A stretch of DNA of 44,289 nucleotides from Ignavibacteriales bacterium (GTDB lineage Bacteria; Bacteroidota; Ignavibacteria; UBA10030), in assembly GCA_016193365.1 (NCBI GenBank), contig JACPSI010000038.1, positions 1 to 44,289 of the forward strand, in the 5' to 3' direction. Of this stretch, positions 1 to 44,289 are shown piece after piece. Numbering within the stretch: position 1 is the stretch's first letter; every line of letters starts with the position of its first letter. Both the position numbers and the translations under genes were made by a program. A model generated the notes under the pieces. The model was not told the origin of the DNA and did not search any database. It saw only the letters and a list, made by a program, of their open reading frames with translations.

Positions 1-2
1 AA

Positions 3-521
3 TCGGGCGCGTATTTCATTACGATTTGCACGTTTGAACGGGAATGTTTGTTTGGGGAGGTTGTTGGCGGGGAAATGAGGTTAAATCAAATCGGGGAAAT
101 CGCTAGACAATGTTGGATGGCAATACCGACACATTATCCGCGCCTTAATCTTGACGAATTTCAGGTAATGCCGAATCATGTGCACGGGATTATTGTGATC
201 AGGACCATGGGGCATGTAGGGGCGAGGCATGCCGTGGATATTCATGCCTGCAGGGGTTTGATTAATCAAACCCCTACATGGCCATTAATGAAAGATCCGC
301 GGATTTCGTTGGGAAAAATTATTCGACATTTCAAGGCCAGAGCGTCAAAAAAGATGCATGACGGGGGCCATTATTTTTTTCAATGGCAACGCAATTTCCA
401 CGACCGCATCATCCGCAATCACAAAGAATTGGAGAACGTGCGCAAATACATCCGCGAGAATCCAGCGAATTGGCAACGCGACGAAAACAACCCGTTAAAA
501 ATCCAGATTCTTTCAACGTAA
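3..521 (+). CDS. REP-associated tyrosine transposase (Y1/IS200-like family), 5' partial
   Basis: The frame is open from the first bases of the window, and residues before the first Met (GAYFITICTFERECLFGE) fit the N-terminal strand of the family, so the real start lies upstream. The HUH metal site is seen in MPNHVHGIIVI. The C-terminal part (WQRNFHDRIIRNHKEL, then KYIRENPANW) matches the conserved helix and tail of Y1 transposases. Proteins of this family are single-strand nucleases that act on REP hairpins; here that is inferred from family. The catalytic Tyr of these proteins usually sits in the C-terminal helix: the equivalent segment reads FHDRIIRN where relatives often have YYEHIIRN, so the nucleophile may be replaced and activity is uncertain. 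About 30 residues between the HUH motif and the helix are encoded by a palindromic insert (213-280). Confidence 0.85.
   Translation, partial: SGAYFITICTFERECLFGEVVGGEMRLNQIGEIARQCWMAIPTHYPRLNLDEFQVMPNHVHGIIVIRTMGHVGARHAVDIHACRGLINQTPTWPLMKDPRISLGKIIRHFKARASKKMHDGGHYFFQWQRNFHDRIIRNHKELENVRKYIRENPANWQRDENNPLKIQILST
213..280. repeat. REP-like palindromic element inside the transposase frame
   Basis: CATGTAGGGG at 213-222 is the exact reverse complement of CCCCTACATG at 271-280. Between them lie AGGCATG at 225-231 paired with CATGCCT at 243-249, and a perfect 24-base palindrome at 252-275 whose left half is AGGGGTTTGATT. The structure looks like a REP or BIME hairpin. It keeps the transposase frame open and encodes a linker between conserved blocks. 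Confidence 0.75.
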
Positions 522-606
522 GTCATTCCGAGCAAGGGCGTGATCCAAATTCTTGTTTTTTGCAAGAACTTCCGTACCATGTATTATTCACTTCCCGAAA
601 GGTACC

Positions 607-3600
607 ATGCCCCCGTTACGATTTCTTTATGTGTTTTATAAGCGCGTTTTGAGCCTTGTTGTGCTCACGTTGTTTGCGTCCACCGCCCATGCAATCCCTC
701 CGGATACCCTGAACGGATCAAACGCCTACGGCGCGTTTTTCATTGTCAGAACAGATACTTCGTTCTCGGGCACTGTCTGCACGGGACAGGTGACAGTCGA
801 TGGCACTTATGACGCCGACTCGGTGTATCTCACCCGCATCCAATTGGATTCATCGGATTTTCGTACTCATATCTCTTACCTGCCCGGCGACACCCTGTGG
901 GGCAATGCCGTCCTGCTCATTTCTTCTTTTTGCAAAAGCCTGATCGATATCGACCTTGCGCTCGCTCAAAAAGGAATCCAGTTCCCGTCAGGACTTCTTT
1001 CGCTGTTCCAACACTCCGGTACTGGAACGTCTGCTCCCATTTGTTGGCCGCCCGTTCCGCCTGAAATTCTTAACGTTCAATTCTATTACGGCTCACTCAA
1101 CGGATCACTTGTTGTCGAAACCGGCTGCATGGCGATCCTCGCCGGCGCGATCACGGATTTCACGACAACACTCGTGGAAGACGGGGGCATTGTCTTCTCC
1201 GCTACACCTCCGAACCCGCTGGTCCCGGCGCTGAAGAGCAGCGAGGTTCTCGTCTCCGGCTCCGTGTATTTGGCTGGCTCGGTCGACGCGGATTCAGTCT
1301 ATCTCGACGGCTCGTTCTTGGGTGCGACACTCCAGGCGAGCTCACTGCAGACGAAAACACTCGAACTTTTCGACGGAGAAGCGAGCTTTACAGAAGCCGT
1401 CAACGCAAACAAAGTTGGCTTCCTCGGCAGCACCGGCCGAATCAACCTTTCGGGTAACTCGAGCCTCGGAGCTGGTTCGCTCGAAACTCCGAAACTCACG
1501 TCAAGCGGGTCTTCCATGAGCGTTAACGGGCTCCTCACGACAGATCACTTGTCTCTCTTCGGAAGCAACCTGACTGCAGGAAACCTGAGCGTTCCGTTGG
1601 TCTACCTTACCGGTAGCACCGCTTCTGTCATCAACACAACGATGCTCGACTCGCTGAGCCTAAACAATTCAACTTTTTCTGGGGGTCTCTCGATGACGGC
1701 AAAGAAGGTCTCCGGAAGTAATTCGGAGCTCAACGGGACTCTAATACAGGTCAAACAGTCCCCGACCCTCATCGACCTCAATTCATCGCAGATCAACGCC
1801 GGTACGCTGGACGCAGACTTCATGTACCTCGACACGTGTTCGACCAGTTTTGGGACTCTCGTTACCATGCAAACGATTGCGAACAATTCATCCTTTGATG
1901 GAGGGCTTCTCAACGCAAGGACCGGCCGTTCGCTCTTTTATCTCAACAACGGAATCGTTCAGTCTTCTCATATCAACGCCGGGACTTACCACGTCAGGAA
2001 CGTCACAACAATCACACCTTTCATGGAAGGGGACACTTTGCTCACATGGGGCGGGTCGGTCTACGACGCCGCAGAGGATTCCGTCAGGATTCATTTTCTG
2101 CACAGGAGCTTTATTGATAGCACGCTTGTGAAGTCAGACGTTATCTACGCTTCTCTTGCACAAGCAGAGGTGACGCAAGGGTCGCGGTTTGAATCCGACC
2201 GTCGCGGCGATGGTCCCCGCCAGGAGGAAATTTCGTTCCCGGGCGAAATGAATCACAAGCCAACGGGGGCAAGCTACGGAGGTTACGGAGGCACGAACGG
2301 AAATCTGAATGTCAACGCATTCATTCCCGCCGATGACCCGGTAGGCGTGCCGAATTTTGCGCCCGAAGATCTCAGAAAAGGTCTTGGCGGCTTCGGATGG
2401 ACTTCTGTTCAACATTCCGAAGGAGGCGTTGGAGGGGGAAGAATTCGAATCGACGCGTCGAGCCTGGTGTGGAACGGATTTGCATCAGTAAATGGCGGCA
2501 ATGCGGAGCGCCCCATCCCCCTTGGTTATAACGGAGGCGGGGGAGGCGGCGGAGGCACCGGAGGCACAATCTACGTGGACGTTTCAGGCGCATTTTCCGG
2601 AAGCGGACGAATCGAGTCGAACGGGGGTAACGGAGCTTATTCATTCGGCGGAGATCTTTCGTTCCAAACGGGTAGTGGAGGGAGTGGAGGAAGGATCCGC
2701 ATCAATTACGGCGCACTCGGCGTCTGGAATGGCATGGTGAAAGCCTTGGGTGGAGTTGGAGGGACGTTCGACACAGCTTCGATCTCTTACTATCCGGGAT
2801 TTGTTACTCCATGGATTGACAGTCTCAATAACGGAGGTCCGGGCACGATTTACTGGAAACAGAACGGTGGAAGCGGAAGAATTCTTATAGACGGCGAGGG
2901 CGGTCCGGGAGGAGTTGGCAGGATTGACGGCAGCTATCCGCAGGACACACTTGAGGTTCGGGGAGCGTTGGCAGTGACAAACGGACTTCAGCTGAGAGGA
3001 CTCAAGCTTACCGACGGCGGAATCTTGCGCGCTGATAATCCCCGCGTACGTCTTCGTTGGCCCGCTCCGGTTTTGTACGGAATTTCCCCGCTGTTTGACA
3101 ATCCCGGCTTGTACAACTCTTCTCAGACAGTCTATCCGGTTTGGGTTTGGCAGGATTCGCTCAGTGAGCGTCTCACGATCGAAACAATGAACGACGTTTT
3201 CATCGATGCCTCAAGCCGTCTGGATGTGAGCGGGCAGGGAGGATACAGTCAAACAGACGCCGACTTTTCGTCAGGAGGGTGGGGCAATCGTGCGGGCGGA
3301 TCGCACGGCGGCTACGGCGGATGGGGAAGATGGGGCAGCGAGCAGCAAATGGGAAAACCGAACGCTGTCAAAGGCAATCCTTTGCAGCCGGAAGAGGTTG
3401 GCGAGGGAGGATATGGCGTGCGGAAATACTCTAACACTCCGCATAACGTCGCCATCCTTGGAGGCATGGGAGGAGGCGCTCTTCGACTTATGGCAGGAGG
3501 AACCGTTCGTGTCGACGGTCTCATTGTGTCGAACGGCGGACGCGGGAACGAAGATACACCAAATGCGGATGGCCAGGGAACCGGAGGAGGTTCAGGAGGA

Positions 3601-5424
3601 AGCGTTTGGATCACCGCATCATCGCTCGAAGGATCAGGGATGATCAGCGCGTCCGGCGGAGACGGTTCGTTTGATTCGTATTATCAGTTGTGCGGCGGCG
3701 GCGGCGGCGGAGGAAGAATCAGAATCGATTATGCATCCAAAGGGTCGTGGTCGGGAGATGTACGCACGTTTGGCGGCCGTGGCGGCCAGCAGGATACATC
3801 CCATCACGGAATCATTCCGTGGACCAACCCCCGCGTGCATGGTGGAGCCGGCACAATCTATTGGAACGAATCTTCAGCCCCGACTCTTGAGGTCCGTAAC
3901 TTTGCCCCCGATTCGGGAGGATCAGCCCTTTCAGGAGCGTTTTCAAACATCACTTTGCTTGTGCATAATGCCCTTCTTGCTACGGACGGGCTTGCTGTCG
4001 GAGCGCTCAGGTTGGAAAATCAGGCAGTCCTCACGGCAGATGACAATCGCAACACCCTGTATTCGTTCCCCGGTTTTTTCAGCTCGCCAACGCGCTTTCC
4101 ATTCTGGTCTCAAAAAACGCCCAAGTTCATTGCTCTGGATATAAAAGGCAATGCCCTCATTGATGCAACGAGCAGAATCGACGTCTCCGGTCTCGGCGGT
4201 TTCAGCAGGGTCGATGAGAATACGCTCAGCGGAGCGGCGCTGAATCCGGCGGGTGGTTCTTATGGCGGCGTTGGCGGAGGAGGACGGGTCGCGTCACTCT
4301 TCGGTGTTGCTTCACCCGTGTTTGGCGATTCTCTTCGTCCACTGTCGGCCGGACTCGGAGGGTTTGGTGACGACGCTTTGCCCGGGAGCGGAATATTCTT
4401 CTACCAGTGCAGGTCTTCGGGTTCCGGGGGAGCAGCTCTGAGAATGTCCGTCGGAGGAACGCTCGATCTTCATGGTATCATCCGTTCGAACGGTTTTTCC
4501 GGCACCGCTCTGTTCGTGTGCAATCCGGACAACAACCACACTCCCACCGGTGGTGCAGGTGGAAGTATTTTTCTCGCTGCCGGTCAACTCACTGGAGCGG
4601 GATTGCTTGATGCTTCAGGCGGCGATGGAGTTTTCAATTCGGACCGATGGGGCGGTGGAGGCGGAGGTGGGAGGATTGCTGTTTACGGAACGCTCGCCTC
4701 GTTTTCCGGCACGATGAGAGCGAATGGGGGTCTTGGAGGAGCGGGTGGCGGAGTTGATTCCCTCGTTTACAAAGGCGGCCCGGGCACGATCGTCACGGGT
4801 TCAGTTCCGTCGGATGCAGCCATTCCGTTCACTGTCGTTGGCACTTCGGTGGCGGATGGCGACACGGGAGTTTCACGCACGGAGCCTCTCTTCATTGTCT
4901 TCAATAAACCGGCAAGAATCTCATCTCTTCAGATGAGCAGCACACCCGATCCGGGTGGATTGACCATGAGAGGCAATTTTGCGGGAGATTCGGTCTGGCT
5001 TGACCATTCTGAGTTAGCCGAACAAACAACTTACACGGTCAGACTTGTTCAGCTCTTGAGCATGTTCGGCGACACGCTTGCCGCCAATTCACCACGTCAG
5101 TGGACGTTTTCTACGGGGGAAGTAATCACCAAGGTTGGGGGAGAGGAACTTGTCCCTCTTGAGTTTGTCTTGTATCAGAATTACCCCAATCCCTTCAACC
5201 CTCTCACCATCGTTGACTTCACCATGGAGAAAGAGGATCGCGTGAGCTTGCGTATTTACAATATACTCGGCGAACTGATCACCACACTTGTCGACGAATC
5301 CCGGCTGCCGGGAAAAGTATATCACGTTACCTTCGATGGCACTCGACTGCCGTCTGGATTGTATTTTGCCAGACTGGAATCGGGCGGGAAACAATTAGTC
5401 AGAAAAATGTTGCTCGTGAAGTGA
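607..5424 (+). CDS. Large secreted glycine-rich protein with type IX secretion sorting domain
   Basis: This is a 1605-residue exported protein of unknown function. The ATG at 607 is preferred over the TTG at 553 because it directly begins a signal peptide (MPPLRFLYVF, then a hydrophobic stretch ending in TAHA) and has AAAGG just upstream. Residues about 40-480 are rich in short DSVYL/GSL-type strands, suggesting a beta-solenoid. Three glycine-rich modules follow at roughly 550-760, 865-1095 and 1182-1400; each contains a G(G)SYGGYGG-like start, a run of 6-8 glycines and a GGRIRI strand, and the last two open with IDA(S/T)SR(L/I)DVSG. About 1405-1505 resembles a bacterial Ig-like domain (Big_5 type). 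Residues 1518-1605 form a type A sorting domain with YQNYPNPFNP and a terminal KMLLVK, implying transport through the type IX system and attachment or release at the surface. Adhesion or matrix function is only a guess. Confidence 0.88.
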   Translation: MPPLRFLYVFYKRVLSLVVLTLFASTAHAIPPDTLNGSNAYGAFFIVRTDTSFSGTVCTGQVTVDGTYDADSVYLTRIQLDSSDFRTHISYLPGDTLWGNAVLLISSFCKSLIDIDLALAQKGIQFPSGLLSLFQHSGTGTSAPICWPPVPPEILNVQFYYGSLNGSLVVETGCMAILAGAITDFTTTLVEDGGIVFSATPPNPLVPALKSSEVLVSGSVYLAGSVDADSVYLDGSFLGATLQASSLQTKTLELFDGEASFTEAVNANKVGFLGSTGRINLSGNSSLGAGSLETPKLTSSGSSMSVNGLLTTDHLSLFGSNLTAGNLSVPLVYLTGSTASVINTTMLDSLSLNNSTFSGGLSMTAKKVSGSNSELNGTLIQVKQSPTLIDLNSSQINAGTLDADFMYLDTCSTSFGTLVTMQTIANNSSFDGGLLNARTGRSLFYLNNGIVQSSHINAGTYHVRNVTTITPFMEGDTLLTWGGSVYDAAEDSVRIHFLHRSFIDSTLVKSDVIYASLAQAEVTQGSRFESDRRGDGPRQEEISFPGEMNHKPTGASYGGYGGTNGNLNVNAFIPADDPVGVPNFAPEDLRKGLGGFGWTSVQHSEGGVGGGRIRIDASSLVWNGFASVNGGNAERPIPLGYNGGGGGGGGTGGTIYVDVSGAFSGSGRIESNGGNGAYSFGGDLSFQTGSGGSGGRIRINYGALGVWNGMVKALGGVGGTFDTASISYYPGFVTPWIDSLNNGGPGTIYWKQNGGSGRILIDGEGGPGGVGRIDGSYPQDTLEVRGALAVTNGLQLRGLKLTDGGILRADNPRVRLRWPAPVLYGISPLFDNPGLYNSSQTVYPVWVWQDSLSERLTIETMNDVFIDASSRLDVSGQGGYSQTDADFSSGGWGNRAGGSHGGYGGWGRWGSEQQMGKPNAVKGNPLQPEEVGEGGYGVRKYSNTPHNVAILGGMGGGALRLMAGGTVRVDGLIVSNGGRGNEDTPNADGQGTGGGSGGSVWITASSLEGSGMISASGGDGSFDSYYQLCGGGGGGGRIRIDYASKGSWSGDVRTFGGRGGQQDTSHHGIIPWTNPRVHGGAGTIYWNESSAPTLEVRNFAPDSGGSALSGAFSNITLLVHNALLATDGLAVGALRLENQAVLTADDNRNTLYSFPGFFSSPTRFPFWSQKTPKFIALDIKGNALIDATSRIDVSGLGGFSRVDENTLSGAALNPAGGSYGGVGGGGRVASLFGVASPVFGDSLRPLSAGLGGFGDDALPGSGIFFYQCRSSGSGGAALRMSVGGTLDLHGIIRSNGFSGTALFVCNPDNNHTPTGGAGGSIFLAAGQLTGAGLLDASGGDGVFNSDRWGGGGGGGRIAVYGTLASFSGTMRANGGLGGAGGGVDSLVYKGGPGTIVTGSVPSDAAIPFTVVGTSVADGDTGVSRTEPLFIVFNKPARISSLQMSSTPDPGGLTMRGNFAGDSVWLDHSELAEQTTYTVRLVQLLSMFGDTLAANSPRQWTFSTGEVITKVGGEELVPLEFVLYQNYPNPFNPLTIVDFTMEKEDRVSLRIYNILGELITTLVDESRLPGKVYHVTFDGTRLPSGLYFARLESGGKQLVRKMLLVK

Positions 5425-5457
5425 CGGGAGACGAGAGAGCCAAGAATCGATTTTTTA

Positions 5458-6039
5458 TTAGCGTGAAACCCACACATTCCCCTTCACAAAAAACCGCCAT
5501 TTCTTCTCCATCGCAACGTTGATGCCGATTCTCGTTGACGACCCAATCTGAGATCGTGCAATCTTTTCGCCGTTTGCAATGAAAATCGTATTGCCCATAA
5601 GGTCGGTCCCGTTTTCTTTCTGCGTAATCCCAAACGCCTGACAGAATTTCGCCGGACCGCTTGTGAGCTTCTTTGTCTCAAGCCGGCTCTTTCGGCGGTT
5701 GCGCTGCATCGTCCCGATTCCCTTCACTGGCTCAACCGCGCGCAACAAGACCGCTTCTCCTATCCCTTCATTCCGTGTTACGACATTCGCGCAAAAATGC
5801 ATGCCGTAGGTGAAATACACGTACAAGTGTCCGCCTTCCCAAAACATGACTTCGTTGCGCTTCGTTTTTCCTCGATAGGCATGACTCGCGGGATCAAGAA
5901 CCCCTCGATATGCCTCAACTTCGACGATCTTACCAATCAGGAGTTTTCCGCGAAGTCTGCGGACGAGAAACTTACCGAGTAGTTCTCTGGCGACTTGAAT
6001 GGTGGGACGAAGATAGAACGAGCGAGGAACCTTTTTCAA
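5458..6039 (-). CDS. 3-methyladenine DNA glycosylase (AAG/MPG family)
   Basis: The 193-residue protein has the usual length and signatures of the alkyladenine glycosylase family, which removes alkylated purines to start base excision repair. VEVEAYRG (residues 39-46) holds the expected catalytic Glu42. DPASHAYRG and YVYFTYGMHFCANVV follow in the expected order, as does the LTSGPAKFCQAFGI segment. The start is a TTG at 6037-6039; no in-frame Met lies near the N-terminus and residues PRSFYLRPTIQVARELLG match the family start, so TTG is likely. It lies 43 bases downstream of the aldehyde dehydrogenase on the same strand, and may be cotranscribed. It is convergent with the large secreted-protein gene, with only 33 bases between. 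Confidence 0.93.
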   Translation of the reverse strand: MKKVPRSFYLRPTIQVARELLGKFLVRRLRGKLLIGKIVEVEAYRGVLDPASHAYRGKTKRNEVMFWEGGHLYVYFTYGMHFCANVVTRNEGIGEAVLLRAVEPVKGIGTMQRNRRKSRLETKKLTSGPAKFCQAFGITQKENGTDLMGNTIFIANGEKIARSQIGSSTRIGINVAMEKKWRFFVKGNVWVSR

Positions 6040-6042
6040 AAG

Positions 6043-6071
6043 CGGAATGAAGAATGAGGGATTGCAGAATG
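6043..6071. repeat. Imperfect heptamer tandem repeat (NNGAATG)
   Basis: About four units of roughly seven bases (CGGAATG, AAGAATG, AGGGATTG, CAGAATG) fill the short gap between the aldehyde dehydrogenase and the glycosylase. A very similar four-unit array occurs at 37462-37489, also just after a stop codon. Confidence 0.5.
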
Positions 6072-6082
6072 AAGAAGAACAG

Positions 6083-7726
6083 CTATTTCTTGAACTCTCT
6101 TAGGATCTTGTCGATCTGTTCTTCGGTGATCCCGGTTCCGTACGCGACCGTTTTTTTTGGCTCTGCGGAGGTCGGTTTTGCTTCAGCAACGACAGGTTTT
6201 CTTTCGGGAGTCGTATGGGTCGGCACATTGCTTGCCTTAAGACGAATTCGTTCGTCGATCTCGTCAAGCCAGGATTTACCCGTGGGCGCATGTCCGACGT
6301 TATACACCGAAGATTTCGAATAATCCCTTTCTTTTACAGGGATGGTTTTTTCGATGAATTGTTCCGGCGGGTTGATCGGCCTGGTTTCGAAAGCAAGCCG
6401 CTTGATGTTGATCAGATGCTTGGCGGAAACGTTTTCAGAAATAATCGATCCGCCGAATGTCCCTGGACCCAGTGTCATTGAAGGCAAGAGTTCATTCGTG
6501 TAACCGACAGCGCCAAGTGCGGCTTGTGTATTGACAAGAACGCGGAATGCCGGCTTCTCGAGTCCAAATTTCAAGACGATTTCCGGGTCCGTGCAATGGA
6601 TGACCATCGTGTGTCCGATACCGCCGAATTCCAGCATTTCAATACATCGCTCACAGCCCTCGCGATATCCATTTACGGTGAACATCGAAAGCACCGGTGA
6701 GAGTTTTTCGCGGGAGAGCGGATATTCCCGCCCCACAGCTGGCAGCTCGGCAATGAGGCAGGGCGTATCGCTGGGAACGTCGAATCCAGCTTTCTGCGCG
6801 ATAAACACAGGCGGCTTGCCGACGATATTTGGATTAATAGCTCCCCGCGGGTCGAACATTGTCCGGCTGAGGCGATCTTTCTCTTCGGGTGAACAGAAAT
6901 ACGCTCCGCGTTTCTTGAATTCTTCAACGACCATTCTCTTAATGGGCTCATCCACGATAACGCCGGATTCCGTCGAGCACAAAACTCCCCAGTCGAACAT
7001 TTTTCCAGAAACAATGTCGGCCACTGCTTTTTTGACGTTTGCAGTGCGCTCAATGAATGCGGGAACATTTCCGGACCCGACACCGTAAGCCGGCTTCCCC
7101 GAGCTGTACGCGGCGCGAACCATGGGATTTGAACCAGTGGCAAGAATGACAGCAGTTTTCTTGTGCTTCATCAACTCGTTTGTGCCCTCAATGGAGGGGA
7201 CGGACATGCAGGCGATGAGTCCCGATGGAGCGCCGGCGCTCTCCGCAGCTTGAGCGATGATCTTTGTTGACTCCAGGGTCGAGTTGACAGCGCGGGGATG
7301 TGGGCTTCCCACAAATCCATTGCGTCCTTTGACGGATATGATAGCCTTGAACATCACCGTGGACGTGGGGTTTGTCGAGGGTATCAACGCTGCAACAACG
7401 CCCATCGGCTCGGCGATCTCAATAATCTTCTTCTCTTTATCCTCATGAATGACGCCGACAGTTTTGAGATCTTTGATGGACTCCCAGACACGCTTGGTCG
7501 CGAACTCGTTCTTCTTTTTCTTGTCTGCGGCTTTACCGAATCCCGTCTCCTCGTGGGCCATCTTGCCAAGTTTTTCCGCGGCCCCAAAGCCTGCGTCAAC
7601 CATTGCCTTGACAATGTTGTCCACCTGTTCCTGAGTATATTTCCGGAACGCAAGCTGGGCATCCTTGGCTTTGGTCACCAGGTCGCGGGCTTCTTGAATG
7701 GATTGGAGGTCTTTATCGGCTGGCAT
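6083..7726 (-). CDS. CoA-acylating aldehyde dehydrogenase with encapsulation-peptide-like C-terminus
   Basis: The 547-residue protein belongs to the acetaldehyde/propionaldehyde dehydrogenase (acylating) group related to EutE, PduP and the AdhE N-terminal domain, which convert an aldehyde, CoA and NAD+ to acyl-CoA. The nucleophile Cys250 sits in DWGVLCSTES, and GVGSGNVPAFIE and TLGPGTFGGSI are typical of this group. The core ends near residue 490. A Pro/Ala/Lys-rich linker follows, then a predicted amphipathic helix (GITEEQIDKILREFKK, residues 532-547). That layout is the one used by cargo enzymes of bacterial microcompartments for shell binding. No shell protein is present in the window, so encapsulation is an inference. 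It lies 16 bases downstream of the retropepsin-like gene. Start ATG at 7724-7726; no clear Shine-Dalgarno. Confidence 0.9.
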   Translation of the reverse strand: MPADKDLQSIQEARDLVTKAKDAQLAFRKYTQEQVDNIVKAMVDAGFGAAEKLGKMAHEETGFGKAADKKKKNEFATKRVWESIKDLKTVGVIHEDKEKKIIEIAEPMGVVAALIPSTNPTSTVMFKAIISVKGRNGFVGSPHPRAVNSTLESTKIIAQAAESAGAPSGLIACMSVPSIEGTNELMKHKKTAVILATGSNPMVRAAYSSGKPAYGVGSGNVPAFIERTANVKKAVADIVSGKMFDWGVLCSTESGVIVDEPIKRMVVEEFKKRGAYFCSPEEKDRLSRTMFDPRGAINPNIVGKPPVFIAQKAGFDVPSDTPCLIAELPAVGREYPLSREKLSPVLSMFTVNGYREGCERCIEMLEFGGIGHTMVIHCTDPEIVLKFGLEKPAFRVLVNTQAALGAVGYTNELLPSMTLGPGTFGGSIISENVSAKHLINIKRLAFETRPINPPEQFIEKTIPVKERDYSKSSVYNVGHAPTGKSWLDEIDERIRLKASNVPTHTTPERKPVVAEAKPTSAEPKKTVAYGTGITEEQIDKILREFKK

Positions 7727-7742
7727 CAGAAGGGAGGTTTGG

Positions 7743-8147
7743 TTACGACTTCCTAACTTTGAGAGCCATTCTCAGAGCGTTTTTTCGTATGAGAATATCT
7801 TTTTGCCTTGGATTGATTTGAATATCATAAATCTGCACGAAATCGTGTCCAAGGAGAATATCGTAATCAGGGTCGAGTATTTCATCCGGCAGGACATAAC
7901 AAAGATGTGGCACCCAAATACCCAAGAGTCGAATCTCGATGCTTGCCATGAACCCGGCTTTGAAGTGACCGTTGCCGAGTCCGTGAAACGTTTTTGGATC
8001 GGGGAGTTTTGCTAATCCTCTCATACCGTTCGTTGCTGATTGCTTGATGAAAGTTCTCGGTGAGCCGGTATCGAAATAGAACTTCAGCAATCGCGGCTTT
8101 TCCGCACTCGCAGATCGCACCGGAAATGATTTGATGATATCTCCCAT
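7743..8147 (-). CDS. Retropepsin-like aspartic protease domain protein
   Basis: A 134-residue protein with the two landmarks of the single-domain (retroviral-type) aspartic protease fold: FDTGSP at residues 25-30, holding the catalytic Asp26, and a later hydrophobic-Gly segment DILLGHDFVQIYDI. Such proteins work as homodimers. Substrate is unknown. The frame extends upstream to a GTG at 8250-8252, but that extension runs through a repeated palindromic element (8194-8235), so the ATG at 8145-8147 is preferred; neither start has a convincing Shine-Dalgarno. It is the first gene of a probable minus-strand unit with the aldehyde dehydrogenase and is divergent from the DUF3095-like gene. Confidence 0.65.
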   Translation of the reverse strand: MGDIIKSFPVRSASAEKPRLLKFYFDTGSPRTFIKQSATNGMRGLAKLPDPKTFHGLGNGHFKAGFMASIEIRLLGIWVPHLCYVLPDEILDPDYDILLGHDFVQIYDIQINPRQKDILIRKNALRMALKVRKS

Positions 8148-8193
8148 GAAAAGAAGGTAAATCAAATTCGGGTGACAATCAATTTCCGTGACA

Positions 8194-8235
8194 TTGTCAA
8201 GGTTCTCTCTGCTATTCCATGACCTTAACAAGGTT
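8194..8235. repeat. 42-bp REP-like element, copy A
   Basis: TTGTCAAGGTTCTCT, a variable 12-base middle, then GACCTTAACAAGGTT with ACCTT/AAGGT arms. The same arrangement with identical spacing occurs at 11409-11450; I count 32 of 42 identical bases. It lies in the divergent gap 8148-8296, where no other clear signal was found. Confidence 0.7.
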
Positions 8236-8296
8236 ACCAGGTGTCGTTGCACCTTGTTTCTTTTATGATGCTCATCTACATTGCACCTGATTTCTC

Positions 8297-9499
8297 ATGC
8301 CTATCAACTCCCGAACAAACTCCGAGTCATTTTATCTCAACCTGCCCGTCACGGAGAATTTCCTTGACATCTCCAACCCTGCCATCTACACAAAATTGCC
8401 GGATGACTGGCATGTTGTCGCAACGGACCTGAAGGACTCCACCACGGCGATTCAGAAAGGGATGTACAAAGAAGTCAACCTGATGGGCGCCTCATCGATT
8501 ATGGCGATGCTGAACTTGACCAAGTCTTTTTCACTGCCATTTGTCTTCGGCGGAGACGGTGCAACCATCTGTATTCCGAACGCTTTCGTCGAAAAAGCAC
8601 GGAAAGCTCTGACTGCAACACGACAAATGGCGAGGAAGGTGTATGGCTTTGACTTCCGCGTCGGTATTGTACCCATCACGGATATTCGCCGCGCTGGGTT
8701 CGATGTCCTCGTCGCCCGCTACCGCGTTTCGGAGAATTTTGTCCAGGCCGTGTTCACCGGATGGGGACTCCAGTATGCAGAGGAAAGCATCAAAGACCCC
8801 AAACTGAGTGGAGACTACAACCTCGATTCAAATGACGATGACGCCGGGGCCGATTATTCCGGGCTCGAATGCCGGTGGAAGAATGTCCCGAGCGAACACG
8901 GGGAAATCGTCTCGCTTATCGTGCAGGCAACGGTGGCAAACCCCGAAGAGCGAAACAAGATTTACAGAGAGGTCATAGCCAAGGTCAGCGAGGTTTACGG
9001 CTCCGACACCATGTGCCACCCTGTGAACAAGAGCCTTTTGAGGAGCGCATTTAACGAGAGAAAACTTTCCGGCGAATCAAACATACGGACTTTTGGAAAA
9101 GGAAGCGTCGCCCGGGTTTTATACTGGTTTTACATACGATTCAAGGTCGTCCTTGGGGCCGTCTTGATGAAGACAGGTTATAAATCGAGGAATATCGACT
9201 GGGGCACATACAAGTCCCAACTCGTCGCAAACACCGACTATAGAAAATTCGACGATAAATTGCGTCAGACGCTGTCCGGCACGCCGGAACAGCGGGCAAA
9301 ACTCGAAACTTACCTCGAAGGTCGATTCCGAAAGAACGAACTGGTCTATGGAACTCATTTTGCACCAACCGCGCTCATCACGTGCCTCATCTTCAGTTAT
9401 AGCGGCGCTCACATTCATCTTGTCGACTCCGACAACGGCGGGTATGCAACCGCCGCGGCCCAATTGAAGGAACGCCTCAGAGCAAGGAAATCGGATTGA
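8297..9499 (+). CDS. DUF3095-like protein, possible nucleotide-cyclase-like fold
   Basis: A 400-residue soluble protein that resembles the DUF3095 family by length and motifs. Near the N-terminus it reads WHVVATDLKDST and about 55 residues later FVFGGDGATICIP. The pairing of a D-L-x-D-S-T strand with a GGDGA hairpin recalls the metal-binding strand and the hairpin of class III nucleotide cyclases and GGDEF domains; this is my inference and no product is claimed. The rest is without recognised motifs. The ATG at 8297 precedes a hydrophilic N-terminus with no signal peptide. The pseudouridine synthase gene follows at once, so the two are probably cotranscribed. Confidence 0.7.
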   Translation: MPINSRTNSESFYLNLPVTENFLDISNPAIYTKLPDDWHVVATDLKDSTTAIQKGMYKEVNLMGASSIMAMLNLTKSFSLPFVFGGDGATICIPNAFVEKARKALTATRQMARKVYGFDFRVGIVPITDIRRAGFDVLVARYRVSENFVQAVFTGWGLQYAEESIKDPKLSGDYNLDSNDDDAGADYSGLECRWKNVPSEHGEIVSLIVQATVANPEERNKIYREVIAKVSEVYGSDTMCHPVNKSLLRSAFNERKLSGESNIRTFGKGSVARVLYWFYIRFKVVLGAVLMKTGYKSRNIDWGTYKSQLVANTDYRKFDDKLRQTLSGTPEQRAKLETYLEGRFRKNELVYGTHFAPTALITCLIFSYSGAHIHLVDSDNGGYATAAAQLKERLRARKSD

Positions 9500-9510
9500 C
9501 GGAACCAGCA

Positions 9511-10263
9511 ATGAAGAGAAAACTCGATTGGCTTCTGAAATCGAACCGCGCCGACATACTTCTCGAGGATAAAGAGTTGGTTGTTATCGACAAGCCGTCG
9601 GGTTTGCTCGTCCTTCCGGATCGGTATAACAGATCATTGCCAAACCTATATGAAATCCTCAGGAAAGAACTTGGAAAAGTGTACGTTGTGCACCGGATTG
9701 ACAAAGAGACGAGCGGAGTTATTGCGTTTGCTAAATCTGACGAAAGCCACAGAAAACTTAACCAACAATTTGAAAGCAGAGCTGTCGAGAAAATTTATGT
9801 TGCGATTTGTGAAGGAAACACGACTTCGAACGAAGGAGAGATTAACCTGCCCCTGGCGGAAAGTGCAAACGGAATCATGCTCGTAAACAAAAAGAAAGGA
9901 AAAGAGGCCGTCACAAACTACACGATTGTTGAACATTTTCAGGGATATGCTCTTGTCGGAGCGATTCCTCGCACAGGACGCACGCATCAAATCCGCGTTC
10001 ACCTGCGGGAAATCCGCTTGCCAATTCTTGGCGATCCACTGTATGGGAACGGTGAACCGTTCTTCTTGTCTGGTGTGAAGGCGAATTACAAAAAGGAGGG
10101 GGAGGAAAAACCATTGCTGAACCGGACGGCCCTTCACGCGGCAAAACTTACATTCGAACATCCGGCGTCCGGAGAGTGGCTCACGTGTGAGGCGCCTTTG
10201 CCGAAGGATATGAAGACAGTTTTGAAATACTTGAGGAAGTTTAGGGCGCCAGTAGAAGCCTGA
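9511..10263 (+). CDS. RluA-family pseudouridine synthase
   Basis: A 250-residue enzyme that isomerises specific uridines of RNA to pseudouridine. The catalytic motif HRIDKETSG is at residues 61-69 with Asp64 as nucleophile. VIDKPSGLLVLP before it, and RTGRTHQIRVHL with the ILGDPLYG segment after it, are standard family blocks. There is no N-terminal S4 RNA-binding domain, so it resembles the short RluA type. The target (rRNA or tRNA) cannot be told. ATG at 9511 has GGA eight bases upstream; a TTG at 9496 overlapping the previous stop, with AAGGA upstream, is a real alternative and would add five residues. Confidence 0.93.
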   Translation: MKRKLDWLLKSNRADILLEDKELVVIDKPSGLLVLPDRYNRSLPNLYEILRKELGKVYVVHRIDKETSGVIAFAKSDESHRKLNQQFESRAVEKIYVAICEGNTTSNEGEINLPLAESANGIMLVNKKKGKEAVTNYTIVEHFQGYALVGAIPRTGRTHQIRVHLREIRLPILGDPLYGNGEPFFLSGVKANYKKEGEEKPLLNRTALHAAKLTFEHPASGEWLTCEAPLPKDMKTVLKYLRKFRAPVEA

Positions 10264-10300
10264 CTTTTTACATCGTCAGGCTCTGGAAAAAGTCAGGCTT
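10256..10300. terminator. Bidirectional intrinsic terminator between convergent genes
   Basis: AAGCCTGACTTTTT at 10256-10269 and AAAAAGTCAGGCTT at 10287-10300 are perfect 14-base complements around a 17-base loop. The A and T tracts make it work on both strands, and it includes the stop codon of the pseudouridine synthase (10261-10263). ruvB ends at 10305 from the other side. Confidence 0.85.
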
Positions 10301-10304
10301 CTTT

Positions 10305-11363
10305 CTATTCTGGAGTGTCGAAGCGAATCTCTTCTTGTCCGGCGATGGAAAACTTACGCTTTAATCCGAAATGCTTGTAGGCGAGGTCTGTGACTTCTCT
10401 GCCGCGTGGAGTTCTTGCGAGAAACCCTTCCTGAATCAAATACGGTTCATACACTTCTTCCAGCGTTCCTGACTCTTCTCCGACTGCCACTGCCAGTGTA
10501 TTGAGCCCCACCGGCCCGCCCTGATATTTTTCAATAATGGAGCGGAGAATCCTTTTGTCCATCTCATCGAGACCATAGTTGTCAACTTCAAGAGCTTTGA
10601 GAGAGTAATCCGCCACATCTTTTGTAATGACACCGTCGTGCGCCGAAAGCTTTTTGTCGGCTTCCGCAAAATCTCTGCACCTTCGCAAGAGTCTGTTGGC
10701 GATTCTCGGCGTTCCGCGCGAACGTTTGGCGATTTCTTTAACGGCTTGTGAATCCACTGAAATGTTCAGAATGGAGGCCGAGCGCTGTATAATGCTTCCG
10801 AGTTGTTCGCTTTTGTAATAATCGAGCCGGTTGGATATCCCGAATCGTGAGCGAAGCGGTGAGCTGAGTAATCCCGCCCGCGTCGTCGCTGCAACAAGTG
10901 TAAACGGCTTCAAACCAAGCTGAATCGTTTTCGCCCCCGGCCCGCTATCGATGACAATGTCGACACGGAAATCCTCCATTGCCGAATACAGGTATTCTTC
11001 GATCTTGGCCGGCACTCTGTGGATTTCATCTATGAAAAGAACTTCGTGCTCTTCAAGTGAAGTCAGAATGCCCGCAAGGTCGCCTGGTTTCTCCAACGCC
11101 GGCCCCGAAGTCATTTTGATGCCGAAACCCATTTCGTTGGCGATGATCTGCGCTAGAGTTGTTTTGCCGAGTCCCGGCGGTCCCGTGAGAAGCACGTGGT
11201 CCAGAGATTCGCTTCGCTGCCTGGCCGCGGTGATAAACACCTTCAAGTTGGCAACAATGTTTTCCTGGCCGACGAATTCTTGAAGGGAGGAAGGGCGGAG
11301 GGTTTGATCCAGCTCGAACTCTTGCTCGATGCGCTCGGGCTGGGTGAGATCAGATTTCCTCAT
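10305..11363 (-). CDS. ruvB: Holliday junction branch migration helicase RuvB
   Basis: A 352-residue AAA+ motor that with RuvA drives branch migration of Holliday junctions. The Walker A motif GPPGLGKTT is at residues 61-69, LFIDEIHR is the Walker B segment, and the winged-helix C-terminus contains the [14 protein letters not shown] block typical of RuvB. The ATG at 11361-11363 gives the usual start, with [12 protein letters not shown] about 20 residues in. A TTG at 11397-11399 would add twelve residues, bringing the start to within nine bases of the repeat at 11409-11450, and is less likely. It is the last gene of the ruvC-ruvA-ruvB series but is separated from ruvA by 86 bases that hold that repeat. 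Confidence 0.97.
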
Positions 11364-11408
11364 CGATTCAAAAGTACCAAGAAGCGTTGCGAATTGCAAA
11401 CCAAGCCC

Positions 11409-11450
11409 TTGTCAAGGTTCTCTTTGCCTCAACCCGACCTTGGCAAGGTT
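11409..11450. repeat. 42-bp REP-like element, copy B
   Basis: TTGTCAAGGTTCTCT, a 12-base middle, then GACCTTGGCAAGGTT. Both ends are near palindromes (CCTTGTCAAGG and ACCTTGGCAAGGT). The element lies between ruvA and ruvB and ends at the first base of the ruvA stop codon. Copy A is at 8194-8235. A regulatory operator is possible, but two copies beside unrelated genes favour a REP-type repeat. Confidence 0.7.
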
Positions 11451-12058
11451 CACTTCGCCGACACATGCCGCAACGCTTTTTTTATCAACTCCTCAACGCT
11501 GACACTTGCACCGTCGCTCTCCTGCAACGCAGCTCGAATTGCCTTGTCGGCGGACTGACGGTTGTAACCGAGAGATGTGAGGGCGAGGAGCGCTTCTGTC
11601 CTTGCGCCTTCTCGTTTATCCCCTGGTGGTAATGCCGACTCGCCAAATGTTTCTGATTTCGCAATTTTGTCACGAAGCTCCACGACGAGTCGTTCGGCGG
11701 TCTTCTTTCCAACGTTCGGAATTGACGTAAGAGCGGCGGAATTTCCAGTAACGATATACCTGCGAAGGTCGGAGGCAGATATTCCCGAAAGAATGCCCTG
11801 TGCAATTTTTGGACCGATTCCCGAAACCGAAATCAAAAGACGGAACAGATGACGTTCATCCTCTGTCGCAAAACCGAACAACAGCAAGGCATCTTCTCTC
11901 ACGTGCAGATGCGTCAGGAGAACGGTTGGAGAATTCAATGCACCGAGTTTTTCGTAGGTCGAAAGCGGAATAAGAACGGAATACCCGACGCCGTTGACGT
12001 CGACGAGCACTTCTGTTGGCGACTTGAATTTCAGCGTTCCACTGAGTGAGGCAATCAT
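11450..12058 (-). CDS. ruvA: Holliday junction DNA-binding protein RuvA
   Basis: A 202-residue protein of normal length that forms tetramers on four-way junctions and recruits RuvB. The N-terminal OB fold starts MIASLSGTL and contains VDVNGVGYSV. Two helix-hairpin-helix motifs follow: SVSGIGPKIAQGIL and SIPNVGKKTAERLVVEL. The C-terminal domain III (EALLALTSLGYNRQSADKAI) contacts RuvB. Its start overlaps the ruvC stop by four bases (ATGA at 12055-12058), showing translational coupling. Confidence 0.97.
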   Translation of the reverse strand: MIASLSGTLKFKSPTEVLVDVNGVGYSVLIPLSTYEKLGALNSPTVLLTHLHVREDALLLFGFATEDERHLFRLLISVSGIGPKIAQGILSGISASDLRRYIVTGNSAALTSIPNVGKKTAERLVVELRDKIAKSETFGESALPPGDKREGARTEALLALTSLGYNRQSADKAIRAALQESDGASVSVEELIKKALRHVSAK

Positions 12059-12612
12059 TGAGGCTTCAAGACACGGTCAGGGTGTGCTTGGACGAACGCA
12101 TGCCACGAGGCGGCGGTTTTCTTTCCATGCCCGTTTCGTTTGACATGAGACTTATGAAAATGACAGATGGCAACGGCAAGAGCGTCGGAGGCGTCGTAGA
12201 ATTTCGGAGCCTCACGGAGTTTCAGAATCGATTTGACCATAAACTCAACCTGGTCCTTGGACGCTGCGCCGTTTCCCACAACGGCTTTTTTCACTTCGCG
12301 TGGCGAGTATTCGGTCGTCGGAATCTCGTGGTTCACGGCAGCCAGGATAGAAACACCGCGTGCATGGCCAATCTTGAGGGCAGACTGTGCATTCTTTCCG
12401 TAGAAAGCTGTTTCGATGGCAAACTCGTCTGGATGGAATCGGTCGATCACATCACAGAGAACGGAGTAAATTTCCTTAAGGCGGATGGGCATCGAGCGGG
12501 AGCTCTTGTTCTTCACGACATTGTAGTCGAGCACGCGGATCTTTCCGTTTCGAGCCTCGATAACGCCAAAGCCGGTGATGATGGTTCCGGGGTCAACTCC
12601 GAGGATGATCAT
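12055..12612 (-). CDS. ruvC: Crossover junction endodeoxyribonuclease RuvC
   Basis: A 185-residue RNase H-fold nuclease that resolves Holliday junctions by symmetric nicking. The four acidic catalytic residues can be placed at Asp7 (GVDPGT), Glu67 (FAIETAF), Asp140 and Asp143 (YDASDALAVA). ATG at 12610-12612 lies three bases after the yebC stop. The order yebC-ruvC-ruvA-ruvB is a common bacterial arrangement and supports the assignment. Confidence 0.97.
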   Translation of the reverse strand: MIILGVDPGTIITGFGVIEARNGKIRVLDYNVVKNKSSRSMPIRLKEIYSVLCDVIDRFHPDEFAIETAFYGKNAQSALKIGHARGVSILAAVNHEIPTTEYSPREVKKAVVGNGAASKDQVEFMVKSILKLREAPKFYDASDALAVAICHFHKSHVKRNGHGKKTAASWHAFVQAHPDRVLKPQ

Positions 12613-12615
12613 GAA

Positions 12616-13374
12616 TTATCCGCCTGCGGCAGCAAGATTCGCAATGACTTTGTCGTCAATATCAAAATTCGAAAATACGTGCTGGACGTCGTCATGGTCT
12701 TCGAGTGCTTCAACGAGCTTCAAAAGACCCTCTGCATCCTTGCCTTCGACCTTAACCGTGTTTTCGGCAACGAGCTGAAGCTCTGCATGGTCCATTTTTA
12801 TTCCTTTTGTCTCGAGAGCCTTCTTGACCTGTTCAAAGCTTTCTGGAGCGCATGTCACAGTATACGTTTCATCCTCGGTTGCGAGGTCCTCTGCGCCTGC
12901 GTCAAGGATGACGCTCATCAGGTCGTCCTCACCGATAACATTCTTTGGAACGGAAATGAGACCCTTCCGATGAAACTGAAAGGCAACTGCTCCCGATGAA
13001 GCAAGTTTTCCGTGGTTGCGGTCGAGCACATGCCGGATATCTGAGATCGTGCGTACTTTGTTGTCTGTGACGCACTCGATGATCAGCGCAGCGCCGCCCG
13101 GCCCGTAAGCTTCATACGTGACGTCTTCATAGCTCATGCCGGGAAGCTCGCCTGTCCCCTTCATCATGGCACGCTTGATGTTGTCGGAAGGCATGTTGCT
13201 GGCTTTTGCTTTTTCGATGGCCAGCCTCAGGCGCGGGTTTCCCCCGGGATCACCGCCGCCAATTTTTGCCGCGATCGTTATTTCCTTAATGATCTGCGTA
13301 AAAGCTTTTCCCCGCCGCGCGTCCGTGACGGCTTTCTTTCGTCGTATGGTGTGCCACTTCGAATGACCAGACAT
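12616..13374 (-). CDS. yebC: YebC/TACO1-family protein
   Basis: A 252-residue member of the YebC family, beginning MSGHSKWHTIRRKK, which is nearly invariant. Other conserved blocks are ARRGKAFTQIIKEI, DPGGNPRLRLAIEKA and YEAYGPGGAALIIE. Family members have been described as transcription regulators and as ribosome-associated factors that help translation of difficult sequences such as proline runs; the sequence does not decide between them. It heads the ruvCAB series, three bases before ruvC. Confidence 0.95.
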   Translation of the reverse strand: MSGHSKWHTIRRKKAVTDARRGKAFTQIIKEITIAAKIGGGDPGGNPRLRLAIEKAKASNMPSDNIKRAMMKGTGELPGMSYEDVTYEAYGPGGAALIIECVTDNKVRTISDIRHVLDRNHGKLASSGAVAFQFHRKGLISVPKNVIGEDDLMSVILDAGAEDLATEDETYTVTCAPESFEQVKKALETKGIKMDHAELQLVAENTVKVEGKDAEGLLKLVEALEDHDDVQHVFSNFDIDDKVIANLAAAGG

Positions 13375-13425
13375 CGTGAGCCTTGTTCTTGGTTGCGCGT
13401 TGCAGATAAAAGTAGTAGAGTGTAA

Positions 13426-13450
13426 GAGTAGTTGAGATGCTCAACTACTC
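13426..13450 (-). terminator. Hairpin after recJ, candidate terminator
   Basis: GAGTAGTTGAG at 13426-13436 and CTCAACTACTC at 13440-13450 form a perfect 11-base stem with a 3-base loop. It begins 12 bases after the recJ stop on the minus strand. The following tract is only moderately T-rich, so termination is likely but not certain. The same 11-mer occurs again at 13462-13472, across the recJ stop. Confidence 0.5.
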
Positions 13451-13462
13451 AAAACTCCCAAC

Positions 13463-15223
13463 TCAACTACTCCCTTTCAAATCCCTAATTTTCAACTGCG
13501 GATACGTCTCGCCCCCGTACTCTCCTTCGTCGAGCGAGAACGCGAGATCCACAGTCTTGTTCGCACCCGTCACCTTGTCCATCAACCCGCCGAGGTTAAA
13601 CCCGATCGCATCCATCACCCGGCCGTTGCTGCGGACTTTGAAACGTAAATGATTATGGCCGACAATCTTTGGCTGTCCGGCGATCGTCACGCCTTTCGCA
13701 ACAAAAACAGGACGGAGGTTATCAGGGCCGAATGGCGCAAATTGACTGAGGACGCGTATGAACTTTGGCGTTAGCTCCTTCAGGTCGATTTCAGTGTCGA
13801 TCTTTATCTCGGGGGTGAGCAATTCTTCAGTCAACAATTCCTTTGCAATGGCATTGAATGCTTCCTTAAACTCGCCAAGCTTTCCGATTTCCACGGTCAA
13901 TCCGGCCGCGTACTTGTGGCCGCCAAACTGTATGAGCTTGTCTTCGCATCGTTTCAACGCCTGATAAATGTCGAAGCCGGCTACGCTGCGTGCCGAACCC
14001 TTTGCGACACCGTCGACAGTCGTCATCATGATAGCGGGGCGGTAATAACGCTCGACCACTCGCGACGCAACGATTCCAATGACCCCCGGATGCCATTTCT
14101 CCTGATGCAGAACGATGGCTGTATCGTTGTCAAAATTCAGGTACTGGTCGACAATCTCCTGTGCCTGGATGAACGTCTCTTCGTCTATTCTCCTTCTGTT
14201 GAGATTCTCTTCCTCCATAACCTGAGCAAGCTGCAGCGCCTTGTCATAGTTATCGCATGTAAGCAAATCGACGGCTCTCATTGCATCGCCGAGCCTGCCG
14301 ACGGCATTGATTCTCGGAGCCAGGATAAAGACCACCTGACCCGCAGTGATTCTTCCCGGCGCAAGCCCGGAGGTTGCAATCAACGCACGGATTCCCGGAA
14401 TGGGGTTGGAGTTGATAAGCTCCAATCCAAGCTTTACCATTGCCCGGTTTTCATCCTTGAGCGGAACGATATCGGCTATCGTCGCAAGTGTGACGTACTG
14501 AAGATAATGCTCCAGCCTCTGTTTCAGGGAATCTCCGACGAGCGACCGCATGGGGTCTTTTTGGGCAAGCGCTTGAACAAGTTTGAAACCGACGCCGCAT
14601 CCGCACAGGTTTTTGAACGGATAGGAGCAGTTCGGCTTTAGCGGATCCAAAACTGCAAAGGCCTTGGGCAATGGTTCACCCGGTTCGTGATGATCGCACA
14701 CAATGACGTCGATGCCGAGAGAGCGGGCGTATTCAATTTGCGGTGCAGCGGTGATACCGCAATCGATCGAGATGAGCAATGACGCTTGCGATTGCTTCGT
14801 ACGGTCAATGCCGACATTGGAAATTCCGTAACCTTCTTTAATTCGGTCGGGGATGTAGTACTTGACGCTCGCTCCGACAGATGTGAGAAAACTCCACAAC
14901 AAGGAGGCGCCATTGGTTCCGTCGACATCATAATCGCCGTAAACGACGATCGACTCTTTGTTGGCGAGTGCGTGGGAGATTCTGTCCACTGCGATGTCCA
15001 TGCCGTCCATAAGAAACGGGTCATTGAAGTCGGAGATTTCCGGACGGAAGTATGCACGTGCTTTGTCGAACGAATCGACGCCGCGGTTAAAGAGAATCTC
15101 GCTTAGAATAGAGGAGGTGTTGAGCTGGTCGGAGAGTTTCTTGACGGCTTCAAGCTTCTCAAGTGAATTGGCTCCGTTGGACCGAAACTTCCAACGGTAT
15201 TCTCGAACAGGTGTGGGTGTCAT
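13463..15223 (-). CDS. recJ: Single-stranded-DNA-specific exonuclease RecJ
   Basis: A 586-residue 5'-3' exonuclease for single-stranded DNA used in recombination and repair. DYDVDG at residues 97-102 and CDHHEPGE with DHH at 177-179 are the metal-binding motifs of the DHH superfamily. The DHHA1 domain (FGGHKYAAGLTVE) and a C-terminal OB domain (VGHNHLRFKV, then AIGFNLG) complete the RecJ architecture. Length is typical. ATG at 15221-15223. Its 3' end carries an 11-base sequence that is repeated in the terminator hairpin just downstream. Confidence 0.96.
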   Translation of the reverse strand: MTPTPVREYRWKFRSNGANSLEKLEAVKKLSDQLNTSSILSEILFNRGVDSFDKARAYFRPEISDFNDPFLMDGMDIAVDRISHALANKESIVVYGDYDVDGTNGASLLWSFLTSVGASVKYYIPDRIKEGYGISNVGIDRTKQSQASLLISIDCGITAAPQIEYARSLGIDVIVCDHHEPGEPLPKAFAVLDPLKPNCSYPFKNLCGCGVGFKLVQALAQKDPMRSLVGDSLKQRLEHYLQYVTLATIADIVPLKDENRAMVKLGLELINSNPIPGIRALIATSGLAPGRITAGQVVFILAPRINAVGRLGDAMRAVDLLTCDNYDKALQLAQVMEEENLNRRRIDEETFIQAQEIVDQYLNFDNDTAIVLHQEKWHPGVIGIVASRVVERYYRPAIMMTTVDGVAKGSARSVAGFDIYQALKRCEDKLIQFGGHKYAAGLTVEIGKLGEFKEAFNAIAKELLTEELLTPEIKIDTEIDLKELTPKFIRVLSQFAPFGPDNLRPVFVAKGVTIAGQPKIVGHNHLRFKVRSNGRVMDAIGFNLGGLMDKVTGANKTVDLAFSLDEGEYGGETYPQLKIRDLKGSS

Positions 15224-15261
15224 AGCTCGACCCGGGAAAAGGACGGCCGTGGAAAAATATC

Positions 15262-15665
15262 AGGAGCAGGGAGTTGTCGATAAGCCGAATTCTGTCTTTT
15301 CTCCGCCTGAGGCAAAGAAGAGGCAGCCATTTCTCTAATGCGACCTACCCGTCACGCTTCTTTTCAGAACCAGGCGGGCAGCCCGGGCCTTACGACGCGT
15401 GATCTACATGGTCTTGCACCGGACGGGGTTTGTCGTGCCTTCGACATTGCTGTCGAAGCGGTGGTCTCTTACACCACCGTTTCACCTTTTCTTGATGCCC
15501 TCGCGAGAAGACATCGAGAAGTTTGTTTTCTGTGACACTGTCCGTTCCCACGGGATGTTGCCCGTGAGACCCCTGCTTGACGCAGGGCGTCCTGCCCTTT
15601 GGTGTTCGGACTTTCCTCCCCGGCCTTGCGACCGGAGCGGCTGCCTGACAACTTCCCCTGCTCCC
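15262..15665 (-). ncRNA. rnpB: RNase P RNA, bacterial class A
   Basis: On the minus strand the stretch contains GAGGAAAGTCCGAACACC near its 5' end and ACAGAATTCGGCTTATCG near its 3' end, the two most conserved blocks of bacterial RNase P RNA. Between them are the GGTGAAACGGTGGTGTAAGAG region, a CCGGTGCAAGACC block and GGGTAGGTCGCATTAGAG. The P1 stem can be drawn between GGAGCAGGG at the 5' end and CCCTGCTCC at the 3' end, which sets the boundaries to within a few bases. It is the catalytic RNA that matures tRNA 5' ends. It starts about 50 bases after the RNase HI gene on the same strand. Confidence 0.96.
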
Positions 15666-15715
15666 GGATTCCACTCATCCGTCGGATGACAGAGGAAAAC
15701 GTACAACGATGTGAA

Positions 15716-16132
15716 TTAAACCCGTAAAGCGCGTTTCGACTCGATACCGAGGTTTGCCAATCGGTCGGCCCCGGCGTTTTCCTCACGCCCTATATGAACA
15801 ATCTCAAACTCGTACGGCACGTTTTCCAACTGCGCAAAAACCTTTTGAAAATGCTTCCGAATTTCCGCGTCCTTTACTTTATATTCGCCCTTGACCTGAC
15901 GGACCAACAACTCGCTGTCGGAATGGACGACCAGGCGGTCGCACTTCGTTTTGGCGACAAGATCCAAACATGCGATGAGCGCTCTGTATTCTGCGGCATT
16001 GTTCGTCGCTGACCCAATATAACCAAAAATGCTCGAAATTGTCTTTCCGTTTTCATCTTTAAGGACAACCCCGACGCCCGCTTCACCAGGATTCCCCCTG
16101 GAAGCGCCGTCGGTGAAAGCGTGGATGGTCAT
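15716..16132 (-). CDS. Ribonuclease HI family protein
   Basis: A 138-residue RNase H-fold nuclease that degrades RNA in RNA-DNA hybrids. The catalytic carboxylates are seen at Asp8 (FTDGASRGNPG), Glu48 (NNAAEYRAL), Asp72 (HSDSELLVRQV) and Asp123 (NAGADRLAN). It belongs to the short RVT_3-like type without the basic handle region of E. coli RNase HI. Its ATG overlaps the stop of the zinc-ribbon gene by four bases (16129-16132), so the pair is translationally coupled. Confidence 0.93.
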   Translation of the reverse strand: MTIHAFTDGASRGNPGEAGVGVVLKDENGKTISSIFGYIGSATNNAAEYRALIACLDLVAKTKCDRLVVHSDSELLVRQVKGEYKVKDAEIRKHFQKVFAQLENVPYEFEIVHIGREENAGADRLANLGIESKRALRV

Positions 16133-16860
16133 GAAGCGTCGCTATACGTTTCGACGATTTCATCGGAGACCAGGACGCGCCCGCAGCGTTCACACGTAAT
16201 GAGCTTTGAATTCTTTCTCAACTCCAGGACTGTCTGGGGTGGTACCCGATTATAACAGCCGCCGCAGGCATTTCGTTTCACAGCGACAACTGCTTTTCCG
16301 CCTTTTGCCTTGCGAATCTTCTCGTAAAACTGGATGTCTCCTTTTTGCAGGCGCACCACGAGCTTATCCCGTTCGTGCTCCAGTTTGAGCTCCTCTTCTT
16401 CGTGTTCCTTGTTTACTTCATCCAGCTCGGTTTTCTTTTCTGCAAGCTCAGCGTCGAGGGATTCGATTTCGGGCAGGAGCTTCACAGCGTCTTCCTTCGC
16501 AAGGCTTGCGCGTCCCTCCAGAGCTTCCATTTCTTTCGAGAGCTTTGTTATCGCCTCCTGCGCGTGGTCGATTTCACGGGCCAGAGCATCATACTGCTTA
16601 TTCGTCTTTACCTGGAATTGCTGGGTCTTGTATTTTTCAATCTTCTCCTTCAATGAAAGGATCTCCGTATCCGTCTCGTCCCGTTTCACGATGGATTGTT
16701 TTACAGTATTTTCAAGCTCCTGACGGAGGGACTTCTTTGTTTGAAGTTGATCCTCCAATTCTGCCACGAGACGCGGCAAGTCGCCTTTCATTTCCTGTAA
16801 CTCGTCCAGGCCGGAATCGACCTGTTGAAGCGCATATAATAACTTTAACCTGTTTTCCAA
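16129..16860 (-). CDS. Coiled-coil protein with C4 zinc ribbon (DUF164/CdsZ-like)
   Basis: A 243-residue protein. Residues 10-180 are almost entirely heptad-like coiled coil rich in Glu, Lys and Leu. The C-terminus carries a zinc ribbon with two Cys pairs: ACGGCYNRVPP and ITCERCGRVL. This is the architecture of the DUF164/zf-RING_7 family; a few members are chaperones for secretion or flagellar components, but most are uncharacterised, so no function is assigned. Start is a TTG at 16858-16860, chosen because a perfect AAGGAG lies six bases upstream. Confidence 0.85.
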   Translation of the reverse strand: MENRLKLLYALQQVDSGLDELQEMKGDLPRLVAELEDQLQTKKSLRQELENTVKQSIVKRDETDTEILSLKEKIEKYKTQQFQVKTNKQYDALAREIDHAQEAITKLSKEMEALEGRASLAKEDAVKLLPEIESLDAELAEKKTELDEVNKEHEEEELKLEHERDKLVVRLQKGDIQFYEKIRKAKGGKAVVAVKRNACGGCYNRVPPQTVLELRKNSKLITCERCGRVLVSDEIVETYSDAS

Positions 16861-16866
16861 AAGCTA

Positions 16867-16872
16867 CTCCTT
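16867..16872 (-). promoter_or_regulatory. Strong ribosome binding site that fixes a TTG start
   Basis: The minus strand reads AAGGAG here, six bases before the TTG at 16858-16860. It is one of the clearest Shine-Dalgarno sites in the window and supports TTG initiation. Confidence 0.75.
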
Positions 16873-16880
16873 CGTAAGAG

Positions 16881-17987
16881 CTACACGTATTGTATTGGGT
16901 TTGTTGACAACTTTGTAACGAAAACGTTGACTGATTCTTTGTTTTTCCGTGCCGCCTCGCGGAGCCGTTGGGCCAACGGTTCGAGAATCACGTGCTCAGT
17001 CTCCCAATGTCCTGCATCGACAAGAGCGAGTTTCCCCTCAACGGAGTGAAACGTGTGATAGCGAACGTCCGCCGTAATGAAGACATCGGCCTTAGCCCGT
17101 TGCGCCGCAGGAAGAAGGTCGCTTCCGCTTCCTCCGCACACTGCCACCTTTTTTACCTGAAGCTTCGTGTTCCCGGTTACGCGCAACGATTCAGCGTGGA
17201 TTGCCTTCTTTACTGACGCAAGGAATGACACGAGAGTTTGTGCCTTCGGTAATTCACCGATTGCCCCGGATCCGAAATCCACTCCAGGATTGTCTAACGG
17301 ATAGACGTCGTAAGCGACTTCGTCATACGGGTGGGTCTGCTTCATGGATTCCACCACGCTCTGCACGAGTGCGCGGGGTGCGATCATTTCAAGACGAATC
17401 TCTTCGGCTGTTTCGAGATGTCCGGGTTTGCCGAGAAACGGGTTTGACTTCGATGATCCCCGAAATGTCCCTGTTCCGCTCATCCTGAAGGAACAGTGGT
17501 CGTATTCTCCGATGATACCGGCTCCAGCCCGGGCCATGGCCTCTGAGACTTTATCAACGTGCTCCTTTGGCACGAAGACGGCAATTTTGGAAAGCAAGCC
17601 TTCTATCGGAGCGAGAAATCGTATGTTCGATAAGCCCAGCTTTTTTGCCAGCGCAAAGCTTACGCCATCTCTGGTAAAATCAAGGTTCGTATGGGCGGCG
17701 TAGACAGCGATTTTCTTCTCTGCAAGGGAAAGAACGATCCAGCCAACGTCATTCGCTGTCGTGATATTGGACGGTGGCCGGAAGAATAATGGATGATGGG
17801 AAACAATCAGGTCCGCTTTTCTGCTGATAGCCTCCGCCACGATCTCTTTGGTGACATCGAGAGCGACGAGGATCCTTGAGACCTTCCAACCAGGGTCTCC
17901 CACCTGAAGGCCGACATTGTCTCGTTCCCATGCAATCCATCGCGGCGCCCAGGATTCGATAATCTCTGCGACATGTTCAACCTTCAT
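16881..17987 (-). CDS. Nif3-family dinuclear metal centre protein
   Basis: A 368-residue member of the Nif3/YqfO family (toroidal hexamers with a two-metal site; often annotated as a GTP cyclohydrolase I type 2 homologue, but function is unsettled). Metal ligands are visible in LIVSHHPLFF and in the Asp of AAHTNLDF, with the C-terminal ALVDAGHWETEHV supplying further ligands. It has the long form, with the extra PII-like domain in the middle (HPYDEVAYDVYPL). The ATG at 17985-17987 is chosen; an upstream frame to 18032 passes through a strong terminator and is not credible. The gene ends 20 bases before the zinc-ribbon gene start. Confidence 0.92.
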   Translation of the reverse strand: MKVEHVAEIIESWAPRWIAWERDNVGLQVGDPGWKVSRILVALDVTKEIVAEAISRKADLIVSHHPLFFRPPSNITTANDVGWIVLSLAEKKIAVYAAHTNLDFTRDGVSFALAKKLGLSNIRFLAPIEGLLSKIAVFVPKEHVDKVSEAMARAGAGIIGEYDHCSFRMSGTGTFRGSSKSNPFLGKPGHLETAEEIRLEMIAPRALVQSVVESMKQTHPYDEVAYDVYPLDNPGVDFGSGAIGELPKAQTLVSFLASVKKAIHAESLRVTGNTKLQVKKVAVCGGSGSDLLPAAQRAKADVFITADVRYHTFHSVEGKLALVDAGHWETEHVILEPLAQRLREAARKNKESVNVFVTKLSTNPIQYV

Positions 17988-18001
17988 TCGGCAATGGGCA
18001 A

Positions 18002-18038
18002 AAAAAAGTGTCCCGCTTTTTGGGCGGGACACTTTTTT
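18002..18038. terminator. Strong bidirectional intrinsic terminator upstream of the Nif3 gene
   Basis: AAAAAAGTGTCCCGC (18002-18016) and GCGGGACACTTTTTT (18024-18038) form a perfect 15-base stem with a 7-base loop and T tracts on either strand. It follows the REC-DHp gene (18179-18889) on the minus strand, and its end lies only about 14 bases before the Nif3 ATG. Between 18039 and 18178 I see no other clear signal. Confidence 0.9.
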
Positions 18039-18178
18039 GGAACTCTATGGTGTGAAGGGTCGTGAATTTCGCCTTGTAGGTCTCTTAAGGACGTACATCT
18101 CTTGTCGTTTCAACATCGGCCAAAATGGAAGAACGATTCATATGCACAGTATAGAAAAAAAATGGCTGAGAAGCAAGG

Positions 18179-18889
18179 TCAGGAATCTGCGCCCTCTGTG
18201 GCTTTTCTCGTTAACTCTTCACCGTGAAAATCGATCTTCTCGAACGTCACATCGCGAAGTCGCTTGATTTCTGATTCGATTCTTTGAAGGCTTTCATCGA
18301 GTTGTTTCATCAATGTTTTGTCTTCAGGTGAAAGCCCCTGTCGCTGGATCAGATCCGAGCTGATTTTTATTGCTGCAAGAGGGTTGTTGAATTCATGGCA
18401 TACCGTGACCACGAGCTCCCGAATGGCTTGCGCCCTGTTTTCAGCTATCATCATTCGTTTTTCCACCGAGTGCATTTGCTTTCGCATGGCAACGCGGTCG
18501 ACGAGGTTGGTAATCGTTCGAGCAAGATGTGATTCACCGATATCCTCTTTCAAAAGAAAATCTTCGACTCCCAGCTTCATCGCCTCGATCGCCAATTTGA
18601 TATCACGCGTTGCAGTGATAATGGCAATGGGAATCTGATTTTCCATTTCGTTCAGCTGAAGACAGAATTCCAGGCCGTTGGACGTAGGAAAATTGTAGTC
18701 AGTCAGGATGACATCAAATTTTGAGCCTTTCTTAAGCTCGGCGAGGGCTTCTTCGACGGATTCCTTCCAGGTAAGCAAGAACTGTCTGGCGGTAAACCTC
18801 TTCAGCTGGTGTTGCACGACTTTTCCATAGCTCACATCGTCTTCAACGAGAAGTACCGAAATTGGCTTTTGAGGTTCTTGAGTCTCCAT
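18179..18889 (-). CDS. Response regulator receiver fused to a histidine-kinase dimerisation domain, no ATPase domain
   Basis: A 236-residue cytoplasmic signalling protein. Residues 10-130 are a receiver domain with the acidic pocket E16-D17-D18, phosphoacceptor Asp64 (VILTDYNFP) and Lys114. A helical linker leads to a HisKA-like domain at 155-215 with a complete H-box (VCHEFNNPLAAI, His165). The protein then ends with a short polar tail, so the HATPase domain of a kinase is absent. It could pass phosphate between partners (as Spo0B-like phosphotransferases do) or act as a dimeric scaffold; both are inferences. It is divergent from the CheY-like gene, with 183 bases between them. Confidence 0.85.
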   Translation of the reverse strand: METQEPQKPISVLLVEDDVSYGKVVQHQLKRFTARQFLLTWKESVEEALAELKKGSKFDVILTDYNFPTSNGLEFCLQLNEMENQIPIAIITATRDIKLAIEAMKLGVEDFLLKEDIGESHLARTITNLVDRVAMRKQMHSVEKRMMIAENRAQAIRELVVTVCHEFNNPLAAIKISSDLIQRQGLSPEDKTLMKQLDESLQRIESEIKRLRDVTFEKIDFHGEELTRKATEGADS

Positions 18890-18981
18890 ACGGGCAGACG
18901 TAAAGTAAGGCTTCTGAGCGTAACTTTCAATTTACAGATTGAAGTAAAGTTTTCTTGTTTCGGTAAGAACTACACGAAGGT

Positions 18982-19010
18982 TTGCATTTCAACGGGAATT
19001 TCTCTATACT
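18982..19010 (+). promoter_or_regulatory. Candidate sigma-70-type promoter for the CheY-like gene
   Basis: TTGCAT at 18982-18987 and TATACT at 19005-19010 are separated by 17 bases, 63 bases before the ATG at 19073. The -10 is good and the -35 is moderate. Prediction by eye only. Confidence 0.4.
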
Positions 19011-19072
19011 CTCCGAGCAAATCTAAGCGTTTTCGCTTTCGAAGCACACATCTCTCCCGGGAGAACCGCGTT

Positions 19073-19444
19073 ATGCCCGTCAAAAATAAGATTCTCGTTG
19101 TTGATGACGAAGATGCCCTGAGGACAGTGTTGAGCGCCGAATTGGAGGGAGAAGGTTACCAGGTTGGAACTGCGGCAGACGGCCAGGAAGCAATCAATAT
19201 ACTGGGGAAGTCTGCTTTTGATCTGATTCTCCTCGATATCAAGATGCCGAACGTGGACGGATTTGAGGTCCTGAAATTTGTGAAAGAGAAACATCCCAAA
19301 ACCAAGGTCATCATGCTCACGGGTTTTGCCGACTTGAAAAACGCCATCGAATCAAAGAAGCTTGGTGCCGAAGATTTTGTGAGTAAACCCTATGACCTCG
19401 TCGACTTGCTTACTACCGTTGAACGCGTGCTGACGACCGCTTAA
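19073..19444 (+). CDS. Single-domain response regulator (CheY-like)
   Basis: A 123-residue receiver domain with no output domain. Asp11/Asp12, phosphoacceptor Asp55 (LILLDIKMP), the switch Thr (MLTGFAD) and Lys105 (SKPYD) are all present. The ATG at 19073 follows a GGGAGA site and directly starts the receiver fold; the open frame upstream to 18809 overlaps the opposite gene and is not coding. It precedes the NtrC-type regulator by 24 bases and shares the unusual AEDFVSKPYDLVDLL/AYDFVSKPYDVDQLF tail with it, suggesting partners fed by one phosphodonor. No full histidine kinase is in the window. Confidence 0.93.
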   Translation: MPVKNKILVVDDEDALRTVLSAELEGEGYQVGTAADGQEAINILGKSAFDLILLDIKMPNVDGFEVLKFVKEKHPKTKVIMLTGFADLKNAIESKKLGAEDFVSKPYDLVDLLTTVERVLTTA

Positions 19445-19468
19445 CATCTGCAGTCAGGAGCCTGCCGT

Positions 19469-20827
19469 ATGGCGAAAAAGTTTCACGTTCTGATTGTCGA
19501 TGATGAAGAGTCGATTACCTACCTCCTCAAAACAGAATTCGAAGAACTCAAGGAATATGAGGTCGACACGGCCCTGAACGGAGCCGAGGCCATTAACCTC
19601 ATCCGATCCCGCCTGTACGATATTGTTCTCCTCGACGTGAAAATGCCAAGGGTGAGCGGCATGGAGGTCTTGAAACATGTGAAGGAGCACTCGCCATCCA
19701 CCCAGGTCATCATGCTCACCAATGTCGTCGACGTCAAAATCGCCATCGAAACCATCAAGCTTGGAGCCTATGACTTTGTCAGCAAGCCATACGACGTCGA
19801 CCAATTATTTGCGACGGTCAGGCGAGCACTTGAACACCGTCAACTTATCATTGAGCGGGAGGTCAGTCAAAGCGGCCGCGCCAATGTTCCGATTGGAGAG
19901 AGCAGGATTTTCAAAGAAGTCATCGCGAATGCTGTGAAGGTGGCGGCGAGCGATACTTTCGTGTTAATCCAGGGCGGGAGCGGGACGGGAAAAGAGTTGT
20001 TTGCTCAGATGATTCACCAGCACAGCGCTCGGAAAGACCAGCCTTTTGTTGCTGTCAATTGTGCCGCCATGCCGGACCAACTGCTCGAAAGTGAATTATT
20101 CGGGCATGAAAAAGGAGCCTTTACAAGTGCGTTTAAGACGAAGGAAGGTCTAGTGGAAGTAGCCAACGGCGGTACATTGTTCCTGGACGAGGTTGGAGAT
20201 ATCAGTCCTCTGACACAGCCAAAATTACTTCGCTTTCTGGAGACGGGAGAATTCCGCAGGGTTGGCGGCACAACGCCGAGAAAAGTCGACGTCCGTGTTG
20301 TGTCGGCAACAAACAAGAACCTCCAAAACGAAGTCAAGGCCGGACGATTTCGCGATGATCTCCTCTACAGACTTAATGTCGTGAGCATCAGACTGCCCGA
20401 CCTCAGAGAGCGCAAAGATGATGTCGCACTTCTCGTGGAGTATTTCCTTTCCCGGAAGTCAAAAACGAAAAGGGTGAGCCAAGAAGCCATGGCGCTGCTG
20501 ATGAAATATGACTGGCCCGGGAACGTGCGAGAGTTGGAACACGTCATTGAGGGAGCAATCGCAATGTCGCACGGAGATATCATCGAGCCCAAAGATCTCT
20601 GGATGAACGTTGCATTGAGCGGTGGTTTGCCGGCAGTCGAATCCTCAGGCAACGGGTACAGCGAATTCATGACGATGGACGATGTGGAGAAAATGCATAT
20701 TGAAAAAGTCCTGAAATACAATCATTGGAACAGAGCGAAAACTGCTCAAATGCTCGGCATCACACCGAAGACGTTGTATCTCAAAATCAAGCGTTACGGC
20801 ATTAAAGTGGGCGTGGCAGAAGTATAA
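19469..20827 (+). CDS. NtrC-family sigma-54-dependent response regulator with GAFTSA loop
   Basis: A 452-residue regulator: receiver at 1-120 (Asp56), AAA+ domain at about 140-375, and Fis-type helix-turn-helix at 415-450 (RAKTAQMLGITPKTLYLKIKRYG). Walker A reads GGSGTGKE (169-176) where GESGTGKE is usual, and Walker B is TLFLDE (236-241). The loop that contacts sigma-54 is GAFTSA (216-221) instead of GAFTGA. The loop is the most conserved motif of the family, so contact with sigma-54 may be altered. The second NtrC-type regulator at 36083 has the common GSFTGA form. Targets are unknown. Confidence 0.94.
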   Translation: MAKKFHVLIVDDEESITYLLKTEFEELKEYEVDTALNGAEAINLIRSRLYDIVLLDVKMPRVSGMEVLKHVKEHSPSTQVIMLTNVVDVKIAIETIKLGAYDFVSKPYDVDQLFATVRRALEHRQLIIEREVSQSGRANVPIGESRIFKEVIANAVKVAASDTFVLIQGGSGTGKELFAQMIHQHSARKDQPFVAVNCAAMPDQLLESELFGHEKGAFTSAFKTKEGLVEVANGGTLFLDEVGDISPLTQPKLLRFLETGEFRRVGGTTPRKVDVRVVSATNKNLQNEVKAGRFRDDLLYRLNVVSIRLPDLRERKDDVALLVEYFLSRKSKTKRVSQEAMALLMKYDWPGNVRELEHVIEGAIAMSHGDIIEPKDLWMNVALSGGLPAVESSGNGYSEFMTMDDVEKMHIEKVLKYNHWNRAKTAQMLGITPKTLYLKIKRYGIKVGVAEV

Positions 20828-20955
20828 GCCGGACTCTTCCATTCTTTCTTCCATATTAATTTTCATTTAATCGGATTCTGACTGCAACCTTTCACCCATT
20901 CCCTGCGTCTATAAGGTTGGGAACATCAATTCTACTTTCCCATATCTCCTTCTTG

Positions 20956-21014
20956 TTGAGCCAGCAATCGACTTCTCGTGGTGGGGATTGTCGAGAAGCT
21001 GGCTCAATCTTTTT
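20956..21014 (+). terminator. Bulged hairpin with T tract after the NtrC-type gene
   Basis: TTGAGCCAGC (20956-20965) pairs with GCTGGCTCAA (20998-21007), and the inner CTTCTCG pairs with CGAGAAG, leaving a 6-base bulge (AATCGA) on the left arm and a 13-base loop. TCTTTTT follows. It probably terminates the regulator transcript. The rest of the 306-base gap (20828-21133) shows only a possible promoter. Confidence 0.65.
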
Positions 21015-21028
21015 AGGTCTTTCCTTTC

Positions 21029-21057
21029 TTGACTTTCCCTCGATATTTGGGTAACTT
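21029..21057 (+). promoter_or_regulatory. Candidate promoter for the long plus-strand gene series
   Basis: TTGACT at 21029-21034 and TAACTT at 21052-21057 with a 17-base spacer, 77 bases before the ATG at 21134 and just after the terminator. The -35 is good and the -10 is weak. Confidence 0.35.
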
Positions 21058-21133
21058 TTTCTAAGAAATTTCAGAGTTTTTTGCCGCTCTGTTTGAAAAA
21101 ATAGACACTTCTCGCCCACCCAAGGATTCTCCA

Positions 21134-22303
21134 ATGTCAAAGTTTCAAGGGGTTGACTACTACAACCTTGACGATCATTTAAGCCAGGAGGAAATCCTCG
21201 CCCGAAATACCGTAAGGGCGTTCGTCGAGGAAAACGTCATTCCTATTATTGAAAAGCACTACCGCGCCGGTACATTTCCTTCAGAATTGACCTTGAAAAT
21301 GGCCGAGCTGGGACTTTTTGGTTCCACGCTGCCTGCAAAGTATGGCTGCGCCGAAATGAATAATGTGGCATACGGTTTGGTGATGCAGGAGCTGGAAAGA
21401 GGAGACAGTGCCATACGGAGTTTTGCGTCTGTTCAGAGTTCGCTCGTGATGTACCCGATCTTCGAGTTCGGCTCGGAAAAACAGAAGGACTATTGGCTTC
21501 CCCGCCTAGCATCCGCCAAAGCGATCGGTTGCTTTGGCCTCACCGAACCTGATTTTGGCTCCAACCCCGGCGGAATGATCACGCGCGCAGAACGCAAGGG
21601 CGGAGGCTTTGTTCTAAACGGTGCAAAAATGTGGATCACAAACGGCACCGTCGCTGACATTGCTGTTGTGTGGGCAAAACTCGACGGACAAATAAAAGGT
21701 TTTCTCGTAGAAAAAGGAACGAAGGGTTTCAGTGCTCCCGAAATGACCGGGAAGCATTCCCTGAGGGCTTCGGTGACCTCCGAGCTTGTGTTTCAGGATT
21801 GTTTCATTCCTGAAGAAAACATTCTGGCGAAATCTGGCGGGCTCAAATCACCGCTGAAGTGTCTCTCTCAGGCGCGTTACGGGATCGCCTGGGGCGCTCT
21901 CGGTTCGGCCATGGCATGTTATGAAAGCGCGTTGAACTACGCAAAATCCCGCATTCAATTTGACAAACCCATCGCATCGTTCCAGTTGATCCAGGAAAAA
22001 CTCGTCTACATGGTCACAGAAATTACGAAAGCTCAGCTCATGTGTCTCCAGCTGGGACGTCTGAAAGACTCCGGAAAGCTAAGATTCACGCATGTTTCCA
22101 TGGCCAAACGGAACAACGTGTACCATGCACTCGAGATTGCGAGGATCGCGCGCGATATTCATGGCGCAAACGGAATTCTCGATGAGTACCCGGTGATGCG
22201 TCATATGGCGAACCTTGAATCCGTGAAGACGTATGAAGGTACTCACGATATTCACACGTTGATCATCGGCGAGGATATTACCGGAATTCCTGCATATACT
22301 TAA
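21134..22303 (+). CDS. Glutaryl-CoA dehydrogenase-like acyl-CoA dehydrogenase
   Basis: A 389-residue FAD enzyme. The segment IRSFASVQSSLVM matches glutaryl-CoA dehydrogenase, where the Arg binds the distal carboxylate of the substrate, and LTEPDFGSNPGGM and MWITNG are FAD and acyl-CoA contacts. The catalytic base is the Glu of TYEGTHDIHTL. The likely reaction is oxidation (and decarboxylation) of glutaryl-CoA in Lys/Trp degradation, though a related dicarboxylyl-CoA cannot be excluded. AAGGA lies seven bases before the ATG. It is the first gene of the long plus-strand series and is followed by guaB after six bases. Confidence 0.9.
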   Translation: MSKFQGVDYYNLDDHLSQEEILARNTVRAFVEENVIPIIEKHYRAGTFPSELTLKMAELGLFGSTLPAKYGCAEMNNVAYGLVMQELERGDSAIRSFASVQSSLVMYPIFEFGSEKQKDYWLPRLASAKAIGCFGLTEPDFGSNPGGMITRAERKGGGFVLNGAKMWITNGTVADIAVVWAKLDGQIKGFLVEKGTKGFSAPEMTGKHSLRASVTSELVFQDCFIPEENILAKSGGLKSPLKCLSQARYGIAWGALGSAMACYESALNYAKSRIQFDKPIASFQLIQEKLVYMVTEITKAQLMCLQLGRLKDSGKLRFTHVSMAKRNNVYHALEIARIARDIHGANGILDEYPVMRHMANLESVKTYEGTHDIHTLIIGEDITGIPAYT

Positions 22304-23770
<1,467 letters not shown>

Positions 23771-23781
23771 TCGCTTTCCGA

Positions 23782-24852
23782 ATGACCGCACGAAGGCTTG
23801 AAGAGGTTAGGCGACGACTTTCCGAGCTTCGTTTACATGCCATCGTCGTCACCACTCTTCCCCACGTCCAATATCTCACAGGTTTTTCCGGGTCTCACGG
23901 TGTATGTGTTGTAACCGCTCAAGAACAGTTTTTTTTCAGTGACGGAAGATATAAAGAACAAGCCCCGCAGGAAATTCGGGATTTCCGCATTGTTATCTCC
24001 GCAGGCAGCTTATTTCAAGCCATGCAGAAGAAACGTGTCCTCTCTGCAAAAGAACGCGTCGGCTTTGAAGCTCAGCATCTGACAGTTTCAGACCTACGCC
24101 ATCTCCAAAAACTTTTCCCGAAAGCCAAATTTGTCCCAACAACCACGTTGATGGAAGAAATCGCTGCCGTCAAGGATGACGGAGAAATTGCCGCAATCAA
24201 GGAGGCCGTCTCCATCAGCGACAAGGTTTTCGAAAAATTGCTGGAGAATGTCCGGGACGGAATTCGCGAAAGCGAAGTTGCGGCACAGATCAGCTACCTG
24301 CATCGCACATTGGGCGCGGATGCGGATGCGTTTGAGCCGATTGTTGCAAGCGGCACGAGAGGAGCGCTCCCCCATGCAAGAGCTTCGCACAAGGCCATCA
24401 GGAAAGGAGAAATGGTGACCCTCGATTTTGGATGTCGCGTGAGAGGCTACAACAGCGACCTTACGCGAACAATTTGTGTCGGAAAACCCTCAGACGAAAT
24501 GAGAACAATATACGATGTTGTCAAGCAAGCTCAAGAAGCGGCAATCGCATCCGCTTGCAGTGGCATGAAGGCAAAAACGCTCGACGGCATTGCACGAAAA
24601 CATATCGTTTCCAAAGGATACGGGAAATACTTTACGCACTCGCTTGGTCACGGGTTGGGACATGAAGTGCATGAGCTTCCTCGAATTTCTCGATTGAGTA
24701 AGGACGTCTTGAAGGAAAAAAACGTTGTCACCGTTGAGCCGGGAATTTACGTTCCTGGCGTCGGCGGCGTTAGGATCGAAGACGATGTAGTCATTCGAAA
24801 CGGTTCGTGCGAGGTGTTGAATCATTCTCCCAAGGATCTGCTGATGGTATGA
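23782..24852 (+). CDS. M24-family metallopeptidase (Xaa-Pro aminopeptidase type)
   Basis: A 356-residue cytoplasmic enzyme that likely removes N-terminal residues preceding proline. The N-terminal creatinase-like domain contains YLTGFSGSHG and FFSDGRY. The C-terminal pita-bread domain shows the dinuclear metal ligands: Asp in VTLDFGC, Asp in NSDLTRT, His in HSLGHGLGHEVHE, Glu in TVEPGIY and Glu in VRIEDDV. The ATG at 23782 is preferred over upstream starts, which overlap guaB. Its stop overlaps the next start (ATGA, 24849-24852). Confidence 0.92.
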   Translation: MTARRLEEVRRRLSELRLHAIVVTTLPHVQYLTGFSGSHGVCVVTAQEQFFFSDGRYKEQAPQEIRDFRIVISAGSLFQAMQKKRVLSAKERVGFEAQHLTVSDLRHLQKLFPKAKFVPTTTLMEEIAAVKDDGEIAAIKEAVSISDKVFEKLLENVRDGIRESEVAAQISYLHRTLGADADAFEPIVASGTRGALPHARASHKAIRKGEMVTLDFGCRVRGYNSDLTRTICVGKPSDEMRTIYDVVKQAQEAAIASACSGMKAKTLDGIARKHIVSKGYGKYFTHSLGHGLGHEVHELPRISRLSKDVLKEKNVVTVEPGIYVPGVGGVRIEDDVVIRNGSCEVLNHSPKDLLMV

Positions 24853-26162
24853 ACGACGCTTTCCGGAAAGTCCTGATGATTGCCTATTACTTCCCGCCGA
24901 TGGGCTTGGGCGGCGTACAGCGGACGGTGAAGTTTGCAAAATTCCTGCCGAAGTTCGGATGGAAGCCTACGGTGCTGACCGTTGAACCGACCGGTTATTT
25001 CGCAATCGACCACTCGCTTGTGAAGGAAGTAGAGGATGCAGGGGTGCGCGTTGTGCGAACGGGGTCGTTCGATGCGAATCGTATTTTTCAGAAAAAGGGT
25101 GTTGTTCGGATGCCTCCGGAGTGGGTACGAAAAACCCTTCAATTTTCGGGAGACACTTTTCTTATTCCCGACACAAAAATCGGATGGAAGCGGCGGGCGG
25201 TAAAAGCCGGGCGCGATCTTCTTCGGAAGGAACACTTCGACCTTATTTTTGCCACCGCCCCCCCGCAGACCGACTTTTTGATCGCCGAAGCTCTGAAAAA
25301 ACAGTCTGGCCTTCCGCTCGTTCTCGATTATCGCGATGCCTGGCTGGAATACCCTTTCAAGTATTTCCCGACGCCGCTGCATACATATCTTCATCGTCGC
25401 CTGGAAAAACGCGTTGTCCGTGCCTCGCATCGGGTTATTGCGACGCACAGGAGAGTAAAAGAAGGGCTGCTGAAACGCTATCGCTTCCTGGGATACCATG
25501 ATGTAGCGTTGATTACGCAGGGCTTTGACGAAGAGGATTTTTCCTCGAAAGACCGTCATTCCCGGCCGGGAGTGATGCATATTGTTCATGCAGGGACCTT
25601 CTACGCAGGACGGAACCCTGCCACGTTGCTGCAGGCACTGGCGAAGGTCTTCCATGACCAGCCTCAACTGCGCGGGAGGATCGCAGTCTCTTTTGCCGGG
25701 AACACGCGTGAAAGCGACCGCAAGTTGGTAAAGAAACTGGGGTTGCAGAATGAAGTTTCGTTTCTCGGATATCTTGAGCATCGCGAATGTGTAAAACAAC
25801 TGCAATCAGCCGACGTCCTGTGGTTCATTATGGATGACGATAACTCCAGTCCGGGAAAACTCTACGAGTATTTCGGGTCCCGCAAAACCATCCTCGCGTC
25901 AATCATCGAAGGCTACACAAAGCAACTTCTTGAGGAAAGCAAAGGTGCATTGTGCGTCTTCCCCAAGGACGTTCAGGCGCATATGGATGTCCTTCTTGAA
26001 CTGTTTTCCCTGTTCGAAAAGAAAAAACTTCCGAGAGTATCTGAGGAATTCTCCAATCGTTTTAACAGGTTATCGCTGACCGGAGAACTGGCAAAACAAT
26101 TTGAATCTCTCATGGACTACGACAGAAACGCGTTCATGAAAGTCGAAGAGGTGCGGGAATGA
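24849..26162 (+). CDS. Glycosyltransferase, GT4-like
   Basis: A 437-residue glycosyltransferase with a GT-B fold. The N-terminus has YYFPPMGLGGVQRTVKFAKF, typical of GT4 enzymes, and the C-terminal domain has the nucleotide-sugar site SPGKLYEYFGSRKTILA, with the expected Glu. VIHAGTFY-like and SFLGYLEHRECVKQLQSADVL segments fit the second Rossmann domain. Donor and acceptor are unknown; a role in a surface polysaccharide or glycolipid is plausible. It overlaps both neighbours by four bases. Confidence 0.88.
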   Translation: MNDAFRKVLMIAYYFPPMGLGGVQRTVKFAKFLPKFGWKPTVLTVEPTGYFAIDHSLVKEVEDAGVRVVRTGSFDANRIFQKKGVVRMPPEWVRKTLQFSGDTFLIPDTKIGWKRRAVKAGRDLLRKEHFDLIFATAPPQTDFLIAEALKKQSGLPLVLDYRDAWLEYPFKYFPTPLHTYLHRRLEKRVVRASHRVIATHRRVKEGLLKRYRFLGYHDVALITQGFDEEDFSSKDRHSRPGVMHIVHAGTFYAGRNPATLLQALAKVFHDQPQLRGRIAVSFAGNTRESDRKLVKKLGLQNEVSFLGYLEHRECVKQLQSADVLWFIMDDDNSSPGKLYEYFGSRKTILASIIEGYTKQLLEESKGALCVFPKDVQAHMDVLLELFSLFEKKKLPRVSEEFSNRFNRLSLTGELAKQFESLMDYDRNAFMKVEEVRE

Positions 26163-27466
26163 ATGTCCTTGTCGTAGGCTCCGGAGGAAGAGAACATGCC
26201 CTCGTCTGGAAACTGCGAAGGGATCCGGGCGTTCAAAAACTTTACTGTGCGCCGGGGAACGCAGGTATTGCACAGCTCGCCGATCTTGTCCCGGTCAACC
26301 AGGCCGATACTAATTCTCTCCTGACGTTTGCGCGGCAGGAACGAATCGACCTGACTATCGTCGGTCCCGAACAACCGCTCACCGCCGGCATTGTCGACAG
26401 GTTTGAATCGCACGACCTTGCAATCTTTGGGCCTTCACAATCTGCCGCGAGGATTGAAGGGAGCAAGGTTTTTGCGAAGGACTTTATGAAAAGAAACGGA
26501 ATCCCGACGGCGCGGTACAAACGGTTTTCGGTCTCGGAGATTCACGAGGCAGAGTCGTTCATCCAAACCCTGCACCTGCCCGTTGTTGTCAAAGCAGACG
26601 GGCTTGCAGGGGGGAAAGGTGTCATCATTTGCGAAACACAGAAGTTGGCGATCGATGCTGTGCAATCCATGGTGTTGGATAAGGTGTTTGGAAACGCGGG
26701 CGAGCGGGTTATCATTGAAGAATTCCTCGAAGGGGAAGAGGCATCGGTGTTCGTGTTGACGGACGGGTCGGACTTTGTGACTCTGCCTCCAGCCCAGGAC
26801 CACAAAAGAATCCTCGACGGAGACCTTGGCAGAAATACAGGCGGCATGGGTGCGTACGCTCCGGCTCCGGTTGTCACCGAAAAAATAAAACGCCTCATTG
26901 AGGAAGAAGTTGTCGTTCCCACGCTCGAGGGAATGCGAAAACTCGGAACGCCCTACCGCGGGTGCCTCTACTGCGGTTTGATGCTGACAGAGGAAGGAGT
27001 GAAAGTCCTGGAGTATAATTGCAGGTTTGGCGACCCGGAAACGCAAGTTGTTGTGCCTCTTGTGGAAGGAAACCTTGGCGAGATACTCCTGAGTGTTGCA
27101 AAGGGAAAACTGGATCCACGGTCTGTCGCTCCTTCGTCATCTTCGGCAGTCTGCATCGTTGTGGCTTCCGAGGGGTATCCGGACCACTATGAGGTCGGAA
27201 AAGAAATCACTGGTCTTCAAGCAGCGGCAGACGATATCGATGTTGTCGTATTCCATGCAGGTACGAATCAACATGGCGGGAAAGTTCTTACTTCGGGAGG
27301 AAGAGTTCTGGGTGTGACAGCAATCGAGAAGAATGGGAACCTTGAAAAAGCAATCGGGAAGGCTTATCGGGCGACAGAAAAGATTGCTTTCGAAGGCGCG
27401 TACTATCGGCGCGACATTGGCAGGAAAGCTTTGAACAGGTTAAAAGTAACAGCAGACACGCAATGA
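26159..27466 (+). CDS. purD: Phosphoribosylamine-glycine ligase
   Basis: A 435-residue ATP-grasp enzyme that joins glycine to phosphoribosylamine in purine synthesis. It begins MNVLVVGSGGREHALVWKL, with IVGPEQPLTAGIVD, VVKADGLAGGKGVI, the DHKRILDGDLGRNTGGMGAYAPAP block and YNCRFGDPETQVV all in order. Start overlaps the glycosyltransferase stop (ATGA at 26159-26162) and its stop overlaps the epimerase start. Confidence 0.97.
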   Translation: MNVLVVGSGGREHALVWKLRRDPGVQKLYCAPGNAGIAQLADLVPVNQADTNSLLTFARQERIDLTIVGPEQPLTAGIVDRFESHDLAIFGPSQSAARIEGSKVFAKDFMKRNGIPTARYKRFSVSEIHEAESFIQTLHLPVVVKADGLAGGKGVIICETQKLAIDAVQSMVLDKVFGNAGERVIIEEFLEGEEASVFVLTDGSDFVTLPPAQDHKRILDGDLGRNTGGMGAYAPAPVVTEKIKRLIEEEVVVPTLEGMRKLGTPYRGCLYCGLMLTEEGVKVLEYNCRFGDPETQVVVPLVEGNLGEILLSVAKGKLDPRSVAPSSSSAVCIVVASEGYPDHYEVGKEITGLQAAADDIDVVVFHAGTNQHGGKVLTSGGRVLGVTAIEKNGNLEKAIGKAYRATEKIAFEGAYYRRDIGRKALNRLKVTADTQ

Positions 27467-28392
27467 ATATTCTCGTCACTGGCGGAGCAGGATTCATCGG
27501 ATCGCATGTTGTCGATGAATACCTTCGTCTTGGACATCGGGTCATCGTTGTGGATGACCTCTCAACGGGGTCGAGAGAAAATCTTAACCCAAAGGCGAAG
27601 TTCTACGAAGTCGATATCCGTAAAGAACATTTGGCAGACGTGTTTCGAAAAGAGAACATTGATGTCGTTAACCATCACGCGGCTCAAATGGACGTTCGAA
27701 AGTCCGTTGCCGAACCGGCGTATGACGCCTCGATTAACGTTCTTGGTGGCATCAACCTGTTCGAGTCGGCCAGACAACACGGAGTGAAAAAAATCATCTT
27801 TGCCTCAACGGGGGGCGCCGTCTACGGGGAGCAGGATTATTTTCCTGCTGATGAAAGCCATCCGACACGTCCGCTTTCTCCTTATGGAATTACCAAACTC
27901 GTTACCGAGAAATACCTTTTCTATTATCAAAAAGTGCACAGCATCGACTATGTTGTCCTTCGGTATGCAAACATCTACGGGCCGAGACAGAATCCTCATG
28001 GTGAGGCAGGTGTCGTCGCCATTTTTTGCAGTCGGATGATACATGGAAAGGAACCGGTGATCAACGGCGACGGAAAACAAACCCGGGACTACACATACGT
28101 CGGAGACGTTGTGAAAGCGAACGTCGCGGCGTTGAATGACAGCGGCTCTGATATTTTCAACGTTGGAACGGGCATCGAGACTGACGTGAACACGTTATTC
28201 CAACACCTTCGAGAGTATTTAAGTCCTGCGTGCAAGGAACAGCATGGGCCGGCACAACAGGGAGAACAACTGAGAAGCGTGATAAGTTTTAAGAAAATAC
28301 AAGATGCGTTCGGGTGGAAACCCACTGTTGACATCGCCGAAGGGCTCCGATTGACTGCTGAGTATTTCAAGAACAAGGTCGTCCCGGTATGA
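27463..28392 (+). CDS. NAD-dependent sugar epimerase/dehydratase (UDP-glucose 4-epimerase-like)
   Basis: A 309-residue extended short-chain dehydrogenase. The NAD site is GGAGFIGSH at the N-terminus, followed by DDLSTGS. The catalytic Ser/Tyr/Lys are in FASTGGAVYG and SPYGITK, and RYANIYGPRQ and TRDYTYVGDVV are family landmarks. The closest type is UDP-glucose 4-epimerase, but substrate specificity cannot be read from sequence alone. Coupled by 4-base overlaps to purD and meaB. Confidence 0.9.
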   Translation: MNILVTGGAGFIGSHVVDEYLRLGHRVIVVDDLSTGSRENLNPKAKFYEVDIRKEHLADVFRKENIDVVNHHAAQMDVRKSVAEPAYDASINVLGGINLFESARQHGVKKIIFASTGGAVYGEQDYFPADESHPTRPLSPYGITKLVTEKYLFYYQKVHSIDYVVLRYANIYGPRQNPHGEAGVVAIFCSRMIHGKEPVINGDGKQTRDYTYVGDVVKANVAALNDSGSDIFNVGTGIETDVNTLFQHLREYLSPACKEQHGPAQQGEQLRSVISFKKIQDAFGWKPTVDIAEGLRLTAEYFKNKVVPV

Positions 28393-29345
28393 CACGGTCG
28401 AACCATGTTGTTGAAGAAATCCTGAGGGGGGACCGTCGAGCGCTCGCACGCGCTATTTCAAGCATCGAGAATGAAGAATCGAATTCAACGATGATCCTGA
28501 GGTCGTTATTTCCTTCTACCGGCCGGGCATACCGTGTGGGTGTCACAGGCCCTCCGGGTGCGGGGAAGAGTACGCTCACCAACAAGCTGGCAAAGTTTTA
28601 CCGGAGCAGCCAAAAAAAAGTGGCTGTCATTGCTGTCGACCCGACGAGTCCTTTCACGGGAGGGGCGCTCCTCGGAGACCGCGTCCGGATGACGGATGTG
28701 GAACTCGATGACGGTGTGTTTATCCGCAGCATGGCATCGCGGGGAAGTCTTGGCGGGCTTTCGAAAAAAGCAAAAGAGGCGGCGGATGTCATGGATGCGG
28801 CGGGATTTGACATGATCCTTATGGAAACGGTGGGAGTCGGACAGTCGGAGCTTGACATCGCCGGTGCGGCGGATACAACGGTCGTCGTTCTCGTGCCCGA
28901 GTCCGGCGATGGAATCCAGGCCATGAAGGCGGGGCTCATGGAGATCGGCGATTTTTTTGTTCTCAACAAATCCGACCGTCCGGGAGCAGACCAGGCAGTG
29001 ATGTCAATCAAAATGATTCTTGGATTCCGTCCGCACGACGAAAAAAGCTGGGTTCCCGATGTCGTGAAGACGCATGCGAACGAAGGCAAAGGGATTGAAG
29101 AAGTCGCAGCAAGTATCGAAAAACATCGCGACTTTCTCACCGGCAGCAGCGGACTGGATCAGCGGCGCAAGATACGGCTCAAAAACAGGATCAGAGAAAT
29201 TATTGACGACCGACTCCAGGTGGATTTTTGGAATCACCAAAGGTCGGGTGAACTCGACCGGGAGACCGATCAGGCGATGTCCAGGAAGCTCACGCCGTAT
29301 GACATCGCAGAGCGGTTAATTTCAGACTTCAAAGAACGCAAATAG
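28389..29345 (+). CDS. meaB: Methylmalonyl-CoA mutase-associated GTPase MeaB (ArgK family)
   Basis: A 318-residue G3E GTPase that protects and reactivates adenosylcobalamin-dependent methylmalonyl-CoA mutase. The P-loop GVTGPPGAGKST is at about residues 51-62, the family block AVDPTSPFTGGALLGDRVRM follows, then METVGVGQSE (switch region) and VLNKSDRPGAD (guanine specificity, NKSD). The mutase itself is not in the window. The enzyme implies propionyl-CoA or methylmalonyl-CoA metabolism in the organism, consistent with the acyl-CoA genes around it. Overlaps the epimerase stop by four bases. Confidence 0.95.
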   Translation: MTRSNHVVEEILRGDRRALARAISSIENEESNSTMILRSLFPSTGRAYRVGVTGPPGAGKSTLTNKLAKFYRSSQKKVAVIAVDPTSPFTGGALLGDRVRMTDVELDDGVFIRSMASRGSLGGLSKKAKEAADVMDAAGFDMILMETVGVGQSELDIAGAADTTVVVLVPESGDGIQAMKAGLMEIGDFFVLNKSDRPGADQAVMSIKMILGFRPHDEKSWVPDVVKTHANEGKGIEEVAASIEKHRDFLTGSSGLDQRRKIRLKNRIREIIDDRLQVDFWNHQRSGELDRETDQAMSRKLTPYDIAERLISDFKERK

Positions 29346-29352
29346 GAACAAC

Positions 29353-30522
29353 ATGGCAAATGCAACGGCAATTGAAACAGGCATAGATTTTCGACTCACC
29401 GAGGAAATGAAGCTTCTGCGCCAATCGGCCCGGGATTTTGCCGAGACAGAAATCAAACCCGGCGTCATGAAACACGACGAGGCGCAGGAATTTCCGATGG
29501 ATGTCGTTCGGAAAATGGCGGAGCTGGGCTTCCTTGGTGCCACCGTGCCCGCTGAACTCGGCGGGGCAGGGCTGTCCGCCCTGGAATTTGTCGTCATCAT
29601 GGAAGAGATTGCCCGCGTTGACCCATCCGTCGGCCTGACGCTTGCGGCACACAGCGGCTTGTGTTTGCAGCATCTTTTGCTTTTTGCAAATCCGGGACAG
29701 GCAAAAAAGTATATTCCGGAACTCGCAAGCGGAAAGAAAATCGGTTCCTGGTGTCTGACCGAGCCCTTTTCAGGCAGCGACTCGGGTGGAATGAAAACGA
29801 CTGCGGTTCGACAGGGAGATGTGTATGTTGTGAATGGCTCGAAATCGTTTATTACGAATGGCTCGTATGCCTCGACATTTGTCGTCATGGCAAAAACAGA
29901 CCCCGACAAGGGCAAAAAAGGAATTTCGGCTTTCATTTTAGAAAAGAATTTTCCGGGTGTGAGTGTCGGTAAAAAAGAGAACAAACTGGGAATGCGGGCG
30001 AGCGACACAGTCCAGATTAATTTTGAAAATGTCAGAGTCCCAAAAGACAACCTGCTAGGCTCAGAGGGTGAAGGTTTTAAACAGGCTTTGGCCGTCCTCG
30101 ACGGTGGGAGGGTGGGCATCGCAGCGCTCTCCGTAGGGCTTGCGCAGGGTGCCCTGGACGCGGCCGTGAAATACTCAAAGGAACGTCAACAGTTTGGGAA
30201 AACCCTCTCCGAATTTCAGGCCATTCAGTTTTCACTTGCAGATATGGCAACGGAAATCGAGGCAGCGAGGCTCCTGACGTACAAAGCCGCGGCTGCGAAG
30301 GCAAAAGGCGATGACATTAACCTCGTTGCGGCGCAGGCAAAATATTTTGCGAGTGAAGTTGCCCAACGCGCTGCAACTGCGGCGGTTCAGATTCACGGAG
30401 GATACGGTTTCATCAAGGATTACCCGGTGGAAAAATTCTACCGGGACGTGAAATTGCTGACGATCGGCGAGGGCACAACGGAAGTCCAGAAAATGGTCAT
30501 TGCGAAAAACGTGCTTCAATGA
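29353..30522 (+). CDS. Short-chain acyl-CoA dehydrogenase (butyryl-CoA type)
   Basis: A 389-residue FAD enzyme forming a trans-2-enoyl-CoA. Key segments are CLTEPFSGSDSGGM, KSFITNG, GMRASDTVQINFENVRVP, and the C-terminal IGEGTTEVQKMVIAKNVL with the catalytic Glu. It lacks the carboxylate-binding Arg context seen in the glutaryl-CoA-like paralogue at 21134, so a simple short or branched acyl-CoA substrate is likely. AGGA lies shortly before the ATG. Four-base overlap with the next gene. Confidence 0.93.
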   Translation: MANATAIETGIDFRLTEEMKLLRQSARDFAETEIKPGVMKHDEAQEFPMDVVRKMAELGFLGATVPAELGGAGLSALEFVVIMEEIARVDPSVGLTLAAHSGLCLQHLLLFANPGQAKKYIPELASGKKIGSWCLTEPFSGSDSGGMKTTAVRQGDVYVVNGSKSFITNGSYASTFVVMAKTDPDKGKKGISAFILEKNFPGVSVGKKENKLGMRASDTVQINFENVRVPKDNLLGSEGEGFKQALAVLDGGRVGIAALSVGLAQGALDAAVKYSKERQQFGKTLSEFQAIQFSLADMATEIEAARLLTYKAAAAKAKGDDINLVAAQAKYFASEVAQRAATAAVQIHGGYGFIKDYPVEKFYRDVKLLTIGEGTTEVQKMVIAKNVLQ

Positions 30523-33500
30523 CGAAGCAAAATCTTCATGCGGTGACGGGTATTCTCTTTGTCCTTTCCGGGGCACTCGGGCTCGTTTACCAGATTGTCT
30601 GGTTCAAATACCTGTCGTTGTTCCTTGGCAACACCACGTACGCGCAAACGATTGTCCTGGCAACGTTTATGGGAGGGCTTGCCCTGGGTGCCGCACTCTG
30701 GGGGCGTGCAGCGGACAGGTCGCTCAAACACCTCGTACTCTACGGCTGGCTTGAACTTGCCATTGGAATCTATTGCATTCTTTATCCTTTCCTCCTCGAG
30801 GTTCTCAAAAACTCATTTATCCATATCGTCCAGTCGTCCCAATTGTCGAGTGACAGCTCCGCGGTTCTCGCCCTGAAACTTGTTGTCAGCCTGATTTCTC
30901 TTTTGTTTCCAACAATTCTTATGGGAGGAACTCTTCCCGTCCTGGTCCGATTCATTTCAGAACGCATCGAGGAATCAGGGAAGAACGTTGCTCTTCTTTA
31001 TTTTCTGAACAGCCTTGGAGCCGTTGGCGGAACCATACTGGGAGGGTTTTTTCTCATTCGTCTCCTCGGATTGCAGACGACAATTCTTTCCGCGGGAATA
31101 GCGAACTTGATTGTTGGCGCTGTTGCTCTTGTGTTGGGAAGCCGCACACACGAAAGCAAAGAAGGAGCCGAGACGACTTTCGAAATTGGGCACCGGGCTT
31201 CGTTCAACGCAAAAATTGTTCTTGCCCTCGCAACAGCAACAGTTTCGGGATTTGCAGCAATGATGTACGAAGTCGCCTGGGTGAGGCTGCTGATTCCTGT
31301 CCTGGGTTCTTCCACATATTCTTATTCCATTATGCTGGTTGGGTTTATCTCGGGAATCACGTTGGGCAGTCTCATCGTTTCAGCTGTCATAAAAAAGGTC
31401 CAGGACTCTCTCACGCTTTTGGCGATGTGTCAGCTCGGTGTGGCGGTGTCAATGATCGCAACGTTGCCTCTGTATCAACGCGTACCGTTTCATTTGTGGA
31501 GCATTGCCCACGTGCTGAACCGAACAGAGACAGCTTATCCTCTGTTCCTTCTGATCCAGCTCGCCATGGTTACGCTGATCATGTTCGTTCCCACGGTGTT
31601 TCTCGGCATGACGTTGCCCGTTGCAAGCCGGATCGCCGCGCGCAATTTACGAATTCTCGGACGCTCCGTTGGGAATGTCTTTTCTTTGAACACAGTGGGC
31701 ACCGTGATGGGCTCGCTCGCCGCAGGTTTGCTCCTGATTCCGCTTGTGGGAGTGAAGCACACGATGGAAATAGGCGTTATGTGTAACCTGGCGATGGGGT
31801 TGGTCGTTCTTTCGGCCGGCTCGTCAGCAAGCCGGTACGTGAAGGTTGGGTCTGCCAGTGTGGTTGTGATTGCGATGGCTTCCTACTTCGTTTTTGGCGG
31901 CTCGTGGAGCCGCTTGCTGTCCATTTCCGGCGTCTTCCGCCTCATCAGCGACAACATCCCTCCCCCCGCACGGTATGAGGATTTCTTTTCGGCCGACGCG
32001 TCGAGACGGATACTCTACTACAACGAAGGGACGACGGCGACGGTCGCCGTCTACGAGGGTGAATTCCAGCGCAAAAAGCAGAATGTTTTGTCCATCAACG
32101 GAAAAGCGGACGCGTCTTCTGTTGGAGATTTGCCGACGCAAGTACTCCTGGGACAATTACCTTTGCTTCTTCGACCACAAGCCCGGTCTGCCCTTGTCAT
32201 CGGGTTGGGGAGTGGCGTGACCGCGGGAAGCGTCTTGACACATCCAGTCGAGTCGGTTGACTGTATTGAAATTTCCCCCGAGGTCGTTGAAGCATCCGAG
32301 TTCTTCAATGATGTCAACAACCGTCCGTTGGATGACCCACGACTCCGCCTCTACATAGACGATGCCCTTGCTTTTTTAAAGCTGACATCAAACACGTATG
32401 ATGTGATCGTCAGTGAGCCGTCGAACCCCTGGATTGCCGGAATCGGCAATCTGTTTACGATCGAGTTTTTCGAGGAATGTAAAAAGAGGCTCAATCACGG
32501 AGGCGTGATCATTCAATGGTTCCATTTGTACGAAATGAATGACGACCTGATGAAGCTTGTCATCCGCACTTTTCAACGTGTCTTTCCGAAAGTGACTGTC
32601 TGGCAGGCGCAGACGACTGATATCATGATCGCCGGGGCGGACCTTGAGGCGGGCTTCGATTACAAACGCATGGAGGAAACATTCCAAAAACCGGAAGTTA
32701 AAAAGGATCTGGAGCGCGTCATGGTCAGAGACGCGGCGACGCTGCTTTCCCTCCAGGTGTTATCTGAGGAAAAAGTAAAGGAATTCATCGAAGCAGGAGA
32801 TGTGAACTCAGAGGATAGGCCCCGATTGGAATACGAAGCTCCGCAGGTCTTTTTTGTTAACCGAGGTGCACGAGAACTCCTTCGCTTCGACGAGCGGCTG
32901 CATCTCACGAATACGCAGACTCTGCTTTCACACAGATTGCGTGTCAAACCCCTCACGCAGGAGGAATTGTTCAGGATCGGAATGCTCCATACGACACAAG
33001 TGCGTGGGAATATGCAATTCGGGTATGCAGTTCTCAATGAGCTGATCCAACGCCAACCGGCAAATGTTTCCGCTCTCGAAAATCTTGCCAATGCGGCGGA
33101 ATTCATGCGTCGGGTGGAAGAACATGTCGCCTTCAGAAGAAAACTCATGGATCTCCAGCCTCGTAACGCCGATGCAATTGACCGCTATGCGTGGGCTCGT
33201 TACTCTTATGACCGTGTTCGGGCGAACGCCATTGTCGCTTTGGACATTCAAGAATTTGAGCGTATGCTTCTTCAGTGCATCAAGCTTTCCGCGGACACGG
33301 TGGACCGCTACAGAATTCGACTCGGTGACATTTCCTTTGGCACATCACAATTTGCAAGAGCCAGGGACAATTATCGCCGGGCGCTCGAGATCCGTGAGCG
33401 GCATGCACCAGATCAGAATACGCGACAGGATGTTCTCCTTCTGCAATTTGCCCGGTCTCTCCTCTACACGGGGGAGGCAGGCAGCGCTCTGGGTTATGCC

Positions 33501-33608
33501 TTTCAAGCAACGCAGGCAAATCCCGGGAATGAAGAAGCGAAGGATTTTATTTATGCTTTATGGGTGAACGGGTCTCGAATGCCTGATTCACTCAAACCAA
33601 AACTGTAG
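30519..33608 (+). CDS. Membrane-spermidine synthase-like-TPR fusion protein
   Basis: A 1029-residue protein in three parts. Residues 1-470 hold about a dozen hydrophobic segments resembling the MFS-like membrane half of fused MFS/spermidine synthase proteins, with paired GGTLPVL and GMTLPVA motifs suggesting internal duplication. Residues about 490-750 have the spermidine synthase-like methyltransferase fold (VIGLGSGVTAGSVL, then CIEISPEV). Residues about 810-1029 look like TPR helices. In true spermidine synthases the loop after the beta strand carries a catalytic Asp; here it reads VIVSEPSNPW, so polyamine synthesis is doubtful. Function unknown. The gene overlaps the acyl-CoA dehydrogenase stop by four bases. 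Confidence 0.85.
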   Translation: MTKQNLHAVTGILFVLSGALGLVYQIVWFKYLSLFLGNTTYAQTIVLATFMGGLALGAALWGRAADRSLKHLVLYGWLELAIGIYCILYPFLLEVLKNSFIHIVQSSQLSSDSSAVLALKLVVSLISLLFPTILMGGTLPVLVRFISERIEESGKNVALLYFLNSLGAVGGTILGGFFLIRLLGLQTTILSAGIANLIVGAVALVLGSRTHESKEGAETTFEIGHRASFNAKIVLALATATVSGFAAMMYEVAWVRLLIPVLGSSTYSYSIMLVGFISGITLGSLIVSAVIKKVQDSLTLLAMCQLGVAVSMIATLPLYQRVPFHLWSIAHVLNRTETAYPLFLLIQLAMVTLIMFVPTVFLGMTLPVASRIAARNLRILGRSVGNVFSLNTVGTVMGSLAAGLLLIPLVGVKHTMEIGVMCNLAMGLVVLSAGSSASRYVKVGSASVVVIAMASYFVFGGSWSRLLSISGVFRLISDNIPPPARYEDFFSADASRRILYYNEGTTATVAVYEGEFQRKKQNVLSINGKADASSVGDLPTQVLLGQLPLLLRPQARSALVIGLGSGVTAGSVLTHPVESVDCIEISPEVVEASEFFNDVNNRPLDDPRLRLYIDDALAFLKLTSNTYDVIVSEPSNPWIAGIGNLFTIEFFEECKKRLNHGGVIIQWFHLYEMNDDLMKLVIRTFQRVFPKVTVWQAQTTDIMIAGADLEAGFDYKRMEETFQKPEVKKDLERVMVRDAATLLSLQVLSEEKVKEFIEAGDVNSEDRPRLEYEAPQVFFVNRGARELLRFDERLHLTNTQTLLSHRLRVKPLTQEELFRIGMLHTTQVRGNMQFGYAVLNELIQRQPANVSALENLANAAEFMRRVEEHVAFRRKLMDLQPRNADAIDRYAWARYSYDRVRANAIVALDIQEFERMLLQCIKLSADTVDRYRIRLGDISFGTSQFARARDNYRRALEIRERHAPDQNTRQDVLLLQFARSLLYTGEAGSALGYAFQATQANPGNEEAKDFIYALWVNGSRMPDSLKPKL

Positions 33609-33616
33609 TCAGTGAT

Positions 33617-35272
33617 ATGGCAAAGATCGGGTCCGAAATAAAGAAAGATTCAGATTTTCAGAAGAATGAGCGAGCACATCTCGAACTTCTGAAATCGTTG
33701 CGGAACTCCACAGATACTGTCAAAGAAGGCGGAGGAAAAGAAGCAAGAGAAAGACACAAGAAGCGCGGGAAAATGTTTGTGCGGGAACGTATCGAAAAAC
33801 TCATTGACCCGGGCTCCCGTTTTCTTGAAGTCGGTTTGTTTGCCGCATACGGAATGTACCGGGAAAACGGCGGGGCTCCATCGTCCGGGACGGTGTTTGG
33901 CGTGGGAAGAATCCACGGCCGCCCTGTCGTTGTCGTTGCGAACGATGCGACGGTGAAGGCCGGGGCATGGTTTCCCATCACCTGCAAGAAAAACCTCCGT
34001 GCTCAGGAAATCGCTATCGAGAATCGTCTCCCGATTATCTACCTCGTTGATTCCGCCGGCGTTTTTCTTCCGCTCCAATCAGAGATTTTTCCCGACAAAG
34101 AACACTTTGGCCGCATCTTCAGAAACAATGCAGTGATGTCGTCTCTCGGCATCACCCAGATTGCCGCGATCATGGGGCCCTGCGTTGCGGGCGGCGCCTA
34201 TCTCCCGATCATGAGCGACGAGGCAATGATCGTGGATAAAACCGGGAGCGTTTTTCTGGCGGGGTCGCATCTTGTGAAAGCTGCCATTGGCGAGGATATT
34301 GACAACGAAGCTTTGGGAGGCGCGACGGTTCACTGTGAAATTAGCGGCGTGACCGACCATAAGATGAAGAACGACGAGGAGTGTCTGGCAACGATTCGCA
34401 GTATCGTCTCCAAGCTCGGCAAAAAGCCGACTGCTGAGTTCAACCGGGCTGAACCGAAACCGCCGAAATTTCCTTCTAAAGAAATCTATGGAATACTCCC
34501 GGCGGATCGGGCGAAGCCGTTCGACATGTACCAGGTGCTCGCACGCATTCTGGACAACAGCGAGATGGACGAATATAAGGCGGAATTCGGGAAAACGGTC
34601 ATTACAGGATATGCGCGCGTCGATGGATGGGCGGTGGGGATCGTCGCTAATCAGCGCTCCGTGGTAAAGACCCGGAAGGGTGAGATGCAGGTCGGAGGTG
34701 TCATTTATAGCGACAGCGCGGACAAGGCAGCGCGTTTCATCATGAATTGTAACCAAAAGATGATACCGCTCGTATTTCTTCAGGATGTCACCGGCTTCAT
34801 GGTTGGAAGCCGCGCGGAACAGGGAGGCATTATCAAAGATGGAGCAAAGATGGTCAATGCCGTTGCCAACAGTGTTGTTCCCAAATTCACCTTTATTGTT
34901 GGGAACAGTTATGGTGCGGGCAACTATGCCATGTGCGGCAAAGCGTATGACCCTCGACTCATTTTTGCATGGCCGACAGCGCAGATTGCCGTCATGGGGG
35001 GGAAGCAGGCAAGCGAAACTCTTCTTGCCATCAAGCTGCAGGCGATGGAGAAGGACGGAAAACATATCTCCAAGGAACAGCAACAAAAACTACTGAGCGA
35101 GATCCAGGCGAGGTATGAATCCGAGCTTGACCCTCTGTACGGAGCGGCGAGGTTATGGGTTGACGGGATTATCGACCCAGTGGAGACGCGCGACGTGATT
35201 TCGAGCGGGATAGAAATGGCGAGTTACAACGCGGAAATCCCAAGGTTTAATCCTGGAGTGATTCAAACATAG
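33617..35272 (+). CDS. Acyl-CoA carboxylase beta (carboxyltransferase) subunit, methylcrotonyl-CoA type
   Basis: A 551-residue biotin-dependent carboxyltransferase subunit with two crotonase-like domains. Acyl-CoA-binding block CVAGGAYLPIMSDEAMIV, followed by FLAGSHLVKAAIGEDIDNEALGG and HCEISGVTDH, is most like methylcrotonyl-CoA carboxylase beta. The C-terminal domain has FLQDVTGFMVGSRAEQGG and SYGAGNYAMCGKAYDPR. Propionyl- or geranyl-CoA is an alternative substrate. No biotin carboxylase/carrier subunit is in the window, so the partner must be elsewhere. Together with the short-chain acyl-CoA dehydrogenase it suggests leucine degradation, an inference. Confidence 0.9.
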   Translation: MAKIGSEIKKDSDFQKNERAHLELLKSLRNSTDTVKEGGGKEARERHKKRGKMFVRERIEKLIDPGSRFLEVGLFAAYGMYRENGGAPSSGTVFGVGRIHGRPVVVVANDATVKAGAWFPITCKKNLRAQEIAIENRLPIIYLVDSAGVFLPLQSEIFPDKEHFGRIFRNNAVMSSLGITQIAAIMGPCVAGGAYLPIMSDEAMIVDKTGSVFLAGSHLVKAAIGEDIDNEALGGATVHCEISGVTDHKMKNDEECLATIRSIVSKLGKKPTAEFNRAEPKPPKFPSKEIYGILPADRAKPFDMYQVLARILDNSEMDEYKAEFGKTVITGYARVDGWAVGIVANQRSVVKTRKGEMQVGGVIYSDSADKAARFIMNCNQKMIPLVFLQDVTGFMVGSRAEQGGIIKDGAKMVNAVANSVVPKFTFIVGNSYGAGNYAMCGKAYDPRLIFAWPTAQIAVMGGKQASETLLAIKLQAMEKDGKHISKEQQQKLLSEIQARYESELDPLYGAARLWVDGIIDPVETRDVISSGIEMASYNAEIPRFNPGVIQT

Positions 35273-35330
35273 GGTTGGCCGCAGCCGGTGCTTGACAAGA
35301 TCACGAGACGACCCGCAAACGGGGTTTGGC

Positions 35331-36077
35331 ATGGGTGTACGCATCAGGAAACTTGTTCTCCTCGCTCTGTTGATGGGCATGGCAGTGCTTCCGGCCGCCG
35401 CGCAATGCAATGGAAAGCCCGGCCCCGATGGGCTTTCATGGGATTTTGACGAGAAAGAAAAAGAAGGATTTTCACTGGGAGGGTTTGTCGGCGATATGTT
35501 CACCCCGCAAGTTGTCATCGATACGAGACAGATTCGGACCTACGTTCGGGATGCGCGATTCAAGGAGCTGTACCGTCGATGCGGCGACTTACGGACGGTC
35601 GACGGGATTTATCTCAAGGCCTTGAAGATTGCAGAGTATAGAATTGGACGCGCTTTATTCCTCTCCATGATGGCGGTTCTCGAGCACCAAAACATCGACC
35701 TGAAAATGCCGATCATTTCATCTCTTCCACTTCCCCTGACGTTCGAGGAGGACAGCCTTTTCAAGATGAGAAAAAAAAATCTCCCCAGAAAAATCTACCC
35801 GGACAGCCCCCTGAATGAAGAAGGAGACAGAGATAAACTTCAACATTTTTTTGCCTCTGCCTATCTTTCGTATGTCTCTGAATCGCAAGACCTCACACGG
35901 ACGACCGGCAACCTTGTGGAGTGGGGAGAAGCGAAATTTGTCGTGGGAGGCGCCGATGACCCGCGTGACAAAAGAGCAAACAGGCACGGCGAAGCGTTTG
36001 GACGCGACCTCCACAGTGTGAAAACCCTGCTGCCGTCCGATTACCTTACGCTCTCCACTGAAGAACCCGAAGACTGA
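35331..36077 (+). CDS. Secreted protein of unknown function
   Basis: A 248-residue protein with a clear signal peptide (RKLVLLALLMGMAVLPAAAQ). The mature part has no named domain I can assign. Its C-terminal half contains DKLQHFFASAYLSY, then EWGE, then DPRDKRANRHGEAFGRDL; this spacing recalls the DUF2279-type pattern (DKxxH, EW, D-N-G), but the match is weak. The ATG at 35331 is chosen because it begins the signal peptide; a TTG at 35292 would add thirteen charged residues. It lies five bases before the second NtrC-type regulator. Confidence 0.75.
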   Translation: MGVRIRKLVLLALLMGMAVLPAAAQCNGKPGPDGLSWDFDEKEKEGFSLGGFVGDMFTPQVVIDTRQIRTYVRDARFKELYRRCGDLRTVDGIYLKALKIAEYRIGRALFLSMMAVLEHQNIDLKMPIISSLPLPLTFEEDSLFKMRKKNLPRKIYPDSPLNEEGDRDKLQHFFASAYLSYVSESQDLTRTTGNLVEWGEAKFVVGGADDPRDKRANRHGEAFGRDLHSVKTLLPSDYLTLSTEEPED

Positions 36078-36082
36078 ATCCC

Positions 36083-37453
36083 ATGAAAACTGTCCTCGTC
36101 GTCGACGATGAAAAAAGCGTGCGTGACTCGCTGAAGATGATCCTTGAGTATGACCATTTCGGCGTTGAGTTCGCCGAAAATGGTGAAACCGCGCTAAAAA
36201 CACTTGCAGCGATGCCGGTCGACGTTGTTCTCCTTGATGTCAAAATGGCGGGCATGGACGGCATTGAAGTCTTGCAGAAGATTCGGGAAAAAAACGCCAA
36301 CCTTCCGGTCGTTATGATCTCCGGCCACGGGACGATTGAGACGGCTGTCGAAGCGACGAAACTCGGTGCGTTCGATTTTTTGTCGAAGCCGCTGGACCGC
36401 GACAAGCTGCTTGTGACAGTTCGCAACGCGCTTCAGCAGGCAAAACTCTCCGAAGATTTCCGAAAGCTCCAGGAGACAGTTGAAGGCAGGCTGCAAATAC
36501 TCGGCGAAAGCGCTAACATCAAGCAAGTTCTTGAAGTCGTTGAGCGCGTTGCTCCGACCGAGGCTCGTGTACTCATTACGGGAGAAAACGGGACCGGGAA
36601 GGAACTTGTTGCGCGTGCGATTTTTCGGAAAAGCAAGAGAGCTCCAAAGGCGTTTGTCGAAGTCAACTGTGCTGCAATTCCATCAGAACTTATCGAATCA
36701 GAGTTGTTCGGCCATGAAAAAGGCTCTTTTACAGGGGCTACGTCCCAGCGCATCGGGAAGTTTGAACAGGCGGACGTGGGTACGCTGTTCCTGGACGAGA
36801 TTGGAGACATGAGCCTCCAGGCGCAAGCAAAAGTCCTGCGTGCGCTGGAGGAGGGGAGAGTTGAACGGGTTGGAGGGAACAAACTCATTTCGGTGGACGT
36901 GCGCGTCATTGCCGCAACGAATAAGAACCTCGAAGAGGAGATTCGCAGAGGAAATTTTCGGAACGACCTGTACCACAGGCTCAATGTTATTCCCATCCAT
37001 ATCCCTCCGTTACGCGAGCGCAGGAACGACATCCCGATTCTCGTACACTCTTTTATCGATGAAGTATGTTCGCGGAACGGCCTCGCAAAAAAAACGATAA
37101 CTGAAGAAGGCCTACAGGACCTTCGAAAGCGTGATTGGCCGGGAAATGTCCGCGAGCTCAAAAACGCCGTGGAGCGCCTCGTCATTTTGTCCCCTGGGAC
37201 CATGATCGATGTGAACCTGTTTGAAGCTCCCGCAGGCTTTGGCAAAAACGCTTCTGACGACATCTTGAACGTGGGTGGAACTTTTCAGGAATTCAAAGAA
37301 CGAGCCGAAGCTGCGTTTATCAAGCGGCAGCTCGAGCTTCATCGATGGAACATCTCAAAAACCGCTGAGGCACTGGATATTCAACGGAGTCACCTCTATA
37401 CAAAAATGAAGCGCTACGGTTTGATGAAAGAAGGAGACAGGGCTGAGGAGTGA
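36083..37453 (+). CDS. NtrC-family sigma-54-dependent response regulator
   Basis: A 456-residue regulator with a receiver at 1-120 (Asp52 in LLDVKMAG, Lys in SKPLD), a AAA+ domain at about 138-370 and a Fis-type helix-turn-helix near the C-terminus (NISKTAEALDIQRSHLYTKMKRYG). Walker A is GENGTGKE (167-174), the sigma-54 contact loop is GSFTGA (214-219), and Walker B is TLFLDE. All key residues are intact, so it should activate sigma-54 promoters. It is the last large gene of the plus-strand series; its kinase is not in the window. Confidence 0.95.
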   Translation: MKTVLVVDDEKSVRDSLKMILEYDHFGVEFAENGETALKTLAAMPVDVVLLDVKMAGMDGIEVLQKIREKNANLPVVMISGHGTIETAVEATKLGAFDFLSKPLDRDKLLVTVRNALQQAKLSEDFRKLQETVEGRLQILGESANIKQVLEVVERVAPTEARVLITGENGTGKELVARAIFRKSKRAPKAFVEVNCAAIPSELIESELFGHEKGSFTGATSQRIGKFEQADVGTLFLDEIGDMSLQAQAKVLRALEEGRVERVGGNKLISVDVRVIAATNKNLEEEIRRGNFRNDLYHRLNVIPIHIPPLRERRNDIPILVHSFIDEVCSRNGLAKKTITEEGLQDLRKRDWPGNVRELKNAVERLVILSPGTMIDVNLFEAPAGFGKNASDDILNVGGTFQEFKERAEAAFIKRQLELHRWNISKTAEALDIQRSHLYTKMKRYGLMKEGDRAEE

Positions 37454-37461
37454 ACTAATTG

Positions 37462-37489
37462 CGGAATGTTGAATGGAGAATGAGGATTG
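37462..37489. repeat. Heptamer tandem repeat (NNGAATG), four units
   Basis: CGGAATG, TTGAATG, GAGAATG, AGGATTG in perfect 7-base register, starting nine bases after the stop of the NtrC-type gene. A near-identical array with the same order of variants lies at 6043-6071. Confidence 0.55.
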
Positions 37490-37524
37490 AACAGTTGGCT
37501 TGTTGAAACGATATAGCTTTGACA

Positions 37525-37671
37525 ATGAAAAACATAAACAACAGACAGAAAATGATTATCAAGCCGAGAGAGAACGTTCAGAAGTTCTTGCGGGAGGCGG
37601 AGAAGCTCAACAGGTCGGTTCGACAGAACGCCGAGAAGAGGGCGCGAAGGCGAAGAACCAAGCCGCAATGA
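37525..37671 (+). CDS. Candidate small basic protein, 48 residues
   Basis: An open frame from ATG at 37525 to TGA at 37671 encodes a 48-residue protein rich in Lys, Arg, Asn and Gln (begins MKNINNRQKMIIKPRENVQK, ends RRRRTKPQ). A central amphipathic helix and a strongly basic tail suggest nucleic acid or ribosome binding. The stop abuts the rlmB stop exactly (37671/37672), as expected for real convergent genes. TAGCTTTG at 37514-37521 matches the Bacteroidota -7 promoter consensus but lies so close that Met10 (37552) could be the true start. No Shine-Dalgarno is evident. No family recognised. Confidence 0.5.
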   Translation: MKNINNRQKMIIKPRENVQKFLREAEKLNRSVRQNAEKRARRRRTKPQ

Positions 37672-38415
37672 TCAGTTCGCCTGTGCGTGTCTTTGCCGTG
37701 CAACTTCATACATCACGAACCCACCAGCCACTGAAGCGTTCAACGATTCAATCTTTCCGAAAAGCGGGATCCGCACGACAAAATCACAACGCTCTTTCAC
37801 AAGCCGACGCATTCCCTTTCCCTCGTTTCCAACTACTATACCGATAGGCCCTTTGTAGTCGACGTCGAAGTAGACCTTTTCGCCGCTCGTATCGGCGCCG
37901 ACGATCCAGACGTTGTTCTGTTTGAGTTGCTCAAGAGTTTGAACGATGTTTGAAACACGAGCAACAGAAACATGAGCAATCGCCCCGGCAGAAGTTTTCA
38001 TGACCGTTTCGTTGACCGTGGCCGCATGATGCCTGGGGATCACAACTCCGTGGATCCCTGCGCACTCACCGGTTCGAATGAGGGCGCCTACATTGTGCGG
38101 GTCCTCGATTTCATCCAGAATGAGAAGGAACGGCGCCTCATTTCTTTTCCTGGCGATTTCGAGGATGTCTTCGACTTCAACGTATGGTATCGGGCTGACG
38201 AGCGCCAGTACGCCTTGAGTGAGTTGATCCCCGGCGATCTCCCGAAACTTTTCCTTCGCAGCCTGAGTAATCGGAATACCGACTTGCTTTGCAGCTTTAT
38301 AAATGCTGTCGATTCCGCCTCCGTGAGTTCCATACTGCACGAGGATTTTTTCGATAGGCTGGCCGGCTTTGAGCGCCTCGAGCACAGGACGTCGTCCAAC
38401 AATGATGTCGGCCAT
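37672..38415 (-). CDS. rlmB: 23S rRNA 2'-O-methyltransferase RlmB (SpoU/TrmH family)
   Basis: A 247-residue SPOUT-family RNA methyltransferase, expected to methylate G2251 (E. coli numbering) of 23S rRNA. The N-terminal L30e-like domain starts IIVGRRPVLEAL. The trefoil-knot motifs are LILDEIEDPHNVGALIRTGECAG (motif 1), VVGNEGKGM (motif 2) and IPLFGKIESLNASVAGG (motif 3). Other TrmH-type targets are possible but the N-terminal extension favours RlmB. ATG at 38413-38415, 14 bases after the glutaredoxin-like gene. Confidence 0.92.
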   Translation of the reverse strand: MADIIVGRRPVLEALKAGQPIEKILVQYGTHGGGIDSIYKAAKQVGIPITQAAKEKFREIAGDQLTQGVLALVSPIPYVEVEDILEIARKRNEAPFLLILDEIEDPHNVGALIRTGECAGIHGVVIPRHHAATVNETVMKTSAGAIAHVSVARVSNIVQTLEQLKQNNVWIVGADTSGEKVYFDVDYKGPIGIVVGNEGKGMRRLVKERCDFVVRIPLFGKIESLNASVAGGFVMYEVARQRHAQAN

Positions 38416-38429
38416 TGATGACCAGGTGA

Positions 38430-38861
38430 TTATACGGAAGGTTGGCGGTCCCGCCTTAATTCGCGCCTTTCAAGCACCATCCCAACGCCGAAGACAACGA
38501 TCCCGCCCAGAAAGAAATACAGGTCTGTCCACATGTCGCCCATCAACCCATACATTAAACCGAGCGCAACAGTGAGAAAACCGAGCGCTTCAAGGGTTTT
38601 TCCGAGATAGAAAAGGCGTGTAGGCGGTTTGAGCTCCTTCAGAAATGCCCTGAGATCGTCTTCCAGAATTGTTCCAGAAAACTGTTTGTCCTGAATGATC
38701 ACTACGGGAATCGCCATAAAAAATTCTTTGTATCTCGGATGTTCCTCTGTAAGCATCGTTTCATTCACATCGAAAAAGAATTCCTTCTTCAGTCGCTTGA
38801 TCACGTTTCGAGCATTGTCGCAGAGTTTGCAGTCATCCTTTGAATAGAATGCAACGGTCAT
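38430..38861 (-). CDS. Glutaredoxin-like domain with C-terminal membrane anchor
   Basis: A 143-residue protein. Residues 1-78 form a short thioredoxin fold of the glutaredoxin-2/DUF836 type with CKLC at residues 11-14 and the cis-Pro in AIPVVII. The rest carries two hydrophobic segments (about 90-107 and 111-130) with a basic C-terminal end, so the domain would be tethered to the inner membrane with the thiol site in the cytoplasm. Redox partner unknown. It overlaps the lgt stop by four bases, so it may be translated together with Lgt. Confidence 0.8.
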   Translation of the reverse strand: MTVAFYSKDDCKLCDNARNVIKRLKKEFFFDVNETMLTEEHPRYKEFFMAIPVVIIQDKQFSGTILEDDLRAFLKELKPPTRLFYLGKTLEALGFLTVALGLMYGLMGDMWTDLYFFLGGIVVFGVGMVLERRELRRDRQPSV

Positions 38862-39880
38862 GCAGTCTCGCTGTCTCTTGCCTTCGAGAGCCTATACCAT
38901 CCCAGCGCGCCGACAGCGACAAGCAGGACAGCGATGAGCTGTGCCTCGCTCAGACCAAGTGCAATGCGCGGGTTAATGCGGAAAAACTCGATCACAAAAC
39001 GCTCAAGTCCCGCAAAAAGAAGATACATCATGAAAAGCTTCCCGTCGGCGGTTGCTTTCGATCTTCTTGACCAGAGGAACCAGAAAATGAGTGCGCAAAG
39101 GATGAGCTCGTACACCGGAGTGGGATGGCAGGGCGTAGTGTCGGGGACAATGCCGTTGGGAAATTGCGATGTTATCTCCGGAAACGGCTTAAACGCTTCG
39201 GAAGGCGGAAATGTACCACGGGAATAATCCGTTCCCCATGGAAGAGTTGTCGGAAATCCATAGTCTCCGTCGCCGGCGAGATGACAACCAATGCGCGCAA
39301 TGCCGTAGCCGATGATCAGCCCCGGTGAGGCGGCGTCGGCGACCGCCAGGAACGGAACACCGGCCTTTCGTGTCGTAAGGTAAATAGCCAGCGTGGCCAG
39401 AAGAAAACCTCCGTAGAACGTCAGCCCGCCGGGAGAAAATGCAGTGTCGAACGGGCGCTGCGAGAATTCCGTGAGATGTTCCAGGACATACAGTGTCTTC
39501 GAACCCACAACGCCAAACGTGAGTGCAAGCAACGTGACAGCGTTGGCGAGGTCAAAGCTTCCCTTCGCCTGTTTCCGGAAAAGAAAAAATCCGGCTGCAA
39601 CGACCGCAAGGGTAACAATAGTGTGGAGGGTTGATCCAAAAGCAAACTGCAGAAGTGTGTCAAGCCCCCGCTGAAATCCAAACGTCGCAAGAAAGGATAC
39701 GACAAGCGCAACAAAAAGCCCTTTCGTAAAGTACACAAAGGAATCTGTGACGTCGACGTTCAGCTGTTTTCGTTTGAGTTCAGCGGAAAGCAGCGAGCTC
39801 GCCACGATGAAGCCGACCGCCAGCATCAGGCCGTAGCCGTAGACAGGAATACCGCCGATTTCAAATAATCTTGGATACAT
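38858..39880 (-). CDS. lgt: Prolipoprotein diacylglyceryl transferase, enlarged form
   Basis: A 340-residue polytopic inner-membrane enzyme that transfers diacylglycerol to the Cys of prolipoproteins. The N-terminus (LFEIGGIPVYGYGLMLAVGF) and the signature GYGIARIGCHLAGDGDYG mark Lgt; the latter is the variant found in this group of bacteria, in place of GRIGNFINGE. C-terminal PTPVYEL and RFVIEFFR complete the family. It is about 50-70 residues longer than usual, because residues near 50-115 add two extra hydrophobic segments before the standard second helix. Two bases separate its start from the next gene's stop. Confidence 0.9.
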   Translation of the reverse strand: MYPRLFEIGGIPVYGYGLMLAVGFIVASSLLSAELKRKQLNVDVTDSFVYFTKGLFVALVVSFLATFGFQRGLDTLLQFAFGSTLHTIVTLAVVAAGFFLFRKQAKGSFDLANAVTLLALTFGVVGSKTLYVLEHLTEFSQRPFDTAFSPGGLTFYGGFLLATLAIYLTTRKAGVPFLAVADAASPGLIIGYGIARIGCHLAGDGDYGFPTTLPWGTDYSRGTFPPSEAFKPFPEITSQFPNGIVPDTTPCHPTPVYELILCALIFWFLWSRRSKATADGKLFMMYLLFAGLERFVIEFFRINPRIALGLSEAQLIAVLLVAVGALGWYRLSKARDSETA

Positions 39881-39881
39881 G

Positions 39882-40283
39882 TCAGGAAAGCATCAAGGGT
39901 TCGGTGGATACAAGAACGATGGGATTTTTTGGGCTTTCAAGGAGGCGCACGCGTTCAGGCGAAACAGCCAAACGAAACGCATTCGTTGTGCCGTCGAGTT
40001 TCTTCACGACCAGGGTATAAGCTCCGTTCAAGTCTGAGTACTCCCTCTTTCCATGTGCTGCGCCCGTTCCCGGCATCAGCGATGAAGGTGCGTTCAAGCC
40101 AGCAATGTTGAAGTGAAGCGTATTCCCTTCCACAGTATCCTCGAGCAAAATCTCATAGTTGAAGCTAACAAACTCCTGAATCGTCCGAAAGAGAAAAACG
40201 AGCTTTCGCTCTTTCGTCTGCCTGTCTTCATGGTAAAAAATATTGAGCCGATATTCCGCCTCAGGTTTTTTCCTTCTTGCCAT
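39882..40283 (-). CDS. Protein of unknown function between lgt and hisS
   Basis: A 133-residue protein I do not recognise. It starts with a basic patch (MARRKKPEAEYRL) and looks mainly beta-stranded (LNIFYHEDRQ, KLVFLFRTIQEFVSFNYEI, LHFNIAGLNAP, GAYTLVVKKLDG). There is no signal peptide, membrane segment or Cys. It overlaps the last base of the hisS stop and is followed by lgt after a single base, so it is clearly part of this unit and is likely a real gene. Confidence 0.7.
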   Translation of the reverse strand: MARRKKPEAEYRLNIFYHEDRQTKERKLVFLFRTIQEFVSFNYEILLEDTVEGNTLHFNIAGLNAPSSLMPGTGAAHGKREYSDLNGAYTLVVKKLDGTTNAFRLAVSPERVRLLESPKNPIVLVSTEPLMLS

Positions 40284-41530
40284 CAGAGAACAGAATCGAG
40301 ACGGTCGAAGGAAATCGGGCTTTCTTCCCCGGTTGCCATGTTCTTCAGTTTGGCCGAGCGGCTTTTCAGCTCTTCCTCACCGATAACAACAACAAATTTG
40401 GCATGAAGTCGGTTTGCTTCCCGCATCTGAGCCTTTACGCTTCGATTCAGGTAATCGAGTTCAGCTGAAATACCACGCATTCGAAGCTCGCAGGATTTCA
40501 GGAAGGCCCATTCCCGGGATTTATCGTCCATGCCGACAAAGAAAACTACCGGGCCAGCCTCTTGGAACTTGTCTTTCCCGAGCTTCTCAAGTGTAATAAG
40601 GACGCGCTCGATGCCGGCCGCGAACCCAACCCCGGGTGTTGATTTACCTCCAAGCTCCTCCACCAGGAGGTCGTATCGTCCGCCTCCGGCCAAAGCATCC
40701 TGAGACCCCAGGTGCGAAGTAGTGATTTCAAACGCAGTTTTCGTGTAGTAATCAAGCCCCCGGACCAACCTCCCATCGACGATATGCGGGATGTTGAGGT
40801 GGTTTAAGAGAGTTTGGACGCTCGCAAAGTGGTCCCGGCACTCATCGCACAGGTGGTCTTTCATCAAGGGAATCGAAGCGGTGAGTTTCTGGTCACGCTC
40901 ATCCTTTGAATCCAAAACGCGCAGAGGGTTTTGCTCAAGGCGAGCCTGGCTTTCGGGCGAAAGTTTGCTTTGGATTTTCAGGAGCTCTTCCTGCAAGAGC
41001 TTTTTGTAGCGCGGGCGACATTTTTCACAGCCGACGGAGTTTAACTTCAGGGACGTTTCTGAAACGCCCAGCTGCTTATAAACCTGGAGGGGAAGCATAA
41101 TGGCTTCGACGTCGAGTGTCGGTGAAGAAGATCCCAGTGCTTCTGCCCCGAACTGATGAAACTGCCTCAGACGGCCCGCCTGCGGTCGCTCCTGTCGAAA
41201 CATCGGCCCCAGGTAGTAGACTTTGGTCAGCGGCGCTGCCTCACCGAGATTATTCTGGATATAAGCGCGGACTGTCGTGGCAGTGCCTTCGGGCCGAAGC
41301 GTAATACTTTCCTCGCTCCGGTCGAGAAAGGTATACATTTCTTTGCTCACGATGTCCGTCAGCTCACCGATGCTGCGGGCAAAAAGCGACGTTTGCTCGA
41401 AGATGGGCGTCCGTATTTCCCGGTAACTAAAATCGGCCATAACTCTTCGAATGACGCTCTCGACGTGCTGCCACCGTGCGGTTTCGCCCGGGAGGATGTC
41501 TCTTGTTCCCTTTATGGATCGATACTTCAA
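40283..41530 (-). CDS. hisS: Histidine-tRNA ligase
   Basis: A 415-residue class II aminoacyl-tRNA synthetase. It starts with IKGTRDILPGE; motif 2 lies in TLRPEGTATTVRAYIQN and MFRQERPQAGRLRQFHQFG; the histidine-specific loops are LVRGLDYYTKTAFEI and ALAGGGRYDLLVEELGG, and motif 3 is GVGFAAGIERVL. The C-terminal anticodon-binding domain ends the protein. ATG at 41528-41530. It is separated from the ptsN-like gene by 60 bases without a clear signal. Confidence 0.97.
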   Translation of the reverse strand: MKYRSIKGTRDILPGETARWQHVESVIRRVMADFSYREIRTPIFEQTSLFARSIGELTDIVSKEMYTFLDRSEESITLRPEGTATTVRAYIQNNLGEAAPLTKVYYLGPMFRQERPQAGRLRQFHQFGAEALGSSSPTLDVEAIMLPLQVYKQLGVSETSLKLNSVGCEKCRPRYKKLLQEELLKIQSKLSPESQARLEQNPLRVLDSKDERDQKLTASIPLMKDHLCDECRDHFASVQTLLNHLNIPHIVDGRLVRGLDYYTKTAFEITTSHLGSQDALAGGGRYDLLVEELGGKSTPGVGFAAGIERVLITLEKLGKDKFQEAGPVVFFVGMDDKSREWAFLKSCELRMRGISAELDYLNRSVKAQMREANRLHAKFVVVIGEEELKSRSAKLKNMATGEESPISFDRLDSVL

Positions 41531-41590
41531 GGAATTGCCTTCAGCAGCTTTTTGAAAGGAGCGGAGCTTGTTGAAAAATTTGAGGGAAGG

Positions 41591-42061
41591 TCAAACTTCA
41601 AATTGGGAGGATTCCTCTTTGCGAAAAATCTCAAGAATTTCGGCCGGTGTTTTCGCTTCGAGAAGCTTGTTCCGAAATTCCTCCTTGTTCATCAACCTCG
41701 AGATGCGGCTCAAGAGCTTGATATGCGGTCCGACCATGTTGTCGCGGCCGACAAGAAGAAAAACGATTCTGACGGGCTGTTCGTCCAGCGATTGATAGTT
41801 GATCGGCTGGGCAGTCACGGCGAACGCGGCAACGATATCGTTGACAGAATCCGTCTTGCCGTGAGGAATGGCAAACCCCGACCCCACACCCGTCGACATG
41901 ATTTTCTCACGGTCGAAAATGGCCGTGCGCAGTTTTTCCTTGTCAATGACTTTTTCCTGAGACGCCGCCAGGTCGATCATGGCGTTGATGATTTCTTCCT
42001 TTGTCGAGCCAGGAAGGTTCGTCCGGATGACGTTCTCATTAAGGATATCGGTAATCTTCAT
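41591..42061 (-). CDS. PTS IIA (PtsN/fructose-type) domain protein
   Basis: A 156-residue stand-alone EIIA domain. The phosphorylatable His67 is in the signature GFAIPHGKTDSV. NYQSLDEQPVRIVFLLVG and the LLSRISRLMNKEEFRNKLLEA tail match the family. Stand-alone forms usually act in regulation (as in PtsN) rather than sugar uptake; no EI, HPr or IIBC is in the window. ATG at 42059-42061. Confidence 0.92.
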   Translation of the reverse strand: MKITDILNENVIRTNLPGSTKEEIINAMIDLAASQEKVIDKEKLRTAIFDREKIMSTGVGSGFAIPHGKTDSVNDIVAAFAVTAQPINYQSLDEQPVRIVFLLVGRDNMVGPHIKLLSRISRLMNKEEFRNKLLEAKTPAEILEIFRKEESSQFEV

Positions 42062-42129
42062 ACGTTCTCATGTTGTCGGTTCAGGGCGGATAAAAAGGTA
42101 GTCGAAAAACTGTAAAGATTCCATCGAAA

Positions 42130-44289
42130 TCATTCCACGCGGATCCATCCCAAAATTTTGGCTTCGTACTCTTTCGCGAGCTGCTCAGCGACCTGGAGGT
42201 CGGATGATTCGGCGTTGATATGAAAGAACGGCCGAGCGCGATCGGGATTAAGAAGCACGGAGGTCAATGTGCCTTTGTCCCTGGGATAGATCTTTACACC
42301 CTCGATCAAATCGCGCGGGAATGCCTCGGAGTCTTTCATCAGCCGGCGCATCACGCGCCCCTTGGCGTGCCAGGAACAGGGAATGTTCTTCTTGACGAAG
42401 TGGAGCTTCGGTGTCTCCCGGTCCAGCTCGCCGAGGCGTTTTTTGGTAAGCGCCATGCATTCGAGCAGTTTTGCAACCGAGTACATGCCGTCCGAAGCAA
42501 AGAGAAATTCGTTGAAAATAAAACCGCCCTTTGTCCCTCCCACAAATCTCGTATCCTTGTCGGACGCAGCCTGCATGAGCGCAAGATGACTGTCCCTTGT
42601 CTTCAGCACGGTCAGGCCGAGATTTTGGGAGATCAGGTCGATCTCGCCGGATGCTGAGATAGGGACGGCGATTTTTTTCACATTGGGGTTTGCGAGCGAA
42701 ACAAACCTTGTCATGAGCGTCAGGAGACGGTCATCGTCGATCCAGTTGCCGCGTTCGTCGATGACCTTGATCTTCTCCGCGCCTGCATCCAGTTTGCATC
42801 CAATGTCGTATCTCAGAGAGGTGACGACATGCGATAACTCGTTAATGGACTGTTCGAATTCCTCTTTGGCAAGTGTGAGTTTTCGGAAGTCCAGATGGGC
42901 GTTCAGCGACACGACCTGAAGGTTCAAATTGCCGAGGATATGAGGAAAAATCGTTGAAGCAACGCCGTTGGAAAAATCGAGTACAAGTTTCAGGCCAGCA
43001 GAACGGATCGCCTGGAGGTTGATGCTGGAGAGGAACCGATCGATATAGCTTTCCGTCGTTCTTTCGGGGAAGGTGATGGTCCCAACGGCCTCATGGTGCG
43101 CCCGCGGAAAATCCTCGCCGAAAAACAGCCGCTCCACTGATTTTGTTTTGCTTGTGGGGAGATCTTTTCCGTCGGAATCAAAAAAGATGATGTCGGTAAG
43201 GTTCTTGTCAAACGGGGATTTCCGTACGTGAATGCCGCCTTTTTCCTTGCCGCTTTTCAGCTCGTGACGGACAATAGGGATCGACGTTGCCCGGAGGTCG
43301 CTGCAGTGTACTCCGGCGGACATCAGCCCTGTCATGATTGCGCGATTCATCATTCGGGAAACGTTGTCGGAATCCCTGCTGGTCGCCACTGTGGACCCTG
43401 CGCCCACAAGGGCTCCAAAAGCAGCGCCGAGCTTTGCCCCGAATTCCGGGTTCATTTCAACATTCGATACTCCCGTCACGCGCGAGTCTGTAAAAAGTTC
43501 CCTCAGCCATTGGTCCTCCCACACGAGGCTGCGTGTGAGAATTGCGCCTTCTTCAACAGTCTTTTCTGGCCATAACTTGATATTGGACAACAGCCGGCTC
43601 TTCTTGCCGATGACACATTGGTCGCTCATGAACACGTTGTCGGCAATGACAGCCTCATCGCCGATGATACAGCGGGAGCATATCACATCAGAAGAGAGCT
43701 CTGCTTTTGTGCCGATCTGGCATCCGTTCCAGATAATGGAATTACGTATGACGGCTCCCGGCATGATTTCACAATCGTCGCCAATCACCGAATTGCTGAC
43801 CACCGCTTCCCTGTGAATGCGCGTATTACGGCCGATAACCACCTTTCCCGTGATGTTTTTCTTGTGTGTTTCAATCTTGGTGTTTACACCGCGATAGACA
43901 TTGTCAACCTTTTCACCGTCGATTTTTACTTTCGCGAGACCCCGAAGGATGTCTAGTTGCGCTTCCTGGTATTCATTCAGATTGCCGACATCCCGCCAAT
44001 AGCCGTCCGAAATGTATCCGTAGAGGCCAAGGTCGTGTTCGAGCATGAGGGGAAAGAGGTTTTTGCTGAAATCGAAGTCTTCGTTTGCCGGCACAAGGTC
44101 CATCATTTCCGGTTCAAGGATGTAGATGCCGGTGTTGATCGTGTCGCTGAAGACCTCTCCCCAGGCAGGTTTTTCCAGAAAGCGCGTGATCTTTCCGTCA
44201 TCCCGCGTGATGACGACTCCGAATTGCAATGGATTGGACACGCGCGTCAGGACCATCGTTGCTTTTGCTTTTTTGGACTCGTGAAAGCG
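42130..44289 (-). CDS. Sugar-phosphate nucleotidyltransferase-phosphohexomutase fusion, 5' partial
   Basis: The frame stays open to the window edge (RFHESKKAKATMVLTRV precedes the first Met), so the N-terminal nucleotide-binding part is missing. The visible part has the end of a mannose-1-phosphate guanylyltransferase-like domain (NPLQFGVV, RFLEKPAWGEVFSDTINTGIY), a left-handed beta-helix with about eight hexapeptide repeats, and a phosphohexomutase-like domain. In the last, the serine loop reads GGIHVRKSP in place of TASHNP, and the metal loop reads KLDAGAEK in place of the usual DxDxDR. The mutase half is therefore probably inactive or altered; homologous fusions in other phyla may share this. 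The nucleotidyltransferase substrate is not certain. Confidence 0.88.
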   Translation of the reverse strand, partial: RFHESKKAKATMVLTRVSNPLQFGVVITRDDGKITRFLEKPAWGEVFSDTINTGIYILEPEMMDLVPANEDFDFSKNLFPLMLEHDLGLYGYISDGYWRDVGNLNEYQEAQLDILRGLAKVKIDGEKVDNVYRGVNTKIETHKKNITGKVVIGRNTRIHREAVVSNSVIGDDCEIMPGAVIRNSIIWNGCQIGTKAELSSDVICSRCIIGDEAVIADNVFMSDQCVIGKKSRLLSNIKLWPEKTVEEGAILTRSLVWEDQWLRELFTDSRVTGVSNVEMNPEFGAKLGAAFGALVGAGSTVATSRDSDNVSRMMNRAIMTGLMSAGVHCSDLRATSIPIVRHELKSGKEKGGIHVRKSPFDKNLTDIIFFDSDGKDLPTSKTKSVERLFFGEDFPRAHHEAVGTITFPERTTESYIDRFLSSINLQAIRSAGLKLVLDFSNGVASTIFPHILGNLNLQVVSLNAHLDFRKLTLAKEEFEQSINELSHVVTSLRYDIGCKLDAGAEKIKVIDERGNWIDDDRLLTLMTRFVSLANPNVKKIAVPISASGEIDLISQNLGLTVLKTRDSHLALMQAASDKDTRFVGGTKGGFIFNEFLFASDGMYSVAKLLECMALTKKRLGELDRETPKLHFVKKNIPCSWHAKGRVMRRLMKDSEAFPRDLIEGVKIYPRDKGTLTSVLLNPDRARPFFHINAESSDLQVAEQLAKEYEAKILGWIRVE

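Follow-up and report, generated by a model that had tools for sequence, protein, structure and literature searches.

FRAG microcompartments, reported from Ignavibacteriae, have shell genes at several places, three BMC-P genes and no main locus (PMC8217296). Their genes are mostly remote from those of known enzymes, and their function was expected to emerge from future environmental correlation (PMC8217296). None of the papers listed in a literature search on FRAG function, Ignavibacteria and SPU deals with the cargo of FRAG shells. Scattered BMC-P genes have been reported for Melioribacter roseus, a cultured member of the class (PMC4207490). SPU microcompartments are encoded in a compact locus with a DeoC aldolase, RpiB and an acetaldehyde-type aldehyde dehydrogenase (AldDH), with terminal tags (PMC4207490, PMC8217296). 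In some HO microcompartments, a DeoC aldolase with an N-terminal extension resembling an encapsulation peptide (EP-like) is encoded at a separate place, and there is a BMC-P triplet (PMC8217296).

We analysed a window of 44,289 nucleotides of an Ignavibacteriales genome (contig C16), which encodes a CoA-acylating AldDH predicted to be a microcompartment cargo. Judging from sequence, we consider it very probable that the tail of this enzyme, as a C-terminal encapsulation peptide, targets it to a microcompartment that is encoded at dispersed chromosomal sites and would take deoxyribose-5-phosphate to acetyl-CoA. The observations that carry this reading are the tail, the shell genes of the genome, the marked partner enzymes, the co-occurrence of these parts across the class, the compact SPU loci of relatives and one joint loss.

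The genome (G000) resembles FRAG in that its shell genes are found at several separate locations (contigs C79, C87 and C23), include a BMC-P triplet and, DeoB apart, are remote from enzyme genes. It differs from FRAG as described in that a tagged AldDH, a tagged DERA and an RpiB with a BMC-type domain can be assigned, and in that DeoB is encoded beside the BMC-P pair. With SPU it shares homologous AldDH, DERA, BMC-H and BMC-P. A DeoC-type aldolase (pfam01791) with an EP-like N-terminus and an RpiB-type isomerase (pfam02502), in an extended copy, are both present, albeit at other loci (G000:C54 and G000:C137, respectively). In contrast to SPU, no single main locus unites shells and enzymes, PduL was not found when sought in this genome, and the AldDHs of the class are longer, with an extra helix in mid-tail. 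As there is no compact locus, we did not file the system as an SPU locus. The separately placed DeoC aldolase with its EP-like N-terminal extension and the BMC-P triplet are reminiscent of HO, but HO has a main locus and BMC-T, whereas here all parts are dispersed and the BMC-H proteins are just two, both single-domain. The AldDH belongs to the same enzyme family as the PduP/EutE cargo AldDHs and shares with them a helical, here predicted, encapsulation peptide on a flexible linker. Unlike the N-terminal tag of PduP, that of the AldDH is C-terminal, ending a 94-residue extension beyond the core. The predicted microcompartment would operate in the manner of SPU with a FRAG-like gene organisation, and its novelty is the joining of both.

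The AldDH gene and the parts of its product are the following:

6083..7726, minus strand: CoA-acylating aldehyde dehydrogenase (EutE/PduP type), 547 aa; TIGR02518 with 615 bits over residues 4-450, PF00171, invariant Cys250
6368..7726, minus strand: catalytic core, residues 1-453, delimited by conservation and invariant columns
6977-6979, minus strand: codon of Cys250
6275..6367, minus strand: variable linker 1, residues 454-484; low conservation, pLDDT <50 at 452-484
6227..6274, minus strand: conserved mid-tail helix SWLDEIDERIRLKASN, residues 485-500; conservation, AlphaFold2 helix at 486-498
6131..6226, minus strand: variable Pro/Ala/Lys linker 2, residues 501-532; variable and gapped, pLDDT <50 at 498-530
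6086..6130, minus strand: predicted C-terminal encapsulation peptide ITEEQIDKILREFKK, residues 533-547; conserved amphipathic helix, AlphaFold2 helix at 535-546

In the homologue alignment, the mean frequency of the commonest residue is 0.81 over residues 1-450. The catalytic Cys250, as expected of an acylating AldDH, is invariant in 27 aligned sequences, and the closest solved structures are acetylating aldehyde dehydrogenases. The score against the TIGR02518 model (acetaldehyde dehydrogenase, acetylating), 615.4 bits, is under the cut-off of 620.1, as are those of the AldDHs of the compact loci L047 and L168 (568.6 and 559.5, respectively). Elsewhere in the window, positions 553-5424 encode a protein of 1623 aa with glycine-rich repeats, in which PF18962, a secretion-system C-terminal sorting domain, and PF13205 (Big_5) are found. 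The segment adjoining the AldDH gene (7743-9499) codes for a small protein weakly resembling retropepsin-type aspartyl proteases (PF13975, E 0.006) and, on the opposite strand, a DUF3095 protein.

The sequence-only reading had placed a Pro/Ala/Lys linker and an amphipathic C-terminal helix at 6083-6230, and our analysis confirmed both the features and their position: this interval corresponds to about residues 500-547 plus the stop codon, and the protein ends in ...KPVVAEAKPTSAEPKKTVAYGTGITEEQIDKILREFKK. Encapsulation peptides are amphipathic helices of ~15-20 residues at the extreme terminus, joined to the enzyme by a poorly conserved, flexible linker. Residues 533-547 form such a helix, and the two variable linkers between it and the core combine low conservation with pLDDT values <50. 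The hydrophobic moment of the terminal helix is 0.73 over 14 residues. Shuffled versions of the helix attain this value in 0.5% of cases, as do 2.9% of the 207 other C-termini compared; the helix is thus more than chance. It is present, ungapped, in all 44 unique homologues, in which the commonest-residue frequency of the linkers is 0.34-0.48, depending on the region. Linker 2 closes with a conserved G-x-G, and the consensus of the terminal block in the homologue tails is G-x-G-I-[ST]-E-E-x-[IV]-x-[KR]-I-[IL]-x-E-F, with frequencies in the 44 homologues of 0.98 for G530, 0.93 for G532, 0.82 for I533, 0.84 for I541 and 0.98 for F545. AlphaFold2 predicted helices at 486-498 and 535-546, the second with a pLDDT of about 70, and assigned to 452-484 and 498-530 the very low confidence typical of disordered stretches. 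Using a profile of the tail, we found no further cargo in the genome, and hence the tail is not common letter for letter to other proteins.

The mid-tail helix is conserved as well (S485 0.88, I490 1.00, R493 0.95, A498 and N500 0.98), with a hydrophobic moment of just 0.35. It may be a second binding element. The extension in which SWLDEIDERIRLKASN sits is absent from the shorter AldDHs of compact SPU loci.

The sequence-only reading had also noted that no shell genes are nearby. This is correct locally: none is near the AldDH gene on its contig, and none was found in the stretches fetched around each AldDH locus of the class, up to 6 kb per side. It does not hold for the genome as a whole (3.16 Mb, 167 contigs, 97% complete), in which the proposed search for both shell types yielded two adjacent BMC-H genes on C79 and three BMC-P genes (PF03319), an adjacent pair on C87 and a single one on C23. 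BMC-H1 scores above the EutM cut-off and has the motifs AMVKAA and AATDAGAAAA. AMVKxA and AATDAGAAAA line the groove between BMC-H hexamers, where helix binding is experimentally supported for PduL/PduA (PMC11157265). With BMC-H, BMC-P and these groove motifs, shell proteins that should be able to receive the tail are encoded in the same genome. The shells of the genome, the conservation of the tail in all cases where this enzyme accompanies dispersed shells, and the relatives encoded beside BMC-H genes support the proposal, already made from the sequence alone, that the tail is a BMC encapsulation peptide. Neither of the two observations that were to speak against the proposal was made, since shell proteins are encoded in the genome and the one homologue found without shells, that of G042, has no tail.

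The second BMC-H (L006:1518-2093, G000:C79) has an acidic linker; its C-terminal block, MTVHELRRFARGIEGMPIYGREISKANKKRLIEELMK, is conserved and present in nearly all paired BMC-H2 homologues that we read. This block has no Pfam match and looks SAP- or Rho-N-like by eye; it could serve in organelle positioning or nucleic-acid binding.

The AldDH, DERA and RpiB genes, the BMC-H pair, the BMC-P pair and the single BMC-P gene are on six contigs. Shell genes are far apart also in the single-contig genomes G113, G180 and G183. The AldDH gene, the BMC-P pair, the BMC-H pair and the DERA gene are located at 2.08, 2.70, 3.09 and 3.75 Mb, respectively, in G180, and at 1.91, 3.52, 2.64 and 3.06 Mb in G183. 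The dispersal is therefore no effect of assembly. In many genomes of family f13, the DERA gene is roughly 8-20 kb from the BMC-H pair. An orphan cargo, a satellite locus and a remnant had been offered as explanations for the isolated AldDH gene. Satellite comes nearest, with the qualification that the genome has no main locus for the microcompartment and every part is a satellite.

A matching aldolase had been suggested as a further test, and it was found in the form of the DERA on C54 (L010:1420-2307; TIGR00126, 282 bits). This protein has about 70 extra N-terminal residues, comprising an encapsulation-like helix, NVDKATILRLIDEVLKETN, with a hydrophobic moment of 0.68, and then a Cys-rich linker, CCKDGICSDNLCLVHNKEGV. 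The extended DERA N-termini that we read start with an amphipathic helix, followed in most by a Cys-rich linker. The conserved Cys-rich motif between helix and barrel (CCKDGICSDNLCVVHNKEGV type) is lost in the shell-less G188, and a metal or redox site is a possible role for it. A second, short DERA paralogue (L011:1420-2154, G000:C3) is devoid of the N-terminal extension and 37% identical to the tagged DERA.

Of the two RpiB genes in the genome, the copy on C137 codes for an extra N-terminal domain with a match (7.9e-6) to the end of TIGR02536, an ethanolamine-utilisation model. Six such extended N-termini were read in all, the domain being shared with five RpiBs from other shell-bearing genomes, and a profile of it matched this RpiB only. 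Rather than a helix of the AldDH-tail type, the extension constitutes a different domain. DeoB (phosphopentomutase) is encoded next to the BMC-P pair, and in two further families, represented by G113 and G180, a DeoB-like gene similarly adjoins BMC-P genes.

We determined the co-occurrence of these parts in 197 genomes of the same class, many of them fragmented and varying in completeness. We took this class to be Ignavibacteria from the closest named homologue (93%), which comes from an Ignavibacteriales MAG. The AldDH is present in 68 (E <= 1e-60), BMC-H in 77 and BMC-P in 73. Sixty-seven genomes have the AldDH and both shell types, one has the AldDH only, six have shells only and 123 have neither (Fisher's test, 2.6e-44); the genomes are related by descent, so that Fisher values overstate independence and contrasts within genera weigh more. 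Such contrasts are found in genus g3, where G033 has shells and AldDH and both G177 and G188 have neither, and in genus g6, with G181 having both and G089 neither. The only AldDH without both shells, that of G042, is a homologue 44% identical that matches only to residue 445 and has no tail. Among the 68 AldDHs, 63 align through to residues 545-547. Those of G013 and G196 are also tailed once their open reading frames are read to the stop, that of G015 is interrupted by the contig end, and that of G085 has a different tail, ending in EIERVVRQVVNEILETKRSS.

The extended DERA follows a similar distribution, being present in 67 genomes with both shells, with the barrel-only form in 61 listed genomes without both. 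Extended DERA without shells was recorded in four cases, G042, G139 (78% complete), G177 and G188; the N-termini of the last two, as read, are not of the tagged form. Conversely, G065, G119 and G170 have a barrel-only DERA despite having shells.

Comparison of G033 with G188 showed a common gene order from DERA to deoB, with ~79-85% DNA identity. In G033, BMC-P genes are located between rpoD and deoB. At the same place in G188 (L224:9804-10101), a BMC-P relic is found within about 300 bases; there is no BMC-P reading frame, and the reading ends in VDTVTVVVVEKLDISK, which resembles the end of BMC-P. Searches of G188 did not find BMC-H, BMC-P or AldDH, and its DERA starts with MSIVNMANKDEIKNIVQSSADRT, having neither the tag helix nor the Cys motif. 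In this one case of joint loss, as far as the sequences tell, the DERA tag disappears together with the shell.

Outside the class, eight AldDH relatives from Chloroflexota, Thermodesulfobacteriota, Spirochaetota and Bacillota have a BMC-H gene within about 0.1-1.6 kb, one of these relatives (L046) being a fragment. The tail comparison that had been proposed with the original reading showed comparable tails on the closest of them. The gene order of L047, namely RpiB, DERA, BMC-P, AldDH and BMC-H, is the published SPU set, and the BMC-H1 of G000 is 77-87% identical to the BMC-H of the out-of-class relatives. Within the class, G085 has a compact locus like L047, with EP-like helices on RpiB, DERA and AldDH. 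In the AldDH tree, the dispersed enzymes form one group (98/96) that branches by genome family, and those of compact loci, including G085, are outside it. This topology is consistent with a single ancient dispersal and vertical inheritance thereafter, without being proof of it.

We infer binding, encapsulation, substrate, catalysis and flux of the AldDH system along the following lines. DeoB would make deoxyribose-5-phosphate, and the tagged DERA would act after it and before the tagged AldDH, which would convert acetaldehyde to acetyl-CoA with NAD+ and CoA. The RpiB with the BMC-type N-terminal domain would isomerise pentose phosphates. The AldDH peptide is expected to bind in the groove between neighbouring BMC-H hexamers. 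This route follows the proposal for SPU (PMC4207490, PMC8217296). Given the dispersed layout, it is tags and co-occurrence, rather than an operon, that argue for a common function.

The aldehyde might have another source, e.g. ethanolamine, with the tail still an encapsulation peptide and DERA and RpiB as secondary guests. The best-scoring NCBIfam model for the AldDH is indeed the ethanolamine-associated TIGR02518, BMC-H1 exceeds the cut-off for EutM, and some HO and SPU microcompartments have been reported with EUT modules attached to them (PMC8217296). Nevertheless, we find this source improbable, as the out-of-class AldDH relatives are encoded in compact SPU loci alongside the same DERA and RpiB, the BMC-P pair has DeoB as its neighbour, and the DERA extension tracks the shells genome by genome. 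Alternatively, the terminal helix could mediate oligomerisation or condensates of a free cytosolic AldDH, with no shell involved. Such a role would leave unexplained that the tailed AldDH is found only with shell genes and that the DERA helix is lost where the shells are lost; we thus hold it to be very unlikely, even though metabolosome encapsulation peptides self-associate as trimers and form condensates (PMC12339742) and the AldDH tail has a second conserved helix. Condensation and encapsulation may also coexist.

Finally, the tail might be a now-neutral remnant of a lost microcompartment, a view that the lack of shell genes near the AldDH gene and the scatter of the genes, which can suggest decay, would favour. 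It is hardly credible: the sequence contradicts it, the shell genes being open in the same genome; throughout a deep clade, the helix is kept, in contrast to the drifting linkers beside it; and where shells have really been lost, the AldDH is absent too. The open shell genes and the conserved helix led us to reject the orphan-cargo reading together with that of a remnant.

A broader and much more tentative proposal is that the FRAG microcompartments of the class are SPU-type deoxyribose organelles, dispersed and tag-addressed, with the BMC-H2 domain providing a tie to DNA or positioning. The dispersed state would then have been inherited across many families, with terminal tags, in place of operon structure, as the only guide to assembly. 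FRAG was described in 2021 as shells without assigned enzymes, and there is now, for those of Ignavibacteria, a candidate cargo list and a proposed pathway that can be tested. The system also represents a microcompartment without operon organisation that is still retained in many families. Where gene neighbourhood cannot help, terminal tags combined with presence or absence alongside shells offer a reusable method for finding cargo.

The six genomes with both shells and no such AldDH are G035, G045, G065, G096, G119 and G170. No such AldDH was found in G035 (79% complete) and G045 (68% complete), yet both have the extended DERA. The other four have neither the AldDH nor the extended DERA and may hold other microcompartment types. 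G170, of the same family, has a compact locus that by eye encodes a different kind of microcompartment (L175, G170:C82:1-12000). It contains a gene for a class II aldolase-like protein with an EP-like C-terminus, one for an AldDH of another kind with an EP-like N-terminus, and PduL-like, PduS-like and acetate-kinase-like genes.
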